Both the position numbers and the translations under genes were made by a program. From Peptidiphaga gingivicola (lineage in GTDB: Bacteria > Actinomycetota > Actinomycetes > Actinomycetales > Actinomycetaceae), in contig NZ_LVZK01000001.1 in NCBI RefSeq assembly GCF_001652275.1, forward strand, positions 372,001 through 436,000: DNA of 64,000 nt, written 5' to 3'. Of this stretch, positions 1 to 64,000 are shown piece after piece (the first letter of the stretch is position 1; each line of letters starts with the position of its first letter). Below the pieces are notes generated by a model. That model searched no databases and was not told the origin of the DNA. It was given only the letters and a program-made list of their open reading frames with translations.

Positions 1-670
1 CGGACTGCCCATACGCCGGCGACGGAGCCTGCCGCTGGTCGACGACCCTGGAGAAGCCGGGGCCGACCAACCCGGGCGCCTGCGCGTAGGGATCGGCCGA
101 CGGCTCGGCAGCCGACATTCCCGACGGAGCCCCCTGCAAAGGGGCGGCCATCGGCGATCCGGCCGACTGCGCCAGCTGGGCGCTTGCGGCGGAGGGGACG
201 TCGAACTCGTCGTCGTCCTCGATGGGGCGACGCGTGTCGACGTAGATGATGTCTCCGATCCTGTCGAACCACGTGCGCCCGAAGCGGTCGCTCGTGAAGT
301 GAAGGATGAACGGGAGGCCGACGACGAGGGTCGCCAAAGTCACGGCGGCCTCGACGGCATACTTCTGTATTGCGAACGCTCCGGCGTTGCCGCCGTCCCT
401 CATTCGGACGGCCACCACGCCAAGGGACGTCAGCCCTGGAAGAGTCCCTCTCTTGGCGACGTAGTAGCAGTTGCCCGCGATGAAAACGACGATCAGCCCC
501 ACGCACGCGACGTAGGGCATCGGCTTTTCGCCAGGCGGTGGGAAATCCGCGTCCACTATCGGTAGAGCCGAGGCTCCTAGCTCGGCCACAACGATGAGAA
601 GGCTGAGGATCCGCGACGTGGTGCGACGCCGCTTGCCCGCTGGCTGATAGAACACCCTCTCATTACTCAT
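1..670 (-). CDS. RDD family membrane protein (C-terminal part off the window)
   Basis: Reading frame on the minus strand starting ATG at 670 (MSNERVFYQP) and running off the left edge, so only about 223 residues are visible. The first part has two hydrophobic stretches (about residues 21-40 and 53-67) and a third near 107-125, followed by a hydrophilic Pro/Ala/Gln-rich tail with many Asp early on. The segment GLTSLGVVAVRMRDGGNAG and the later FGRTWFDRIGDIIYVDTR are typical of RDD-domain membrane proteins, although the first Arg-Asp-Asp is replaced by RMRDGG. It overlaps the 3' end of the upstream transglutaminase-like gene by 8 bp, implying translational coupling. Function in this cluster is unknown; RDD proteins are thought to be transport or envelope-stress membrane proteins. 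Confidence 0.75.
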   Translation of the reverse strand, partial: MSNERVFYQPAGKRRRTTSRILSLLIVVAELGASALPIVDADFPPPGEKPMPYVACVGLIVVFIAGNCYYVAKRGTLPGLTSLGVVAVRMRDGGNAGAFAIQKYAVEAAVTLATLVVGLPFILHFTSDRFGRTWFDRIGDIIYVDTRRPIEDDDEFDVPSAASAQLAQSAGSPMAAPLQGAPSGMSAAEPSADPYAQAPGLVGPGFSRVVDQRQAPSPAYGQS

Positions 671-3122
671 GAGTTCCCTCTTTTTCATTAGGTCTCTTGG
701 GAGGATATACCGACCCGGCGGATCCGCGCTCACCCTGTTCATGGGGACCGCTAGCCTTGAACGTCTTCGCCTGCTTCCAGCGACGGCCCCCGCCGGCCCG
801 CGGAGGCTTCGACTTGCGGCGCGCGCCAAAGGATTTCAAGGAAAAACGCGACCTTCTGGTCGAGGCTCGACGGATGACAGACTTCGCCTCCTCAGCGCTT
901 CGCCACGTCGCCGTCAAAGAAGTATCGCCAATATCACCGCTTCCGAAAACTGAGGCGTCGGCCCTGCGGGCCGTTTCTACGATGGGCGCCGAATCGACCT
1001 CCGCTTTCCCTGCGGGCGCCTTTTTCCCTGCGGCCCCCTTTTTCCCTGCGGCCCCCTTTTTCCCTGCGGGTGCCTTTTTCCCGGAAAGGGCCTTTGCGAC
1101 GGCGTCCGTCACGGCGGACGCCTGCTCGCTGCGGGTCATCCGGGCATCGACCGACACCCGCCCGTCGCGAGCGACGTCGAGCACGTCCTCCCACGCTCCG
1201 GCGGCCCTCTCGTCGGGACGGCCTTTCGTCCGCCGCCTGCGAGTCCGCAGCGCCTTCGCGGCGAGGACTGCGACGAAGGGGCCGACGATGAGCAGCGTGA
1301 TTCCCAGCCCCGTCGCGATGTAGAAGAGCCAGCGGGAGACCCCTGCATCCTCGTCTTTCTTGCGGTCGTCGTCGTTTTGGTTGGTGGGGGTCAGCTCGAC
1401 CGGCTGATCGAGAGGATCGGGCGGCTGGATCACGATGGGCCGGGGGTTCGGCTTCGGTTTGGGCTCTTGAGTCTGCAGCTTCTTGTCTCGAGGCGGAGTC
1501 GGGTCGAACATTACCCATCCGTATCCGTCGAAGTTGATCTCGACCCACACGTGGGCGTCGCGGCCCTTGATGTTGATCGTTCCGTCCTTGTGAGAGTCGG
1601 GATAGAAGCCCATGACGACGCGGGCGGGCATTCCCGCCGACCTCGCCATGAGAGCCATGGCGACGGCGTACTGTTCGTCGTCGCCCTGCATGTACTCGGC
1701 CTCCAGAAAGGCCTGGATCCTCTGATTCCTGTGCCCCGGGCGCGAGGGAGACTGCTCGCCGCCCGCGTAGAACCCGTTGTTCTTCAGGTGCTGCTCGATT
1801 GCGCGGGCCTGCTGAATCGGGCTCATCGTCCCCTTGAGGATCTTCTGGGTCTTCGCGGCGACGGCGTTGGGCACGTTCGTATTCTCCTCCATCGGCACCG
1901 CCCCGAAGGCGTGGCCTTCGAGCTGCCTGTCCGACGGGGCGGGCCGGACGAGGTCGACGATCCGGTACGAGTCCCCGTCCCTCAGAGGAGTGACGGTCAA
2001 GGCCGTCTGCTCGGACGGCGAGTAGTAGAGGTCGTCTTGGAGCTTCTTAGCCCGATCGCCCGCGAATTTCAGGTGCGTGAGAAGGCCTCCTCCCGGAACC
2101 CATACGCCCGAGTATTTGCCCACCGAAATCGAAAGCTTGCTGGGACGGGACTTGGCGGGCGGGTTCTCCAGAGAGACGTCCGGACCGATGCGCCGGAAGC
2201 CCTTCTTCGGGTCCGTCGAGACGTTGTAGACGATCCCGTCGTAGACGTCGAGTGTGGCCAGGCGCACTCGCTCGTCCTTCTTCAGCCCGCTGACGGAGAA
2301 AAGGGTCTCGCTCGCATGCTGGTCGTTGTACGAGCGGAAATCAGACAGAGGCGACGGATACTCGCGCACGTTGAGCGGCGGGACGACGTGGTCGCGCACG
2401 GCGTACCGCGCCTGAGAGTCCGTGAGCGCGGGGGCGAACACGAGCGCCGCCACGGCGCCCGCCCCCGCGAGCGCAAAGGCCCCGTTCCGGCGACGTCGGC
2501 TCGCCTTCTCCCCCGCCTCCGCGGCGGAGACCGCCACAACTCTGCGCCTTTCGATGACGCGCGAACACCAGACGAGGCCGATCAGGCCTACGGTCACCCC
2601 AATCCACCGGGCCAGAGGCGCCTGCCTCGAGCCGAAGAGGATTCCCAGGATCACGACCAGCCCGACGGGAATGACGCCCCATTCGGGCCGCGAAGCGCGC
2701 AGCGCCAGCGAGCCGCATATGAGCGCCGCAACGAGGCACGCGAGGTAGGGCAGGACGGTCGGCCCCACGAAGGCCGCCGCGGGCGGAGTGAGCGTGAGGA
2801 GGTCCTTCCACCCCTTGATGGTCTGCACCATGAGCATCTGCAGGACCTCGGAATTCGGCAGCCAGCCCGCGGCGGCCACGGGCCGCAAAGCGATCGCCCC
2901 GCCGAACAGCAGGTAGCACGCGACGCCGAAAACGGCCGTGAGCCACGGCGTGAGCCGGGCCGCGTAGCCGGCCCAGGCGACGGCCACGCCCACGGCGATG
3001 CCGCCGACGGCGGCGACGTATCCGCTGAGGTCGCCGAAAACCGGCCCCCACGTCATGCTCGCGGCGACGAGCATGACGACGAGGACGCCGAGGTCCATGT
3101 AGCGCAGACGGTTTGCGGGCAT
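663..3122 (-). CDS. TgpA-type transglutaminase-like membrane protein (DUF3488-transglutaminase)
   Basis: 819 aa from the ATG at 3122 (MPANRLRYMDLG), which overlaps the stop of the DUF58 gene by one base (TGATG). The N-terminal half (to about residue 215) carries multiple membrane helices, then an extracytoplasmic region with the transglutaminase core: GDDEQYAVAMALMARSAG at 480-497, the His motif RDAHVWVE, and the Asp motif MFDPTPP, then another membrane helix and a basic Lys/Ala/Gly-rich tail (repeats of AAGKKG). The canonical nucleophile Cys of the G-x-C-x-[FY]-A motif is Asp482 here, so classical transglutaminase/protease chemistry is doubtful. The gene lies in the fn3-moxR-DUF58-tgm cluster, where it probably works with MoxR and DUF58 in envelope or surface-protein assembly (inference). 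Confidence 0.9.
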   Translation of the reverse strand: MPANRLRYMDLGVLVVMLVAASMTWGPVFGDLSGYVAAVGGIAVGVAVAWAGYAARLTPWLTAVFGVACYLLFGGAIALRPVAAAGWLPNSEVLQMLMVQTIKGWKDLLTLTPPAAAFVGPTVLPYLACLVAALICGSLALRASRPEWGVIPVGLVVILGILFGSRQAPLARWIGVTVGLIGLVWCSRVIERRRVVAVSAAEAGEKASRRRRNGAFALAGAGAVAALVFAPALTDSQARYAVRDHVVPPLNVREYPSPLSDFRSYNDQHASETLFSVSGLKKDERVRLATLDVYDGIVYNVSTDPKKGFRRIGPDVSLENPPAKSRPSKLSISVGKYSGVWVPGGGLLTHLKFAGDRAKKLQDDLYYSPSEQTALTVTPLRDGDSYRIVDLVRPAPSDRQLEGHAFGAVPMEENTNVPNAVAAKTQKILKGTMSPIQQARAIEQHLKNNGFYAGGEQSPSRPGHRNQRIQAFLEAEYMQGDDEQYAVAMALMARSAGMPARVVMGFYPDSHKDGTINIKGRDAHVWVEINFDGYGWVMFDPTPPRDKKLQTQEPKPKPNPRPIVIQPPDPLDQPVELTPTNQNDDDRKKDEDAGVSRWLFYIATGLGITLLIVGPFVAVLAAKALRTRRRRTKGRPDERAAGAWEDVLDVARDGRVSVDARMTRSEQASAVTDAVAKALSGKKAPAGKKGAAGKKGAAGKKAPAGKAEVDSAPIVETARRADASVFGSGDIGDTSLTATWRSAEEAKSVIRRASTRRSRFSLKSFGARRKSKPPRAGGGRRWKQAKTFKASGPHEQGERGSAGSVYPPKRPNEKEGTHE

Positions 3123-4423
3123 CAGGTCACCGCCTTGCGCAGCGCCAGGGGCAGATCGTCCAGCCGGGGGACGGTCACCAGCGGCAGGCCCGCGATGAGC
3201 GAGCGCGCCGTTTTGCCCAGCTCGTCTGCCCGCAGCGCGAATGTGCGGGCGTTGACGGGGAGGATCGCATAGCCGCTGTGGATTTCGGCGACGTCGACGA
3301 GGGAACCCGTGACCAATGCGATGACGCTGGCGTTGGGGGTCTTGTCCATTGCGACTCGGGCAAGGTCGCGCAGTCGGACGACGCCGGGGCGGGCGTCCAG
3401 AAGGGTCAGACCGTCGAGGAAGGGCCTGGGAGAACTGGTCGGAAGCGGGCCGAGCTGGCTGACGAAGCTCAGCTCCCTGCGCTCGCGCAGGACCGCCGCC
3501 CCGATCGAGGCGGCCACGCTGACGCCGAGTTCGTACTCGCTTTCCGAGGCCCAGGATCTGGCGTCGTCGTCGAAGACGATGAGCAGGTGGGCCCTCCGGG
3601 TCTCCTCGAATTGGCGGACCATGAGCTTGCCGATGCGCGCAGTCGTCTTCCAGTGGACGTTGCGCCGATCGTCGCCCGGAATGTAGTCGCGCAGGGCGTG
3701 GAAGGCGACGTCGTTGGAGGAAAGGTCGTGGGTCGCGGCGCCCTCGATGTCGCGGATGAACCCTATGGAAGACGAGCCCACGTTGACGGTTTTGGGGTGG
3801 ACGTAGAGGTCTTGGCGTTCCACCCACACCTGTTCGCGGCGCAGCAGGCCGAGCCCGTCGCCGCGCACGGATCTGACCGGCCCGACCGGGATCACCCCCC
3901 GCCGATGCGTCGGAATCGTGAAGATCTCGTTGAACGCGCGGTCTCCCGAGAGGATCGGGACCCCGAATTGCGCGACAGTGGCGCCCACGGGCACCTCGAC
4001 GACCGACGACGGACAGGGCCTGGCCGCCGTGTTGGCGACCGTCAGCTCTCCGACGGCGGTTTCACCCGAGACGACGCGGCTGGAGGCGAGCGTCAGATCG
4101 ACCTTGTAGGAGACCTTTCCTATCGTCCACGCCACGGCGACTATCCACGCGACGCCCAAGAGCACGGCCAGGCAGACGAGCTCCATCCAGTGGCGCTGGC
4201 GGCCGTAGTGCCAGGCGAGAATCGCCAAGACGAGCACGGCCCAGCCGAAACCGGTGACGACCCTGAGCACGGGGATCGCGCGGCGGACTCCGGGCAGCCC
4301 GGATGCCCGCTCGCCCAGCCGGCGCAGCGCGTCCGCGGCGGACGCGGCGGCGCGCCGCAGGCGGGAAGCTCCCGCTCGGAGGGGACGGCGAGCCCCCGAT
4401 TCCTTCACATGCAGAAAGGCCAT
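3122..4423 (-). CDS. DUF58 domain-containing protein
   Basis: 433 aa from ATG 4423 (MAFLHVKESG), one base after the MoxR stop. Two adjacent membrane helices lie at about residues 50-90 (RVVTGFGWAVLVLAILAWHY and a following stretch). The DUF58 signature is clear in the second half: RDYIPGDDRRNVHWKTTAR followed by GKLMVRQFEE and a vWA-like segment with LLIVFDDDARSW. DUF58 proteins are almost always encoded directly after a MoxR-type AAA ATPase, as here, and are thought to be substrates or partners of its chaperone-like activity. The sequence upstream in the same frame belongs to the antisense-shifted MoxR gene, so longer starts are not credible. Confidence 0.92.
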   Translation of the reverse strand: MAFLHVKESGARRPLRAGASRLRRAAASAADALRRLGERASGLPGVRRAIPVLRVVTGFGWAVLVLAILAWHYGRQRHWMELVCLAVLLGVAWIVAVAWTIGKVSYKVDLTLASSRVVSGETAVGELTVANTAARPCPSSVVEVPVGATVAQFGVPILSGDRAFNEIFTIPTHRRGVIPVGPVRSVRGDGLGLLRREQVWVERQDLYVHPKTVNVGSSSIGFIRDIEGAATHDLSSNDVAFHALRDYIPGDDRRNVHWKTTARIGKLMVRQFEETRRAHLLIVFDDDARSWASESEYELGVSVAASIGAAVLRERRELSFVSQLGPLPTSSPRPFLDGLTLLDARPGVVRLRDLARVAMDKTPNASVIALVTGSLVDVAEIHSGYAILPVNARTFALRADELGKTARSLIAGLPLVTVPRLDDLPLALRKAVT

Positions 4424-4424
4424 T

Positions 4425-5405
4425 CTATTTGCGCAACGTCGGCGCGGGCACCTCTTCCAGGGCGCGCTCGACGACCGCCTCTCTGGTCGCTCCCGCGAAC
4501 TCGGCGTCGGGATCGAGGACGAGCCTGTGATCCCACACGACGTGTGCGAGGGCCTTGACGTCGTCGGGAAGAACGTAGTTCCGGCCCTGCGAGAGGGCCC
4601 ACACGCGGGCGGCGCGAACCATCGAGATCGCGCCGCGCGTGGAGACTCCGACCCGCACGTCCTTCGACGCGCGGGTGGCCTCGACGAGATTCTGGACGTA
4701 ACCGAGCACCGCTTCGCTGGCGAAGTTGTTCGCAGCCCTGCGGGACATCTCATCGACCGCGCTGGTCGAAATCACCGGAGGGAGGTCCTTCGAACGGTCC
4801 GGCGAGGCCGCGCCCTTGAGGATCTCCACTCCCGCCGCGCTCTGGGGGTATCCGACGGAGGTCTTGACGAGGAAGCGATCGAGCTGCGCCTCGGGCAGCG
4901 GGTAGGTTCCGGCCTGCTCCACGGGATTCTGCGTGGCGATAACCATGAAGGGGCGGCCGGTCTCGTGGGCCACGCCGTCGACCGTCACGCGGGACTCTTC
5001 CATGACCTCCAAGAGGGCGGACTGGGTTTTGGGCGAGGCGCGGTTGATCTCGTCGGCGAGCACGATCGAGGCGAAGATCGGCCCCTTGTGGAAGTTCCAT
5101 TCGCCGGTTTTCTGGTCGTAGATCGTCACGCCCGTGATGTCGGACGGAAGAAGGTCCGGGGTGAATTGGATGCGCGAGTGCGTGCCTTGCACAGTGGCCG
5201 CGATCGACCTGGCGAGAGCCGTTTTACCGGTCCCCGGAGCGTCTTCGAGAAGCAGGTGGCCCCCCGCGAACATCGTTGTGAGGGCGAGGCGAATGACGTC
5301 GTCCTTGCCCAGAAGCGCGCGGCCGACGTTGCTGACGATCCTCCCGAACGTCTCCGCGAACCACGCGGCGTTCTGCTCGGTCACCTGTTCTTGTTGTTGA
5401 GTCAT
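4425..5405 (-). CDS. MoxR family AAA+ ATPase
   Basis: 326 aa, full length for the family. Visible motifs are Walker A APGTGKTALARS, Walker B with VLADEINRASPKTQSALLEV, the long ATQNPVEQAGTYPLPEAQLDRF sensor segment and the arginine-rich AAA lid region near the C terminus (STRGAISMVRAARVWAL). A good ribosome-binding site (AGGAAG) precedes ATG 5405. MoxR ATPases act as chaperone-like factors in assembly of membrane or secreted complexes. The gene sits between the giant fn3 gene (30-bp gap) and DUF58 (1-bp gap), so the four genes are surely co-transcribed. Confidence 0.96.
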   Translation of the reverse strand: MTQQQEQVTEQNAAWFAETFGRIVSNVGRALLGKDDVIRLALTTMFAGGHLLLEDAPGTGKTALARSIAATVQGTHSRIQFTPDLLPSDITGVTIYDQKTGEWNFHKGPIFASIVLADEINRASPKTQSALLEVMEESRVTVDGVAHETGRPFMVIATQNPVEQAGTYPLPEAQLDRFLVKTSVGYPQSAAGVEILKGAASPDRSKDLPPVISTSAVDEMSRRAANNFASEAVLGYVQNLVEATRASKDVRVGVSTRGAISMVRAARVWALSQGRNYVLPDDVKALAHVVWDHRLVLDPDAEFAGATREAVVERALEEVPAPTLRK

Positions 5406-5435
5406 GTTCTTCCTGTCGATCTTTCTCGCGCTTTC

Positions 5436-8400
5436 TCACGCCCGCGGCGTTCGGAACGCGACGGCCTCGGGCGGCAGAGCGAGGGCCTCCCGGGGGAGGC
5501 GCCCGCCCAGCGCGCCTCCCGGATCGGAGCGCCAGGCGACGGAGTACATGCCCACGCGCTCGCCCGGCATGAGGTCGTTGCAGCGCTCGTCGCTGTCGAT
5601 CTCCTGCGGGGAGGACTGGCTGACCCTGATGCAGTACCTGACCGGCCTCATCCCGACGTCGTCGATCTTCACCGAGTTCTTCGAGAAATCGACGGACTTC
5701 GACTTCTTGATGCCGCTTCCCGTTATGGTGTATTCGCCGGAGGACCCGTTGTGCGAGCCTCCGCTCCACGTGCAGACGACGTCGTCGTCGCCGGGCTCCT
5801 CCCAACCGCAGGAGAACGCGTCCGGCGGCGTCGGCCTGCCGTAGGGCACGACGGCGTTGGACGAGGAGACGAGGCTCGTGCGGTTCTCCGAGACGGTGCG
5901 GGCACGGAACTGAAGCTTGACGCTTTGTCCGTTGGGCAGCCCGCGAACGATCTGGCCCCCGCCGTTGATCCGGTTCCAGGAGCCTCCGCCGTTGGTCGAA
6001 TACTCGTAGACGAGCTCGGATTCGCGCCAGCCGTTGGTCGCCGATCCGCGGGGCGCATTCGTGATGCTCACCTCGCCCGAGGTTCCCGTCGCCTCGATGC
6101 GGCCTCCCGCAGGGGCGCTGAGCGACCCCAGGATCCGAACGGACCCGGCGCTTGCCGCCGTGGACGAGTTCGGGTTCTTGCTGTTGTAGGCCGTGACGGT
6201 GAAGCTCACGGGCTGGCTCGAGTAGCCGATGTCCATGACCACGGAATTCTTGTTGCCCGCGACTGTCACGCTCTCGCCCGTGCTGGCCTGCACGGTGTAG
6301 GACTCGATCGGCCTGCCGTTGCTCGGCGCGCTCGTCCAGCGAACGGTCGCCTGGCCCCTGCCGTCACTGCCTGACTTGTTGACCGACGTGTTCTCGACGC
6401 TCGCCGAGAAGGCGCCTGGGCGGCCGAAGGGCGTGACGGGCGCCGAGGGCGCGGACGGCTCGGATTGCCCCTGCCTGTTCGTCGCCACAAGGGTCGCTTG
6501 AACCGACGTCCCGTTGGGGACGCGGACGGTCGCCGACGTCGCGCCCGGAGCAAGCTGCACGGACTGCCCGGGGGCGACGTTGAGCGTGAGGGCCGTCACC
6601 GGGCTGCCGTCGGAAGACACGCGGTTCCACGAGAAAGTCACGCTGCCGTCGCCGGGAGTCGCCGTCAGGCCCGCCGGCCGGTTCGGCACGATGTCCATGA
6701 GCACGGGCGCAGACCGCGTAGGCGTCGAAGCGCCGACCGCGTTGTAGGCCGTGACCTCGAATACGTGGTCGATGCCGAGAGTCCGCCCGTCCAGCTGGCA
6801 TTGGGTGACCGCGCCGCAGTGCTTCTCATCGCCCTGCGTGACGTCGCGGACCACGACGTCGGTCACGGGCGAGCCGTTGAAGTCGATGACCTTCCACATG
6901 ACCGTCGCGGAGTTCTTGTTCGTCACACGTGCGCCGAGGATCTGCACCGGAGACGGCTTGCCCAAGACCGAGAGCTTGAACTGGCCGCGCACCGACCTTT
7001 CGGGCAGCCCCGTGGCGTCCATAAGCTGGTAGGAGACGTAGATCTCCCCCGTCACGTCGTGCGGAATCGACACGGAGACGACGGTTCCCGACGAGGAGGC
7101 CTTGACTCCCCCGACCTTGCTCGAAACCGTCGGTTGGCCGGCTATCGACAGGGGCTTGTCCGGGAAGGGGTTGACGGCGAACTTGGACACGTCGACCTTC
7201 GCCGTGGTCCCCGCCTTCACGGTCTCTTCGTAGGAGGCGACCTGGATGAGCGGTCTGTCCGTCTTGACGATCGTCACGGGAACCTGGCCCTTGACCGAAT
7301 TGTGCCCGTCGTCGATGGACACCTCCACGGCCCCGGCCGAGCCCGGCTGCGACTCGGCGTCGGCCTTGACCGAGAGCACGGACCCGGAGACCTTGGCGTC
7401 GATCCCCTTCGGAGCCTTGACCACCTTGTACGTGAAGTCCTTCGGATCGTCGCCTCGGTCCTGGTCGGTCGTCATCGCCGCCAGGTTCGCCGAAACGGGC
7501 TTCGTCGATCCGGCCTCCACCTGCACGGGCGTAGGCGTGAACTCCGGCGGACGGTTGCCGGACGGCTTGACCTCGACCGGAAGCTGCAGGGTCCTCACCA
7601 GGCCGCTGCCGTCGTTGCGGTCCTTTCCGTCCGTGACCTCGAGGGTGATCATCGTCGGGCCGGAGAAGTCCGACTGCGATGTGAAGGTGATCGTCCGCTC
7701 GTCCGTGTAGAGGGGGTCGCCGTTCCATCCGACCGAGGCGGCCACCTTGCTGGGGTCGGTCATGATGACGGACCTGCCCGAGCGCGTGAGGATGTAATCG
7801 TTGATTTTGATCTTCTTCGGCTTTCCGGCCTCGGCGACGATCGTCTTCGACGTGTCGACGACGGGCTCGGTCTGCCTGGCCGGGGGCACGCGCACGACGG
7901 CGGCCGATTCCATCCCCGTCGAATCCTTGACCTTGTAGAGGACGATCCGCGCCTTGTCGGAGGTCTTGATGGTCAGGGACTTGTCGGAATTGACGGTCAC
8001 GCCCTCGTCGTCGGATTCGACCTTCTCGTCGTAGACGTCGCCGTCGGGGTCGGTGTCGTTGGCGAGCACGTCGACCCTCACCTTGTCCTTGCCGAAGGCC
8101 TTGTCCCGACTCACCGAGTCATCGCGGGCGATGGGCGCCAGCGCGGGGGCGTCGGGCGAGACGTTGACCGTCAGCAGGCCCTCCGCGAATCCGCCCCTGC
8201 CGTCGGTTATCCGGTAGGAGACGGGATAGGAACCCGCCGTTTTGGGCGTTTTGACGATGACCTCGTTGCGGCGCTCGGAGACTTTGAGGCCCTTGGCCCT
8301 GCTCTTGGCCGAACCGGCCACGAGCTTCGGCGTGTCGCCGCTGTCGGGGTCCGAGTCGTTCTGCGTCACGGGCACCGACACCTTCGTCCCGGGCCGCACC

Positions 8401-11400
8401 CGAACCTGGTCGGCAACCGCGTTGGGCGGTTGGTTGGTCTTGGGCGCCGGAACCACGCCCACGCGCACCCTGGCCGTCGCCGTCTTGCCGTACGTGTCGC
8501 GCACGATGTACTGGAAGCTGTCGGTTCCGGGCTTGCCCGCCGTGTACTTCAGAGAGTCGCCGCCGACCTCCGCCAGGCCGAGCTTCGGCGATTCGCCCGG
8601 GCCGACCAGCTCGACCGAATCGCCCTCGGGGTCGATCCCGTCGAGCGGGACCGTTATGTTCAGCTTCTCGCCGACGACGGCGCGGGCCGTGATGTTCTTC
8701 GGTATGGGCGGGCTGTCCTTCTCGGCGTCGGCGGCCGTGACGGTGATGTTGACGGTGGCCGACTCCGTGTGGCCCAGAGAGTCTTGGACCGTGTACACGA
8801 CCTTCACCGAGCCGGGCTTCTTCCCCGCCCTGAAGCGAACGACGTTGTCGGAGAGGAAGACCTCCCCCTGATCCTTCTGGGCGTTCGACTGCAGGTTCGG
8901 CAGCACGGTCATCTTGAGGTTGCCGGGGGACCTGTCGTTCGCCAGCACGCGCACCGATCCGACGTCTCCGGCCCGGACGACGAGCTGGTCGTCGGCGAGC
9001 ACGGGCGGCGCCTGTGCGTCCGCGGCGGGCACGGGAATGACCTTGACCCGGCCGGTCGCCGTCTGGCTTCCGTTGGAGACGGTGTAGGTGAAGGTTTCGG
9101 GGGCGTCCAGCCCGGCCGGCGCGCTGACCCTCGCATGTTCGTGGTTGTACGGAGAGACGACGAGCTTGGACCCCGGCTCAGTCTGGACGGACTGGAGCGT
9201 GAGGACGCCGCCGCCGGGATCCGAGTCGTTGCTCAGCACGTCGACGAGGCTCTGGCCTCCGGCGGGCAGCATCGCAATGTCGTTCTCGGCGATCGGCGTC
9301 GAGTTGGCGTCGCGCTCGACAGCTTCGACGCGGATGATCCCCATCGACGACGTCGGCCCGTCAGAGACGAAGTACGTCTGGTAGTAGGTGCCCGGCTTGG
9401 ACGCGGAGACCGTCACGGTGCTCTGATCCGAGGAGGCCTTGGCGGTCAGGCCTTGGGGGCTCGGGCCGAGGCTCACGAGCTTGAGCGAGTCGCCGTTGGC
9501 GTCCGTGTCGTTGGCCAGCGGGTCCACCGTGGTCGATTCGCCGGCCACGACGCGCACGAGGTCGCCGTTGGCCCTGGGAGGCTGATTGACGCCGTCGGTC
9601 ACTTCGACGACGACGGAGCCGTTTGTGTCCGCCTGTCCGTCCGAGACGACGAGGTTGACGTTGCGCACGCCCGCGCCCTGGCCGAGGTCGGAGATGGAGA
9701 CGGAGCCGGTCTCCCGGAACGAGGCGTTCAGCCCTTTCGTTCCGGCGGCGCTCTTGAGGTAGATCTGGTCGCCGTCGGGATCGATCCAATCCCCGAGCAC
9801 CTGGAGGGTCGTCGTGCCGCCGGAGGAGAGCTTGGCGCTCGTATTGATCCTTTGCACGGGCGGGGCGTTCTGACTGAACGGGTGGACGGAGACGTTCACC
9901 GTCGCGGTCGCCTTGCCGCCGCGCCCGTCGTCGGCCTCGTACGTGAAGGACGTCGATCCGGTCGCCCCTTCGGGCACGTCGATCTGCAAAGCCTGCCCGT
10001 TGCGCCCCGGCCGGACCGTGCCGAAGGACGGCTGGCTGAGGGCTTTGACCGTCAGGATGTCCCCGTCCTCGTCGTTGTCGTTGAAGGTCACGGGCAGCGT
10101 CGTTGAGCGCCCGGGCCGCACGCCGAAGGAGTCGTTCTCCGCCTTCGGCGGGTGGTTCTCGTCCGTCCTGTTGGGGTCTTGCTGCTGGGTGTTGAGGTCG
10201 GAGCTGTCTTCCTTCTTGTCGTCGTCGACGTCTTCGCTTTGGTTGATATTGTTCCAGTCGTTGACCAGAACCATGTCTTTGTCGGGGAGCCACACGTTGC
10301 CGTTGGCCACGTCGTTGAGGACGATGATTTTCCTGTTTGTGCGGAAGCGCACGCTCTTGCTCGCCTCGAGTTTCTCGGCGGGGCGCGAGACGTCGTCGGC
10401 GTTGCCGTCGCAGTCTCGCACAAAACGGCCGGTGTTGGCCCACGCCGCGTAGGCGCACCCCTGGTGGAGCACCGGAGGGGCCGCGCTTCCCCGCGCGTTC
10501 GGGTTGTCCGGGTCGGCGGCCTTCTGCGTGACGGCGCCGTCGTCGAGGGAAACGCGATACAGCGACGTCGATGAGGCAACGAGCACGTCCGAGGAGTTCG
10601 GCCCGGGCTCTTGCAGGCGCAGACCGTTGCTGTCGCCGAGCGAGACGAGCTTGCCGTCGGGAAGCAGGAGCTTGCCCGAGTCGGGGTCGAGCACCACGGG
10701 CTTGTCCCCGACCGAGCTGATCTGAAGCCCCTTGACCGAGGCGAGCTCGTCCGGGAACTTGTGCTCGATCCGCGTGAAAGCCGAGCCCTCGGCCTGCATC
10801 GTGCGCAGAACCTTCTCCTTGGCCGAGACGACGTGGACGGACCCGTCCTTGCCTACGGCCATCGTTCCGTCCTCGACGCCTTCGGTCGTCGGCTCCGCGG
10901 CCTCGGGTGAGAAGCCGGGAAGCGACTTGAAGCCCGTCGTCCAGACCTTTCCGGCCTTGGAGTCGATGAGCCCGATCGTGCCGCCGCCCAGCCCGACGCC
11001 GTCGACCGTTCCGAGTTGCTGCTCTGTGCCGATGAGGGACTTGGCCGGATCGACCGCCGCAAGCGTCCCGGCTTCCATGTTGCGATAGAGAACCGTGTCC
11101 TCTTCTTGGAGCACGTCGAATTTGTCGGTTTTCGTCCTGTCGGAGGCGTCGATCGATTGTGAGGGGTAATTCACATGGCCTAGCGTGCGTGAGCTCTGGT
11201 TCGTGACCCACACGCCGCCGTCGTTCAAGGAGAGCTCGGCTCTGTCGATGCCCTGGGACGCGGCGATGGCCGCTCCGTAGGCGAGAAGGATTGCAGCAGT
11301 CGCCCCGGTTGAGACCAGACGCTGGGTACGTTTCGAAAGCCCGCGACGGCGGGGCCTCGGGGCATCGCGTGTCAGATCGCGCGTCAGGTCGCGTGAACGC

Positions 11401-11411
11401 GGCAAAGACAT
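5436..11411 (-). CDS. Giant membrane-anchored protein with tandem-95/Ig-like and fibronectin type III repeats
   Basis: 1991 aa, start ATG 11411 preceded by AGGAGG at 7 nt. Residues 1-30 are Arg-rich and cytoplasmic, 31-52 form a signal anchor (STGATAAILLAYGAAIAAS), and about 55-400 look like a beta-propeller-type domain (repeated short strands, paired Cys). An Asp/Lys-rich linker follows, then about nine cadherin/VCBS-like modules marked by NDNDEDGD, NDTDANGD, NDSDPGGG, NDSDPDSGD and NDTDPDGD, and at the C terminus three or four fibronectin type III modules (for example GDGSVTFSWNRVSSDGSPVTAL). Two Cys pairs occur near the end. This is the fn3 protein of the actinobacterial fn3-aaa-duf58-tgm cluster, presumably a surface adhesin or sensor exposed outside and handled by the MoxR-DUF58-TgpA proteins encoded downstream. 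Confidence 0.9.
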   Translation of the reverse strand: MSLPRSRDLTRDLTRDAPRPRRRGLSKRTQRLVSTGATAAILLAYGAAIAASQGIDRAELSLNDGGVWVTNQSSRTLGHVNYPSQSIDASDRTKTDKFDVLQEEDTVLYRNMEAGTLAAVDPAKSLIGTEQQLGTVDGVGLGGGTIGLIDSKAGKVWTTGFKSLPGFSPEAAEPTTEGVEDGTMAVGKDGSVHVVSAKEKVLRTMQAEGSAFTRIEHKFPDELASVKGLQISSVGDKPVVLDPDSGKLLLPDGKLVSLGDSNGLRLQEPGPNSSDVLVASSTSLYRVSLDDGAVTQKAADPDNPNARGSAAPPVLHQGCAYAAWANTGRFVRDCDGNADDVSRPAEKLEASKSVRFRTNRKIIVLNDVANGNVWLPDKDMVLVNDWNNINQSEDVDDDKKEDSSDLNTQQQDPNRTDENHPPKAENDSFGVRPGRSTTLPVTFNDNDEDGDILTVKALSQPSFGTVRPGRNGQALQIDVPEGATGSTSFTYEADDGRGGKATATVNVSVHPFSQNAPPVQRINTSAKLSSGGTTTLQVLGDWIDPDGDQIYLKSAAGTKGLNASFRETGSVSISDLGQGAGVRNVNLVVSDGQADTNGSVVVEVTDGVNQPPRANGDLVRVVAGESTTVDPLANDTDANGDSLKLVSLGPSPQGLTAKASSDQSTVTVSASKPGTYYQTYFVSDGPTSSMGIIRVEAVERDANSTPIAENDIAMLPAGGQSLVDVLSNDSDPGGGVLTLQSVQTEPGSKLVVSPYNHEHARVSAPAGLDAPETFTYTVSNGSQTATGRVKVIPVPAADAQAPPVLADDQLVVRAGDVGSVRVLANDRSPGNLKMTVLPNLQSNAQKDQGEVFLSDNVVRFRAGKKPGSVKVVYTVQDSLGHTESATVNITVTAADAEKDSPPIPKNITARAVVGEKLNITVPLDGIDPEGDSVELVGPGESPKLGLAEVGGDSLKYTAGKPGTDSFQYIVRDTYGKTATARVRVGVVPAPKTNQPPNAVADQVRVRPGTKVSVPVTQNDSDPDSGDTPKLVAGSAKSRAKGLKVSERRNEVIVKTPKTAGSYPVSYRITDGRGGFAEGLLTVNVSPDAPALAPIARDDSVSRDKAFGKDKVRVDVLANDTDPDGDVYDEKVESDDEGVTVNSDKSLTIKTSDKARIVLYKVKDSTGMESAAVVRVPPARQTEPVVDTSKTIVAEAGKPKKIKINDYILTRSGRSVIMTDPSKVAASVGWNGDPLYTDERTITFTSQSDFSGPTMITLEVTDGKDRNDGSGLVRTLQLPVEVKPSGNRPPEFTPTPVQVEAGSTKPVSANLAAMTTDQDRGDDPKDFTYKVVKAPKGIDAKVSGSVLSVKADAESQPGSAGAVEVSIDDGHNSVKGQVPVTIVKTDRPLIQVASYEETVKAGTTAKVDVSKFAVNPFPDKPLSIAGQPTVSSKVGGVKASSSGTVVSVSIPHDVTGEIYVSYQLMDATGLPERSVRGQFKLSVLGKPSPVQILGARVTNKNSATVMWKVIDFNGSPVTDVVVRDVTQGDEKHCGAVTQCQLDGRTLGIDHVFEVTAYNAVGASTPTRSAPVLMDIVPNRPAGLTATPGDGSVTFSWNRVSSDGSPVTALTLNVAPGQSVQLAPGATSATVRVPNGTSVQATLVATNRQGQSEPSAPSAPVTPFGRPGAFSASVENTSVNKSGSDGRGQATVRWTSAPSNGRPIESYTVQASTGESVTVAGNKNSVVMDIGYSSQPVSFTVTAYNSKNPNSSTAASAGSVRILGSLSAPAGGRIEATGTSGEVSITNAPRGSATNGWRESELVYEYSTNGGGSWNRINGGGQIVRGLPNGQSVKLQFRARTVSENRTSLVSSSNAVVPYGRPTPPDAFSCGWEEPGDDDVVCTWSGGSHNGSSGEYTITGSGIKKSKSVDFSKNSVKIDDVGMRPVRYCIRVSQSSPQEIDSDERCNDLMPGERVGMYSVAWRSDPGGALGGRLPREALALPPEAVAFRTPRA

Positions 11412-12000
11412 CCTTTTACCTCCTATTGGATGTTCCGCACGTGGGTGGCGTGTGGGAGGAACCCGCGCACGGCTGAGGCACTCCGCCCTCTTCGATTATT
11501 CGAACAGCGCGAAGGACCCCACTGTTCAAAATATATTGCCTTTTGCCCTAGCTTCCAAGACGCCTTCCCCTGCTTTCGCGAGCGCAGCGCTCGCAGCCCC
11601 GATCGAGCATCGCATCACGCCGCCGTCCTCAACCGAATGCGTCCGCACCGCCCCGTCCCACTGCCTTCGCAACTCCGCGCTGCCGTCGCCACCCCGTCCC
11701 CGCAACTCCGCGCTGCCTTCGCCTCCCCGTCCCCGCAACTCCGCGCTGCCTTCGCCTCCCCGCACCGCCCTCGACGCCCCATCCTCCGTCAGCCGGCCAA
11801 CCGCAGCGGACGCGCGTGCAGCCGCTGTGAGGCTTCGCGCGCTTGCGCACCAAAACGATTTCAATGTGGAATGATTCGGCCTAAATACAAGGAAATGCGA
11901 CCTCCGACTCGACCTCCGCCCCACTCAATCCGGCCTCTTTCCCCGATCGCGCGGAACGAACAGGTGGGCTTTTGCCGCCATTTCGGGAGAGAATGACCGC
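11412..12000. other. Intergenic region between divergent fn3 operon and unknown gene
   Basis: About 590 bases without a convincing gene. It contains the AGGAGG ribosome-binding site of the fn3 gene (11418-11424), a 33-bp tandem repeat near 11668-11766, and AT-rich stretches around 11520-11545 and 11855-11900 that may hold the two divergent promoters. Open frames here have biased composition that follows the repeat and no recognisable domain. Confidence 0.5.
11668..11766. repeat. 33-bp tandem repeat, three copies
   Basis: Three consecutive near-identical 33-base units built around CGCAACTCCGCGCTGCC, the first with a few substitutions, the last two almost perfect. The unit length is a multiple of three, so open frames pass through on both strands and give a repeated peptide, but no start with a ribosome-binding site supports coding. 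Confidence 0.8.
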
Positions 12001-13422
12001 ATGGGTTTCATCGATTGGGCATTCGACGTCGCGGCGGCGCACCCCGACTTGACGGGCGCGCTCATCGACGTCGACGGCGAATGGCTTGACATCCTACTGC
12101 CCGACGGCCGCACGTTCCGCTTTCGCCCCGGCCAAATGATCGACAAATCGAAGCCCGAACCCGTCCGTCGCAAGCTCCTCGACCGCCTCATCTCCATCGG
12201 CGTCGCCCGCGCCGAGTCCGCCCCGTCAGAGTCCGGCCCCTCCGCGTCTGCGCGCTTTGAATCCGACGCGTCCGACGCGAGCGTTGAATCCGACGCGAGC
12301 GCGCCCGAGGCCGGCGCAGCTTTCGATCGGTCCTCGGGCTCCGAGTTTTTCGACGAGGCCCCGCCGGAGGACGAGCCCTCCGCCGTCGCAGCCGAACGCC
12401 TTGGACCGTTGGACGCAAGCAGCGGAGAGTCCGTGCTTGCCCACATCATGCCTATCGTGCGCAGCGCCGACTACTTCGTCGCCTCCCACGACCACGCGCG
12501 CGACGACTCGATGATTTACGTGCCTCTCACTCCTTTCGTGGGTGCAGGCATCGCGATCGACGGCCGCGACCTCATCACGCCCATGTACTTCTCCGACGCC
12601 GAACGGCTGGGCCTTCCCACCGACATCGTCGGTTTCTTTCAGCAGGCGCTCATGCACCTGCGTACCTCCGATTTGACCAACGGCCAGCCTTCCGTGCAGG
12701 TCCAGCCGGGAACTCTCGCGGGAGCGCAGATCTTTGAGTTCGCCGGCCCTCCCAGCTATCAAAGCTCGTGGTTCATGGACGTCGAAATGGCGCTCACTGT
12801 GGCCGAGTCGCTCAGTTCCGTCCACGACGACGGCCTCGCCTTGTTCGTTCCCGCCTCGCGCGACCTGGCGTTTGTGGTGATGGCCGACGATCCGCATCTC
12901 GCCCCGCTGTTTCAGTATCTTTCGCAGGCCGCGGCCGACGCGGAATCGATCTATCCCCTTCCGCACGTGGTGACCGGCGACGGGTGGAGCGAGTGGATTC
13001 CGATGAACGACCACCCCGCCGCCCGCATCCTTTCCAAGATCCGCGCGCGCTCGCGGGCTGCGATCTACAGCGTGCAGGAGCGCGAGATGCGCACGTGGCC
13101 GAACGATTTCGGAAGGCTGGCGCCCTTCGAGGTGATTCGCGACGGCGCTCTTACCTCTTCCGCGACGCGTTGGACGTCCCTCGACGGCTTCGGATCCGTT
13201 CCCGACGCCGAGTACATCGATTTCGTGCGTCAAAAGTCTCCCCACCCGTGGGACGCCGAGGCGTCCGACCGCGTGCGGCTCCGAACCCAGGTGGCACGCG
13301 ACGTCTGGCACGAGGGATTGTCTCCCATGCACAACGTGTGGCCCCCGCGCTGGAACGTCGCCGGCTTTCCCGACGACGCCCAGATGGCCGCCCTTAAGGA
13401 AGCCTCAACCCGCGAGTTCTGA
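12001..13422 (+). CDS. Conserved hypothetical protein, unrecognised
   Basis: 473 aa, ATG 12001 preceded by GGGAGAG. No signal peptide or membrane helix. An N-terminal domain (about 1-65: hydrophobic helix, then GEWLDILLPDGRTFRFRPGQ) is joined by an acidic Ser/Ala/Glu/Asp-rich linker (about 75-135, repeats of SDAS and FESDAS) to a larger globular domain (about 140-473) with alternating strands and helices, including DLITPMYFSDAERLGLP and LALFVPASRDLAFVVMADD. The overall layout is loosely reminiscent of DUF1444/YtpQ-type proteins, but I cannot assign it by motif. It is monocistronic, convergent with tgt, with only about 29 bases between the two stops. Confidence 0.8.
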   Translation: MGFIDWAFDVAAAHPDLTGALIDVDGEWLDILLPDGRTFRFRPGQMIDKSKPEPVRRKLLDRLISIGVARAESAPSESGPSASARFESDASDASVESDASAPEAGAAFDRSSGSEFFDEAPPEDEPSAVAAERLGPLDASSGESVLAHIMPIVRSADYFVASHDHARDDSMIYVPLTPFVGAGIAIDGRDLITPMYFSDAERLGLPTDIVGFFQQALMHLRTSDLTNGQPSVQVQPGTLAGAQIFEFAGPPSYQSSWFMDVEMALTVAESLSSVHDDGLALFVPASRDLAFVVMADDPHLAPLFQYLSQAAADAESIYPLPHVVTGDGWSEWIPMNDHPAARILSKIRARSRAAIYSVQEREMRTWPNDFGRLAPFEVIRDGALTSSATRWTSLDGFGSVPDAEYIDFVRQKSPHPWDAEASDRVRLRTQVARDVWHEGLSPMHNVWPPRWNVAGFPDDAQMAALKEASTREF

Positions 13423-13451
13423 GCGGGGCGTATGGCTCCGCGGCCCGCTAG

Positions 13452-14699
13452 TCACTGCTTCTCCCCCGCACTTCTCCCCCATTTCCCCGCGTAGAACCGG
13501 CCAAGGGTCTCCTCCTTGAAGTCCGCATAGTCGCCCGTCTCGATTGCCGCGCGGATCCCGTCGACGAGCCGCACGGTGAAGTGCTCGTTGTGGATCGTCG
13601 CGAGCGTGGAAAAGAGCATCTCTTTGGCTTTGTACAGATGGTGAAGGTAGGCGCGTGAGTAGTGCGTGCACGTGTAACAGTCGCATCCGGGCACGAGCGG
13701 GTTGAAATCGCGTCTGAACTGGGCGCGCGTGAGATTGAACCTCCCGTCGGGCGAGTAGATCGCGGCGTTGCGGGCGACGCGGGAAGGGTTGACGCAGTCG
13801 AACGTGTCGGCCCCGGCTTCCACCGCCGCGAAGAAATCGTCCGGCTCGGAGATCCCGAGGAGGTGGCGCGCCCGATCTTCAGGCAGTTCCTGCGAAGCCC
13901 ACCCGACAATCGTCCCCAGATTTTCCTTCTCCAGCGCCCCTCCGATGCCGAAGCCGTCGAATCGCTGCCCGTCCGCTTCCATCGCGCCGAGGTCGCGGGC
14001 GGCCTTTCGCCGCAGATCCTCGTACTGGGCGCCTTGAACAACCCCGAAGAGCTGCTGGTATGGCTTGCCTTCGCGCTCGGCCGTGAGTGCGCGATGGGCC
14101 GCCAGACACCGCAGCGCCCATCGCCTCGTGCGTTCGAGGGCCTCCTCTTGGTAGGCGCGGGAGTTGAGCAGCGTCGTCAGCTCGTCGAAGGCGAAGATCA
14201 CGTCCGCTCCAAGCTCATGCTGGATGCGCATTGAGACTTCGGGCGTGAATCGGTGTCGACTTCCGTCGAGGTGGGAGCGAAACCACACGCCGTCGTCGTC
14301 GACGTCGGCCAGGCGTTCCTTCCACGGCGCCACCGTCCCGTCAGCGTGCGGGGAGCCCGAGAACTCCTCGGAAAGCACCTTTTTGAAGCCCGACCCTAAA
14401 GACAGGACTTGAAACCCACCCGAGTCGGTGAACGTCGGGCCGGGCCAGTTCATGAATTTTCCGAGCCCGCCGGCTTCGTCGACGATGTCGGACCCCGGCT
14501 GCAGGTACAGGTGATAGGCGTTGGCGAGCACGGCCTGCGCGCCGACGTCGGCGATCGCCTCGGGCGCCACCGCCTTGACAGTGGCTTTGGTTCCGACCGG
14601 AACGAAAGCGGGCGTGGCAATCTCGCCGTGCGGGGTGGCCAACACTCCGGTGCGGGCAAGCGGGTGGGCGTCTAAACGGGCTCGAATCTCAAACGTCAT
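13452..14699 (-). CDS. tgt: tRNA-guanine transglycosylase (queuine/preQ1 tRNA-ribosyltransferase)
   Basis: 415 aa from ATG 14699 (MTFEIRARLDAHPLARTG). It exchanges guanine-34 of GUN-anticodon tRNAs for a queuosine precursor. Family motifs are all visible: TDSGGFQVLSLG with the catalytic-domain Asp, the LFGVVQGAQYEDLR segment, GIGGALEKE, the second active-site region DTFDCVNPSRVARNA, and the zinc site CDCYTCTHY plus a downstream His. The start overlaps the stop of the transporter gene by 4 bp (ATGA), indicating a two-gene operon. No preQ0/preQ1 synthesis gene is nearby, so this looks like salvage of an imported precursor rather than de novo queuosine synthesis. Confidence 0.95.
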   Translation of the reverse strand: MTFEIRARLDAHPLARTGVLATPHGEIATPAFVPVGTKATVKAVAPEAIADVGAQAVLANAYHLYLQPGSDIVDEAGGLGKFMNWPGPTFTDSGGFQVLSLGSGFKKVLSEEFSGSPHADGTVAPWKERLADVDDDGVWFRSHLDGSRHRFTPEVSMRIQHELGADVIFAFDELTTLLNSRAYQEEALERTRRWALRCLAAHRALTAEREGKPYQQLFGVVQGAQYEDLRRKAARDLGAMEADGQRFDGFGIGGALEKENLGTIVGWASQELPEDRARHLLGISEPDDFFAAVEAGADTFDCVNPSRVARNAAIYSPDGRFNLTRAQFRRDFNPLVPGCDCYTCTHYSRAYLHHLYKAKEMLFSTLATIHNEHFTVRLVDGIRAAIETGDYADFKEETLGRFYAGKWGRSAGEKQ

Positions 14700-15433
14700 T
14701 TCGCGATCTCCTTGCCGTCGGACTCCGAGACCCGCTCTCCGCACGAAGCCTGCTCTTCAGCGGAAGATTCCGCGTACGCGGGGTCCGTCTTCTTGACGAA
14801 TCCGATGACAGCGTAGGTCAGCGGCAGGAAAACGGCTTCGACGCCGACTTTGTAGGCAAAACCGACGAGCATGAGGTTGAAGATCGTGGCCCACCCCGCG
14901 TTCCCGGTCCACGCGATGAGACAGAAGACGGCGGTGTCGGCGGCCTCTCCCACCACGGTCGATCCGAGCAAGCGCACCCATAGGCGTTTCTCTCCGAACG
15001 CCTTTTTGATCTTGACGAGGACAAGGGAGTTGAGGAGCTGGCCCGCGAGATATCCCAGCAGCGAGGCGGCGACGAAGCGCGGCACCTGGCCCAAAACCGC
15101 CTCGAAGGCAGCCTGGTTCTTGTAGTCGGGGTCGGCCGGCGCGATTTGAACAAGCCAGAAAGTCAAAGACGCCAGAATCTGAACGACGAATCCGGTGACG
15201 ATGACTCTGCGCGCCCGTCGAAAACCGTAGACTTCGGAGAGGACGTCGCCGAGTATGTATGTCAGCGGGAAGAGAATGGCTCCGCCGTCGAACACCAGGT
15301 GCCACGAAAAGCCTCCGACGGCTATGTCTACGCCGATGAGCTTCGTGGCGGCGATGTTGGACAGCAGAAGGAATGCGACGAAGCATACTGCGACGATGTC
15401 GAAGTATCCTCGGCGGACGTGACGGTGGCTCAC
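14696..15433 (-). CDS. YhhQ-family queuosine precursor transporter
   Basis: 245 aa from GTG 15433 (VSHRHVRRGYFD), chosen because AAAGGAG lies 6 nt upstream; there is no in-frame Met before the first membrane helix. About six membrane segments. The family signature is clear: an early helix with SNIAATKLIGVDIAVGG, then FDGGAILFPLTYILGDVLSE and VYGFRRARRVI, and WVRLLGSTVVGEAADTAVF. COG1738 members import 7-deazaguanine precursors (queuine or preQ0/preQ1). The overlap with tgt strongly supports a queuosine salvage role. Confidence 0.92.
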   Translation of the reverse strand: MSHRHVRRGYFDIVAVCFVAFLLLSNIAATKLIGVDIAVGGFSWHLVFDGGAILFPLTYILGDVLSEVYGFRRARRVIVTGFVVQILASLTFWLVQIAPADPDYKNQAAFEAVLGQVPRFVAASLLGYLAGQLLNSLVLVKIKKAFGEKRLWVRLLGSTVVGEAADTAVFCLIAWTGNAGWATIFNLMLVGFAYKVGVEAVFLPLTYAVIGFVKKTDPAYAESSAEEQASCGERVSESDGKEIAK

Positions 15434-15624
15434 GGAGAACTCCTTTAGAACAGGGACTTCAGTGCGGGATGCGGGGTTCGCCCCGCGCTGCCACCACGGG
15501 GGCCGGTTTGAAACCGAGACGTCGAATCGCTCCGTCGTCCTCGTAGAGTGTAGCGCCGCACGCACCCGACGCGAAGCCTGAACTCGCGATCGCCGTGCGT
15601 TCAATCGTCTTTCGCGTCCCATCT
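15434..15624 (-). promoter_or_regulatory. Structured leader upstream of transporter-tgt operon
   Basis: In the direction of transcription this 190-base leader contains a small hairpin CGGTTT-C-AAACCG and, about 40 bases before the start codon, a strong one, GCGGGG-CGAA-CCCCGC, followed by the AAAGGAG ribosome-binding site. A queuosine-related riboswitch would be biologically expected at this position, but I do not recognise a known preQ1 consensus. Confidence 0.35.
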
Positions 15625-17241
15625 TCACACCCCGTGCCTTCGCGTTCCAATGATTGTTCCATCTGGCCGGGTGAAGACGAATCCGCCGTCGTGGTGGGCG
15701 ATGGTCGTCATCTCGCGGTGGACGAGGGCATGGTGATGCCAGCACAGCAGGACGGCGTTGGCCAAGTCAGTCGCGCCTCCCCTTTTCCAGGGCAAGGCGT
15801 GGTGGATCTGGCCGTGGGGGATCGTCTCCGTGCACCCCGGGTACCGGCAGGTTCGATCTCTGGCGATTACAGCGCGAGTCTGCCCAGGTGTGAACAAACG
15901 CTTGCTTCGCCCTGCGTCGAGAACTTCCCCGGTCGCGGAAAACACGATGCGGCCAACCGAAGAGTCGCAGGCCAGCCGGGCAAGCTGAGTCATCGACAGT
16001 GCGGTTCCATCGTCAAAAGCGGCCGGCTCCGCTCCGGCCAAAGCCTTCAGATCGATTGCCGAGGGAATGACCGCCAAGAGGGGGCCGAGCTTCTTCCGTT
16101 GCCGGCGAACCTTTTCCAGGCACGCGCCGGCCCGCCCCTGCCCGCCCGTCTCGACGCACCGCCTCGAAGCATCGCGGTTCACACCGTCATTGGCCCCACC
16201 TGCTTCGGCGGCGCCGACGCCGCGCGCGTCGACGCTTCCGGTTGCTGCGACGCCGCTTTTGAACATTGAGAGCGAGCCTTCGGAAGAATCGTTTGCGTCG
16301 AGGGCGGGACAGCCGCCGGCAGCGTTTTCCAAGCGCGTGAGAGTCGCCAAGGGAACATGAACCGACAAATGCGGGCGGATGCGAGCCCCGGCCGCCAGAG
16401 TTCCCTCATCAAGGCGGACGCTGGCAAGCTCGACAAGGGCTCCGGCGCGCCGTTCCGGCAGAGTCCGCGCGTCGTCGGCGCCTTTTCTCCCCATGAGCGC
16501 GCTCAACGCCGTGTCCACGAGCGCCGAAGTCTCGCTGGAAAGCCAACCGCTGACGCGCATTCCCCACCCCGATGGGGAAAAGACAACCTTCTCCCGCGCA
16601 GCTTCGTCTTTCTCCGCCGCCACTCCCATGGCCGGGTCCTCCCGCAGGGCGCGCGCTCTAAGCCGCCGCTCGAATTCACGCGGAGCAGACCGACGCGCCC
16701 ACCGAACTATTTCTTCTTGAACCCCCTCGCGGCGAAGCGACTCTCGCAGAGCGGGCGTGGAAAACACTCGTCGAACGCCGTCGACATGCTCGGCGAACAC
16801 CTCTCCCGACTCCAGCGCGGCGGCCATGACCGGCAACTCCTCGCCCAAAGATTGAGCGCGTGCGATTTCACGGGCGGCTGCAGCAGGCGACTGCCCCGAG
16901 GCCTTCTCGTTCCAGCGGACCAGCGTTCGCTCGCCCGAAGCGCGCCAGCTGCCCCTTTCGCCAATCGCAACGAGCCAGCGACCTCGCACCGCCCCCAAGC
17001 GAGAGGCCAGTCCTGCCAGCGCCTCGGCACCGGCAAGAAGCTCCTCGTCAGAAACCTTCGACACGTCCAGACCGGCCAAAATCGAAATATCGGCCTTCAA
17101 TCCGTTCACAGACTCACCCACACCGGATTTTCGACCCCGATCGGACGCTCTTCCGCCGCCTCCCGCATAGGCAAAGCCTTGAGAAAGCGCCACCCCAGCT
17201 GGGCAAAGAACGCCCGCCACATCGACGTCGTCGAGAGCCAT
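15625..17241 (-). CDS. DUF222 / HNH endonuclease family protein
   Basis: 538 aa from ATG 17241 (MALDDVDVAG), preceded by AAGGAGG at 8 nt; a longer frame upstream lacks a ribosome-binding site. The N-terminal and middle parts are the DUF222 (13E12-repeat) region, including the segment GWLSSETSALVDTALSALMG. An Ala/Gly/Ser-rich variable linker lies around residues 335-380. The C terminus is an HNH nuclease with zinc-type Cys pair and His cluster: CRYPGC, then HHALPWKRGGATDLANA and LLCWHHHALVH. These proteins are numerous in actinobacteria; their biological role is uncertain (often in mobile or repeat-associated contexts). A sigma70-like promoter is visible upstream. Confidence 0.93.
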   Translation of the reverse strand: MALDDVDVAGVLCPAGVALSQGFAYAGGGGRASDRGRKSGVGESVNGLKADISILAGLDVSKVSDEELLAGAEALAGLASRLGAVRGRWLVAIGERGSWRASGERTLVRWNEKASGQSPAAAAREIARAQSLGEELPVMAAALESGEVFAEHVDGVRRVFSTPALRESLRREGVQEEIVRWARRSAPREFERRLRARALREDPAMGVAAEKDEAAREKVVFSPSGWGMRVSGWLSSETSALVDTALSALMGRKGADDARTLPERRAGALVELASVRLDEGTLAAGARIRPHLSVHVPLATLTRLENAAGGCPALDANDSSEGSLSMFKSGVAATGSVDARGVGAAEAGGANDGVNRDASRRCVETGGQGRAGACLEKVRRQRKKLGPLLAVIPSAIDLKALAGAEPAAFDDGTALSMTQLARLACDSSVGRIVFSATGEVLDAGRSKRLFTPGQTRAVIARDRTCRYPGCTETIPHGQIHHALPWKRGGATDLANAVLLCWHHHALVHREMTTIAHHDGGFVFTRPDGTIIGTRRHGV

Positions 17242-17694
17242 TGTGCCCGCCTCCTTCCGCAAGATCCCCGGCGTCACCCTCTTCTCCCATCATACACGAA
17301 TCTTGATATGGTTTCAATTTTTTGTTCGATATTTTCTATCGTTTATTCGTGAAGCCAACCTTTGCAAAACGTCCGACGACGCCGCCTCCACACCGGCCGC
17401 GTAACCTCCGCCCACGACCTCCACCTGCAACCTCCGCCCGCACCAGCCACGCATCACACGCTGCGCAGCCGCCACCCCCACCCCAACCGCGCAACGCCCA
17501 CGCGCACGTCGCCGCCGCCGCACACAGAAGACGGCGATTCCCGCCAAACCAGACCGCTCCGCCCGATCGTCGTCGGACACTCGACGACAGGCGGAAACGA
17601 CGGCAGGCGGAAACGACGGCTCCCCCACCGCCAGCCCCGCACGGAGGCCACCCGCGCACAGAGGCCAAAGGCTCGAACCGCCCTGGAACGAATC
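17242..17694. other. Intergenic region, C-rich low-complexity DNA
   Basis: Between the start of the HNH gene and the end of the DUF4261 gene. Apart from the promoter near 17300, bases 17350-17690 are extremely C-rich on the plus strand with CCACC/CCGCC runs and short GGCGGAAACGACGG duplications near 17590-17615. Frames crossing it are Pro/Arg-rich and not credible as proteins. No terminator seen. Confidence 0.45.
17289..17317 (-). promoter_or_regulatory. Sigma70-like promoter of the DUF222-HNH gene
   Basis: On the minus strand TTGAAA (17312-17317) and TATGAT (17289-17294) are separated by exactly 17 bases, about 48 bases upstream of the ATG at 17241. This is the best-looking housekeeping promoter in the window. 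Confidence 0.7.
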
Positions 17695-18612
17695 CTAGAA
17701 CCCGATGTGCAAAACCGCCGCGCGGTCGGCCGGGCTCACGGCCTGCGAAACCGCCAGATCCTTGCCGTCGCGATACCCGATGCTCTGCCCGGGAAGCAGG
17801 AAGGCGTCGGCAGAAAGCAGGTAGTCGACCACGTTTGACAGCATCGCATATACCTCTTCCTCGCTGTGCAAAGACCCGACCACCTCAAGGTCGAGATGCC
17901 CGAACAACGGCAGTCCCAGCGTCCGGCCGTAGACGAGGTCCGGCTTGGACACGCGGATTCCCACCCACAGCGGAATCGGGGCCTGCCCCTTGCTCAAGAG
18001 ATCCGCGAGTTCAACCGTCATCCGCGGAGGCTGCACGACGCCGAGTTCCGGCCGGAAGAGCCCCACCGCCGACTTCTCGCGCATGAGCGCATCGGCCACC
18101 TCCGTGAGAACGACGTGTGCGGTCAGCGCGCGCCGCCGCAGTCCAATCTCGCGAGGAAGCCCCTCCAGTTCCGCTATCTCTTCGCCGGTGAAACCCGGAA
18201 TCCCCGAACCGCCCGCCTCCACGGCCCGATCGCCGAATTCGCCTCCTGAACCGCCGTTTTCTCGCCGAAAGCCGTCCGCTCCAGGCCCGAAGCCTCCCAC
18301 TCCAGCCCCGAAGCCGCCAACGTCCTGCATCGGTGCGAAGCAGGTCAAGGCGACATGAAAACCGTGTGCTGGAAGCCGACCCCTTTCCGGCACGGCCTCC
18401 CCCGGAACCGGGCTTAGCAGCACGACGACGTCGCGCAGCGCAAACCTCAGAATGCTGCCGCCTTCCTCCCATTCGGAGGCAATGCTCTCACTCCACAGCG
18501 TCCCCACGCGCGCCGCAGCCGCCTCGAGGTCGATGGGAGCGGTGAATAGAGCCGTCGCGGAGAGCATCTCCGGGGCATCGGGATGGATCATCGAAACGGG
18601 AAACTCGGTCAT
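17695..18612 (-). CDS. DUF4261 domain-containing protein
   Basis: 305 aa, start ATG 18612 with AGGAG at 6 nt. A DUF4261-like pattern is seen in the C-terminal half: PIPLWVGIRVSKPD followed by GRTLGLPLFGHLDLEVVGS, a helix YAMLSNVVDYLLSADAFLL and then LPGQSIGYRDGKDLAV. A Gly/Phe-rich repetitive insert (GGFGAGVGGFGPGADGF) occupies about residues 98-120 and breaks the fold between two halves; the DNA there is locally repetitive. No signal peptide. Function of the family is unknown. Confidence 0.78.
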   Translation of the reverse strand: MTEFPVSMIHPDAPEMLSATALFTAPIDLEAAAARVGTLWSESIASEWEEGGSILRFALRDVVVLLSPVPGEAVPERGRLPAHGFHVALTCFAPMQDVGGFGAGVGGFGPGADGFRRENGGSGGEFGDRAVEAGGSGIPGFTGEEIAELEGLPREIGLRRRALTAHVVLTEVADALMREKSAVGLFRPELGVVQPPRMTVELADLLSKGQAPIPLWVGIRVSKPDLVYGRTLGLPLFGHLDLEVVGSLHSEEEVYAMLSNVVDYLLSADAFLLPGQSIGYRDGKDLAVSQAVSPADRAAVLHIGF

Positions 18613-18628
18613 GCCGCTCTCCTATGCC

Positions 18629-18682
18629 GAAACAAGTCAAAACCGCGAAACAAGTCAAAACCGCGAAACAAGTCGAAACCGC
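18629..18682. repeat. 18-bp tandem repeat, three copies
   Basis: Three back-to-back units of GAAACAAGTCAAAACCGC, the third with one A-to-G change. They start 16 bases upstream of the DUF4261 start codon, where its promoter would be expected. Confidence 0.9.
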
Positions 18683-18944
18683 TGAAATGAGATGGAGCTC
18701 GTCCGTCGAAGCCGCCGACACGTCGACAAGCCACCGCTTCGACAGCCCACCAACGCCACTTCGACAAGCCGCCGCTTCGACAGACCGCCACCGCTTCACA
18801 AGCCAACGCTTCGACAGCCCGCCAACGCCGCTTCGACAAGCCGCCGGCTTCGGCGGCTTCCAGGTGCGTCGAACAACGAAAATGCCGAAAAGGGCGTGGA
18901 CAAAACAAAAGGCGTGGACAAAACAAAGGCAAAGACATAGATAA

Positions 18945-18990
18945 GGCTGGGTGGTTCGAATCGACAGCAGCGGAAACGAACCACCCAGCC
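18945..18990 (-). terminator. 14-bp perfect stem-loop, probable gntK terminator
   Basis: GGCTGGGTGGTTCG (18945-18958) and its exact complement CGAACCACCCAGCC (18977-18990) enclose an 18-base loop. Read on the minus strand the stem is followed by TTATCTATGTCTTTG, a partly T-rich tail, and it lies about 210 bases after the gntK stop. It contains TTCGAA-like sequence but does not fold as a tRNA. Confidence 0.55.
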
Positions 18991-19201
18991 AATTGGCAAG
19001 GAATCCGGGATTCCCACACGCTCACCTCATTTGGGACGGATGCATCTTGCCATTGCGCGCACCCGACGGGGGCGCAAGCTCTATGAAGTTTTGCTGCTCT
19101 AATGGTATACCGCAGACCTGCGATCCGCAGCAACCGTAGGTCTAAAAGTTTAGGCACTTTCGACCGGCATCACAAATCGACTTAGCCGACAGTGAAATTC
19201 A

Positions 19202-19753
19202 TCAGAGGTCTGCCAGACGCGTGTAGGTCTCAACGAAGACTTCCTCCGGAGTTCCGGGGTTGTCGACGACGAAGCCGAGCTCGTCGTCCTCGAGCCTTTC
19301 CAAAGTGGCGTACTGGTTGGACAGCAGCGAAGGGTTCATAAAGTGCCCGCGCCTCTTTTCCATTCTCTCCGCGTTGAGGTCCTTGGGCGGCGCAACGTGC
19401 GCGAAGACGGTTCGAGCGCCGTTTTCCCGCAAGGTGTCGCGATACTTGCGCTTGAGGGCGGAACAGGAGACGACGGTCGAATGGCCGACGGCGTTTTCCG
19501 CGCGCATCCAGTCGCGAATCGCCTCGAGCCATGGCTGGCGGTCGGCGTCGTCGAGGGGAAGGCCGGACGCCTGCTTGTCGCGGTTCGCCTGCGTATGAAA
19601 CTCGTCGCCCTCGGCGTAAACGTAGCCGAGTTTGCCCGCGAGCATCATGCCGATCGTTGTCTTTCCAGACCCCGCAACGCCCATGACAACGATGTTGACG
19701 GGCCCTTTCGCCCGCGGCGGCGCTGGCAAGTGTGGGATGTCGGATTCACTCAT
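19202..19753 (-). CDS. gntK: Gluconokinase
   Basis: 183 aa, ATG 19753 with GAGGAA upstream. P-loop GVAGSGKTTIG at about residues 25-35, the acidic EGDEFHTQANRDKQASGLPLDD segment that binds substrate (family consensus GDDxHPxxNxxKMxxGxPLxDxDRxPWL; PWLEAIRDWM follows), the SCSALKRKYRDTLR motif and the lid-type RxxHFM (KRRGHFMNPSLLSNQYATLE). Phosphorylates D-gluconate to 6-phosphogluconate. The usual HPxN is changed to HTQAN. No gluconate permease or regulator is adjacent. Confidence 0.93.
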   Translation of the reverse strand: MSESDIPHLPAPPRAKGPVNIVVMGVAGSGKTTIGMMLAGKLGYVYAEGDEFHTQANRDKQASGLPLDDADRQPWLEAIRDWMRAENAVGHSTVVSCSALKRKYRDTLRENGARTVFAHVAPPKDLNAERMEKRRGHFMNPSLLSNQYATLERLEDDELGFVVDNPGTPEEVFVETYTRLADL

Positions 19754-19884
19754 CGCTTCCTCGCTTTCGCTTTCCCGGCGGAGTCGGCGCCCGCCGCATT
19801 GCTTGTACCGTGTCTACGGTATCCCATTGCGAAGGCCGCGGGCATATGGGCTTGTCAACTTTTTGACGCAATGCACGTCCCGGT

Positions 19885-20568
19885 TCAGCCCGCACCCTTC
19901 CCGGGTCCGCCGCCGTTGCCGTCCATCTTCATGAAGTGCGGTCCGCGCGCCGCGAGTTCGACGGCGTACATCGGCCCCCAATGCCTCCAGGGTTCCTTCG
20001 ACAGGTAGTCGTTGGTGAAGCGCATGTCGTCGGAGACTTCCGTGACGCAGAACTCGGGGATTTTCAGGTCGACGACGGGCGCGAGCCTCTCGCATTCGGC
20101 CACGATGAGCCCCTCGTTCTGGCCGGCGAACACGTCGAATTCCCAGCCGTCCTCGTCATACCAGAGCGAATAGCGATTCTTCAAGATGACGGTGGGGCAG
20201 CGCCGAATGATCTGGGTTGCCACGGCGAGGTCCAAGCTGGATTCCATCTCGTAGCGCTCCCCTTGGACCGCCGGCGACTTCACCGCCATCGAGGCGGAGG
20301 CCTCGTCTTCGGCGTCGGCCAGAAGTCCGGTGAGAAGCCGGCGTTCGTAAGCGCCCAAGTAGTCCGTCGCCTCGTCGAAGGCCGGGCACTCGACGGACCT
20401 TCCAGGGAAGGAGATCCTCACGCGCACGGCGTACCCGTCCACGGCGAATACGTACGCCTGAACGATCACCTGCTTCGAGCCGTGCCGAACCACGTCTCCG
20501 GGCAGCGCGCGCACCAAGAACTTGCGCTCGAACTCGAATTGAAGGTCGACGTCGTCGGAATCGCTCAT
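19885..20568 (-). CDS. CYTH domain protein (triphosphate tunnel metalloenzyme-like)
   Basis: 227 aa. The N-terminal FEFERKFLV corresponds to the ExExK signature of CYTH proteins (E-x-E-x-K; here EFERKF), and alternating charged strands follow: YAVRVRISF, SMAVKSPAVQGERYEMESSL, VILKNRYSLWYDEDGWEFDVFAG, LIVAECERLAPVVDLKIPEFCVTEV. The family includes inorganic triphosphatases and thiamine-triphosphatase/adenylate-cyclase-type tunnels; the substrate here cannot be read from sequence. Start ATG 20568 has a weak GAGG. A Gly-rich tail ends the protein. Confidence 0.85.
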   Translation of the reverse strand: MSDSDDVDLQFEFERKFLVRALPGDVVRHGSKQVIVQAYVFAVDGYAVRVRISFPGRSVECPAFDEATDYLGAYERRLLTGLLADAEDEASASMAVKSPAVQGERYEMESSLDLAVATQIIRRCPTVILKNRYSLWYDEDGWEFDVFAGQNEGLIVAECERLAPVVDLKIPEFCVTEVSDDMRFTNDYLSKEPWRHWGPMYAVELAARGPHFMKMDGNGGGPGKGAG

Positions 20569-20772
20569 GCCTCAAGGATACGGAAATCGGGCGAAGGTCT
20601 CACGGACAATCCACGCTCCGACGGCGCCGCCCGGCGAAACCGCCCGCCCGCAGTCCACGAAGGATTTCGACAAGATGCCGAAGGTCGTTGCGCCGCAGGT
20701 CCCGCGGAGTCGCCGTACGCCCACAGGCATCCGCGGACGACGGCGAACTCCGTTCGAGACCGGGCACTTGCC

Positions 20773-21957
20773 CTACTCTGAGTCCCGTTTGAAAGCTCCG
20801 CCGAGCGCATACACACCGAGCGAAACGGCGTAGGCAACGACGGTGAACACTGCGACTCCGCTGTATCCGGTGAACCTGGACAGCAGATAGCCCCCAATGG
20901 CCCCGCCGATGGTGGCGCCCGCATACATGGCAGCGCTGGCTAGCGACGACACGGTGCCCCGGGCCAGATCGGTGTGACTCTGAAGCTCGCTCATCAGCAC
21001 GGGGAACAGAAAACCGCCGACGAGCATCGCCACGGCCAGGACGATTACGGCCACCCACATATTGGACACGAAAGCAGTGCCGAGGTAAATGGCGCCAAGG
21101 GCGATGATCCCGAACAAAAGCGAACGCCTTTCCCCGAGACGTGCAACGAGCCGCGACCCCGTCAAGGAGCCGACGGCGTTGCCGAGGCCGATGATGATCA
21201 TCGCCGTGCCGATCGCGTTCTGATCGGCGCCAAAGTCTTTTGCCAGCCACGATCCAATGAAAGACAGGGCGGTGAAGTTACCGGTCTGGAAGAGCAAGTA
21301 TGCAATCAGCGACATCAGGAGAGGGCGCGAACGGGCGACGTGTGCGTAAGGCGCGAAGAGTCTGCCGCCGGAGGCCGCGGGCGCCACATTCGGGAAACCC
21401 TTATAAAGAATTGTCCACAGCACGGCGCTGGACGCGGCAATCACGAAGAATGGAATGCGCCATCCCATTGAGGACAAGAAGGAAGCGATCGGGATGCCTA
21501 CCACTTGGGCGATCGCAAGCCCCGCCGTTGCGTACCCCATGGTTTTGACAATTGCTTTTGGCGGCACAGTCACCGGGATCGACGCCCAGATCTGCGGTGC
21601 GACGAAGGCGGCGGCAACGCCCGCAAGCGAGCGTGTGGCGAAAAGCGACCAGAAGCCCCACGTGCAACCGCAAGCCGCAGTGAAAACGCCGAATCCGACC
21701 AGCCCGGCAAGCAGAACCTTGCGGCGGTCAAGCCGATCGGAGATGGGACCCGCAATGAGAGCAAATAAAGCGTAACCGAGAGCATAGGCTGAAACGAGCC
21801 AGCCGGAACGAGACACGCTCACCCCGAACTCCCGTTGAAGCAGGGGAAGCAGCGGAGCCGTGAGGAACGTATCCGTGCCGATGACGAATAAGGTGGAGAA
21901 GGAGAGCAGGCGCATCGTGGGTTCGGATGCGTGCGTGAACTGCGAAGGGACAGTCAT
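20773..21957 (-). CDS. Major facilitator superfamily transporter, drug-efflux type
   Basis: 394 aa from ATG 21957 (MTVPSQFTHASEPT) with AAAGGTG upstream; the longer frame has no ribosome-binding site. Twelve predicted membrane helices in two halves. Motif A is visible between helices 2 and 3 (GPISDRLDRRKVLLAG), and a second-half counterpart GSRLVARLGERRSLL is present. Similar to AraJ/CmlA-type 12-TM exporters. The divergent ArsR-type regulator gene and the palindrome in between suggest ligand-controlled expression. Confidence 0.9.
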   Translation of the reverse strand: MTVPSQFTHASEPTMRLLSFSTLFVIGTDTFLTAPLLPLLQREFGVSVSRSGWLVSAYALGYALFALIAGPISDRLDRRKVLLAGLVGFGVFTAACGCTWGFWSLFATRSLAGVAAAFVAPQIWASIPVTVPPKAIVKTMGYATAGLAIAQVVGIPIASFLSSMGWRIPFFVIAASSAVLWTILYKGFPNVAPAASGGRLFAPYAHVARSRPLLMSLIAYLLFQTGNFTALSFIGSWLAKDFGADQNAIGTAMIIIGLGNAVGSLTGSRLVARLGERRSLLFGIIALGAIYLGTAFVSNMWVAVIVLAVAMLVGGFLFPVLMSELQSHTDLARGTVSSLASAAMYAGATIGGAIGGYLLSRFTGYSGVAVFTVVAYAVSLGVYALGGAFKRDSE

Positions 21958-22083
21958 AATTGCACCTTTCAAGCTGCCCCACAGGCCGTGACTGGACGGC
22001 TGGACGCATTCCAAAGGGCGAGCCAAACTTGCGGATCGGGAGCTCGGAGTCGCCAACGCGCGCCGACGACGCCCCCAACCCTC

Positions 22084-22103
22084 ATTTCGAAATTTCTCGA
22101 AAT
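22084..22103. promoter_or_regulatory. Palindromic operator candidate between MFS gene and ArsR-type regulator
   Basis: ATTTCGA (22084-22090), spacer AATTTC, TCGAAAT (22097-22103): a perfect 7-bp inverted repeat in a locally AT-rich patch, about 127 bases upstream of the exporter start. Size and dyad symmetry fit the operators of ArsR-type dimers. Confidence 0.5.
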
Positions 22104-22173
22104 AATGATCCATCCGCGCTTTCGCAGCTGTCAAGGGCTAACTCACGTCGGTCGTCCTTGACAGGCCCGCCCG

Positions 22174-22249
22174 TCATTGAGGGAAGGCCGCCCCGTCGGG
22201 GCGTTCACGTCGATGCGCTCAGTCAGGCCGGCCCCTCATTGAGGGAAGG
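22174..22249. repeat. Direct repeat pair in the regulatory region
   Basis: TCATTGAGGGAAGG occurs at 22174-22187 and again at 22236-22249 (62 bases apart, six turns of the helix), each preceded by CAGGCC and a GC-rich hexamer. Between them lies the inverted repeat CGCCCCG-T-CGGGGCG. Possible second regulator site or remnant of a duplication. Confidence 0.6.
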
Positions 22250-22302
22250 AGCACCGCATCTGCGACGGTAGACTCGAGTCGAAGTCGACGAAAGGTCCAA
22301 CA

Positions 22303-22671
22303 GTGGGAAAAGAGAAGCTGCATCATCCGGCTCAGGACGCCATCAAGCTTGACGGCGTCCTGAGCGCGCTGTCCGACCCGATCCGCCGCGACATCCTTCG
22401 GAAGATCGCATCCAACGGCCCTCAGGTTTGTGGCGATTTCGACTACGACGTCGCACCGTCGACCATGTCCTACCACTGCAAAGTGCTCCGAGAGTCGGGG
22501 CTCGTGCACACCGAGGCGATCGGCAAGCACCGTCAACTCACACGCCGCGACGAGGCCATCGAAGCCCTCTTCCCCGGCCTCCTCGAGTCCGTGGGGCTGC
22601 CTCCCGGCAAGGGGCGGTGGCCAGAGCACACAGAGCACCACGAGGACGCTGAGCCCCAAAAGCGCCCATAG
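22303..22671 (+). CDS. ArsR-type winged-helix transcriptional regulator
   Basis: 122 aa, start GTG 22303 with AAAGG upstream. A winged-helix pattern is clear: LDGVLSALSDPIRRDILRKI (helices 1-2), then APSTMSYHCKVLRESGLVHTE (recognition helix and wing). No ArsR-type metal-binding CxC is present, so it probably senses a small organic ligand. The C-terminal 25 residues are His/Glu/Pro-rich. It is encoded divergently from the MFS exporter, the usual arrangement for a regulator and its target. Confidence 0.9.
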   Translation: MGKEKLHHPAQDAIKLDGVLSALSDPIRRDILRKIASNGPQVCGDFDYDVAPSTMSYHCKVLRESGLVHTEAIGKHRQLTRRDEAIEALFPGLLESVGLPPGKGRWPEHTEHHEDAEPQKRP

Positions 22672-22908
22672 CGCCCAGGACGCGCTGAGCCACAAGAGTC
22701 CAATGGACGATGTCCGCCCCTCCTCCCGAAAACACAAATCCACCCGCCTCGCGCGAGAATGCTCAGATCGGCAGATCGACAGCAGGCAAAGGGACCGAAA
22801 GAATCAGGCGGACCGAAGAGGTTCGGAAAGCTCCAGGTAGCGGCGGAAAGCCGGGATCCTCCGCGGACGAATCCACACCGGGGCGTCAGGGGTGGCAAAA
22901 TTGCCCCT

Positions 22909-24162
22909 ATGGACAATCAGCTTCCCACCGGAGTCGACGTGGTGGTCGCCGCCCAGACCCTCGGTTCGACGATTCGCCGCACTCCGCTCGACATGTCGCT
23001 TCGCCTTTCGGGCATTCGCAATCAGGACATTCTGCTCAAACGCGAGGACATCCAGGTGGGCCGCTCCTACAAGGCCCGCGGCGCGTACAACTTCATCTCA
23101 AGCCTGAGCGCGGAAGAGCGCGAAGCGGGCGTTGTGTGCGCATCGGCCGGAAACCACGCCCAGGGCGTAGCCTTCGCGTGCAGGCAGTTGAAAATCCATG
23201 CCAAGGTCTTCCTGCCGTCCACGACCCCGCGGCAGAAGCGGGCTCGCATCGCGGACATCGGGGGGCGTTGGATCGAACAGGTCATCGTGGGCGCCACCTT
23301 CGACGAAGCATCCGCGGCGGCGCAAGAGTATGCGCGCGAGCATGGCGCGACCTACGTTCACCCCTTTGACGACCCGCGCACGATCGCCGGCCAGGGAACC
23401 GTGGTCAAGGAGATTTTCGAGCAGGCGTCCGCGCCTCCGGCTGCCGTGGTCGTTCCCGTGGGCGGCGGCGGCCTCCTGGCAGGAACCGCGATATGGCTGC
23501 ACACGTTCCACCCCGAAGTGAAGGTCATCGGCGTCGAGCCGGAGGGTGCGCCTTCGATGCGCGCAGCCCTCGACGCAGGGCATCCGGTCACCCTGCCCCA
23601 CATCGACGGCTTCGCCGACGGCACGGCGGTGGCTCGGGCCGGAGACATCACCTTCGAGATCGCGCGCCAGTTCGTCGACGAGATCGTCGTCGTCCCAGAA
23701 GGCGCCCTGTGCACGGAGATGCTCGAGCTCTACCAGGTCGAGGGCATCATCGCCGAGCCGTCCGGAGCGTTGGCAAGCGCCGCCGTCGCCCGTTTCCTCC
23801 CCGACCTTCCCGACGGCCCGGTCGCCTGCGTTGTCTCGGGCGGAAACAACGACGTCTCGCGCTATGCCGACATTGTGGAACGCTCGAGCGTCTACGAGGG
23901 GCTGCGCCATTATTTCCTCGTCACCTTCCCTCAGAAGCCCGGGGCGCTCCGTCATTTCCTCGACGGCGTGCTGACCGACGGCGAGGACATCGTGCTTTTC
24001 GAGTTCACGAAGAAGAACAACCGCGAGACTGCGCCCGCCCTCGTCGGCATTGAAATCCAGGAGCCGGAGCGGATCGGCGAACTCTTGGCCCGCATGGAGG
24101 AATCCCCTCTGAGCATCGAAAAGCTCGAGCCGGACTCCCCGGTATTCTCGTTCCTCCTCTAG
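22909..24162 (+). CDS. ilvA: Threonine ammonia-lyase (threonine deaminase)
   Basis: 417 aa from ATG 22909 (MDNQLPTGVDVV). PLP-lysine in GRSYKARGAY (Lys55), the phosphate-cradle PVGGGGLLAG, and the CASAGNHAQGVAFAC segment are all intact. After about residue 330 an ACT-like regulatory domain of the single-domain short type is present (HYFLVTFPQKPGALRHFLDG ... ALVGIEIQEPE). Converts threonine to 2-oxobutanoate, the first step of isoleucine synthesis, or catabolically. No Shine-Dalgarno precedes the ATG; the immediately upstream TGGCAAAATTGCCCCT resembles a -10 region, so the mRNA may be leaderless or very short-leadered. Confidence 0.95.
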   Translation: MDNQLPTGVDVVVAAQTLGSTIRRTPLDMSLRLSGIRNQDILLKREDIQVGRSYKARGAYNFISSLSAEEREAGVVCASAGNHAQGVAFACRQLKIHAKVFLPSTTPRQKRARIADIGGRWIEQVIVGATFDEASAAAQEYAREHGATYVHPFDDPRTIAGQGTVVKEIFEQASAPPAAVVVPVGGGGLLAGTAIWLHTFHPEVKVIGVEPEGAPSMRAALDAGHPVTLPHIDGFADGTAVARAGDITFEIARQFVDEIVVVPEGALCTEMLELYQVEGIIAEPSGALASAAVARFLPDLPDGPVACVVSGGNNDVSRYADIVERSSVYEGLRHYFLVTFPQKPGALRHFLDGVLTDGEDIVLFEFTKKNNRETAPALVGIEIQEPERIGELLARMEESPLSIEKLEPDSPVFSFLL

Positions 24163-24531
24163 TGCGCTCTCGCTTCCCATAGTGCGCCCTTGCTTTCTCC
24201 CCTAATGCGCTCTCGCTTTCTCCCTAGCGCGTCCTCGCCTCCTCCAATGCGTCCTCGCCTCCCATAGTGCGCCCCGCGCCGGCCGAGTCACCTTCGACGC
24301 AATGGGAACCTGCGGCAGCGAACAAAGTGGGTCCTGCACCGGCCGAATCGCGCCAAGGCGTCCGGTCGCGCCAACGCCCGGCCGGCTTGGCCGCCGTTCG
24401 ATCGGAACATGCGCTCGCCTCGGCGTCGTCCGCCCAGTCCCGCCCGGTCGCCGCCGCTTGGCTTTTCCGAAGGCGGCGCGCCGCTCTAAAACGACGTAAA
24501 CTACGACGAGAAGGACAAAGGAAGGACTCCC
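24163..24531. repeat. Degenerate tandem repeat and intergenic DNA after ilvA
   Basis: From 24161 to about 24275 there are five or so imperfect copies of a 24-28 base unit built on AGTGCGCTCTCGCTTTCTCC (variants with GTCCTCGCC). The rest (24275-24515) is GC-rich with two copies of a GCACCGGCCGAATCG-like phrase (near 24277 and 24335) and no visible gene. AAGGAAGG at 24521-24528 is the ribosome-binding site of the next gene. Confidence 0.6.
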
Positions 24532-25137
24532 ATGGGCCTGAAAAAATTCGTCGCCAAAACGTACATGCGCTTCTCGCGTTGGACGTGCGTCACCGATCCG
24601 CTTCCGGAAAAGGTTGTTCTCATCGGCGCTCCGCACACGTCGAATTGGGACGGATTTTTCATGGTCATGGCATTCTGGTCGATCGACCGGGACTACAAGT
24701 TTCTGGTCAAAGAATCGCTCGTGAAAAATCCTCTCACGCGCCCCTTGATCAGGCTTGCACACGGAATAGCGGTCAATCGGTCCTCAAGCAACGGAATCGT
24801 CGGCTCGATCGTCGAAGAAGCGAAAAACAGCGACGAATTCGCCCTCGTCATCGCCCCGAAGGGAACGCGCGCCAATCGCGAGTATTGGAGGTCAGGCTTT
24901 TACCGCATCTGCCTTGAAACGGGACTTCCACTTCAGCTGGGCTTCGTGGACAGGCAACGGAGAGAATACGGCTGGCGTCACAGCATCGTTTTGACGGGCG
25001 ACGTCGAAGCCGACATGGAGAAAATTCGGTCCTTCTACGAGGGAAAACTCGGCAAGCGGCCGCAGTACAGCAACGTTCCCAGGCTCCGGGCCGAGGACGA
25101 CGTCGAAGCGCGCGAACGCCTGCTGGGCGGGATCTAG
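24532..25137 (+). CDS. 1-acyl-sn-glycerol-3-phosphate acyltransferase family protein
   Basis: 201 aa with a good ribosome-binding site. The acyltransferase block I motif HX4D is seen as APHTSNWDGFFMVMAFW (about residues 34-50) and block III as APKGTRANREYWRSGFYRI, with Pro-Lys-Gly-Thr-Arg replacing the more common EGTR. Length is short, like the plsC-type phospholipid acyltransferases annotated as 'lysophospholipid acyltransferase family'. Probably membrane-associated acylation of a lysophospholipid or glycolipid; the acceptor is unknown. Single gene. Confidence 0.87.
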   Translation: MGLKKFVAKTYMRFSRWTCVTDPLPEKVVLIGAPHTSNWDGFFMVMAFWSIDRDYKFLVKESLVKNPLTRPLIRLAHGIAVNRSSSNGIVGSIVEEAKNSDEFALVIAPKGTRANREYWRSGFYRICLETGLPLQLGFVDRQRREYGWRHSIVLTGDVEADMEKIRSFYEGKLGKRPQYSNVPRLRAEDDVEARERLLGGI

Positions 25138-25494
25138 GGGCCGTTCAAAGAAAAGGGCTCGGACACCGCGCTTAACTGCCAGTTTCGCGCAGTGCCAAGC
25201 CCCAATCCTTGCCACCGGCCCGCGATTGCCGCGTCGCCGTTGACTCACTCCGAGACGTCTAGAAAACCGGACATCCCACGTCTATTATCTGATACGCGCG
25301 GGCGATGCACAAGACTTCGCGAGCGCGCACATTGAGCATCGCGCCACGCCCGCGCGAACACTCTTCGTTTCTGCGTCGCGCTTCTCCTTCGCTGCACATC
25401 GCGCCACGCCCGCGCGAACACTCTTCGTTTCGACGGTTTGCCATACCCGCTCGGGAACATCGCCCGGCACGCGGCCTGCTCCTCGCTTGCCGAT
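25138..25494. other. Intergenic region with 35-bp direct repeat
   Basis: Between the acyltransferase and the TetR gene. Two identical 35-base copies beginning CATCGCGCCACGCCCGCGC lie at 25337-25371 and 25397-25431, 60 bases apart start to start. No gene or terminator hairpin recognised; open frames on the minus strand simply translate the repeat. Confidence 0.7.
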
Positions 25495-25516
25495 TTAGGT
25501 TAAAACAATTAACCTA
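25487..25516 (+). promoter_or_regulatory. TetR-type operator overlapping promoter; probable leaderless start
   Basis: TAGGTTAA (25496-25503), 5-base spacer, TTAACCTA (25509-25516): a perfect 8-bp inverted repeat. It overlaps a possible promoter TTGCCG (25487-25492), 17-base spacer, TAACCT (25510-25515). Transcription from this promoter would start at about 25522, the A of the ATG, so the message would be leaderless. The site fits autoregulation by the TetR protein encoded immediately after it. Confidence 0.75.
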
Positions 25517-25521
25517 TTGCC

Positions 25522-26289
25522 ATGGAGACATCAACATCGATGCATTCGCAGGCCGCGTCGGCGAAACAGGCGAGGTTCGCGGAACCGAGCGCGCGGCCGA
25601 AACGCGGCAAGGCATCCGGCGACAAGCGGCGGACGGACACCCGAGCCCGCCTGGCGGCGGCGACGGTTGACATCATCGACGCCTCGGGCTGGCCCTCGGT
25701 GACCCTGGGGGCCGTGGCAAAGGCGTGCTCGATCTCGACTCCCGCGATGTACAAGCATTTTCCGGACAAGGCGGCTCTTTTCGAGGCCGCGCAGGAGGAG
25801 ATGTCCGGCAGGCTCGGCGCGCTCGCGGATGCGGCGGCCCACGAAAGCCCCGTCGATTCGATCTTCGACGTCGGCGAACGCCTCATCGCGTATTCCGAAG
25901 AGCACCCCAACCTCCTCGAATTCGCGTTCTTCGGCCCCTCGAGCAACAACACGTCGGCCGTCGACGCCGGGGCGGGGGCCCGCTGGGAGCTGCTTGCCTT
26001 CGTCCACCGCGAGATCGGGCGGCTCGTCGAGTCCCAGCCTCTGCCGCCCTGGCGCAGCGCCGACGAAGCCGGGCGCGACCTGTTTGTTAGCCTATGGTCT
26101 TTCATTCAGGGCTACTCGAAGCTCGTGACGTCCGGAACCGTTCGCCATCGGAGCGCTTTTCTCAAAGCGGCGTTGAGGTCCGTGCTGTCGATTGCGACGG
26201 CGCAAACCTCGGACGAAGAGCCCCCGAGCCCGGCGGAAGAGGCGCAGGCAGCCCAGGCAAAAGGGGGAGATTGCGCCGACAAGAAATGA
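25522..26289 (+). CDS. TetR/AcrR family transcriptional regulator
   Basis: 255 aa. The helix-turn-helix starts after a 35-residue Ala/Lys/Arg-rich extension: DTRARLAAATVDIIDASGWPSVTLGAVAKACSISTPAMYKHFPDKAALFEAA, split here as DTRARLAAATVDIIDASG and SVTLGAVAKACSISTPAMYK plus HFPDKAALF. A C-terminal ligand domain follows and then a Glu/Ala/Lys tail. The ATG lies 5 bases after a perfect TetR-like operator and no Shine-Dalgarno is present. The next gene (flavodoxin-fold reductase) is on the same strand 178 bases downstream and a likely target. A downstream Met is possible but would remove only the extension. Confidence 0.92.
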   Translation: METSTSMHSQAASAKQARFAEPSARPKRGKASGDKRRTDTRARLAAATVDIIDASGWPSVTLGAVAKACSISTPAMYKHFPDKAALFEAAQEEMSGRLGALADAAAHESPVDSIFDVGERLIAYSEEHPNLLEFAFFGPSSNNTSAVDAGAGARWELLAFVHREIGRLVESQPLPPWRSADEAGRDLFVSLWSFIQGYSKLVTSGTVRHRSAFLKAALRSVLSIATAQTSDEEPPSPAEEAQAAQAKGGDCADKK

Positions 26290-26324
26290 GCAAACGCAGA
26301 AAGCACCCGAATCGACCCGGCAAC

Positions 26325-26390
26325 CGAATGCCAACCGACAACCGAATGCCAACCGGCAGCTGAATGCCAACCCGGCAACCGAATCCGACG
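26325..26390. repeat. 19-bp tandem repeat, about 3.5 copies
   Basis: Units of the form CAACCGAATGCCAACCGGC repeated with small changes between the TetR gene and the reductase gene. Part of the window-wide set of short intergenic tandem repeats. Confidence 0.75.
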
Positions 26391-26466
26391 CGGAAGGCCG
26401 GCGCGCAACACACACGGAGCGATGCGCCGCAAGCCGTTCCGCACTGAGACAAAGAAAGGAAGAACA

Positions 26467-27057
26467 ATGTCTCACACCCTCGTCGTTTACGGCCACCCGT
26501 ACGATAAATCCTTCAATCACGCGATCCTCGAGGCGGTCACGGCCGGCCTCGGCAAGGCGGGCAAGAAGTACAAGGTGATCGACTTGCACGTCGACGGCTT
26601 CGATCCAAACTACTCGACCGAGGAGCTGTCCCTTTACAAGGACGGCGGGACGGCCGATCCGCTTGTCACCGAGTACCAGAAACTGGTCGACGAGGCGGAC
26701 TCCCTCATCGTCCTGTCCCCGATTTGGTGGTCTTATTTGATGCCCAATGTCAAAGGGTTCTTCGACAAGGTCATGAAAAAGCCGTGGGCCTACATCGACA
26801 CCAAGACCGGGCTAAAGGGCAAACTCCAGCACATCAGCAAATCGTGGGTCATCACCACCGCCATCGCGCCGAAGTGGTATCTGCGGCTGTTCGCGGGCAA
26901 CCCGATCAAGGGAACGTTTATTTCCACGGTCATGAAGTCCCTCGGATTGCGCAACGTCCGTTGGACCCACTTCGGCCAGATCAACAAGCAGGGCGGCGGC
27001 CGCCACGAGAAGTTTCTGCGCGAGATCCGGGAACAAGCCGAGAAATTCGGCGGTTGA
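26467..27057 (+). CDS. Flavodoxin-fold NAD(P)H dehydrogenase (quinone reductase family)
   Basis: 196 aa from ATG 26467 (MSHTLVVYGHPYDKSFN), with AAGGAAG upstream. Hallmarks: the N-terminal strand with GHPYDKSFNHAI, the flavin-binding SPIWWSYLMPNVKGFFDKVM (family PxxWxxxPAxLKGxxDRV) and the conserved late segment. Belongs to the MdaB/KefF-like FMN/FAD reductases, two-electron reducers of quinones or nitro-compounds. Probably induced by electrophiles or quinones through the TetR regulator upstream (inference). Confidence 0.92.
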   Translation: MSHTLVVYGHPYDKSFNHAILEAVTAGLGKAGKKYKVIDLHVDGFDPNYSTEELSLYKDGGTADPLVTEYQKLVDEADSLIVLSPIWWSYLMPNVKGFFDKVMKKPWAYIDTKTGLKGKLQHISKSWVITTAIAPKWYLRLFAGNPIKGTFISTVMKSLGLRNVRWTHFGQINKQGGGRHEKFLREIREQAEKFGG

Positions 27058-27060
27058 GGC

Positions 27061-28047
27061 TCAGCGCGCCGACCGGACAACCGCTTGGGCGAGGAGGTCG
27101 AGGCCTCGCTCCGCCTGAGCGGTTCCGGGAGAGAGGTTGACGAGCATGACCTCGTCGGCGCCCGTCGTCGCCTCGAATCCGTCAAGGAACCGCTTGGCGT
27201 CCTCGCCCGTGCCGACGGCCGTATACTTCAGCATCCCGACGATCTGGTCGGCTTTGCCGGACGCGATGTAGGCGTCTAGATCGGCGTCGGAAATCTCCTC
27301 GGCGCCCTTGGCGAACATTCTCACGCGACGCCGAAGGACCTCGGCGTGCTGAACTTTCGCGGCCTCCTCCTCGTCCGCCACAATGAAATTCGCGGCGGCG
27401 ATCACGTAGGGTTGCGCGCACTGCTCGCTGGGGCGGAAACGGGCGCGGTAGACGTTGATCGCCTGCTCCAGCATCTCCGGGGCGAAATGGGACGCGAAGG
27501 CATATGGCAAGCCGAGCGCGGCGGCCAGCTGCGCGCCGAAAAGCGAGGATCCGAGGATGTAGAGCGGCACCTTGGACCCCCGCCCAGGGTTGGCGTTTAC
27601 GCCCGGTATGACGGTCGCGTCGGCGAGGTAGCCGCGCAGCTCTGCGACGTCGTCGGGGAAGTTCTCGGCTGCATTCGGATCCCTCCTCAAAGCGCGGAGC
27701 GTTCGCGGGTCGGTGCCCGGCGCTCTTCCCAGGCCCAGGCCGATGCGGCCGGGATAGAGGGCTTCGAGGGTGCCGAATTGCTCGGCGACGATGAGCGGGG
27801 CGTGATTGGGGAGCATCACGCCGCCCGCGCCAAGCTTGATCTTCGAGGTTCTCGCGGCCACGTGGGAAATGAGCACGGCCGGCGCGGAGGACGCGATAGT
27901 CGGCATGTTGTGATGCTCGGCGTACCAGATGCGTTCGAAGCCCAGGCGCTCTGCCCGCTGCGCCAAGAGAACGGACCGGGTGAAAGCGTCCGAAGGGGTT
28001 TCGCGCGGCCCGACGAAGGCCAGATCGAGGAGGGAGTAGACGGTCAT
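27061..28047 (-). CDS. LLM-class flavin-dependent oxidoreductase (luciferase-like)
   Basis: 328 aa from ATG 28047 (MTVYSLLDLAFVGPRETPSD), AAGGA upstream; the longer frame has no ribosome-binding site. Luciferase-like monooxygenase hallmarks: RIWYAEHHNMPTIASSAPAV, then GAGGVMLPNHAPLIVAEQFGTL and GLGRAPGTD. Family members include YtmO/MsnO302-type group 1 oxidoreductases. Ends 3 bases from the convergently transcribed reductase gene; substrate unknown. Confidence 0.92.
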   Translation of the reverse strand: MTVYSLLDLAFVGPRETPSDAFTRSVLLAQRAERLGFERIWYAEHHNMPTIASSAPAVLISHVAARTSKIKLGAGGVMLPNHAPLIVAEQFGTLEALYPGRIGLGLGRAPGTDPRTLRALRRDPNAAENFPDDVAELRGYLADATVIPGVNANPGRGSKVPLYILGSSLFGAQLAAALGLPYAFASHFAPEMLEQAINVYRARFRPSEQCAQPYVIAAANFIVADEEEAAKVQHAEVLRRRVRMFAKGAEEISDADLDAYIASGKADQIVGMLKYTAVGTGEDAKRFLDGFEATTGADEVMLVNLSPGTAQAERGLDLLAQAVVRSAR

Positions 28048-28099
28048 CGCGGTCCTTACGTCGCAGTGTCGTTGGAGATCATTGTGTCTGCGTTTCATT

Positions 28100-29020
28100 C
28101 TATTCGCGGGCCCGTTCGCCGGTAAGGACGGTTCGCTCTCCGCTTCGGCCACGCGCCCGAATTCTTTCGTTGACCCAGGAGATGAGAACCGCGGCCAGGT
28201 AGAGCGCGATGAGGACGAAGGCCTGGACCGTCATCGGCCACGGGCTGGGCAGGGGGTTGGCGATCGCCGCGAAGACGAAGGCGAGGACAACCGCCCAGCG
28301 CCACGCGCCGAGCATGCGCCGCGCGCTGAGAAGTCCGAGAAAGTTCAGCGCCGTCAACACTTCGGGAACGAGGAAAGAAATCCCAAAAGCGAGGACGAGC
28401 CGAGTGTAGAACGTGACGTAGGAGCCGGCTTCGAGCAGCGAATAGCTCCCGTCGGGGACGAAGCTCTGGAGAATTCTGACGGCGTGGGGCGCCATCCGGA
28501 CGGCGCTGAAAGCCCCCGCGGTGAAGAGCGCGACGCCCACGCAGCCGAAAGCCGCGCCGTAGGCCTTTTCGTTGCGCTTGAGGCCGGGGCCGATGTATGC
28601 GCCGATCTGATAGATCCACCAGGGGCTCGAAACGATCGCGCCAATCCACAAAGACACGCGCATTTTCAGGTCGAATCCGGCTCCGATCGTCTGGAAGTTG
28701 ATCTGCGTGCGGGAATCCTCGAGCTCGGTCAGCGGCTCGAGGATGAAATCGAGCACCGGTTCATAGAGGAACCAGCCGACGACGGCGCCGACGCACACCC
28801 CTGCCAACGATCGGATGAAGCGTGAGCGAAGCTCGCTCAGGTGGCTGGCGAGGCTCATCCTGCCCTCGGGGTTGCGGCGTCGGCCTCCCAGAAAGCGCAG
28901 CCGGCCGAGGATGCCCCGCCGGCCGCTCGCGCCAAACCGCCGTGCCCTTGTTGCGCGCGGCCTTTTTGCGCGCGGGCTTTCCGAGCCCGGCTTTTTCGCG
29001 CGGGCTTCGTCTGCCGTCAC
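28100..29020 (-). CDS. tatC: Twin-arginine translocase subunit TatC
   Basis: 306 aa from GTG 29020, AGGAAG upstream. Core begins RMSLASHLSELRSRFIRSLAG (first helix region, split as RMSLASHLSELRSRFI), then ELEDSRTQINFQTIGAGFDLKM, WWIYQIGAYIGPGLKRNEK, and six membrane helices in the usual TatC pattern. An unusual feature is a 53-residue basic N-terminal extension (KKPGSESPRAKRPRATRARR) before the typical TatC Met; a start at residue 54 is an alternative. TatC is the signal-peptide receptor of the Sec-independent export pathway. Follows tatA by 77 bases. Confidence 0.95.
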   Translation of the reverse strand: MTADEARAKKPGSESPRAKRPRATRARRFGASGRRGILGRLRFLGGRRRNPEGRMSLASHLSELRSRFIRSLAGVCVGAVVGWFLYEPVLDFILEPLTELEDSRTQINFQTIGAGFDLKMRVSLWIGAIVSSPWWIYQIGAYIGPGLKRNEKAYGAAFGCVGVALFTAGAFSAVRMAPHAVRILQSFVPDGSYSLLEAGSYVTFYTRLVLAFGISFLVPEVLTALNFLGLLSARRMLGAWRWAVVLAFVFAAIANPLPSPWPMTVQAFVLIALYLAAVLISWVNERIRARGRSGERTVLTGERARE

Positions 29021-29097
29021 GTCGCGCTTCCTGCCACGCGGCTTCGATCTGCTTTCACGTTGCGTTTCCTGCCGTGCTTATGCACAAGGAATCTTGG

Positions 29098-29352
29098 TCA
29101 GGCTCGCCCGGCGTCGGACGACGGCCCGCTCCCTTCCAGCGGCTTTTTCTCGCCCGCAGGCACCTGCCCCTCCTGCGCAGAGGAGCCGGACGGCTTGGCA
29201 GCGGGGGCCGAATCCTCATCGTGGAATTCCCGCATCTCCTTCCGGAGCACCTTAAGCGACTGCCCAAAGTATTTGGCAACGTCGGGCAGCTTCGAAGCTC
29301 CGAAGACCACCACAAGAACGATGACCAGAACAACGATGTGCGAGGGTTTCAC
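29098..29352 (-). CDS. tatA: Twin-arginine translocase subunit TatA
   Basis: 84 aa. N-terminal membrane helix HIVVLVIVLVVVFGASKLPDV, then the short amphipathic helix FGQSLKVLRKEMREF with a phenylalanine-glycine hinge, and a hydrophilic Ser/Glu/Pro tail. Starts in a 4-bp ATGA overlap with the end of tatB. Forms the translocation pore of the twin-arginine pathway together with TatB and TatC. Confidence 0.93.
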   Translation of the reverse strand: MKPSHIVVLVIVLVVVFGASKLPDVAKYFGQSLKVLRKEMREFHDEDSAPAAKPSGSSAQEGQVPAGEKKPLEGSGPSSDAGRA

Positions 29353-30035
29353 AGTTTGTCTCCTTCAATCGAGTCCCGCGCGGCGGAAGGCTCGCCCGTG
29401 GACTTTTCGTTTGGCTTGGGTTCGGCTTGGGCGGACGGCTTGTGCGGGCCTTGGGCGGCCGGTTCTTGCGGGACGTGCGCGGCCGGCTTGTGCGGGCCTT
29501 GCGCATCCAGACCTTGCGTGGCTTGCGCGTCCGGAGCTTGCGTGGCTTGTGCGCCTTTCGTCGCCGCTGCATCGGCGCCCTTGGGGTCCGCGCGCTTCGA
29601 ACTGGTGCGCCTTGAGTTCGCGCGCTCGAAATCGGTGCGAGCGAAGGCCGCGGCGCTGTAGGCTGTCCTTTCAGCTGTTCTAGCCGCCCTGTTCGTCCCG
29701 TCTCCGGCCGGGTCGGCGCCTCTCTCCGAACTCAAGGTTCCCGCGCCGCCCGCGTCCGCCATCGCCATCCACGCCTCCATCTCTTCGCGCACGGCTTCGC
29801 GCACGATCCTGCGAGGGTCAAGCTGGCGGAAGTCCAAGTTTGCGAGCGCTGCGACCTCCTTTTCCGCGACGCCCAATTCGCCGCCGGCCTCTGCGCGCAT
29901 GCCGGCGCTCCACTGCCGCAAGGCCTCAATTCCTTTGCGCATTGCGCGCAGGGCTTCGGCTATGTTCTTAGGGCCGAGAACAAGCGCACCGACAACGAGG
30001 AGCACCAAGAACTCCCCGCCGCTGATTCCGAGCAT
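29349..30035 (-). CDS. tatB: Twin-arginine translocase subunit TatB with repetitive tail
   Basis: 228 aa from ATG 30035 (MLGISGGEFLVLLVVGALVLGPKNIAEALRAMRKG, shown in two parts: MLGISGGEFLVLLVVG and ALVLGPKNIAEALRAMRKG). TatB pattern of a membrane helix ending in GP followed by a long amphipathic helix. The tail from about residue 115 is Ala/Arg/Thr-rich, and from about 165 to 215 consists of imperfect repeats of AQGPHKPAA/ATQAPDAQ. This exceeds the usual TatB length and is probably disordered. Gene order tatB-tatA-tatC in one transcription unit. Confidence 0.9.
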   Translation of the reverse strand: MLGISGGEFLVLLVVGALVLGPKNIAEALRAMRKGIEALRQWSAGMRAEAGGELGVAEKEVAALANLDFRQLDPRRIVREAVREEMEAWMAMADAGGAGTLSSERGADPAGDGTNRAARTAERTAYSAAAFARTDFERANSRRTSSKRADPKGADAAATKGAQATQAPDAQATQGLDAQGPHKPAAHVPQEPAAQGPHKPSAQAEPKPNEKSTGEPSAARDSIEGDKL

Positions 30036-30954
30036 GTCGGCCGCCCTTCGTCGCTTTCGGCGGCCACCGGCAGATAACCGCCTCCCGACAGCCAGCCGCA
30101 ACCGGTCGTCTTCCGACGGCCAGCGGCAACCAGCTTCTGTCCTTCGCCGTCCCCGACGGCTTCGAATGTGCGGGAAGACTCCGTCATCCGATCGCGTCGC
30201 AAACGATCCGCACACGATGCTACACGCGTGACCGCTTCGAGCACGACGATGCGCCCACAGAATAGTCAGAAGCAAGGGCGACGGCGACGCCGCATTGTGC
30301 GGACTGCAGCGGCGAGCCGGCCCCGCCGCGCGCCGATCCCCGCTTCAGTACGCTGGCCAAGCAGCAATGCACCGCACCGGTCAAGCAGTAGTGCGCCAGC
30401 CAAGCAGTAAGTGCGCCAACCCAAGCAGCAGCGCGTCGGCCAAGCGGCAGTGCGCCAGCCAAGCGGCAGTGCGCCAGCCAAAGGGCCAACGGCGATACGA
30501 CGACGAAAGCTTCTCATGAAACATAAAGTGAAAGCTCCTGTATTTTTCACACTAGAAAACAGCTCTATGCGCTTTGCCAACCATTATCGATAACCAAACA
30601 ACTGCTGATACGTAGGCGATTCTTCACCGATGGCTGTCCTCCATCGGGACATGTTTCAAGGAGTTTTCTGCGCGATCACTGACATTGATTGCACTATCGC
30701 ATGCGGTTTTCCAATTTGGGGTAGACAACCGGCTAAATCCCTGTAGGCTATATGTGTGGCAACACTGTAGGTCTCAGATGCGCCACACGCCTCCCGAGGT
30801 GAGCGACCATATCCATGGTTGCTCGCCAACCCGGTATGCGGCTGTCAAGGCCGCATACCGGCTTTATGTCCGTATCCGTTTGCCTACCTATTTTTCTTTA
30901 CTGTTGCATTTTTGCAGCTTCAGCGCCCATAGCAGCGTGGAAGGGAGTTTGGCC
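30036..30954. other. Long intergenic region between tat operon and secretion-like locus
   Basis: About 920 bases between divergently transcribed tatB and the 177-aa gene. 30355-30482 is an array of roughly six imperfect copies of GCCAAGCGGCAGTGCGCCA. 30530-30700 is AT-richer and may contain promoters. 30831-30861 forms a strong hairpin. No open frame has convincing coding character. Confidence 0.6.
30831..30861 (+). terminator. Perfect 11-bp hairpin upstream of the secretion-like locus
   Basis: CCGGTATGCGG (30831-30841) and CCGCATACCGG (30851-30861) with a 9-base loop, followed by CTTTATG. It could be a terminator of a preceding small transcript or an attenuator in the leader of the next gene, which starts 94 bases downstream. 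A second, imperfect dyad (GAGCGACCAT / ATGGTTGCTC) lies just before it. Confidence 0.45.
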
Positions 30955-31488
30955 GTGTCCGTATTTCGCTTGGATCGCGATAAGTTTGATCAGCGGCTGG
31001 GTCAGTTGGAGAGTGCCGGCCAGAAGTTTGACAGCGCCCAGCATCAGTTTGCGGTGGCTGCTCAGGCCATTGCCGGGGCGACGACGGGCGCCGGGTCCTC
31101 CGGGCGATTGAGCCCGCCTCCGTCTGGCTCCGGCTCGTCGGGATCTTCGTCCGGCTCTAGTTCGTCGGGGTCGGGTTGGTCTGGCGGGGAGCATTGGTCG
31201 GGCATCGGAGAGCTCGACCAGTTCCATTCCCCGCTGCACTCCTCGGTGATCGTGCTGGACGGCAAGCTCTCGTCCATCTCGCGCAACCAGAAGGCCGCCA
31301 TTGAGCGCATGCGCCAGGCCTTGCACAGCTTCCTCGAATTGAACGAGTCCGAGAAGAGCGCGTACTTGGGGCGGTTGCAGGCCCTGGATACGAAGTTCAC
31401 CTACCGACGCCCCGAGGAGATGGCCGACATCATCAAGAGCTACAACCAGGCTCGATCCGCCTTTGAGGCGCTTTCCAAGATCGTCTGA
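30955..31488 (+). CDS. Small helical protein, type VII secretion (WXG-like) candidate
   Basis: 177 aa from GTG 30955 (VSVFRLDRDKFDQRLG) with AAGGGAG upstream. Two predicted helical halves (about 2-42 and 85-175) are separated by a Ser/Gly/Pro-rich stretch (about 46-80) that ends with WSGGEHWSG. This helix-turn-helix arrangement with a W-x-G turn resembles WXG100/ESX proteins, although it is longer. It has no signal peptide. The following 578-aa gene, 89 bases downstream on the same strand, is also of secreted-protein type, so both are probably substrates of a type VII system encoded elsewhere. Family assignment is an inference. Confidence 0.75.
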   Translation: MSVFRLDRDKFDQRLGQLESAGQKFDSAQHQFAVAAQAIAGATTGAGSSGRLSPPPSGSGSSGSSSGSSSSGSGWSGGEHWSGIGELDQFHSPLHSSVIVLDGKLSSISRNQKAAIERMRQALHSFLELNESEKSAYLGRLQALDTKFTYRRPEEMADIIKSYNQARSAFEALSKIV

Positions 31489-31577
31489 CAGACGCGCGGC
31501 CTGACAGACAAGTCCACATTCACACATCTACGTATTCACCAACACCTACGCTCATCTATTGCGGGAAGGAGCTTGTT

Positions 31578-33314
31578 ATGGCCACGCCGAATGCGGACCG
31601 GCTGCATGGGATTGAGGATTGGCGCACGAGCGCGATCGAGGATTCGTTTGGCTTGTTTTCCTCGGTCAAGGACTCTTTGACCGAGATCGCCGCCATCAAT
31701 CGCGCGGTCGCCTCGGATCTGGGTTTGGAGGGAGGCACGGCCAACGCCGCTTGCAAGATCCTCGATGGGATCGCCACGGGCTTGTACGAGGACGCCGACA
31801 ATCTCCAAAAGATCATCGACGTATCCAAAGACGCCCTGGCAGGCGGCATCCAAGCCAAACATGAAAGTGCCCAAATCCAATCTGACTTAGCAGCAATCAA
31901 CAGCACCTTTGGCAAGGCTGATAACCCCGGAACCAGTGGCACCGGTGCTGCGTATACCCCTGAGCTGGCCGCTCGTCTTAAAGCGGAGCGCGATGCTGCG
32001 CATGCTGAGATTGAGAAGCGGGCGACGAAGACGCTGTCGACGTTGAACGGGAGGACGTTGACGGCTATTGGCGGGCTTCCGTTTCAGGATCAGATTCGGG
32101 CGATTTTGGGCAAGGACAATCCCGAGCTCGTTGGGCGGCTGACACGGCATATGGATTCCGGCCGGCAAGTCGAGCCGGGCAACGCGTCGCCAAGGGCCGG
32201 GTTGGCGCCCACGCGTTCGGCCACGGATTGGCGGGCCAGCCCAGACCTCTCGGTGGGCTCTCCGGGCAGCCACACGGGCCACGTCCCAATCACAAGCGGC
32301 GGGGGTTCTGCCGGCGGTGTGTCGTTGCAGAGGTCGCATTACTCGCCGGCGCCTTCGGGGGTGTTCGTTCCCGGCTCGCCGACACCTCATGCCGCGCCGA
32401 TCGGCGGAACAGGGGCACACCATGACCCTCTCGCGGTAGGGGGCGGGGCTGTTCTCGGAGGTGTAGCCGGGTTCAGGGCCTACCAGGCTGCACGCGCCGC
32501 ACGAGCGGCTGAGGCACCGGCCTCCCGGGCCGGGTCGCTGCGCTCGGGCGCGGCGCTGCGCACAGCGCCGTCTTCGTCTGGCTCGATCCTGCGCGGAGCG
32601 ACAACAGCGGCGCGAACCCCCGCGTCCTCGTCGTCCGCTTCGCGTGGGATTGTGCGGGGCGGGGCCTCTGGCATCGCACGGCCCACCTCGTCCTCTGGAG
32701 GGCGCGGAATCCTGCGCGGGGCCACAACAGCGGCCCGCACTCCGACCAGCTCAACGTCAACCTCGCGTGGGATTGTGCGCGGGGCGACCACGGCCGTGCG
32801 CAAAACCACCGGCTCGTCTTCCCCGGTCGGCAAGCCTGGCAGCGCCCGAACAGAATCAACAGCTTCCCGCACGGCGGGAACGTCCTCGCGCAGCGCCTCG
32901 CCGACCCGCGCAACACGACCAGACGCGAAAGGAAACGGCCGCGGAGCAGGAGCCTCAAAGGCAGGAATCGGCCGCGGGGTTGGGACAAACGGGAAGACGA
33001 CGGCCGCCCGTGGGGCGAAAACTGCGGGTTCGACGACGCGAAGCGGGGCTTCGACAGCACGGGCCGGGTCTCGTGGAACGGGGGCGTCCTCCTTGACGGC
33101 ACGCTCACAGACGGGCAAAGCCCCACAGGCTCGAGCCGGTTCGCCGTCCCGCGCGATGTCCTCCCTGACCGGACGTCCCGCACGCAACGCAGACAAGAAG
33201 AAACGCAACCGCGATCAGACGGGCACGGACGTGACGGCCTACGAGACCGACAAGACTGTCACCTTCCTCGAAGCCGGACGCCGCACAACTGACAACGAGG
33301 GCACCGCCCGCTAA
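31578..33314 (+). CDS. Large PPE/LXG-like putative type VII secretion substrate with repeat tail
   Basis: 578 aa, AAGGAG at 8 nt from ATG 31578. Residues 1-165 are helical without a signal peptide (DSFGLFSSVKDSLTEIAAIN and following). From 190 to 290 Ser/Gly/Pro-rich; from about 300 to 540 almost only Ala, Arg, Ser, Thr, Gly with repeated units of RGATTAARTP and SRGIVRG (DNA repeats at about 32580-32810). The tail DVTAYETDKTVTFLEAGRR is of normal composition and looks like a conserved end. Length and layout are those of large actinobacterial proteins that accompany WXG-type partners. The function is unknown. A strong terminator follows. Confidence 0.78.
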   Translation: MATPNADRLHGIEDWRTSAIEDSFGLFSSVKDSLTEIAAINRAVASDLGLEGGTANAACKILDGIATGLYEDADNLQKIIDVSKDALAGGIQAKHESAQIQSDLAAINSTFGKADNPGTSGTGAAYTPELAARLKAERDAAHAEIEKRATKTLSTLNGRTLTAIGGLPFQDQIRAILGKDNPELVGRLTRHMDSGRQVEPGNASPRAGLAPTRSATDWRASPDLSVGSPGSHTGHVPITSGGGSAGGVSLQRSHYSPAPSGVFVPGSPTPHAAPIGGTGAHHDPLAVGGGAVLGGVAGFRAYQAARAARAAEAPASRAGSLRSGAALRTAPSSSGSILRGATTAARTPASSSSASRGIVRGGASGIARPTSSSGGRGILRGATTAARTPTSSTSTSRGIVRGATTAVRKTTGSSSPVGKPGSARTESTASRTAGTSSRSASPTRATRPDAKGNGRGAGASKAGIGRGVGTNGKTTAARGAKTAGSTTRSGASTARAGSRGTGASSLTARSQTGKAPQARAGSPSRAMSSLTGRPARNADKKKRNRDQTGTDVTAYETDKTVTFLEAGRRTTDNEGTAR

Positions 33315-33332
33315 ACCCCAACCGCAACATAC

Positions 33333-33374
33333 ACGCGGGGGCCGGCGTGCCAAGCGGTGTGCCGGCCCCCGCGT
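33333..33374 (+). terminator. Strong stem-loop terminator
   Basis: 14-bp perfect stem beginning ACGCGGGGGCCGGC and ending GCCGGCCCCCGCGT with a 14-base loop, 19 bases after the stop of the 578-aa gene; only a weak CTCGCTTC tail. Near the convergent lipoprotein operon it may work in both directions. Confidence 0.7.
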
Positions 33375-33578
33375 CTCGCTTCGGAACAAGTCCCTCTCAG
33401 GCGCCGCAGTTACAGCGCATCGAGGATCCACATACACGCCTTTCAAGAACGTCCCTGAAACTACTGAGGCAGACACTTGAAGGGCCGTCTGTGCCCAAAG
33501 AGAAGCCTGGCACGGCGAGTTGTTTCGCTCCGGCAACACGGCCCACGCTCCGGCGTGGCCAACGTCAAGCGCGCCCGG

Positions 33579-34397
33579 CTAAGGACGGAATCGCCGATCC
33601 TGCCCGGGCCCGTCCCTGAAAGTCTGCTGGTGAGGCGAGGTTCCCCCGCCAGACGGCGGCACATAGCCGTTTCCGGCGGGCATCCCATCCTGCCGACGAC
33701 GAGCGGCAGCCTTAGCCGCGCCTTGACGCCTGCCCGCGACGAACGCAAAACCGGCAATCACGACCAGCGCGCCTGCGCCGACGGCGGCCCACGCCCAGGC
33801 CGGAAATCCACCAGCCGACGAGGACGCGTCAGCTTTCTTCCCCGACGCCCCAGACGAAGAAGCCGACCCCGCGGCCTCCTTCTCGGCCGTGATCTCCACA
33901 CCATAAGTGAGAAAGTCAAGGTCTTCAAGAATCACTTTATTCCCCTGGATCTTCCCAAGACTGGACCGCGTCACCTTCCCCGGCATACTCACCACAATCC
34001 TCGTCTTAAGCCTACTCAAGTCCGTGTCGTCATCATCGTGCGCGCCATAATACTTGAAATGATACTTCCCGTCCCGCTCGGTCAGCTTCATGTTCCCTTT
34101 GAAAGGCTTGTCCGAAGTCACCCTGCACGTCAGATGCCCGCCAGCAGGAGTCACATCCTCAACCTTAGGGGAGTCAACAAACCTAATCTTCGCCAGAAAA
34201 ATAGTCTCAACACTTTCACATGTTCGATTGATTTTAGCCATTGTGTCTCGTGAATCTTCGAAGGTGAAGTCAAACTTCATGTCACCGTTGGCTTGAAACT
34301 CAACCGTTCCGTCGATCTTACACCCGGCAAGGACAAACAAGACAAGAGTCAGCACAATCCCCATAAGACGCGAACGCCTCTTGACAAGGACGGACAT
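33579..34397 (-). CDS. LppM-like lipoprotein, copy 1
   Basis: 272 aa from ATG 34397 (MSVLVKRRSRLMGIVL) with GGAGG upstream. Signal peptide with lipobox LAGC (Cys at about residue 26). An extracytoplasmic beta-rich domain of about 160 residues begins GTVEFQANGDMKFDFTFEDS and ends LDFLTYGVEITAEKEAAG, then a Ser-rich linker, a membrane helix (WAWAAVGAGALVVIAGFAF) and a cytoplasmic Arg/Gly/Pro/Gln tail. This is the layout of LppM-type mycobacterial lipoproteins. First of three tandem paralogues, each in the minus direction with its own leader. Function unknown; surface role likely. Confidence 0.88.
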   Translation of the reverse strand: MSVLVKRRSRLMGIVLTLVLFVLAGCKIDGTVEFQANGDMKFDFTFEDSRDTMAKINRTCESVETIFLAKIRFVDSPKVEDVTPAGGHLTCRVTSDKPFKGNMKLTERDGKYHFKYYGAHDDDDTDLSRLKTRIVVSMPGKVTRSSLGKIQGNKVILEDLDFLTYGVEITAEKEAAGSASSSGASGKKADASSSAGGFPAWAWAAVGAGALVVIAGFAFVAGRRQGAAKAAARRRQDGMPAGNGYVPPSGGGTSPHQQTFRDGPGQDRRFRP

Positions 34398-34398
34398 T

Positions 34399-34766
34399 CC
34401 AGCCTCCAAACACTCCCGGCAAAAGCTGCCAGGCACCACGCTAAACCGTACAGACCCCAGCGTAGCGCCTCCACGGGTCCAACGCACTAACCGAAGAAAC
34501 AATGAGAAATTCAACCATCAAGGCCTCCTCGGCGTCTCACGCTCAGAGACAATCTACTTTGGTTCGACGTTCCTACTCAGAGGACGCGGGCCCTGATGCA
34601 AGGTCGAGAGAAACGAGGTTTTAGCGAGTCGATGCACGAACCGTGGCCAAATCACAGACCAAGAACATCAGGAGGACTCGAAACGGGGACTATCCTCCGC
34701 CTCCACTTGCGGCCCCGACCTACATACGAGCCGAAAGGACGAGACGGGCCTTCGTCTGAAAACACC
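34399..34766. other. Spacer between LppM-like copies with duplicated leader
   Basis: 34399-34472 is about 95% identical to 35449-35522, i.e. copies 1 and 2 share a 74-base upstream leader that includes CGGCAAAAGCTGCC and CACGCTAAACCGTACA. The remaining 290 bases up to copy 2 show no gene. Confidence 0.7.
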
Positions 34767-35447
34767 TCAGCGCGCCCGACGCCTGCCCACGACGAACGCA
34801 AAACCTGCAATCACGACCAGCACGCCCGCGCCGACGGTAGCCCACGCCCAGGCAGGAAATCCACCAGCCGACGAGGACGCGTGGGCTTTCTTCCCCGGCA
34901 ACGGCGATGAAGCCGACCCTGCGGCTTCCTTCTCGGCCGTGATCTCCACACCATAAGTGAGAAAGTCTAAACTGGTAATAGTGACTTTATTTCCATTTAC
35001 TTTCCCCCTATTCACTTTAACTACTTTAGCCGGCATACTAATAGTTATATTCGTTATAAAATCTCTATAGTCATCATTGTCTTTGTCATGCGCGCCTGGA
35101 TACTTAAAATAGTACTTTCCGTCATTTTTAGTGAACTTTACGTGACCCCCGAAAGGTTCGTTCGACGTTAAACGGCACTTAAGATGACCTCCTGGTGGAG
35201 TTATATCTTCAACCTTCGGGTTCTTAACGAATGTCAGCTCCGCCTCAAAGGTGAGGCGGACTCCCTCGCATGTTTGCTTGATTTTAGCCATCATCCCGTC
35301 AGCGTCTTCGAAGATTAGAACGATCTTTGTTCGACCATCGCTTTGAAAGTCAATCGTTCCATCGATCTTACAACCAGCAAGGACGAACAAAACAAGAGTC
35401 AACACGACCCCCATCAGATGCGATCGCTTCTTGACACGGACGGACAT
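34767..35447 (-). CDS. LppM-like lipoprotein, copy 2 (divergent, AT-rich core)
   Basis: 226 aa from ATG 35447 (MSVRVKKRSHLMGVVL), GGAGG upstream. Same layout as copy 1: lipobox LAGC, beta domain (GTIDFQSDGRTKIVLIFEDA onward), linker, membrane helix and RRRAR end, but without the cytoplasmic tail. The N- and C-terminal parts are nearly identical to copies 1 and 3, while the central third (about 34960-35350) is much more divergent and clearly more AT-rich. That pattern suggests gene conversion at the ends or import of a foreign core. Confidence 0.88.
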   Translation of the reverse strand: MSVRVKKRSHLMGVVLTLVLFVLAGCKIDGTIDFQSDGRTKIVLIFEDADGMMAKIKQTCEGVRLTFEAELTFVKNPKVEDITPPGGHLKCRLTSNEPFGGHVKFTKNDGKYYFKYPGAHDKDNDDYRDFITNITISMPAKVVKVNRGKVNGNKVTITSLDFLTYGVEITAEKEAAGSASSPLPGKKAHASSSAGGFPAWAWATVGAGVLVVIAGFAFVVGRRRAR

Positions 35448-35719
35448 ATCCAGCCTCCAGACACTCCCGGCAAAGGCTGCCGGGCACCACGCTAAACCGT
35501 ACAAACCCCAGCGTAGCGCCTCGGATCCTTCCGATGGATCAGCAGGAAGGAAAAGAAGCGGTAAGCGCCTGCTACCCCTGCACTGGAACCTTAGAACCTC
35601 AATCGGCTAGCGACCAACTTCTGATGGAGGCAATCCACCATCCGCCCCCTACTTGAGGCACCTATTGAACCTTCTCTCGATGACAAACCGCAGTCTCCAC
35701 ATCAAAAGAACGAAGCCCT

Positions 35720-36583
35720 CTACACGGAGCGGGATCGTCCCTGCGGATCCTGCCCAGACCCACCTCCAGAGTCCTGTTGTTGAGGCGAGGCCAAGGTTCC
35801 AGCACCAGAAAACGGTTCGTAGCTGCCCCCGCCAGGTATCCCATCCTGCCGACGAACGGCAATTTTAACCGTGCCTCGACGTCTGCCTGCGATGAACGCA
35901 AGACCAGCGATCGCAACCAGCGCGCCGGCGCCGACAGCGACCCATGCCCAGGCCGGAAATCCGTTGGCCGACGATGAGGCCGCGTCGGCTTTCTTCCCCG
36001 GCAGCCCAGACGAAGCCGACCCAGCGGATTCCTTCTCGGCCGTGATTTCCACCCCATAGGTGAGGAAGTCAAGGTCTTCAAGAATCACCTTGTTTCCTTG
36101 AACCTTCCCCAGACTGGACCGCGTCACCTTCCCGGGCATATTCACCACAACTTTTCCTTCGAAACCACTCAATTTTGTATCATCATGTGCACCATAAGAT
36201 TTGAAATGGTACTTCCCGTCTCGCTCGGTTAACTTCATGTTCCCTTTGAAAGGTTTGTCCGAGGTCAATCTGCACGTGAGATGGCCACCGGGCGGCGTTA
36301 CATCCTCAACCTTGGGGGAGTCAATAAACGTCGCCTCTCCCTCAACTATAAGTCGGACCCCCTCGCATGTTTGATTAATTTTAGCCATGGAATCTCTCGA
36401 ATCCTCGAAAGTGAAGTCAAGCTTCATGTCGCCGTTGGCTTGAAACTCAACCGCCCCATTAATCTTGCATCCCGCAACTACAAACGAGACAAGGGCCAGC
36501 ACAACCCCCACAAGACGCGATCGTCTTTTCACGCAAGCCAGCATGCCAGGCCATGCCCAGCCCTTCTTCAAATCGGCATTCAT
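35720..36583 (-). CDS. LppM-like lipoprotein, copy 3
   Basis: 287 aa from ATG 36583 (MNADLKKGWAWPGMLACVKRR), chosen because AAGGAG lies 9 nt upstream; Met14 is an alternative. Lipobox VAGC, the same beta domain (GAVEFQANGDMKLDFTFEDS), membrane helix WVAVGAGALVAIAGLAFIAG and a Gly/Gln/Ser cytoplasmic tail. Closest to copy 1 (shared ERDGKYHFK, GNKVILEDLDFLTYGVEITA) but with a different N-terminal extension and a leader unlike those of copies 1 and 2. Confidence 0.86.
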   Translation of the reverse strand: MNADLKKGWAWPGMLACVKRRSRLVGVVLALVSFVVAGCKINGAVEFQANGDMKLDFTFEDSRDSMAKINQTCEGVRLIVEGEATFIDSPKVEDVTPPGGHLTCRLTSDKPFKGNMKLTERDGKYHFKSYGAHDDTKLSGFEGKVVVNMPGKVTRSSLGKVQGNKVILEDLDFLTYGVEITAEKESAGSASSGLPGKKADAASSSANGFPAWAWVAVGAGALVAIAGLAFIAGRRRGTVKIAVRRQDGIPGGGSYEPFSGAGTLASPQQQDSGGGSGQDPQGRSRSV

Positions 36584-36661
36584 GTTTAACCGCTCCTTCA
36601 CATCGAACACCTTACCTTGCCTTTTCCAGAGATAGGACAAAGCAGACAGGGACACACCTCT

Positions 36662-37115
36662 TCACAGGGCGTCTCCCTTTTCTAGACGCAGCCCTAAAGG
36701 AAGCAGAGCCTCCGATTTCTGCGCGAGCGCACGATAACGCTCCAAACGCTCGGGGGCCGGTTCGCCGGCGTCGATGGGCTGCTTCACTGCGCAGCCGGAC
36801 TCGCTCGCGTGGGTGCAGTCGGGAAACCAGCGTTCCTGAGCAAGTTCGCCGACGCCTTCGAGGGTTCGGCCGACGACGTCGTCGCAGTTTTCCGGATAGC
36901 CAAGGCCGACCCTACGGGGCACCCCATCAAAGCCCCAGCACCTCGATCGCGCCGCGGCGAACGGCGCTGACGCGAGCGGGCAGGAGTTCGCTCTCTTCGA
37001 GCTCGACGGCCAAAGGCGGGCGTTCCTCCAATAAGGTGCGAATCCGAGCATCTCGGAAAGCTCCGCTTGTGACTCCTTACCGCAGAGGCTTCTGTCCATC
37101 CCAAGTTTGTCGGCC
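36662..37115 (-). pseudogene. Degraded rsgA-like (ribosome small-subunit GTPase) remnant
   Basis: Remnants in shifting minus-strand frames. The last 90 residues of one frame (VGRTLEGVGELAQERW, FPDCTHASESGCAVKQ, ERLERYRALAQKSEALL) match the C-terminal zinc-domain region of RsgA, with the first Cys of the CRF..CxH..C site replaced. Upstream, another frame gives LGWTEA-like and PARVSAVRRGAIEVLGL, which look like the RsgA N terminus, ended by a stop and frame changes. The whole central GTPase domain (G1-G5 motifs) is absent. Hence a decayed internally deleted copy. Assignment is from memory of the family. Confidence 0.6.
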
Positions 37116-37278
37116 TCGGGCCTTGGCTCGCTGCTCCTCTGCCCTCAATCGCAACCTTCGGTCCCCGCTCGCTCTGCCGCGACTCACGACTCGCGACGCC
37201 GTGGCTCCGGCTCGCTATCTGCTTTGCACCGTTCTTCGATCCGTCTTGCCATCGGGGATGCCCCAGGCTCACAGGTGT

Positions 37279-37827
37279 TCAGGCCTGGATCGTTCCGGGC
37301 TTAGGCTCGTCGTTGAACGGCTCGCTCTTCGCCTTGTCGTTTGACGATCCGACACCGATCGAAGGTCCACCGTCACCCAAAGAGCTGTCGCCGCTCAACG
37401 ATTTGCTCTCTCCCGAAGACCCGTTGTCGCTCGAAGGCTCTTTGTCGCTCGAAGGTTTGGGCTTGGGAACCGACAAGAAGACGACGGCAAAGACGATCAG
37501 CGAGGAAACGATCAGCACGCTGCGCTCCAGGCGCGCCTCATGGCAAAGCCGTTGGATATCCCTCCTTATTCTCTCGTTCGCCTCCATCTTGTAGGCAATG
37601 GCGCCGTCGAGATATTTCTGGACCTTGCTCGGACTCTCGACGTCAAAAGAGTCATTGACCAACGGGTCCAGGTCGTCGGAAAAGTTCCAGCCAACAGGAT
37701 GACAAGACGAGTAAGTGTTTCCGCTCCCAGACTCAATCGAAGGCGGAACGAGAAACAGCCAGAAGAACACAGCGAACGCCGCCAAAGCAACAACGCTCCG
37801 CGTAATCAGATAGGCCTTCTTAGACAA
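37279..37827 (-). CDS. Membrane protein with two helices and Ser-rich tail
   Basis: 182 aa, probable TTG start at 37827 preceded by AAAGGAA; the start lies in an 8-bp overlap with the end of the 476-aa gene, so the two are translationally coupled. Helices at about residues 9-28 (ITRSVVALAAFAVFFWLFLV) and 103-118 (SVLIVSSLIVFAVVFL), with an extracytoplasmic-looking loop between them that includes one Cys, and a cytoplasmic Ser/Asp/Lys tail. No family recognised. Lower GC than the Moco cluster next door. Confidence 0.7.
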   Translation of the reverse strand: MSKKAYLITRSVVALAAFAVFFWLFLVPPSIESGSGNTYSSCHPVGWNFSDDLDPLVNDSFDVESPSKVQKYLDGAIAYKMEANERIRRDIQRLCHEARLERSVLIVSSLIVFAVVFLSVPKPKPSSDKEPSSDNGSSGESKSLSGDSSLGDGGPSIGVGSSNDKAKSEPFNDEPKPGTIQA

Positions 37828-39250
37828 TTGTGTTTCCTTTCACTCGTTGCGGAGCAGGCTTCGATTCCGCCCAAGGGTCACCTGGATTGCCTTTAATGTA
37901 ATCCACAGTCTCCTGGAGTCGGCTCCGCGCCTGTGCGTCCTCGCTGACGATCGCTTCGACAGCCAGGTCGAAATTCTTCGCCTCGTTCTCAATGTCATCG
38001 GCCAGATTCGCCAACAGCTTCTCTATGCGCACATTCAGGTCGGAGAACGCGTGTGCCGGACCATAGGAACCAATGCCGATGACTCCGCTTCTCAGAAGAC
38101 ACGTAAACATCGAAACGCGAGGCAGACTGTCCTTAGCTTCGATTACGCTTGTGCGCACATCTCCGAATTTGCGGCAAACGCCTTTTGCCTTTCCGTGGTC
38201 CACGTTCAGCTCAGGAGCCGGTTCTATTGCACTCGAATCGATAGGGTCCATCGTCACGTCATAATATTTTCTATGGTCACTCTGCGACATCGAATCCAGG
38301 TTGCCGATCAGCATACTCTCTACCCCCTTTTCGGCCTTTGTCACGCTCTTATTTATTGCTTCGAAAGCACTGTCGAGCTGGCTTATCGCCGAATCATAGC
38401 TATCCACTTTTTCATCGTCAACCATCGCATCTTGAGACGATTTAAGAGTTTGAAGCGCTCTTGATGAAGTTTGAAGAAGCTTTCTCTCTATCACAACCTC
38501 TGGTGCTGTGAATATAAATGCTGCATCAATTGTGGCCGAAACGATCTCGAGAACCATTTTGAATCCTTCCCGCTCACTCAACGCCACGGCATCAAAGACC
38601 TTGATCCCCTGTTGGAGAGCCTTAACCACGGAAGTGCGCGTTTCTTCGAACATCTTCATTTCGGAGTTCAGCGCTCCGCCAAGCACCATTGTCTTGTCAT
38701 GAAGACCACCGGTGACGCTGGCAAGTTTAGCCACAAAAGCCTCAACTTTATGGATAACTTCGCCACTCATGTTCCCTAGAGCTTTTCCAGCCTGGTCAAG
38801 GTTGGTAAAGATCGTTCCCCCGCCGGTGGACTTGTTACCGACTGTCTTCGGCTCTTTCGCAAGAGGGCTTACGGCGGTTATCCACTTCTCGATCTCGTTG
38901 TCGACATTCTTAGGATCAGGAAGCTGTTTCCATGGCTCAACGATCTTGTCTATAGACCAACGAATCTTGTCGAACTCGGACGTGCAATCCGCGCCGCCTC
39001 CCCCACTGCCGGAGTCGAGAGCTTCTCCGCCTCCCTGACCGTCCATTCCCGGTCTTGCGATATCCCTGTCGCTAGAACCTACAAGAGGTATCGGAAAAGA
39101 CACCACGTACCTATCGTCCATAATGGTGCAGTGGGATGTGATTCCGGAGTTTTCAGATATCATGTAGGCGTCAATGGCTGATCGCTTCAGATAGCCGACC
39201 AGCTCCGGAACGTCTTTATAATCGTATTCTTTCTTTGGATCGTAAGCCAT
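37820..39250 (-). CDS. Unrecognised 476-aa helical protein, possible secreted substrate
   Basis: ATG 39250 with GGAAGGG upstream. No signal peptide or membrane helix evident. Residues 85-420 are mostly helical (for example SEFDKIRWSIDKIVEPWKQL, then HKVEAFVAKLASVTGG and KMVLEIVSATIDAAF), reminiscent of PPE/LXG-type secreted proteins; a Gly-rich loop (GGGEALDSGSGGGG) sits near 73-90. Cys residues are scattered. Coding DNA is clearly lower in GC than its surroundings (many A/T third positions), suggesting horizontal origin. It overlaps the downstream membrane protein gene by 8 bp, and both lie next to the LppM/type-VII-like region, so a secretion-linked role is possible but unproven. Confidence 0.78.
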   Translation of the reverse strand: MAYDPKKEYDYKDVPELVGYLKRSAIDAYMISENSGITSHCTIMDDRYVVSFPIPLVGSSDRDIARPGMDGQGGGEALDSGSGGGGADCTSEFDKIRWSIDKIVEPWKQLPDPKNVDNEIEKWITAVSPLAKEPKTVGNKSTGGGTIFTNLDQAGKALGNMSGEVIHKVEAFVAKLASVTGGLHDKTMVLGGALNSEMKMFEETRTSVVKALQQGIKVFDAVALSEREGFKMVLEIVSATIDAAFIFTAPEVVIERKLLQTSSRALQTLKSSQDAMVDDEKVDSYDSAISQLDSAFEAINKSVTKAEKGVESMLIGNLDSMSQSDHRKYYDVTMDPIDSSAIEPAPELNVDHGKAKGVCRKFGDVRTSVIEAKDSLPRVSMFTCLLRSGVIGIGSYGPAHAFSDLNVRIEKLLANLADDIENEAKNFDLAVEAIVSEDAQARSRLQETVDYIKGNPGDPWAESKPAPQRVKGNTIV

Positions 39251-39824
39251 GATGGCGACCCTTCCATGGTTGTTGTTTGTTTACGTGATCCATATCGATA
39301 TGCGTGACCCAACTTTTCGTTGGATAAGAACAACCTACCACTCACCCCAACGGCAATCAATGCCTTTTTTGAAAGACTTTTGTTTAGCAAAGTTTCGCCA
39401 ACCTGCGGGACTAACTTAAACAAGATTGCTACAATATAACATTCTTCAAATAACGCCTACGTATTCATTGGAGTAGTCTCGTTTAAGCGTCCTTTCCATC
39501 TATGAGAATCATGCCTTCGGAAGCCGCTCCACCGCGAGCCCTCTCACCATTTGGACACGGACGCCCCTGGGCGATCGGCAACGCACTAAGCTAGGGAGAC
39601 ATCCACTGTTTTCCCTTGCCGGCACTTCGCGGACGCGCCGATTCATCAGACATGAAGCCACGACCGTCCCACGTTCACTGCCGCGGGCGGGACTGCCGGC
39701 AAACAGCTGAGGCGCGCTATCCGCAGCCGCACTGTCAGACTGCGAGCGTCAGCGCCCCTGCTTGAACAAGTCAGCAAGTTGCGCCGTCGGGATCTGGTTA
39801 TCCTGCGGCCGTTGCAGCCGGAAG
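39251..39824. other. AT-richer intergenic region
   Basis: About 570 bases between the 476-aa gene and the MoeZ-type gene, with an AT-rich part near 39280-39480 that may carry the promoter of the former. No feature recognised beyond that. Confidence 0.4.
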
Positions 39825-42077
39825 TCAGTAGCGCGGCATCGACGGATCGACGTAAAGCCACCACTGTTTCAGGCCTCCCGCAACGTTGATCACCTCAACG
39901 CCCTCGGCGGCGAGGGCCTTCGCCGCCTGCATCGAGCGGACCCCGCCCAAACAGTAGACGTAGACGGGCCCCTCGGGAAGCCTCTTCGCCGCAGCAGACG
40001 GGTCGGCCAAGACGTCGGCGAGCGGAATGTGCGTCGACGGCCGGATCGCGCAAATCGCGCGCTCGTGGGATTCGCGCACATCAAGCATCTTCGCCCCCTG
40101 CGCGAGCCTGACCGCCACCTCCCTCACGTTCGCCTCCGGCACATCCACATCATGCCCATTGGGCCGAGCCGCATCCGGCTTTGGCGTGACCGTGCCCGGC
40201 CCAGGTTGAGCCACACCTGATTCAGGTTGAGCTACACCTGATTCAGGTTGAGCTGCACGTGGCCTCAGCCTAGTCACGCCTGGTTCAGCCTGAGCCGCAC
40301 CCGGTTTCGTTTGAAGCGCATCTGCTTCGGGCACGGCCGCACTCGGCTTAGATTGAGCCGTCCCCGGCTTAGACTCGGCCGCACCCTGCCTAGATCGAGC
40401 CGCATCCGATTCGGACCGAATCGCACCTCGGGATTGGGCCCTCCTAGACCTGGATTGGGCCGCACCCGGTTCAGAAGCACGCGCCTCCGACGCGTTCGTC
40501 TCAGGCGCAGGCATCCTCGACGCACTTGGCCCAGGCACGCTCGGCTCCGAGACGCGCACCTGAGGCGAGCTCGAATCGACGTCGCCCGGTTCATGCGCGC
40601 GGGATCCCGTCGCGCCTGACTCGACTGGACGCGATTCGGTCGAGCCCAATTCGGCCGAACCCGATTTAGCCGGGCCCGATTCGGACGCAGCCGCCTTTGC
40701 CGCGTCGCCCTGCTCCGAAACTCGCGCCTCCGGTGCATTCGTTTCGAAGACAAACGCCCCCGTTTCACCCGCCTGGGGAATCAACCCTTCAGAAGCGTCG
40801 AGCTCAGGCTTAGGCGCCTTTGACGCACCCGCTCCAGGCACCAGCGTCTCGGAGGGGTCAACCCCCGGCAGACCGGCCCCCTGCATGCTCGCTCCGGGAA
40901 CCCACGTTTCGGAGGGATCAAATTCAGGCTCACGCACCCTCGGCGCACCAGCGCCCGGAACCCACGTCTCAGACGGATCAAATTCGGGCTCAGGCTCCCT
41001 CGACGCGTTCGCCCAGGCCATGTCCGCTCCCGGCAACAGCGTTTCGGAAGGATCAAACTCGGGCTCACGCACCTTCGGCATGCTCGCTCCGGGCATGCCC
41101 GGCACCAAGGTTTCAGACGCGTCCAACTCTGACCCTCGCGGCCACTGCGCGCCAGGTTCGGCCAGGTGCGATCCAGGCGCATTTGATCCAAGCCCATTTG
41201 ACCCAAATGCATCTGACCCGAGCCCGCCTCGTTCCGAGCGGCTCGGAACGCCGCATGCATTCATCAAGCGTTCTCCTTTCAGAGGCTCCGGCCTGTCAGG
41301 CCTGCCAACCAGGGAAATCGTCTCATATCGGTTGTTCAGGGCGTCTAGCGCCAGCACGGTTCCCAGAAGAGGTTTGCCGACGCCGGTGATGAGCTTGACG
41401 GCCTCGCCCGCCATGATCGAGCCGACCTGGCCGCACAAACTTCCAATCACGCCGGCCTCTCCGCAGCTCGACGTCGCCCCGGGGGGCGGCGGGCTCGGAA
41501 AGAGGTCGCGCAGGCACACGCCGGGCTCCTTGACGCCGAATTGCCGCGCGCGCCCGCCCGTCCAAAACACCGAAATCTGCGCCGAGTATCGAAGGATCGA
41601 CCCCCACACTTCGGGAATCGACAATTCGGAGCATGCGGCGTCCACCGCGTAGCGGGTGAAGAAGTTGTCGCTTCCGTCCAATACCACGTCGTAGCCGAAC
41701 ATCAGCTGGGCGGCATTTTCCTCCGTGAGCCGCTCGGGGTACACGATCACGTCGACGTCGGGGTTGAGCGCCTCAATTTTCATTGCGGCGGAAACTGCTT
41801 TGGGCATTGCGATCGCAGTCGAATCGTGGATCACCTGCCGATGAAGGTTAGACAGGTCGACGACGTCGTCGTCGACGATCCCGATCGTCCCCACACCGGC
41901 GGCGGCGAGGTACATAAGCGCGGGAGACCCCAGCCCGCCCGCGCCGACGACCAGCACGCGCGCCGCGGCCAAACGGGCCTGGCCGTCCTCACCGTGGAGG
42001 AGAATTTGGCGCGAGTACCGCGTGCGCTGGCGATTGTCGAGCACACTTTCAGGCTCGACTGCGGGGCGAAGACTCAT
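39825..42077 (-). CDS. moeZ: MoeZ-type adenylyltransferase/sulfurtransferase with very long repetitive linker
   Basis: 750 aa from ATG 42077 (MSLRPAVEPESVLDNRQRTRYSRQ split as MSLRPAVEPESV and RYSRQILLHG). Residues 1-265 are the ThiF/MoeB E1-like domain: nucleotide loop VLVVGAGGLGSPALMYL, DDDVVDLSNLHRQVIH, GSDNFFTRYAVDAAC, and the SCGEAGVIGSLCGQVGS region. About 645-750 are a rhodanese domain with VYVYCLGGVRSMQAAKALA, the catalytic Cys present. Normal MoeZ proteins are about 390 aa; here residues about 270-640 are an extra low-complexity linker with repeats of the type EFDPSETWVPGAG and then Ala/Glu/Ser/Pro units. It activates and sulfurates MoaD for molybdopterin synthesis, consistent with the neighbouring moa genes. 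No strong Shine-Dalgarno seen. Confidence 0.9.
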   Translation of the reverse strand: MSLRPAVEPESVLDNRQRTRYSRQILLHGEDGQARLAAARVLVVGAGGLGSPALMYLAAAGVGTIGIVDDDVVDLSNLHRQVIHDSTAIAMPKAVSAAMKIEALNPDVDVIVYPERLTEENAAQLMFGYDVVLDGSDNFFTRYAVDAACSELSIPEVWGSILRYSAQISVFWTGGRARQFGVKEPGVCLRDLFPSPPPPGATSSCGEAGVIGSLCGQVGSIMAGEAVKLITGVGKPLLGTVLALDALNNRYETISLVGRPDRPEPLKGERLMNACGVPSRSERGGLGSDAFGSNGLGSNAPGSHLAEPGAQWPRGSELDASETLVPGMPGASMPKVREPEFDPSETLLPGADMAWANASREPEPEFDPSETWVPGAGAPRVREPEFDPSETWVPGASMQGAGLPGVDPSETLVPGAGASKAPKPELDASEGLIPQAGETGAFVFETNAPEARVSEQGDAAKAAASESGPAKSGSAELGSTESRPVESGATGSRAHEPGDVDSSSPQVRVSEPSVPGPSASRMPAPETNASEARASEPGAAQSRSRRAQSRGAIRSESDAARSRQGAAESKPGTAQSKPSAAVPEADALQTKPGAAQAEPGVTRLRPRAAQPESGVAQPESGVAQPGPGTVTPKPDAARPNGHDVDVPEANVREVAVRLAQGAKMLDVRESHERAICAIRPSTHIPLADVLADPSAAAKRLPEGPVYVYCLGGVRSMQAAKALAAEGVEVINVAGGLKQWWLYVDPSMPRY
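40157..41267 (-). repeat. Repetitive insert encoding the MoeZ linker
   Basis: Spans the region between the two catalytic domains. 40790-41115 holds five or six imperfect 60-90 base units coding FDPSETWVPGA and similar, and 40200-40700 holds shorter units coding AQPESGV/ESGPAKSGS-like peptides, including direct repeats of GATTCAGGTTGAGC near 40216-40255. All are in frame, so the protein is intact. Confidence 0.85.
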
Positions 42078-42347
42078 ACCGCCATGGTACCGCCGAGCGT
42101 CGCAGCACGCCGATATTCGCAGCACGCGGAGCCTCTGCCGGCGAGCCGACCCTGTGACACGGCGAGCCGACCTTGCGGCACGCCAAGTCAGCGTTGCGGC
42201 ACGCCGATGCCGATCGGGCATCGCCTTGCGCAAAGTAATGAAGAAGAGCGGCGCGTCGCGCCGAAGGGCGTCGCAGAGGACGCGAGCAAGCACAGCCCAC
42301 ATCCGCGATGCGAAGCGGAATGCACGCATCGATTAAACTCGTGGCAC

Positions 42348-43301
42348 ATGAGGATCGCCGTCATAACAGTCTCCGACCGCACGTTTTCCGGGCAACGCAA
42401 GGACGTTTCCGGCCCGCTCGCCGTCCGGCTTCTCGCCGACTTCGGCGAAGTCGAGGGGCCCGCGGTGGTGCGCGACGGCGTCGAATCGGTGCAGGCGGCG
42501 ATCCGCAAGGCGGTTGACTCGGGGGCGGACGCCATCCTCACCGTGGGCGGCACGGGAATCACCAGCCGCGATCTCACGCCGGAGGCGACCGAGCCGCTGC
42601 TCGCGCGCAGGCTCATCGGCGTCGAAGACCTTCTGCGGGACAATCCCCGAGTTCCCACCGCCGCCCTCTCCCGCGGGGTGGCTGGCGTCATCGAGGGGGA
42701 CGGGCACAGGGTTTTCATCCTCAACGCGCCCGGATCGACGGGCGGCGTGCGCGACGCCGTCTCCGCCGTCGGCCCCCTTCTGGGGCACATCGTCGACCAG
42801 CTGGCGGACGGCGACCATCCCGCGCCGCACAAGGCCGCCACAATAGCCATTCAGAATCGAGGCCGCAGCGACGGCTCCGACGCCGAGGCGATCGTCGCCG
42901 GCGTCACCGCCGAGCCCATCGACATGGAGGCCCTCGCCGCCGCCGTGGACGATCCAAGCGCGGGCGCAATCGTCACGTTCTGCGGGCAGGTGCGCAATCA
43001 CGACGACGCCCGGCCGGTGGTGTCCATCGATTACGAGGCGCACCCCGAAGCCGGAAACGTCGTTCGAAAGATCGCCGCCGACGTCGCCGCCGGAAGCGGG
43101 GCGTGCAAGATCGCGGTGCTCCACCGCACAGGAGGTCTGCGCGTGGGCGAGATCGCGCTGGGCGCAGCGGTTTCAGCCTCCCACCGGAAAGAGGCGCTGC
43201 GCGTCCTCGAGGCCGTCATCGAGCGGGTCAAGCTCCGCCTGCCCATATGGAAACGGCAGGAATTCGCCGACGGCTCGGCGGAGTGGACCGGCCAGGCTTA
43301 A
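42348..43301 (+). CDS. MogA/MoaB-MoaE fusion protein
   Basis: 317 aa from ATG 42348 (MRIAVITVSDRTFSGQRKD). Residues 1-160 are a MoaB/MogA-type molybdopterin adenylyltransferase domain (MPT-binding loop GGTGITSRDLTPEATEPLL and a later LNAPGSTGGVRDA). Residues about 180-317 are MoaE, the large subunit of molybdopterin synthase: IVTFCGQVRNHDDARPV, DYEAHPEAGNVVR, the HRTGGLRVGEIALGAAVSA core and the catalytic-Lys tail KLRLPIWKRQEF. Fusing these two steps is known in actinobacteria. Divergent from moeZ, convergent with the moaD/moaA operon. Confidence 0.94.
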   Translation: MRIAVITVSDRTFSGQRKDVSGPLAVRLLADFGEVEGPAVVRDGVESVQAAIRKAVDSGADAILTVGGTGITSRDLTPEATEPLLARRLIGVEDLLRDNPRVPTAALSRGVAGVIEGDGHRVFILNAPGSTGGVRDAVSAVGPLLGHIVDQLADGDHPAPHKAATIAIQNRGRSDGSDAEAIVAGVTAEPIDMEALAAAVDDPSAGAIVTFCGQVRNHDDARPVVSIDYEAHPEAGNVVRKIAADVAAGSGACKIAVLHRTGGLRVGEIALGAAVSASHRKEALRVLEAVIERVKLRLPIWKRQEFADGSAEWTGQA

Positions 43302-43332
43302 TCCGCGGCTCGGCGGAACGGTCCGGCCAAGC

Positions 43333-43512
43333 CTAGTCGACGGCGCGGCGGGATCGACCATGGGCCACGTAGACGGGGCGCGGCGGGATCGACCGGTATT
43401 CCTCGCCGTTGAGCACGTAGCAGGACGACTGGAACCCCCGGCGCAGCGGGATCGACCCCGCCGAACAGTTTGCGAAATTCCGTGAGCGCGCCAGGCAGAC
43501 GGCTCGGCTCAT
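43333..43512 (-). CDS. Possible small protein downstream of moaD
   Basis: A 59-codon frame starting ATG 43512 in a 4-bp ATGA overlap with the moaD stop, ending TAG 43333. The product (MSRAVCLARSRNFANCSAGS...) has three Cys, is basic, and contains no domain I know. The DNA includes three copies of a GC[A/G]GCGGGATCGACC phrase, which argues that part of this is repeat-derived. Coupling is suggestive but coding status is uncertain. Confidence 0.35.
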   Translation of the reverse strand: MSRAVCLARSRNFANCSAGSIPLRRGFQSSCYVLNGEEYRSIPPRPVYVAHGRSRRAVD

Positions 43513-43760
43513 CCGCCGGCGAACGGCGGGAGGACGTCCGCCCTGACGGCGCCGGAAGGCAAAAGCGCGGCGTCGTCGGCGTGGGCGCCGTCGATCAGAA
43601 GCGCGCTGACGGCGAGCTGCCTGGCGAAGCCGGCCCCCCGAGCGGCGATCAGGGCCGCACGCAGATCCCCGACGGTTGCGCCCGCGGGCAGGCTGACGCT
43701 TTCCTCGGTCACGCCGGCAGCCTCTGCCACAGCGGCGAAGTATCGCAAGTTGACTGTCAT
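43509..43760 (-). CDS. moaD: Molybdopterin synthase small subunit MoaD
   Basis: 83 aa, ubiquitin-fold sulfur carrier. Starts MTVNLRYFAAVAEAAGV and ends with the diagnostic PPFAGG, whose terminal Gly-Gly is adenylated and thiocarboxylated by the MoeZ-type protein. ATG 43760 has GGAGG upstream, inside the end of moaA; the genes are one base apart. Pairs with the MoaE domain of the fusion protein encoded convergently. Confidence 0.94.
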   Translation of the reverse strand: MTVNLRYFAAVAEAAGVTEESVSLPAGATVGDLRAALIAARGAGFARQLAVSALLIDGAHADDAALLPSGAVRADVLPPFAGG

Positions 43761-43761
43761 T

Positions 43762-44898
43762 TCATCCTCCGATCGCGCTCATCGTGCGCGAAGGCTGCAA
43801 AAAACTCGGATCGTCCACGCCGTGTCCGGGCTGCTTGCCCCACATGGCCGCACGCCAAGCATCGGCGATTGTATCGTCATCGGCGCCCGCGCGCAGAAGC
43901 GAACGAAGGTCCGTTTCCTCCCGAGCGAAAAGGCAGGAGCGAACCTGGCCGTCCGCGGTCAGCCTCGTGCGGTCGCAGTCCCCGCAAAACGGGCGGGTGA
44001 TCGACGCGATGACGCCCACCGTCCCGCCGGGGTGCTCGACGCCGTCGACCTTGCCGGGTGCGACGTCCCACAGTTCGGCGGGCGAGCTCCCCCTTTCCGT
44101 CCCCGGCCGCGCCACAAGCTCGAAAGCGCCTTCCAACCTGCTCAGGATCTCCTCGGCCGCAACCATCCCGGAACGCGTCCACTGCCCGCTGGGCCCAAGC
44201 GGCATCTGTTCGATGAAACGCAGTTCGTAGCCGCTTGCGAGCGCTTCCGCCACCAGCCTGACGGCCTGCGCGTCGTTGACTCCCCTGACGAGCACCGCGT
44301 TGACCTTCACGGGGAGCAGGCCCGCCTCCGCCGCGGCACGGGCGCCGGCGACGGCGTCGTCGAAGCGGTCTCTGCGTGTGAGGGCGGCGTAAGTCTCCCG
44401 ATCCGCGGAATCCATGGAAACGTTGACCCTCGTCAAGCCCGCCTCTTTCAGCCCGCGCGCGCGGTGGCGCAGGCCGAGGGCGTTCGTCGTCAGCGAGGTT
44501 TCAACGGGCGTCCCGACGTCGGTGCAAAGGGACGACGTCGCCGCCACAATCTCCTCCAGCCCCTTTCGCAGCAGAGGTTCGCCGCCGGTGAACCTCACCT
44601 CGCGCACACCGAGCCTCTCGACGGCGATGCGCACGAGCCGCACCACCTCGGCGTCGGTCAGAATGCGCTCGCCGGGAGCGGGCTGCACCCCCTCGGGGGG
44701 CATGCAGTACGTACAGCGAAGATTGCATTTGTCGGTGAGCGAGACCCGCAGATCGCGCGCGACGCGTCCGAAACGATCGATGAGCTCCGGCACGCGCGGG
44801 CGGTCCGCTGGGGCCGCACCGCTCGCCCTCAGTCTGGGCAAGCCGAGATGCACCACCGGATTCGCCCGTACGGGCGTCGGGACAGACGTGGTGTTCAT
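43762..44898 (-). CDS. moaA: GTP 3',8-cyclase MoaA
   Basis: 378 aa from ATG 44898 (MNTTSVPTPVRANP), AAAGGAA upstream. Radical-SAM cluster motif CNLRCTYC at about residues 63-70 and the second 4Fe-4S site near the C terminus, FCGDCDRTRLTADGQVRSCL, plus the FTGGEPLLRKGL SAM-binding segment and the C-terminal Gly-Gly (SAIGG) required by family members. First step of molybdenum cofactor synthesis. moaC and moeA are not in the window. Operon moaA-moaD. Confidence 0.96.
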   Translation of the reverse strand: MNTTSVPTPVRANPVVHLGLPRLRASGAAPADRPRVPELIDRFGRVARDLRVSLTDKCNLRCTYCMPPEGVQPAPGERILTDAEVVRLVRIAVERLGVREVRFTGGEPLLRKGLEEIVAATSSLCTDVGTPVETSLTTNALGLRHRARGLKEAGLTRVNVSMDSADRETYAALTRRDRFDDAVAGARAAAEAGLLPVKVNAVLVRGVNDAQAVRLVAEALASGYELRFIEQMPLGPSGQWTRSGMVAAEEILSRLEGAFELVARPGTERGSSPAELWDVAPGKVDGVEHPGGTVGVIASITRPFCGDCDRTRLTADGQVRSCLFAREETDLRSLLRAGADDDTIADAWRAAMWGKQPGHGVDDPSFLQPSRTMSAIGG

Positions 44899-45440
44899 GT
44901 ATTCCTTTATGCCTTCGTGCGTCAGACGTGAACGCACCGCAATCCTACACGGACATTGCGGCAGCTTCGTTCCTGCCACATCCAGTTGCCGCCAAATTCA
45001 GGCATCACTACATTCATTTATCTAGTGAAGACCTTGCGCTCACGACATCAAAAACCGTATATACACTTTTTTGTTCGGCAGTCCATAACTCTTTTCAGAC
45101 GTTAACGCAAGACCTCTAAAAAGAAAGGTCGAGATTTTTGATCAGTTTTAAGCACTTAAGCACAGTTCGTCACATCTTCAGACCCGAAACACAAACAGTC
45201 ACGGAACGAGTAAAACGCTCAGAGGCGGCTTCGTCAGAAGCACGCACGCCATTACGCGACCGTAAAATAGCAAATAACAAGAATGAACTTCTCTAAGTTG
45301 ACCGCAAGATTCAAGTGAAAAAGAGACCCTGGTGAACGGATCTACACTCATGTAAGCTCCAGATGCGAAGAGTATCGCAACCGACATTCTTGTCACCGCT
45401 CTCGCACACTTAAAACAACCGAATAACCGAAGGAACATCA
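44899..45440. other. AT-richer intergenic region upstream of the HtaA gene
   Basis: 540 bases between divergent moaA and the HtaA-domain gene. Holds the GAAGGA ribosome-binding site of the latter (45430-45436) and a weak dyad GACCT / AGGTC around 45111-45130. Several AT-rich stretches (45000-45200) could be promoters; no iron box or riboswitch recognised with confidence. Confidence 0.4.
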
Positions 45441-47246
45441 ATGCACAACAATCGCGTTCCTCGGCGGACTCGTCGCTCGCTCGCCACCGCAACAGTTCTC
45501 ACCGCGGCCGCCGCACTGGCCGCCGCGCCCCTGTTCAGCGCGTCGGCCTTCGCGGCTCACGAGTCTGCGCCGGGAAGCATCTCGCGACTCGAGCCAGCCA
45601 AGCCCGCCCAGCTCACAGGTTCGGCGGAATGGGGCCTGCGTCAGAGTTTCCGCAGCTACATCAAGACCGGTCCGGCACACGGAAGCTGGGAGCTTCTCGA
45701 CGGCGCGACCGGGGAATTCAACTTCCCGGTGGACGACGGACAGTCGATCACCGCCGAAACCCCCGGAACGATCACATTCAAGGGCGGTGTGCACTTCACC
45801 GGGCACGACGGCCAGCTCGACATCACGATCGCCAACCCGGTCGTGAAATTCACCGGCCCGGACACCGCCGATTTGCTCCTCAACGTCAAGAGCAAGGCGA
45901 TGGGCGCTGCCGACGTCACCGACTACGGTCAGATCGAGTTCGCCAAGCTGAGCAACATCACGATTCAGCACGACGGCGAAAAGAAACTCACCGTGAAGGC
46001 TCCCAAGGTCGTCTTGACCGCGAAGGGCGCCCAGGGCTTTGCGAACTTCTACAAGGAGGGAACGGAGCTCGACCCCTTCAATTTCGAAATCAACGAAACG
46101 GCCGCCCCTTCGCCTACGCCTACGCCGACGCCGAGCCCCACGGACCCAGCGCCCAGCCCGACCGACCCGTCGCCCTCGCCGACACCGACACCGGACCCCT
46201 CGCCCAGCGACCCGGCACCCAGCCCGACGGACCCGGCGCCCAGCCCGACCGACCCGTCGCCCTCGCCGACACCGACACCGGACCCCTCGCCCAGCGACCC
46301 GGCACCCAGCCCGACCGACCCGTCGCCCTCGCCGACACCGACACCGGACCCCTCGCCAAGCCCCACCAAGCCAACGCCGAGCCCAACCGACCCGGCGCCC
46401 AGCCCCACCAATCCGTCGCCCTCGCCGACACCGAGCCCGACCGACCCGGCCCCTTCGCCGACTCCGACACCGGATCCCTCGCCCAAGCCTCCGGCTGACA
46501 ACAGCCAGAAGCCGATCGCGGATCTCTGCTTGGCCGATGATGCCTGCAACCTCTACTTCGCAGATCAGTTCCCGGCCTCCATCGCGAAGCTCGGCATGAA
46601 GATCCCTGCGGGCGGCGAGGTCATCGCGGGTGACTGGGACGGCGACGGCGTTTCGACCGTCGCGATCCGCAACGGCGAGAACTACACCTTCTACGATTCC
46701 AACCGGTCTGACGCGAAGACCACCACTGCGACCTTCCCCGGAACGGGATCGGGTCAGGTGCTCGTGGCCGACTTCAACGGCGACAAGAAGGACGACATCG
46801 CCGTCAAGAACGGCAACGTCTTCTCGATCAAGTACAACGCCACCGCCTCGGGCGCGGCCGACGCCGCCGTTCCCTACGGCAAGGCTGAGGATTACGGCCT
46901 CGCGGGCGACTGGGACGGCGACGGCAAGGCCACCCTCGGCGTCCGCCGCGGGTACACCAACCTCCTTCGAGACACCCTGACGGGCGGCGAGGCCGATCGC
47001 ACCTTCGCCTACGGGCGCAACGACGACGTCGCATACGTCGGCGACTGGAACGGCGACGGCAAGGACACCGTGGCCGTCCGACGCGGTGCGACCCTGTTCG
47101 TGAAGAACGCCCTCTCCGGAGGCGACGCAGACACGTCCTTCACCTACGGGCGGGCCAGTGACAAGCTCGTCGTGGGCGACTGGACCGGCACGGGCAAGGA
47201 CACCGTGGCCGTCGTACGCGAGCAAGCAAAGGGCGGCCTTGGCTGA
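45441..47246 (+). CDS. Secreted HtaA-domain (haem-binding) protein with Pro-rich repeats and FG-GAP-like repeats
   Basis: 601 aa. Signal peptide 1-38 with SASAFAAHE cleavage region. Residues about 58-220 form an HtaA domain: [17 protein letters not shown], then [10 protein letters not shown] and [17 protein letters not shown], the corynebacterial haem-binding fold. Residues about 228-355 are Pro/Ser/Thr/Asp repeats ([19 protein letters not shown] type). The rest has five GDWDGDG / [10 protein letters not shown] motifs, as in FG-GAP/VCBS-like calcium-binding beta repeats. The ends lack a sortase signal, so anchoring may be by other means. Probably haem capture or surface binding; separated from the siderophore operon at 54762. 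Confidence 0.88.
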
Positions 47247-47442
47247 GTGCTGCTGAGCAACGCCTCGTTGCGGGGCGGGTGCGGCGTCGCCTGACGGCAC
47301 GCTGCGCTTGCCCCGCGGCATGTCGGACGCTGCCCGACGGCGGGCCGGCCTAGGGCGCGGACGGCCTCAAACATGTGTCGTCCGCGCCAGACGCGTGCAG
47401 GCCTGTCCCTCGCACGGGCGCGTCCGCCTAGGCGAAAAGCGA

Positions 47443-47493
47443 GGCCAGCGGCGGCGGTTGAGTCGCGAACTCATCCGCCGCCGCTGGCCTTTT
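47443..47493. terminator. Bidirectional rho-independent terminator
   Basis: GGCCAGCGGCGGCGG and its complement CCGCCGCCGCTGGCC close a hairpin with an inner TTGAGT/ACTCA extension; on the plus strand it is followed by TTTTGG, on the minus strand by TCGCTTTTC. It separates the convergent HtaA and Excalibur genes. Confidence 0.9.
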
Positions 47494-47538
47494 GGTTCTC
47501 TTCAGTTCTATCGGCTGTCGTTGTCTCCAGTCGCGCCC

Positions 47539-48336
47539 TTATCTGCGCTCGCAGGCGACGCCGTCGTTGTCCCTATCCAAACCCGGCCGATACCCGGGTT
47601 GGCCTCTGTAAAGGGGCGCCGCCCCCGCGGCCCGCGCCGCTGCGCAGTTCGGGTAATACGCCGACCCGCCCGACGAGCGGCCCGTCCCGTACCCGGATCC
47701 GCCAGACGAATCGGAGCCGCCGGACGCACCCGAGGCGCCCGATGCTCCCGCGCCGCCGCTCGAGGCCCCAGAATCGCCTGCCGTCCCCGAACCGCCGAGA
47801 GTCTGCGTCACCGCGGACGACCGCTGGGAATTCTGGGACGCCTGCTTCGCATTGTCCAACTGAGACTTGCAAGAGTCCCGCTCGCTCGTCAGGGTCGAAA
47901 TCTGCGTCGAGAGCTCGGAAATGCGCTTCGAGTCGGATTTCTGCGCCTCAACCTCCTGCTCCAACGTCGATTTTTCATTGCGAAGATCTTTCAACTCTTG
48001 CCGGGCCGAGTTCAGATCCTTCTCAACGGCCGCCGAACGGGTTTGGAGCTGCCGGAACTGCGGCGAATCGGTGACGTCGCCCTGGGAATGAATTCCATAC
48101 CCGAATAGCAATCCCAACGCCACGAGTCCGCCGCGCGCGGCCCAGCGCTTCGCCGTCTGGCGGGACCCCGAATCCGCAGCTCCGAGCTCTTGCGGGGGAA
48201 TGCCTGCTTGGTTGAACTCGCCGGTTTGCCCCGGTGCCGGGGCTTGCCTGAACGCGCCGGCGCCGCCCACCGCCGGAAAGCCTCCGGCAGCCTCCCAGGC
48301 ACCGTAGGGGGAAGAATTGTATTGACCTTCGGTCAT
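47539..48336 (-). CDS. Excalibur calcium-binding domain membrane protein
   Basis: 265 aa, ATG 48336 with GGAGG upstream. A Gly/Ala/Pro/Gln-rich cytoplasmic N terminus, a membrane helix around 70-86 (GGLVALGLLFGYGI), a coiled coil with Lys/Glu/Gln/Ser at about 95-170 (KDLNSARQELKDLRNEKS), a Ser/Gly-rich linker, and a C-terminal Excalibur domain: YPNCAAARAAGAAPLYRGQP followed by LDRDNDGVACE. Cys pair and DxDxDG loop are intact. Surface-exposed, function unknown. Confidence 0.93.
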   Translation of the reverse strand: MTEGQYNSSPYGAWEAAGGFPAVGGAGAFRQAPAPGQTGEFNQAGIPPQELGAADSGSRQTAKRWAARGGLVALGLLFGYGIHSQGDVTDSPQFRQLQTRSAAVEKDLNSARQELKDLRNEKSTLEQEVEAQKSDSKRISELSTQISTLTSERDSCKSQLDNAKQASQNSQRSSAVTQTLGGSGTAGDSGASSGGAGASGASGASGGSDSSGGSGYGTGRSSGGSAYYPNCAAARAAGAAPLYRGQPGYRPGLDRDNDGVACERR

Positions 48337-48390
48337 GATGCTGCCTCCATCGTCTTAAGTCGCTTCAACGCCGTAGCGACCACCACGCAT

Positions 48391-48416
48391 TGCGATCCGT
48401 GGTAAGCCGGATCGCA
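48391..48416. promoter_or_regulatory. 9-bp dyad in the divergent region upstream of the Excalibur gene and dprA-like gene
   Basis: TGCGATCCG (48391-48399) and CGGATCGCA (48408-48416), 8-base loop. Lies 55 bases upstream of the Excalibur start, so could be an operator or leader hairpin. Confidence 0.4.
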
Positions 48417-48610
48417 GAGGAATTCTACCAGCTCGAAAGCTATTGACCTGTGGGAAACGCCCTGGTTCCGACTGAAACGATACGCGCACCCAACTCGGGG
48501 CGATCCGCCTGACGGTGGCAGCCGCTCGCCTTGCCTCTGTCTCTTGAGCGCCGCTTGTCGGTAGAATCAAAAGCAGACACCGTCCTCCACCCGGCGAAAG
48601 GAGCAACAGC

Positions 48611-49522
48611 ATGATCAACGACGAGCTCGCAGTCCTTGCCCTCGCGTATGGAATCACAGGTTTGACTCCAGCCAAAATTCGCGCCGCACTCGACAACGCC
48701 GACGACGCCTTGTCGGCCCTCAAAGATGCCTTGTCGGGGATAGGAGCAACGGCCCCCGGCGAAGTCGAAACTGAGTTGGCAGCCGCTGAGAAACGCGCGG
48801 CGAAATGGGAGTCGTTGGACATGCAGGTTCTCACCTGCCTCTCATCGAACTATCCCGTCCAGCTACTTGACGTCTACGATTACCCTCCCGTTATTTTTAC
48901 TCAAGGAACCCTTCCCGCGTTCGGGAAAGAATCTGGCTTCGCAGTCGTCGGCTCGCGCGCGGCGTCGCTGCAAGAGCTCGCCCAGGCTCGGGACATCGCT
49001 TTCGCTGTGGTCCAATCCGGCTACAGCGTTATTTCCGGTTTGGCCGCGGGAATTGACACAGCCGCCCACCAGGCTGCCCTCGAGTGTGGAGGCAGAACAG
49101 TCGCCGTTGTCGGGACGGGTCTCGAACAAGCTTATCCGCGCCACAATGCTGATCTTCATCGCGATATCGTTGCTTCTGGCGGCTTGGTCCTCTCACAATT
49201 CGCACCGGGAACACCGATCAAGCGCCACTCTTTTCCCATGCGTAACGCGACGATGTCCGCCTATGCCCTTGGCACGATCGTCGTTTCAGCCGGTGAGAAA
49301 TCAGGAACTCGGCACCAAGTCCAAGCCGCCCTGAAACATGGACGGCCAGTTGTTCTTTGCCCTCAAGTCGTCGAGTCGACCACGTGGGGGCGAGCCTTAG
49401 CTGCTGATCCTCTCGCGAGCGTGAGCGTTGCGCACACTCCCGACGACGTCATAGATTGCCTCAACACCGCGCTGACATTGCCATCTGAATTTTTCCACGA
49501 TGTCCAGCTCGCGCTTATCTGA
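48611..49522 (+). CDS. DprA-like protein, ShosA-type candidate
   Basis: 303 aa with AAAGGAG before ATG 48611. After an N-terminal domain of about 90 residues, a DprA/Smf Rossmann-like domain is clear: FAVVGSRAAS, SGLAAGIDTAAHQAALECGG followed by RTVAVVGTGLEQAYPRHNADL, FAPGTPIKRHSFPMRNATMS (canonical FPxRNR, here FPMRNA) and VVSAGEKSGTRHQVQAALKHG. DprA normally loads RecA on incoming DNA, but here it is not next to topA/rnhB or comE. Instead it overlaps a phosphoribosyltransferase gene by 23 bp, the composition of the ShosTA toxin-antitoxin/antiphage module, with DprA-like ShosA as antitoxin. That identity is an inference. Confidence 0.85.
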   Translation: MINDELAVLALAYGITGLTPAKIRAALDNADDALSALKDALSGIGATAPGEVETELAAAEKRAAKWESLDMQVLTCLSSNYPVQLLDVYDYPPVIFTQGTLPAFGKESGFAVVGSRAASLQELAQARDIAFAVVQSGYSVISGLAAGIDTAAHQAALECGGRTVAVVGTGLEQAYPRHNADLHRDIVASGGLVLSQFAPGTPIKRHSFPMRNATMSAYALGTIVVSAGEKSGTRHQVQAALKHGRPVVLCPQVVESTTWGRALAADPLASVSVAHTPDDVIDCLNTALTLPSEFFHDVQLALI

Positions 49523-50294
49523 CGTCAAGCAAGGCCTTCTTCGGCGCATCGCATTTACAACGCGCAATGTCCGCAAGGATATCGAGGAAGGAACCCTCGT
49601 CTCAATGGTTCATCTGTGCGGGTTGTGCTCGGCCCCAGTAGATTCGAAATACTCTTACTGTTTTCGCTGTAAACAGGCCACCACATACAGATCTATCGTC
49701 GAAGGGGTTGTTCCACTCGCATTCGCACCGAAAGACGAACAATTTTACCGAGATCTCGTCAGTTACAAAAGGCAACCTACAAAACAGACACAAGCTTTCC
49801 AACGTCTGGCGATCCTTACATTCTTCGGCTCACGTCACATTCCCTGCCTCGAGTACGTCTATGGTCCGATCGACGCGCTGGGAATAATTCCTTCCACCCA
49901 GGGACGGTCAAAAGAGCTACTGCGGATGCTCGCAAGCACTTTCCATCGCGGGCTCCCTCAACTCGACATTCAGTACGTCGGATCCGGTACCGGGAAGAGA
50001 AGACAACCTGCAATCGGAGACTTTCAAGTGCGGTCGGACATCCAGGGGCAGAGAATTCTTCTTTTCGACGACTCATGGGTCACCGGTGCCGCAGTCTTCT
50101 CTGCCGCAAGTGACCTTCATGCCGCAGGGGCTGCATACGTGGTCGCCGTCGTCTTAGGGAGAGTCCTAGACCCCGCGTGGGGACCAAACCAGATCTATTT
50201 TAAGGAATGGCAGAAATTGGGCATCTCGCACACTTTCGACCCAAACGTTTGTCCGGTGACGAAGCGTCCGATATGCCCAGTTGGACGGCTTTAA
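49500..50294 (+). CDS. ComF-like phosphoribosyltransferase, ShosT-type candidate
   Basis: 264 aa if started at ATG 49500, within the end of the DprA-like gene; Met36 at 49605 (MVHLCGLCSAPV) is an alternative. A four-Cys zinc-ribbon-like segment (CGLCSAPVDSKYSYCFRC, CxxC-x11-CxxC) precedes a PRTase fold, whose PRPP loop reads RILLFDDSWVTGAAVFSAAS (canonical VLLVDDVxTTGxT). ComF homologues serve competence, but coupling to DprA makes this the pattern of ShosT, a PRTase toxin thought to act on nucleotides or tRNA-related substrates. Biochemical activity cannot be inferred. Confidence 0.83.
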   Translation: MSSSRLSDVKQGLLRRIAFTTRNVRKDIEEGTLVSMVHLCGLCSAPVDSKYSYCFRCKQATTYRSIVEGVVPLAFAPKDEQFYRDLVSYKRQPTKQTQAFQRLAILTFFGSRHIPCLEYVYGPIDALGIIPSTQGRSKELLRMLASTFHRGLPQLDIQYVGSGTGKRRQPAIGDFQVRSDIQGQRILLFDDSWVTGAAVFSAASDLHAAGAAYVVAVVLGRVLDPAWGPNQIYFKEWQKLGISHTFDPNVCPVTKRPICPVGRL

Positions 50295-50398
50295 CGAGCT
50301 GGTTGGCTTTAAATGACCACGCAGCACTTGCGAAGTCAGAGTTCCAATCCGGCCAAGGGTGAGAATCTTGGAGTTTTGACACGCAATAGATCTGCATC

Positions 50399-50890
50399 TT
50401 AAGACGCCGGAATTTCACCTGTCCATGAATCAGGTGTCCCATCCGGCCATACCCATGTGACGGTCAAGCTCCGATCAGCGCTGGCTGCGCTGCGGGTGTA
50501 TATAAAAGACTTCTGAGAAGATCCATCAATCGGTGTTGGGAATTCCGATGCCGTGAGATCGTCCTTCTGTTTCATGCTGATGTCCACACTATCCATCCGC
50601 TCTCCCGACAAGTTCTTAAGGGCGTACCTAGATCCGCTTTGATACTCGATACGCCAAGGCGGCTCCTTTTTCGTTTTCCTCTCCTCATCTCGCTGCGCAA
50701 GCTCGGCGATCTTCTCAGTCGCATCGGCTGAACGCGTCGCCGCCAATGACGCATTTTCGGCAGCTTCTAAAGCTCGATTTTCAGACTCCTTTGCCTCTTT
50801 TCGCGCCTTTCGAGCTTCCCACGCTTGCCAAGCACTAGCGGCAGCAGCGACTAACGCTATTACTGTTCCAATCCATGTTCCTATGCTCAT
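50399..50890 (-). CDS. Small single-pass membrane protein
   Basis: 163 aa, ATG 50890. N-terminal helix IGTVIALVAAAASAWQAW, then a coiled-coil-like Lys/Glu/Ala/Arg region (about 22-75) and a C-terminal domain rich in Ser/Thr/Trp (WVWPDGTPDSWTGE) that may be beta-rich. No family recognised. Convergent with the PRTase gene 105 bases away, in a low-GC patch with AT-rich flanks. Could be a third component of the neighbouring DprA/PRTase module or unrelated. Confidence 0.7.
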   Translation of the reverse strand: MSIGTWIGTVIALVAAAASAWQAWEARKARKEAKESENRALEAAENASLAATRSADATEKIAELAQRDEERKTKKEPPWRIEYQSGSRYALKNLSGERMDSVDISMKQKDDLTASEFPTPIDGSSQKSFIYTRSAASADRSLTVTWVWPDGTPDSWTGEIPAS

Positions 50891-51148
50891 AGGTTATGAT
50901 TGTAGTCGCTTTGAAAACATATTGCAATAAAGAAATGTTAAAACACAGAAGATAGCATTATTATATATAATAACCATTTTTGGAATTAATGATGTGCAAC
51001 AATAGCTATTTGCCAGTTTTACACGTAAAGATAGTTTTCTTGCCGAAAAATAGTGCGCAGGTGTCTTTCTTGGCAGGCTCCGCAGCCGCGCAGGCAATCC
51101 CCGCAGAATCGCCGCCGTCGCCGAACTGGCTGGCGGACTCTGAGCCCC

Positions 51149-52591
51149 TTACCCCCGCACCGCCTCGATGAGCTTGAGGATCATCTGCGGGCCGCCCGAG
51201 TGGAGGCCGTCGTGGTGGAACGTGTCGGAAACCAGCGTGCGGAAGCCGGCAAGGCGCGCCGTCTCCATCGAGATCGAGTAGGGCACGAACATGTCCCGTT
51301 TGTATACCCAGGCAGCCGCGGGAACCCTTCTCGCAGCGGTTGCGTCGCGTCCCACGGCGGCCTCGTGCGCCGCAGAGCCCCCGCGCCCGGCTCGAACCCC
51401 GCGCTCCGCGGCGGCCCCGTTCGCCGCGAGAGCCTCGGTGTCGTAGAGTCGACGCAGCGAGGGGTCGGCGGCCAGGGCGTCGGCCGCGTCGGCGATGGGC
51501 GCGAGCGCCGGATCCTCGCGCATCTGCCAGGGATACATGTGCTCGCCGGTGAAGCGGAAGCCGCGGCCCTCGGCCTCTAGCTCCGATTCGGCTGCGGCCC
51601 CGGCGGCGACGTCGGGCAGGCGAAATTGCGGGAACTCGCCGCGGATGCGGTCGGCGCTCCAAGCCGTGGCGCCGGTGGAGGCCTGGGCGTAGATCGCCTC
51701 GTGCATCACGCCGTACAGCGGCGCGGGCGCGAGCGAGACCTGCGCCCCTATCCGATCGAGAAACTGTGGGCGCAGCCGGCGCGCTCCCCGCACGGTCCAA
51801 AACGGGTCCTCGAGCAGGAAATGCAGCTGCTCCAGCCCGTAGGAGCGGCCGAGGCAGATGCCAATCTGGCGGAATCGGCCGGGCGTGAGCCGCTCGCCGG
51901 TCGGCAGGCGCTCCTCGACGTCGGCCAGGTGCTTGGCCACGCTCCACGCGACCGACTCGTCGCCGGGATAGCGGGCGAAAAACTCGCGGTTGCGCACGTC
52001 GGTTTGGGCGTAGGTCAGCCGGTAGACGTCGTCGGCGCACCCTTCGACCGATGGAAGCCCGGCGGTGATGAAAGCTTCGGACAGGCCTTGCGGCGCTTGG
52101 GAAAGGCAGGCGGTGACGACGAAGCCTCCGAAGCTCTGGCCGAGCACCGACCAAGGGTCGCCCCCGAAGGCGAGGCGGAGGTCCTCGGCGTCGGCGGCTA
52201 TGGAATCCTGGCGGAAACAGGAAATGAAGGCGGCTTGCACGGGGGTCGGCCCGACGGCGGAAACGGCCTGCGCCTCGATGGGATGCGAGCGGCCGGTGCC
52301 TCGCTCGTCGAGAAGGACCACGCGGTAGTGGTTGAGCGCGGTGTCGAGCCACGAACCGATCGGCGCCATTCTGGGGCCGCCGAATCCCGGCCCTCCCTGA
52401 AAATAGACGAGCCGCGGCAGTTTCTCGTTGCCGTGCCTCACGTATTCGCGTGCGAAAAGCTCGATCTTCTCCGGGATTGCCGCCGCTTCGTCCGCGGCAA
52501 AACGGGACAAGGCCCCGAAGCGATCGAGCGGAACCGAAAGCGAGTGCTCGATCATTGTGTGCCCCGGCAGGCTGAACATCGCGTCGTACAT
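51149..52591 (-). CDS. Proline iminopeptidase-type alpha/beta hydrolase
   Basis: 480 aa. Alpha/beta-hydrolase features: QGGPGFGGPRM oxyanion-type loop, VVLLDERGTGRSHPIEA, and the nucleophile elbow SVLGQSFGGFVVTACL; the pattern GGPG-DERGTGRS is that of S33-family prolyl aminopeptidases. The His is expected near the C terminus (DTFHHDGLHSGGP). A low-complexity Ala/Gly/Arg/Glu insert at about 396-440 (ALAANGAAAERGVRAG) is unusual. Start ATG 52591 has no clear ribosome-binding site; Met13 (52555) is a possible alternative. Single gene. Confidence 0.88.
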   Translation of the reverse strand: MYDAMFSLPGHTMIEHSLSVPLDRFGALSRFAADEAAAIPEKIELFAREYVRHGNEKLPRLVYFQGGPGFGGPRMAPIGSWLDTALNHYRVVLLDERGTGRSHPIEAQAVSAVGPTPVQAAFISCFRQDSIAADAEDLRLAFGGDPWSVLGQSFGGFVVTACLSQAPQGLSEAFITAGLPSVEGCADDVYRLTYAQTDVRNREFFARYPGDESVAWSVAKHLADVEERLPTGERLTPGRFRQIGICLGRSYGLEQLHFLLEDPFWTVRGARRLRPQFLDRIGAQVSLAPAPLYGVMHEAIYAQASTGATAWSADRIRGEFPQFRLPDVAAGAAAESELEAEGRGFRFTGEHMYPWQMREDPALAPIADAADALAADPSLRRLYDTEALAANGAAAERGVRAGRGGSAAHEAAVGRDATAARRVPAAAWVYKRDMFVPYSISMETARLAGFRTLVSDTFHHDGLHSGGPQMILKLIEAVRG

Positions 52592-53103
52592 GGCCCGAGT
52601 CTAATCCGCTCGCCTGTGAACATCGCGTCATTTCGTCTGAAAACGGACGGCTTAAACGGCAATCGTTTTCGGGCGAAGAGGGCCGAACGTGTCGATGTGA
52701 CAACACTGGAACACCAGGATCGTTGAAAAGCTGAGCATGCCGCACGGCAAAGGTTTGCGCACCGGCGATCATCGAAGACGACGCAGGCAGCCACCGGGCG
52801 ATATCGGCAACCGACGGGCGACACCGGCAACCGACGGGGCGAACATGGACCGCAGCCGGAAAGGCTGGGAGCGTGATCGCGACGCCGACGACCACCGGGG
52901 CGACGCCGACGACCACCGAAGCTAGACAGGCAACCGCCAAGGCAACACCGGCAACCACCGGGGCGAAGAGCCTCGCGGTGCGGTTTGCCGCACAAGGCAT
53001 TATCATAGAGGCGTTTGTTTTCCGACGTCGCAGTGCGGGTTGTCCCAAGGAAGCGCGGGGGTGCCAAAGAGCGGTGCAGGCGTCCTGAATGAAGGCGGTT
53101 CCT
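52592..53103. repeat. Intergenic region with tandem repeats before the malic enzyme
   Basis: 52785-52850 has copies of GGGCGACACCGGCAACCGAC, and 52875-52922 has two copies of GCGACGCCGACGACCACCG. The rest is non-coding as far as I can see. Several frames cross the repeats but are not supported by starts. GAAGG at 53092-53096 is the ribosome-binding site of the next gene. Confidence 0.6.
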
Positions 53104-54540
53104 ATGGCAATGCCGAGTCCCAGCTACACCGTTACCCTTCGCGTGAGCGTTCCCGCCCACCCGCGGGCGACGCAACACCTCGTCGAGGCGGTCGCGGACG
53201 CCGGAGGCCTCGTGACCGGAATCGACACGGTCGAGTCGCTGGAGAAGCATCTGATCGTCTCGGTCACCTGCGACTGCGTCAACACCGCCCACGTCCAGGA
53301 GGTTCGGGGCAACATCGAGATGATGGTCGGAACCGTCGTCGAAGAGGTCTCCGACGCCACAATGCAGGCGCACATCGACGGCAAGATCTCGGTGGAGCTG
53401 AAGAATCCCCTTCGCACCCGGCAGGACCTCGCCCGCGTCTATACGCCCGGCGTCGCGCGCGTGTGCAAGGCGATCCACAAGAACACCGCCGAGGCGCGGC
53501 GCCTGACTGTCAAGGGCAACGCCGTCGCGGTGGTCACCGACGGAACCGCCGTCCTCGGCCTCGGCGACATCGGCCCCGAGGCGGCCCTGCCCGTCATGGA
53601 GGGCAAGGCGGCCCTGTTCAAGCGATTCGGCGACGTCGACGCATGGCCCGTGTGCCTCGACACCAAGGACACCGAGGAGATCATCTCCATCGTCAAGGCC
53701 ATCGCCCCGGTCTACGGCGGGATCAACCTGGAAGACATCTCGGCGCCCCGGTGTTTCGAAATCGAGGAGCGCCTGCGCGAAGAGCTCGACATCCCGGTGT
53801 TCCACGACGATCAGCACGGAACCGCAATCGTCACCCTCTCGGCGCTCATCAACGCCCTCAAGCTCGTCGGCAAGCGCATCGAAGACGCACGGATCGTCGT
53901 CTCCGGCGTGGGCGCCGCCGGCTCGGCGATCATCCGCCTCCTCATGCTCCACGGGGCGACCGACGTCATCGGCTGCGGCCGCAACGGAGCCCTCGGCCCC
54001 TTCCGCGAAGAGACCAACCCCCACCGCAATTGGCTGGCGCAGAACACCAACCCCCGCGGCTTCCAAGGATCGCTCAAGGAGGCGCTCGCCGGCGCGGACG
54101 TGCTCATCGGCGTCTCTTCCGGCAACATTCTCACCGGGGACGACATCGCCACGATGGCCGACGACGCGATCGTCTTCGCCATGGCCAACCCGACGCCGGA
54201 AGTCGACCCCATCGCCGCGGGCCGCCACGCCGCCATCGTCGCCACCGGCCGCTCCGACTTTCCCAATCAGATCAACAACGTCCTCGTCTTCCCCGGCCTC
54301 TTCCGGGGAATGCTCGACGCCGGCGCATCGAAGATCGACGACGAGATGCTGCGCCAGGCCGCCATCGCCGTGGCAGACGTCGTCAGCGACGAGGAACGCA
54401 ACGCCAACTACATCATCCCCGGCGTGTTCGACCCGCGCGTCGTCGACAAGGTCGCCGACGCCGTGATCCGGTACGTCACGGGCAAGGAGCCGCGCCACAA
54501 GAAGAAGTCCAAGCGGGACAAGGCGAGCAACGCCAAGTAG
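53104..54540 (+). CDS. NAD(P)-dependent malic enzyme with N-terminal ACT-like domain
   Basis: 478 aa from ATG 53104 ([15 protein letters not shown]) with GAAGG 7 nt upstream; ATG 53089 would add five residues but has no ribosome-binding site. An ACT-like N terminus (about 8-85: [21 protein letters not shown]) is followed by the malic domain ([36 protein letters not shown] with the catalytic Lys, [12 protein letters not shown] metal-binding) and the NAD domain ([27 protein letters not shown]). Oxidative decarboxylation of malate to pyruvate. The tail is very Lys-rich ([11 protein letters not shown]). Confidence 0.95.
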
Positions 54541-54686
54541 CGGCCTGCCTTCGGCCCCGGCGGGGCCGTTGCGGCGAATTCGCCGAGGCCCGTCTCGCCG
54601 CCCGGGCGCCAGGCGCGGCCGACGCCGAGCGTTTCCACACAGTGGGTGCTTCAGCACATGGGCCACGCACCCCTTTCCCTCGTGAG

Positions 54687-54705
54687 TAAGGTACTGCTAC
54701 CCTGA
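54687..54705 (+). promoter_or_regulatory. DtxR/IdeR-like iron box upstream of the siderophore uptake operon
   Basis: TAAGGTACTGCTACCCTGA matches 13 of 19 positions of the remembered DtxR consensus (TTAGGTTAGGCTAACCTAA) and lies 57-75 bases upstream of the lipoprotein start. Operon content (iron uptake) makes it a plausible iron-responsive site. Confidence 0.6.
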
Positions 54706-54761
54706 CTTTACCTATCTTTCATCGCGCCGGAAACGGCACTCGGCATCACAGGGAGAGAAGT

Positions 54762-55772
54762 ATGACATCTCGCCTCTCGCGCGTTCTTGCAGCGCTTCTT
54801 CTCACGCTGACGACGTTCTTGTCAGCGTGCTCCTCGGACTCGAAAGACGCGACGTCGTCGGACGGGGCATCGAACTCCTCGGGAGCGGAATCGGGGACCT
54901 GGCCTCGGAAAATCAAGCACGAAAAAGGAGAGCTGACGCTCAAAAGCAAACCGAAGAGAATCGTGTCGACGTCGGTGACCCTCACGGGGACCCTTCTGGC
55001 GATCGACGCTCCGGTCAAGGCCTCGGCCGCCACGACCCCGTCGAACATAACCGACGACAAAGGCTTCTTCTCCCAGTGGTCCTCCATCGCCAAGAAAAAA
55101 GGCGTCGACGTCCTCTACCCCAATCTCAAATTCGACAAGGAGGCGCTCATTGCGGCCAATCCCGACCTCGTGGTCATCGCGAGCTCGGGAGCGGACAGCG
55201 CCATCGACCATTACAAGGAGATAGCCGCCCAGTACCCGACGATCGTCGTCGACTATTCGAAGCAAACGTGGCAAGAGCTGTCGAAGCAACTCGGGGAGGC
55301 CACCGGCCAGGAGGCCAACGCCAAGAAAGCGACCGCGGACTTCGACAAGTACGTCGCCGACGCCGCCAAAAAGATCAAGGCGCCCGAGGGCAACGCCGCT
55401 GTCGTTTCCTACAACGGGCCGGGCAAGGAGCAGGGCGTGGCCAAGAAGAGCGGGCCGCAAAGCAGGCTTTTGGAAAAGCTCGGCTTCAGGATCGTCGAGG
55501 CGCCCGCCGACCTCGAAGCGAGGAAGGACAAGCGCGGCGACTTTTCCTTTGTCACTCATGAGAACCTGACGAAAGCCGTCAATCCCCAGACCGTCTTCCT
55601 TTTGACGGGAGACCAGAAGACCGAGTCCTCCTTCCTGGCCGACCCGGTGGTCGCCAACATGCCGGCGGTCAAATCAAAGCAGGTCTACGGGCTCGGCCCC
55701 ACGTCGTTCAGGATCGACTATTACTCCGGCAAGCAAATGATCGACGCCGTCGTCAAGCGACTCGGTGGCTGA
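54762..55772 (+). CDS. Siderophore ABC transporter substrate-binding lipoprotein (FepB/FecB-like)
   Basis: 336 aa, ATG 54762 with GGGAG upstream. Signal peptide and lipobox LSAC (Cys22). Periplasmic-binding-protein type 2 of the helical-backbone class: RIVSTSVTLTGTLLAID, LIAANPDLVVIASSGADS, QTWQELSKQLGEATGQEANA, and late GLGPTSFRIDYYSGKQMID. Binds a ferric siderophore at the membrane. First gene of the uptake operon; the permease gene starts within its last codons. Confidence 0.92.
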   Translation: MTSRLSRVLAALLLTLTTFLSACSSDSKDATSSDGASNSSGAESGTWPRKIKHEKGELTLKSKPKRIVSTSVTLTGTLLAIDAPVKASAATTPSNITDDKGFFSQWSSIAKKKGVDVLYPNLKFDKEALIAANPDLVVIASSGADSAIDHYKEIAAQYPTIVVDYSKQTWQELSKQLGEATGQEANAKKATADFDKYVADAAKKIKAPEGNAAVVSYNGPGKEQGVAKKSGPQSRLLEKLGFRIVEAPADLEARKDKRGDFSFVTHENLTKAVNPQTVFLLTGDQKTESSFLADPVVANMPAVKSKQVYGLGPTSFRIDYYSGKQMIDAVVKRLGG

Positions 55773-56904
55773 CGGGCGCGCTGTGGCCGAGGCCTTCGGG
55801 GCCGGCGGAGAAGGCAAATCCGCCGTCGGCCCCGAAGGCGGGCCGAACCCGCCGGGCGCACGCGAATCCGACGGCCTCCGCGTAGGCAGGCCCCGAGGCG
55901 TTCGAGCCTTCGGCCTGCTGCCTTGGGCGGCGCTGTCGACCGGCCTGCTCGTCGCGCTTGCGGCCGCGAGCATCGCGACAGGCTCGCGGCTCGTGCCGCT
56001 GCACGAGGTCTGGGACGCGCTTTTCGACTTCGATCCGAAGAACGACGCCCACTTGGTGGTGCGCGAACTGAGGCTTCCGCGCACATTCACGGCAATCATG
56101 GCCGGCGCATGCCTGGGCCTGGCCGGGGCGCTCGCGCAATCGCTGACGCGCAACCCTCTGGCCGAGCCGGGAACGCTCGGCATCAGCCAGGGCGCGGCCT
56201 CCGGGGTGATCGTCGGCCTGTTCTTCACGAGCGCTTCGCACGTGGCCGTCTACGTCTGGTTCGCTTTCATCGGCGCCGCGCTGACCGGGGCCCTGGTTCA
56301 CAGGCTGGGGCGCGCCGAGACGGCCGGAACCAACCCGACGCGCCTCATCCTCGCGGGCGCCGCCCTGTCGATCGTGCTGTGGGCGCTCAACACGATTCTG
56401 CTCCTGGCCCAGCCTGCCTGGGTGCAGCAGATCTACAGGAATTGGGCGCTCGGATCGCTGGCGGGACGCGGCTGGGACAACCTCCCCGTCCTCATCGCCT
56501 GCCTGGCCGCGGGGGCGGCAGCTTCCTTCGCGCTGGCGCCCTCGCTCAATGCGGCGACGCTGGGCGCGGACATGTCGAAGGCGCTGGGCGTCAAGCCCCG
56601 CACCACGTCGGCTTTGACGAACCTCGCGATCATCGTGCTCGCGGGAGGCGCGACGGCAGCTGCGGGCCCCGTCGTCTTCGTCGGGATGGCCTGCCCGCAT
56701 GCGGCGCGGGCGCTGGCGGGAACGGACCACCGGCGCCTTCTCCCTTTCTCGGCGCTTCTCGGCGCAACGGCGACGCTGGCCTCGGACACGCTGGGGCGGA
56801 TCGTCGTCTATCCAGGGGAAGTCGGGGTGGGTGCGATGACGAGCATCATCGGAGCGCCCTTCTTCGTCTGGCTCGTTCGGCGCGGCAAGGTGTTGGGCCT
56901 GTGA
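55765..56904 (+). CDS. FecCD-family siderophore permease, subunit 1
   Basis: 379 aa from GTG 55765, overlapping the lipoprotein stop by 8 bp. A hydrophilic Gly/Ala/Pro N terminus of about 50 residues, then ten or so helices with the family pattern RELRLPRTFTAIMAGACLGL, SLTRNPLAEPGTLGISQGAA and GPVVFVGMACPHAARALAGT. FecCD-type permeases are heterodimeric with the next gene. Confidence 0.92.
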   Translation: MADGRAVAEAFGAGGEGKSAVGPEGGPNPPGARESDGLRVGRPRGVRAFGLLPWAALSTGLLVALAAASIATGSRLVPLHEVWDALFDFDPKNDAHLVVRELRLPRTFTAIMAGACLGLAGALAQSLTRNPLAEPGTLGISQGAASGVIVGLFFTSASHVAVYVWFAFIGAALTGALVHRLGRAETAGTNPTRLILAGAALSIVLWALNTILLLAQPAWVQQIYRNWALGSLAGRGWDNLPVLIACLAAGAAASFALAPSLNAATLGADMSKALGVKPRTTSALTNLAIIVLAGGATAAAGPVVFVGMACPHAARALAGTDHRRLLPFSALLGATATLASDTLGRIVVYPGEVGVGAMTSIIGAPFFVWLVRRGKVLGL

Positions 56905-56984
56905 GCGGGAAAGGGGCGGACGTGAACGGAGAAGGGGCGGATGTGAGCGGAAAAGGAACGGACCTGATCGGGAAGGAGGCGGAC
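56901..56984 (+). repeat. 21-bp tandem repeat carrying repeated SD-start-like modules
   Basis: Four in-frame 21-base units (GTGAGCGGGAAAGGGGCGG... and variants), each ending in a purine-rich AAGGGG or AAGGAGG plus CGGAC or CGGAT, followed at the next unit by GTG (third unit CTG). A partial fifth unit follows. Confidence 0.85.
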
Positions 56985-58064
56985 GTGAGCGGGAAAGTCA
57001 GGCACGCGCCTATTCCGCGCGGAGGAAGGAAAGCCCGGGGCAAAATCAGGATCGCGGCGGGCCCCGTTCGCCTGGAGGCGACGAGGAGTGCCCTCGTCGT
57101 CGGCGCGGCGGCCGCGGCGCTTCTCGCGGCCGTCGGCCTCGTGCACATCGGCACGGGCAGCACGCCCATCGGGGTCGAGGAAATCGTCAAGGCCCTTCTC
57201 GGACACTCCGGCGACGAACAGACTGTGCGCATCGTCGAGACCGTCCGCCTCCCCAGATTCGTCGCCGCCTTGGCAGTAGGAGCCGCACTCGGGGCGGCCG
57301 GCGCGGTTTTCCAATCGGTCTCTCGCAACCCTTTGGGCTCACCCGACGTCATCGGCTTCACCACGGGGGCCGCAACGGGAGGCATCGTCAGCGTGGCGGT
57401 GCTCGCAGGCGAAGCCCGAGAAACGGCGTTTGCGGCGACTTGCGGCGGAATGGCGACCGCGACGGCCGTTTACCTGCTCGCGCGGCGCGCCGGGCACAGC
57501 ACCGGATACCAACTGGTTCTCGTGGGCATCGGCGTCAGTTCTTTCTTGACGGCCGTCAACTCGCTCCTGCTCGCCTACGGCGACGCCGAGCAAACCGCCC
57601 TCGCGTCGATGTGGCTGTCCGGCTCGCTCAACGCACGCACATGGGAGCAGGCGCTTGTCGTAGCCGTCGCCGTCGTCCTCCTTGTGCCTGCGCTGTGCGG
57701 AATGTCGCGGCGCCTCGACATATTGGAGATGGGCGACGACCAGGCGACGCAGGCGGGGATCCGGCCCGAGCGCCTGAGGGTCGCCGCAATGCTCGCCGCG
57801 GTTGCCCTGACGTCGACCGCGGTGGCGGCCACCGGCCCCATCGCCTTCGTCGCTCTGGCCGCGCCGCAGGCCGTGGCAAGGCTGACCCGCAGCGGGCGCC
57901 TCCACATTTTCACGTCGGCGCTCATGGGCTCAACGATGCTCACGGCCGCCGACGTCGCCTCGATGCGCGTGCCCGTGGGCGTCGACGTGCCCGTCGGCCT
58001 GGCGACCGCGCTGATCGGCGGCGTGTATTTGCTGTGGCTCATCGCCCGGTCGCCGACGGTGTAG
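56901..58064 (+). CDS. FecCD-family siderophore permease, subunit 2
   Basis: 387 aa from GTG 56901, which overlaps the stop of subunit 1 by 4 bp (GTGA); GTG 56985 (359 aa) is preceded by AAGGAGG and may be the real start. The family motifs are intact: ETVRLPRFVAALAVGAALGA, SVSRNPLGSPDVIGFTTGAA and GPIAFVALAAPQAVARL. The first 28 codons are four 21-bp tandem repeats (VSGKGAD-type), each containing a GTG/CTG and a purine-rich AAGG sequence. Pairs with subunit 1. Confidence 0.92.
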   Translation: MSGKGADVNGEGADVSGKGTDLIGKEADVSGKVRHAPIPRGGRKARGKIRIAAGPVRLEATRSALVVGAAAAALLAAVGLVHIGTGSTPIGVEEIVKALLGHSGDEQTVRIVETVRLPRFVAALAVGAALGAAGAVFQSVSRNPLGSPDVIGFTTGAATGGIVSVAVLAGEARETAFAATCGGMATATAVYLLARRAGHSTGYQLVLVGIGVSSFLTAVNSLLLAYGDAEQTALASMWLSGSLNARTWEQALVVAVAVVLLVPALCGMSRRLDILEMGDDQATQAGIRPERLRVAAMLAAVALTSTAVAATGPIAFVALAAPQAVARLTRSGRLHIFTSALMGSTMLTAADVASMRVPVGVDVPVGLATALIGGVYLLWLIARSPTV

Positions 58065-58150
58065 GCGGCAAAGGCAAGGACTGATCCAATCAGACCGACT
58101 CGACCAGACTGAGCCGAAGGCTTTCGCGGCTCTCGATCCGAAAGAGGAGA

Positions 58151-58972
58151 ATGGACGGCGTCAAAAGAACGAAAGGCGGCGCGGGCAACCCGCTCGTCGG
58201 CCGCGGCCTGCACCTGGCCTACGGGAACACGACGGTCAGCAAAGAGCTCGACGTCGAAGTGCCCGCCCAGTCCTTTACGGCCGTCATCGGGCCGAATGCG
58301 TGCGGAAAATCGACCCTTTTGCGCGCTCTGTCGCGCCTCCTCGAACCGCGCGAGGGCACGGTGCTGCTCGACGGAAGGGAGATCGCCTCCTACCCGGCGA
58401 AGAAGGTCGCGCGCAGGCTCGGCCTCCTTCCTCAAAGCTCAAACGCGCCCCACGGCATCACGGTGCGCGACCTCGTCGCCCGCGGGCGGTTTCCCCACCA
58501 GTCGTTCTTCAGGCAGTGGTCGGCGAAGGACGACGCCGCCGTCGACGCCGCATTGGCCGCGACTCGGACGCTCGAGCTGGCCGACCGCGCGGTCGACAGC
58601 CTTTCCGGAGGCCAACGCCAACGCGCCTGGATCGCGCTCGTGCTGGCGCAGGAGACCCCTCTTCTCCTTCTCGACGAACCGACCACGTACCTGGACATCG
58701 CCCACCAGCTCGAGGTGCTCGACCTTTGCCGCAGCCTTCACGAATCCGGCGATTTTACGCTGGTTACGGTGCTCCACGACCTCAATCTCGCATTCCGCTA
58801 CGCCACCCATCTCATCGTCATGAAGGAAGGGCGCATCGCAGCCACCGGCGCACCGGCTGAAATCGTCACGGCGGAGCTCATCGACGAAATCTACGGAATC
58901 TCCTGCATGTGCATTCCCGACCCTCACACGGGGCTCCCGCTCGTCGTGCCGCTTGACGCCCGGCAAACCTGA
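58151..58972 (+). CDS. Siderophore ABC transporter ATP-binding protein (FepC-like)
   Basis: 273 aa, GAGGAG before ATG 58151. Walker A GPNACGKST (the usual Gly-Cys is Ala-Cys here), Q-loop LLPQSSN, signature LSGGQRQRAWIALVLAQE, Walker B LLLLDEPTTYLDIAHQ, H-loop VTVLHDLNLAFRY. The strict FepC-type pattern. Energises the two FecCD permeases; gene spaced 86 bases after the second one. The stop codon is embedded in a 24-bp palindrome. Confidence 0.95.
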   Translation: MDGVKRTKGGAGNPLVGRGLHLAYGNTTVSKELDVEVPAQSFTAVIGPNACGKSTLLRALSRLLEPREGTVLLDGREIASYPAKKVARRLGLLPQSSNAPHGITVRDLVARGRFPHQSFFRQWSAKDDAAVDAALAATRTLELADRAVDSLSGGQRQRAWIALVLAQETPLLLLDEPTTYLDIAHQLEVLDLCRSLHESGDFTLVTVLHDLNLAFRYATHLIVMKEGRIAATGAPAEIVTAELIDEIYGISCMCIPDPHTGLPLVVPLDARQT

Positions 58973-58991
58973 CCGCCGGCCGGCGGTCAGG
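58968..58991. repeat. 24-bp perfect palindrome at the end of the ATPase gene
   Basis: CCTGACCGCCGG directly followed by its complement CCGGCGGTCAGG; the TGA stop of the ATPase gene lies inside. It may act as a hairpin stabilising or attenuating the transcript before the reductase gene; no T-tract. Confidence 0.7.
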
Positions 58992-59174
58992 CGCGCGAGC
59001 CCGGCTACGCAAACCGTCCGCAGCGCAAACCATTCGCCGCCCGATCCCTCCGCCGCGCAGACCATCCACCGTACAGACCATCGGCCGCGCAGCCCATCCT
59101 CCACGCACCATCCACCGCGCAGCCTATCGGCCGCGCAGACCAAACAAAGCAGACAATTCAAAGAAAGGTCAGAA

Positions 59175-60185
59175 GTGCCTGACGCAAAACGAAATGCCGA
59201 CCATAACGACAACGACGCGCATGCTGGCAGCGACCCCCACAAACCGCGCGAAGGCCGCGAGCGCCACGAGAAGCATGAACGCCACGAGAGGCATGAACAC
59301 CATGAGCACTCCATAGACACGGAGGGGCTGCCCGCCGCCATCGTCGTGGAAAAGGTCAGCGACGTCACCCGCTCGATGCGGAGAATACGTTTCGCGGGCC
59401 CGGCCGTGGCGGGCTATCTCAGCCGCCCCAGGGTCCCGAACGTCAAGTTGTTTTTCCCCGACGGGCCCGTGCTCGACCTCCCGAAGTTCGGCGAACGCGG
59501 GCGGTACGCCTATGCGCCGGGCCAGCGCGAAAGGGTCAGAACGTACACGGTCCGCGCCTACAGCGTGGAGGAATCCTGGATGGACGTGGACTTCGTGCGG
59601 CACGGCGCGGGCTTGGCCTCCTCCTGGGCAGAGTCCGCCCGTCCGGGAGACGTCGTCGGCGCCGTCGGCGGGGGCGGCAGGCTCCCTCGGGCCTGCGACT
59701 GGATTCTCCTCATGGCCGACGACACGGGAGTTCCAGCACTTGCCGCGATCCTGGAGACTCTGCCCGAGGAGCAGCGGGGCGTTGCGCTCATCGAGGTCGA
59801 CGCCGAGGCCGACGAGCAGCCGCTCGCGTGCCCGCCCGGCGTGGCCGTGCGGTGGCTGCACCGGCAAGGTGCGGATCCGGCGGCGTCGCCCCTGCTGACG
59901 GAGGCCGGGAAGGCTCTCGAGCTCCCGCCGGACCTCAACGGCGTTTTCGCCTGGGTTTCGGCCGAGTCCCACGTGGTCCGCGACATGCGCAAAGACCTGC
60001 GCGATCGGGGAGTGCCGCGGCAAAACCAGCTCATCATAGGGTATTGGCACGCGGGCAGGGCGGAATCGGAGTATTCGGCGGAGTCGAACCATGATCGGGT
60101 GACCGACGAGTCGATGATCGCCATACCGGAAGCCTCGGCGCTGACCGCCGACTCCCTCGGCCGCGCAATGCGCGGCGCAGACTGA
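59175..60185 (+). CDS. Siderophore-interacting protein (FAD ferric-siderophore reductase, ViuB-like)
   Basis: 336 aa from GTG 59175 (VPDAKRNADHNDN), AAAGG upstream. FAD-binding motif RTYTVRAYSVEESWMDVDF, then GPASSWAE-like pattern seen as GAGLASSWAESARPGD, VGAVGGGGRLP and a C-terminal NAD(P)H-binding half with LLMADDTGVPALAAI. Reduces ferric siderophores in the cytoplasm to release iron. An unusual N-terminal stretch at about 30-45 is His/Glu/Arg-rich (HEKHERHERHEHHEH). The space to the ATPase gene (200 bases) has degenerate GCAGACCATC(C/G)GCCGCGC repeats. Confidence 0.9.
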   Translation: MPDAKRNADHNDNDAHAGSDPHKPREGRERHEKHERHERHEHHEHSIDTEGLPAAIVVEKVSDVTRSMRRIRFAGPAVAGYLSRPRVPNVKLFFPDGPVLDLPKFGERGRYAYAPGQRERVRTYTVRAYSVEESWMDVDFVRHGAGLASSWAESARPGDVVGAVGGGGRLPRACDWILLMADDTGVPALAAILETLPEEQRGVALIEVDAEADEQPLACPPGVAVRWLHRQGADPAASPLLTEAGKALELPPDLNGVFAWVSAESHVVRDMRKDLRDRGVPRQNQLIIGYWHAGRAESEYSAESNHDRVTDESMIAIPEASALTADSLGRAMRGAD

Positions 60186-60395
60186 AAGCACGGCGCGGAT
60201 TGGATCGATAGAAACGCAAATCGCAGTCCACGAAGACGCCGTTCAATCCCGCTCGCTCCCAGCAAATCGCCTGTTCAATAAAAGCTCGCGGCAGACAATG
60301 AACGGAAATGCAATGGGCATTATTTCCCATGCTCACACGTAAGAAGCATGATAGAGTCTATGGCATTCCGGTTACGCACCAGAAAGGATTGGGCG

Positions 60396-62027
60396 ATGGT
60401 CACGTTTCAGGACGTTTTGACATGGAAGAGCGGCGGTTTGCGGGCCTTTCGCTCGGTGCTTGCAAAAGACGCCCGCGATCTCGAGCAGGTCCATGACGAG
60501 TCACAGCGTTTGTTCACCGACAAGTTCCTCGGCGCATGCGCAGAAGCGGAAGCCAGAACGCGCCGGGCCCTGGTCGACGACGTCGGCGACGTATACAAAC
60601 AACTCGAGAGGGCCGCTCACGATTTCCTGGCAGCGGCCGAAGCGGTCGACGAAGTGGCCGGGAAGGCCAAGGACCTCAAACGGCGCGCAGATGCTGATGG
60701 CTGCAACATCAGCGACGAAGGAAGGGTCTTCATTCCCGACGACCGAGTTCCAGAAGAGAAAGTCAACGAGACGCTTGAGGGGGAACTGATCATGCGCGAG
60801 GCCGACGCGATCCTCAACGCGTTGGGCTTGGCGTACAAGGTCGTCGAAGACCTATTGGAGAGGGCAAAGGAGGCGAGCAAGGCGATTCTTTCGCACGGCG
60901 TGGCCAAGCCAGATCCGTCGTGGAATGTCGAGGAGGTCAACGACTGGTGGACCTCCCTCTCGCCCGAGGAGCAGCAGCAAATCGAGGTCATGCACCCCGA
61001 TTGGGTCGGCAACCTCGGCGGCGTGCCCTTCGCCGTGCGCGACCGAGCCAACCGCCGCCGCATCGACCCCATGCTCTCCGAACTGAATGCTCGTATAGCG
61101 AAGGCACAGAGCAATCTAGCCTACATGGAGGAACACGGCAGTTCTTCGATCGAGGGAACCAGCTGGGACGAAGAGAAACAAAAACTTAGGATCCTCAAAG
61201 AGAAGCACCGCGACTTGCTGTCAGTCAAACGTAAGTTCGGCGGAGCGCCGGATGGGACGCATTCTTTGGTCAGCCTGGACGCATTCAAGGGCGACCACCT
61301 GTGGGCGGCTGTCGGCTCGGGCGACATCGACAATGCCGACCACGTCGCGGTCCACACACCGGGAATGACGGCCACCGTCGAATCCCACCTCATGGGCAAG
61401 GGCAAAGGGTGGGGATCGGGCGTCTCCGGCGTCGACAACGTTCTTGCGCAAGGGGAAGACATACTAGATCGAAAAGGACGGAACGAGCAGGTCGCCGGCA
61501 TCACCGTCCTCAATTACGACGCTCCGCGCTGGGGCGAGATCGGGACGCCGAATCACTCGGTTGCCGGCAACCATCAGGTCGAGGTCGGCGGAAAGTCGGG
61601 GGCGGACATGCTTTACGCGGTCCAGGCCACCCATTCGGGCGACCCCCATCTGGTCGCCTCGGGCCATTCCTACGGGTCGTCGGCGACCGGCTGGGCGCTG
61701 CAGCACTCGACGGTCGCAGACGACGCCATGTTCTCCGGCTCTCCGGGGGTGACGACGATGAACAACAGGGACCTCAACATGCTTCCCGACCACACGGGCC
61801 TCGGCGAAGCCGCATGGGACGGAGTCGCCGATCTAGGCAGATTCGGCGGCGATCCGTCTTACAGCAAAGAATTCACCCACTGGAGCTGCGACGACTGGAC
61901 TGCTCCGGACGGCACAGAATACAAGTACTCGGAAGGCCATTCCGAGTACATGAACAAGGGATACACATCCACCTACAACCAGGCAAGCATCCTCATCGGT
62001 GACGGCGTGGCCGTCAAAGACGATTGA
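60396..62027 (+). CDS. DUF1023 alpha/beta hydrolase with N-terminal helical domain
   Basis: 543 aa from ATG 60396 (MVTFQDVLTWKSGGL) with AAAGGA upstream. About 1-220 is a helical region (WXG/PPE-like) and 190-235 has the conserved lead to DUF1023, WWTSLSPEEQQQIEVMHP followed by WVGNLGGVPFAVRDRAN. The hydrolase carries the nucleophile elbow VASGHSYGSSATGWAL (Ser within GHSYG). These proteins are usually associated with type VII secretion-like loci in actinobacteria and may be exported esterase/lipase-like enzymes. Followed by a lipoprotein and an EspC-like gene. Confidence 0.88.
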   Translation: MVTFQDVLTWKSGGLRAFRSVLAKDARDLEQVHDESQRLFTDKFLGACAEAEARTRRALVDDVGDVYKQLERAAHDFLAAAEAVDEVAGKAKDLKRRADADGCNISDEGRVFIPDDRVPEEKVNETLEGELIMREADAILNALGLAYKVVEDLLERAKEASKAILSHGVAKPDPSWNVEEVNDWWTSLSPEEQQQIEVMHPDWVGNLGGVPFAVRDRANRRRIDPMLSELNARIAKAQSNLAYMEEHGSSSIEGTSWDEEKQKLRILKEKHRDLLSVKRKFGGAPDGTHSLVSLDAFKGDHLWAAVGSGDIDNADHVAVHTPGMTATVESHLMGKGKGWGSGVSGVDNVLAQGEDILDRKGRNEQVAGITVLNYDAPRWGEIGTPNHSVAGNHQVEVGGKSGADMLYAVQATHSGDPHLVASGHSYGSSATGWALQHSTVADDAMFSGSPGVTTMNNRDLNMLPDHTGLGEAAWDGVADLGRFGGDPSYSKEFTHWSCDDWTAPDGTEYKYSEGHSEYMNKGYTSTYNQASILIGDGVAVKDD

Positions 62028-62058
62028 GGCGCCGACGGGCATAACCGAGGAAGCGCCA

Positions 62059-62883
62059 ATGTCAAAGAAACCACGCAAGATTTCATCCCTTCTGACAATT
62101 TTAGGAGTCATCATGACAGCATGCGGGGCAACGCCCGAACCAGGCCACGGCGAGGGCGAAGAGACCGTTTCGCCCACCCGGGCCATCCCCCTCGTCGATG
62201 CACGACGCAACGCAATCCAACTCGAGCTCAGGATCCAGAACCTTCTCACGCGAGAATACGGAGTCGGCGTTTGGCAACCTATCGACAAGCGTCCCCAGGT
62301 TAGAACTTCATCCACGGTCACGTGCCTTGATGACCAAGTCACCGAAACATGGCGTTTTGCAACCGCCGGCCCAATTAAAGATTCCCAGTGGAGGCAGGCC
62401 GTCGAGCGCGTCTACAAGATCCTCAAACCCCTCGGATACGACAAGCCCGGGGTCAGGCAAATCCGCAACTCCCGCAGTAACGACCACGTCGCCGTCTTCA
62501 ACCACCCCGGCACCGGCGGGCGCGTGGAGATCGGATACGACAAGGCCACCCTCGTCTCGGTCAACACCGGCTGCGCCAAAGGCGAGACCTGGGAAGGCTG
62601 GCCCGACGGCACAGAGGTCCTCCCCGAGCACCTGCGCACAACAGGCCGCGCCCCCATCCACCTCGAACACGAAGTGTGGCCGGCAGGGACGCCCAGCGAC
62701 AGTTCCACAACGCCACTGTCACCCACAAGCAGCGGCCAAACAGCACCGTTCGGCGAACACGCCACGTCATCGGGCAATCTCTCGCCAACCGACAACAATG
62801 ATACAGAGAAGAGCGCGGCAACCGGCGGTTCTGACTCAATCCATAATCGCCTGGCCTCCTCGCGCTTCCCTTACATTCCCTAA
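62059..62883 (+). CDS. Lipoprotein in the DUF1023 cassette, function unknown
   Basis: 274 aa from ATG 62059 (MSKKPRKISSLLTILGVIM) with GAGGAA upstream. Signal sequence with lipobox MTAC (Cys22). A mixed alpha/beta domain (about 45-205) includes WRQAVERVYKILKPLGYDK and VEIGYDKATLVSVNTGCAKG, then a Ser/Thr/Pro-rich tail. Separate but probably co-transcribed with the DUF1023 gene (31 bases after its stop). No family identified. Confidence 0.85.
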   Translation: MSKKPRKISSLLTILGVIMTACGATPEPGHGEGEETVSPTRAIPLVDARRNAIQLELRIQNLLTREYGVGVWQPIDKRPQVRTSSTVTCLDDQVTETWRFATAGPIKDSQWRQAVERVYKILKPLGYDKPGVRQIRNSRSNDHVAVFNHPGTGGRVEIGYDKATLVSVNTGCAKGETWEGWPDGTEVLPEHLRTTGRAPIHLEHEVWPAGTPSDSSTTPLSPTSSGQTAPFGEHATSSGNLSPTDNNDTEKSAATGGSDSIHNRLASSRFPYIP

Positions 62884-62964
62884 GCGGCTTTTCCCAACTA
62901 TCCAATCAACGCACGCATCAGCATTTATCAAAACATGCATATTTCCCACAAAGGAGCACTGACT

Positions 62965-63285
62965 ATGAAGGAAACCGCCATCAATCCGACGGCCGTCAAA
63001 CAGGCAGGAGCGAAGGTGACCGACATGTCCGCGCGCATCCGCGCCATGTCGGGCGAAGCCCAAGCGCGAGCATCCAACGATCAGCTTACGGGGACCAACC
63101 TGGGCGCAGCCGCCGAACGTGCCGCCAATGCCCTGGCCAAGACGCGCACGATTCTCACCAATCGCTTCGACCAGCATGCCCAGGCGCTGACCGAAGCGGC
63201 AAAAGCGCTCGAGGAGCAGGACGCCAACGCGGCTCAACACTTCCGCAAAGCGAAAGTCGGCCGCTACGGCCCCACCATCAAATAG
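62965..63285 (+). CDS. Small helical EspC/WXG100-like protein
   Basis: 106 aa from ATG 62965 (MKETAINPTAVKQAGAKV), AGGAGC upstream. Two helices predicted, with a SNDQLTGTNLG turn between them, then a long amphipathic helix ending in a Lys-rich tail. Resembles the ESX-type and EspC/T7SS small proteins although the exact W-x-G is missing. Third gene of the cassette, likely the secreted partner of the hydrolase. Confidence 0.72.
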   Translation: MKETAINPTAVKQAGAKVTDMSARIRAMSGEAQARASNDQLTGTNLGAAAERAANALAKTRTILTNRFDQHAQALTEAAKALEEQDANAAQHFRKAKVGRYGPTIK

Positions 63286-63361
63286 GAGACTGAAAAGGCG
63301 GCCAACAGCGCCCGGCCTAGCCCGTCGTTCGACGAACCGCAAGAACGCGGAACCGGCGGGC

Positions 63362-63440
63362 ATTCGCCGAACGGCCAGGCTTTGCACGAAGGCGTCCTGC
63401 CCGGCCCTGAAACCCCTGGGACATTCGCCGAACGGCCGGG
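63362..63440. repeat. Direct repeat pair before the aldo/keto reductase gene
   Basis: CATTCGCCGAACGGCC occurs at about 63361 and 63422. The rest of 63286-63514 contains no gene that I can support. Confidence 0.6.
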
Positions 63441-63514
63441 CTCCGCCAAAGAAGCCAGGCTCGGCCGAACCGCCGCCACTTCCGTCGAGGCCGAAAAGCC
63501 AAGAGAATAGAGAC

Positions 63515-64000
63515 ATGAGCATTCGAAACATCACCCTCAACAGCGGCCACACGATCCCCCAACTCGGCTTCGGCACATATAAGATCACGGGGGAGGACAC
63601 GCAAAGGACGGTCGAGCACGCCCTCTCGATCGGCTACCGGCACATCGACACTGCGCAGATGTACGGAAACGAGGCGGAGGTCGGGGCGGCGATAGCGGCG
63701 TCGCCCGTCCCCCGCGAGGAATTGTTCGTCACAACGAAACTCGACAACGGCAACCACGCCCCGGATCGCGCGCGCGAATCTTTCGCGGAATCCCTGACGA
63801 AGCTCGGCCTCGACTACGTCGACCTGTTCCTCATCCACTGGCCGCTGCCCAACCTCTACGGGACCGGGTATCTCGCCGCGTGGAAGACCATGGAGGAGTT
63901 CGTCGAGGACGGCCGCGCGCGCTCGATCGGCGTCTCGAACTTTGAGCGCGACCATCTGCAGCTGCTCATCGACGAGTCGGGCACGGTTCCCGCGGTCAAC
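63515..64000 (+). CDS. Aldo/keto reductase (5' part only)
   Basis: First 162 codons from ATG 63515 (MSIRNITLNSGHTIPQLGFG), running off the right edge. The catalytic tetrad positions are intact as far as visible: Asp and Tyr in YRHIDTAQMYGNE, Lys in FVTTKLDNGNH, His in LIHWPLP. Also IGVSNFERDHL. NADPH-dependent reduction of carbonyls, in the 2,5-diketo-gluconate reductase-like group. The ribosome-binding site is weak. Confidence 0.93.
   Translation, partial: MSIRNITLNSGHTIPQLGFGTYKITGEDTQRTVEHALSIGYRHIDTAQMYGNEAEVGAAIAASPVPREELFVTTKLDNGNHAPDRARESFAESLTKLGLDYVDLFLIHWPLPNLYGTGYLAAWKTMEEFVEDGRARSIGVSNFERDHLQLLIDESGTVPAVN

Follow-up and report, generated by a model that had tools for sequence, protein, structure and literature searches.

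The start region of the second FecCD permease gene (FecCD2) in the analysed window (the whole stretch of DNA, 64 kb) carries a 21-bp tandem repeat at its junction with the upstream permease gene (FecCD1). We consider it probable that FecCD2 is translated from a single dominant start, GTG 56901, and that the repeat represents a coding minisatellite, kept in frame, within an N-terminal tail that tolerates insertions and in which minor internal starts are possible. Most likely, the array mainly lengthens a floppy, dispensable protein tail. The surrounding cluster resembles a siderophore-type ABC importer (binding protein, FecCD1, FecCD2, ATPase and siderophore-interacting protein) and belongs to a genome of 2.52 Mb in three contigs. 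Its genes and the repeat units are listed below; values of SD pairing are in kcal/mol.

54762..55772, + strand: periplasmic-binding-protein-type lipoprotein (PF01497)
55765..56904, + strand: upstream FecCD permease, FecCD1 (PF01032, E 4.5e-87; exact start uncertain)
56902..56904, + strand: FecCD1 TGA stop, with copies in the FecCD1 frame at 56923, 56944, 56965 and 56986
56901..58064, + strand: second FecCD permease, FecCD2, 387 aa from GTG 56901 (PF01032, E 8.1e-79, whole profile 1-311)
56901..56921, + strand: unit 1, GTGAGCGGGAAAGGGGCGGAC, codons GTG AGC GGG AAA GGG GCG GAC (VSGKGAD); its GTG is the putative coupled start overlapping the FecCD1 stop
56922..56942, + strand: unit 2, codons GTG AAC GGA GAA GGG GCG GAT (VNGEGAD); GTG, SD pairing -14.1
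56943..56963, + strand: unit 3, codons GTG AGC GGA AAA GGA ACG GAC (VSGKGTD); GTG, SD pairing -11.4; within the unit itself, the SD core is degraded (AAAGGAAC)
56964..56984, + strand: unit 4, codons CTG ATC GGG AAG GAG GCG GAC (LIGKEAD); CTG, SD pairing -7.1; its 3' end is AAGGAGG, then CGGAC
56985..56996, + strand: partial unit 5, codons GTG AGC GGG AAA (VSGK); GTG, SD pairing -16.9
58151..58972, + strand: ABC ATPase (PF00005)
58953..60185, + strand: siderophore-interacting protein ORF (PF04954/PF08021 domains; the real start is probably further in)

The array comprises 4.6 copies from 56901 to about 56997, i.e. four full units and a partial fifth, starting at 56901, 56922, 56943, 56964 and 56985. 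Its TRF score was 117, as compared with a top score of 68 in twenty second-order Markov controls of 64 kb each. The 21-bp tandem repeat that the original prediction had placed at the start of the second permease was thus confirmed by TRF and by frame translation, although the array runs to about 56996 and not to 56990. The unit start codons are, in order, GTG, GTG, GTG, CTG and GTG, all of them in the FecCD2 frame, and the 12 bases from 56985 are identical to unit 1. Units 1 to 4 end in the SD-like stretches AAAGGGG, GAAGGGG, AAAGGAA and AAGGAGG, followed by CGGAC, CGGAT, CGGAC and CGGAC, respectively. Unit-by-unit reading bore out that an in-frame GTG or CTG directly follows each unit end; the description of the ends as AAGGGG or AAGGAGG plus CGGAC or CGGAT holds for units 1, 2 and 4, but unit 3 has neither purine motif (AAAGGAA). 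The array is open throughout in the FecCD2 frame, and its period is a multiple of 3 within a protein-coding frame, as in an in-frame coding minisatellite.

GTG 56901 shares 4 nt with the FecCD1 stop (GTGA, 56901-56904), which constitutes an NTGA gene-pair overlap. The TGA recurs in every unit, the FecCD1 frame through the array reading L*AGKGRT*TEKGRM*AEKERT*SGRRRT*AGK, and the array therefore amounts to five successive NTGA overlaps; both the GTGA overlap and the repeated TGA had been missed earlier. Among the homologous junctions fetched (115 distinct ones), 99 had an in-frame start exactly at the NTGA overlap (59 ATG, 39 GTG and 1 TTG), and the same overlap was found in all 11 Actinomycetaceae orthologues with a readable junction (11/11). 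Because of this recurrence, GTG 56901 can be regarded as the inherited (ancestral) coupled start, with the array as a downstream expansion of the coding sequence. Only 2 of 437 candidate NTGA overlaps (this locus and one in Gulosibacter chungangensis) had an array with more than three copies at the junction; the overlaps came from 1.4 Mb of fetched DNA in which FecCD loci are over-represented.

The tail into which the array falls is variable in length. In nearly all homologues, 6 to 81 codons separate the start from the conserved G-P-x-R motif, and in the window there are 53; insertions are therefore tolerated. In an AlphaFold2 model of FecCD2 built with 40 sequences, mean pLDDT was below 50 for residues 1-40, and almost every residue of the stretch 1-35 stayed under this value. 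The first ordered element starts at residue 48 and the Pfam FecCD match at residue 74. The array-encoded tail is thus variable and is predicted to be disordered; since order begins only at residue 48, any candidate start would be expected to yield the whole ordered permease. Codon adaptation of the array is low (0.52, within the bottom 5% of windows). Weak translation would be in keeping with this as well, though the non-repetitive rest of the tail has an equally low value (0.51).

We propose that the minisatellite arose by duplication of a 21-bp stretch located where the stop and start of the two coupled permease genes overlap. After terminating on FecCD1, ribosomes would start again at the overlapping GTG 56901; translation of the array would place a Gly/Lys/Asp-rich heptapeptide tail, disordered and presumably cytoplasmic, before the first transmembrane helix. 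The SD-plus-GTG appearance of the unit would stem from the duplicated GTGA together with purine-rich GKG/GKE codons. The downstream GTGs, above all 56985, may yield a minor share of shorter, still complete permease. It is this main start, these minor isoforms and the absence of a selected function of the repeat that we infer. In native E. coli gene pairs studied with reporters, reinitiation fell by 40-80% when the start lay at +14 nt, and at +38 nt almost none was left (PMC10666635). Judged by these distances, 56901 would serve the coupled ribosomes and 56922, at +17 nt, would be used to a limited extent; initiation at 56943 and 56985 would have to be independent, on the SDs of these two starts.

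The pairing values were calculated against an actinobacterial 16S 3' end. Strong SD-like pairing precedes three of the four repeat-internal starts, and GTG 56985 has the strongest among the 1216 ATG/GTG in the 64-kb window. GTG 56901 is preceded only by a weaker AAGGTG inside FecCD1 (-7.7), so that the five ribosome-binding sites of the original prediction reduce to four repeat-borne SD-like sites. As for its five start sites, four are standard in-frame start codons, but the fourth candidate is a CTG, a poor start. Multiple starts are conceivable given the good SD-like pairing and the intact fold; neither the use of all of them nor tuning by repeat number is supported, in view of the homologous start at 56901, an SD strength that may largely follow from the peptide, the CTG behind a weak SD and the steep loss of reinitiation with distance from a stop. 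When the same peptide was recoded synonymously with the genome's own codon usage, mean SD pairing was at least as strong as observed in 8% of trials (joint p 0.083). The recoded peptide keeps strong pairing because GKG, GEG and GKE codons are purine-rich, and most of the SD strength may be due to the Gly/Lys/Glu-rich peptide. Compared with random mutants of the consensus, SD retention did not go beyond chance in unit 2 (0.43) or unit 3 (0.80), while the SD of unit 4 was improved beyond usual random mutation (0.019 before correction for three tests); the units share one ancestral sequence and are not independent evidence. RNA folding of the candidate starts gave no clear ranking.

Besides the low codon adaptation, three observations speak against the single dominant start: i) the pairing of GTG 56985 is far better than that of GTG 56901 (-16.9 vs -7.7), ii) among 156 sampled arrays, the unit-internal SD-start module is strongest in this one, which is located at a gene start, and iii) unit 4 shows the uncorrected SD gain. 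In one alternative, each unit would be a working SD plus GTG, and repeat number would set either total permease output or how the N-terminal lengths are mixed, possibly making this a contingency locus. The four standard in-frame start codons, the pairing before three of them (-14.1, -11.4 and -16.9), the predicted retention of the ordered fold in all products and a second in-frame duplicated SD plus ATG in the genome (L145:17481-17517) are in agreement with such multiplied modules, as is the A that follows every GTG/CTG of the array, a base reported in this position to consolidate start codons (PMC9841429). We nevertheless hold this to be unlikely, as SD strength is not significantly above that of synonymous recodings, the SD of unit 3 has decayed, the start of unit 4 is CTG, reinitiation drops steeply with distance in the native E. 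coli pairs (PMC10666635), and the 21-bp SD-start tandem pattern was absent from the two other genomes of the genus that were searched. Less likely still is an array of termination-reinitiation cassettes (TGA, GTG and SD) that would produce an isoform ladder, its repeat number adjusting the ratio of the two ABC permease subunits.

We give a similarly low chance to a shift of the start, by which FecCD2 would now begin mainly at GTG 56985 behind the strong AAGGAGG, leaving the first four units as untranslated spacer. The window's strongest pairing is located there, the 12 bases matching unit 1 mean that 56985 could carry the pre-duplication start, and codon adaptation of the array is low; however, the overlap start at 56901 is intact and conserved, some homologues have tails of similar length, and the array keeps the frame without a stop, periods divisible by 3 being the minority among intergenic arrays of this genome (see below). 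A MIRU-like mobile repeat inserted at the NTGA coupling site is highly improbable, since translation of the frames revealed no small ORF in the unit that ends in overlap with the downstream frame, and a genome search allowing up to 3 mismatches matched the array itself only, which rules out a dispersed element of this kind. MIRUs are also far longer than 21 bp. The position at a -4 overlap is the feature that such an insertion would account for, as described for mycobacterial MIRUs (PMC12548453).

The minisatellite background of the genome was assessed in a sample of 464 kb (the window and 20 further stretches), with genes called by a simple script and thus approximate. The sample contained 159 arrays, or 32 per 100 kb vs 17-20 in samples of two genus mates, a density about 1.6-1.9 times theirs. 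Of the 67 genic arrays, 64 (96%) had a period divisible by 3, vs 38 of the 85 intergenic ones (45%), and the 21-bp period fits coding because such multiples prevail in genic, not intergenic, arrays. Arrays at gene 5' ends were not significantly in excess (7 observed vs 5.0 expected). Elsewhere in the window, a long proline-rich coding-type array with 21/66/87-bp repeats occupies 46125-46467. At L136:6399-6451, a 19-bp repeat with an ATG per unit covers the sequence directly before a called gene start and continues into it, each copy shifting the frame.

Similar units also occur at other places in the genome. An intergenic 21-bp array of 6 copies (L125:2266-2389, G000:C1 ~645265-645388) contains AAGGGG plus GTG on the minus strand in most copies; the likely gene that comes next on its strand is more than 200 bp away. 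It follows that an SD-plus-GTG unit can arise without a start role. At L145:17481-17517 (minus strand, G000:C1 ~1832481-1832517), an exact 18-bp in-frame duplication, CAGATCGAGGTGAACATG, doubles an SD-like GAGGTG plus ATG at a gene start. In a family-wide search, 21-bp SD-start tandems matched in 14 of 200 genomes; as a reversed control pattern was about as common, most of these matches can be put down to chance or to GC-rich repeats.

Should the internal starts be in use, subunit stoichiometry or N-terminal length would be simple to change through slippage at a coupling overlap, with the promoter untouched. If they are not, the locus would be a clean example of how duplication at an NTGA overlap creates start sites that look convincing but are spurious, and on which automatic start annotation would go wrong; a simple gene caller indeed took 56922 over 56901 as the FecCD2 start.

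Literature searches on ribosome-binding sites borne by tandem repeats found nothing relevant, and the array is best compared with four known systems. Bacterial in-frame coding minisatellites (VNTRs) likewise consist of head-to-tail units in multiples of 3 that keep the frame in a disordered segment under low constraint, but the FecCD2 array begins exactly at the coupled start codon, and the sequence that it repeats includes the stop/start overlap and an SD-like stretch. With -4 nt NTGA termination-reinitiation pairs (PMC6728339, PMC10666635) it shares the GTGA overlap of two genes that run in the same direction and encode subunits of one complex, although here the overlap has four downstream copies, with TGA in one frame and GTG/CTG in the other. 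MIRUs also are repeats at -4 start/stop overlaps, yet they are dispersed, seemingly mobile and have their own small ORF, whereas the FecCD2 array is confined to a single locus and open in the downstream frame. The fourth system is the independent 18-bp in-frame array of Gulosibacter chungangensis (L102:3674-3790), located in the same N-terminal tail of the same gene, adjoining a GTGA coupled start and containing an in-frame GTG in most units; its unit is unrelated (VQxxQP-like), and the SD pairing of its repeat-borne GTGs is weak (-0.4 to -7.6). That arrays occur independently in the same FecCD2 tail favours tolerance over a conserved start device, even if both arrays adjoin the overlap.
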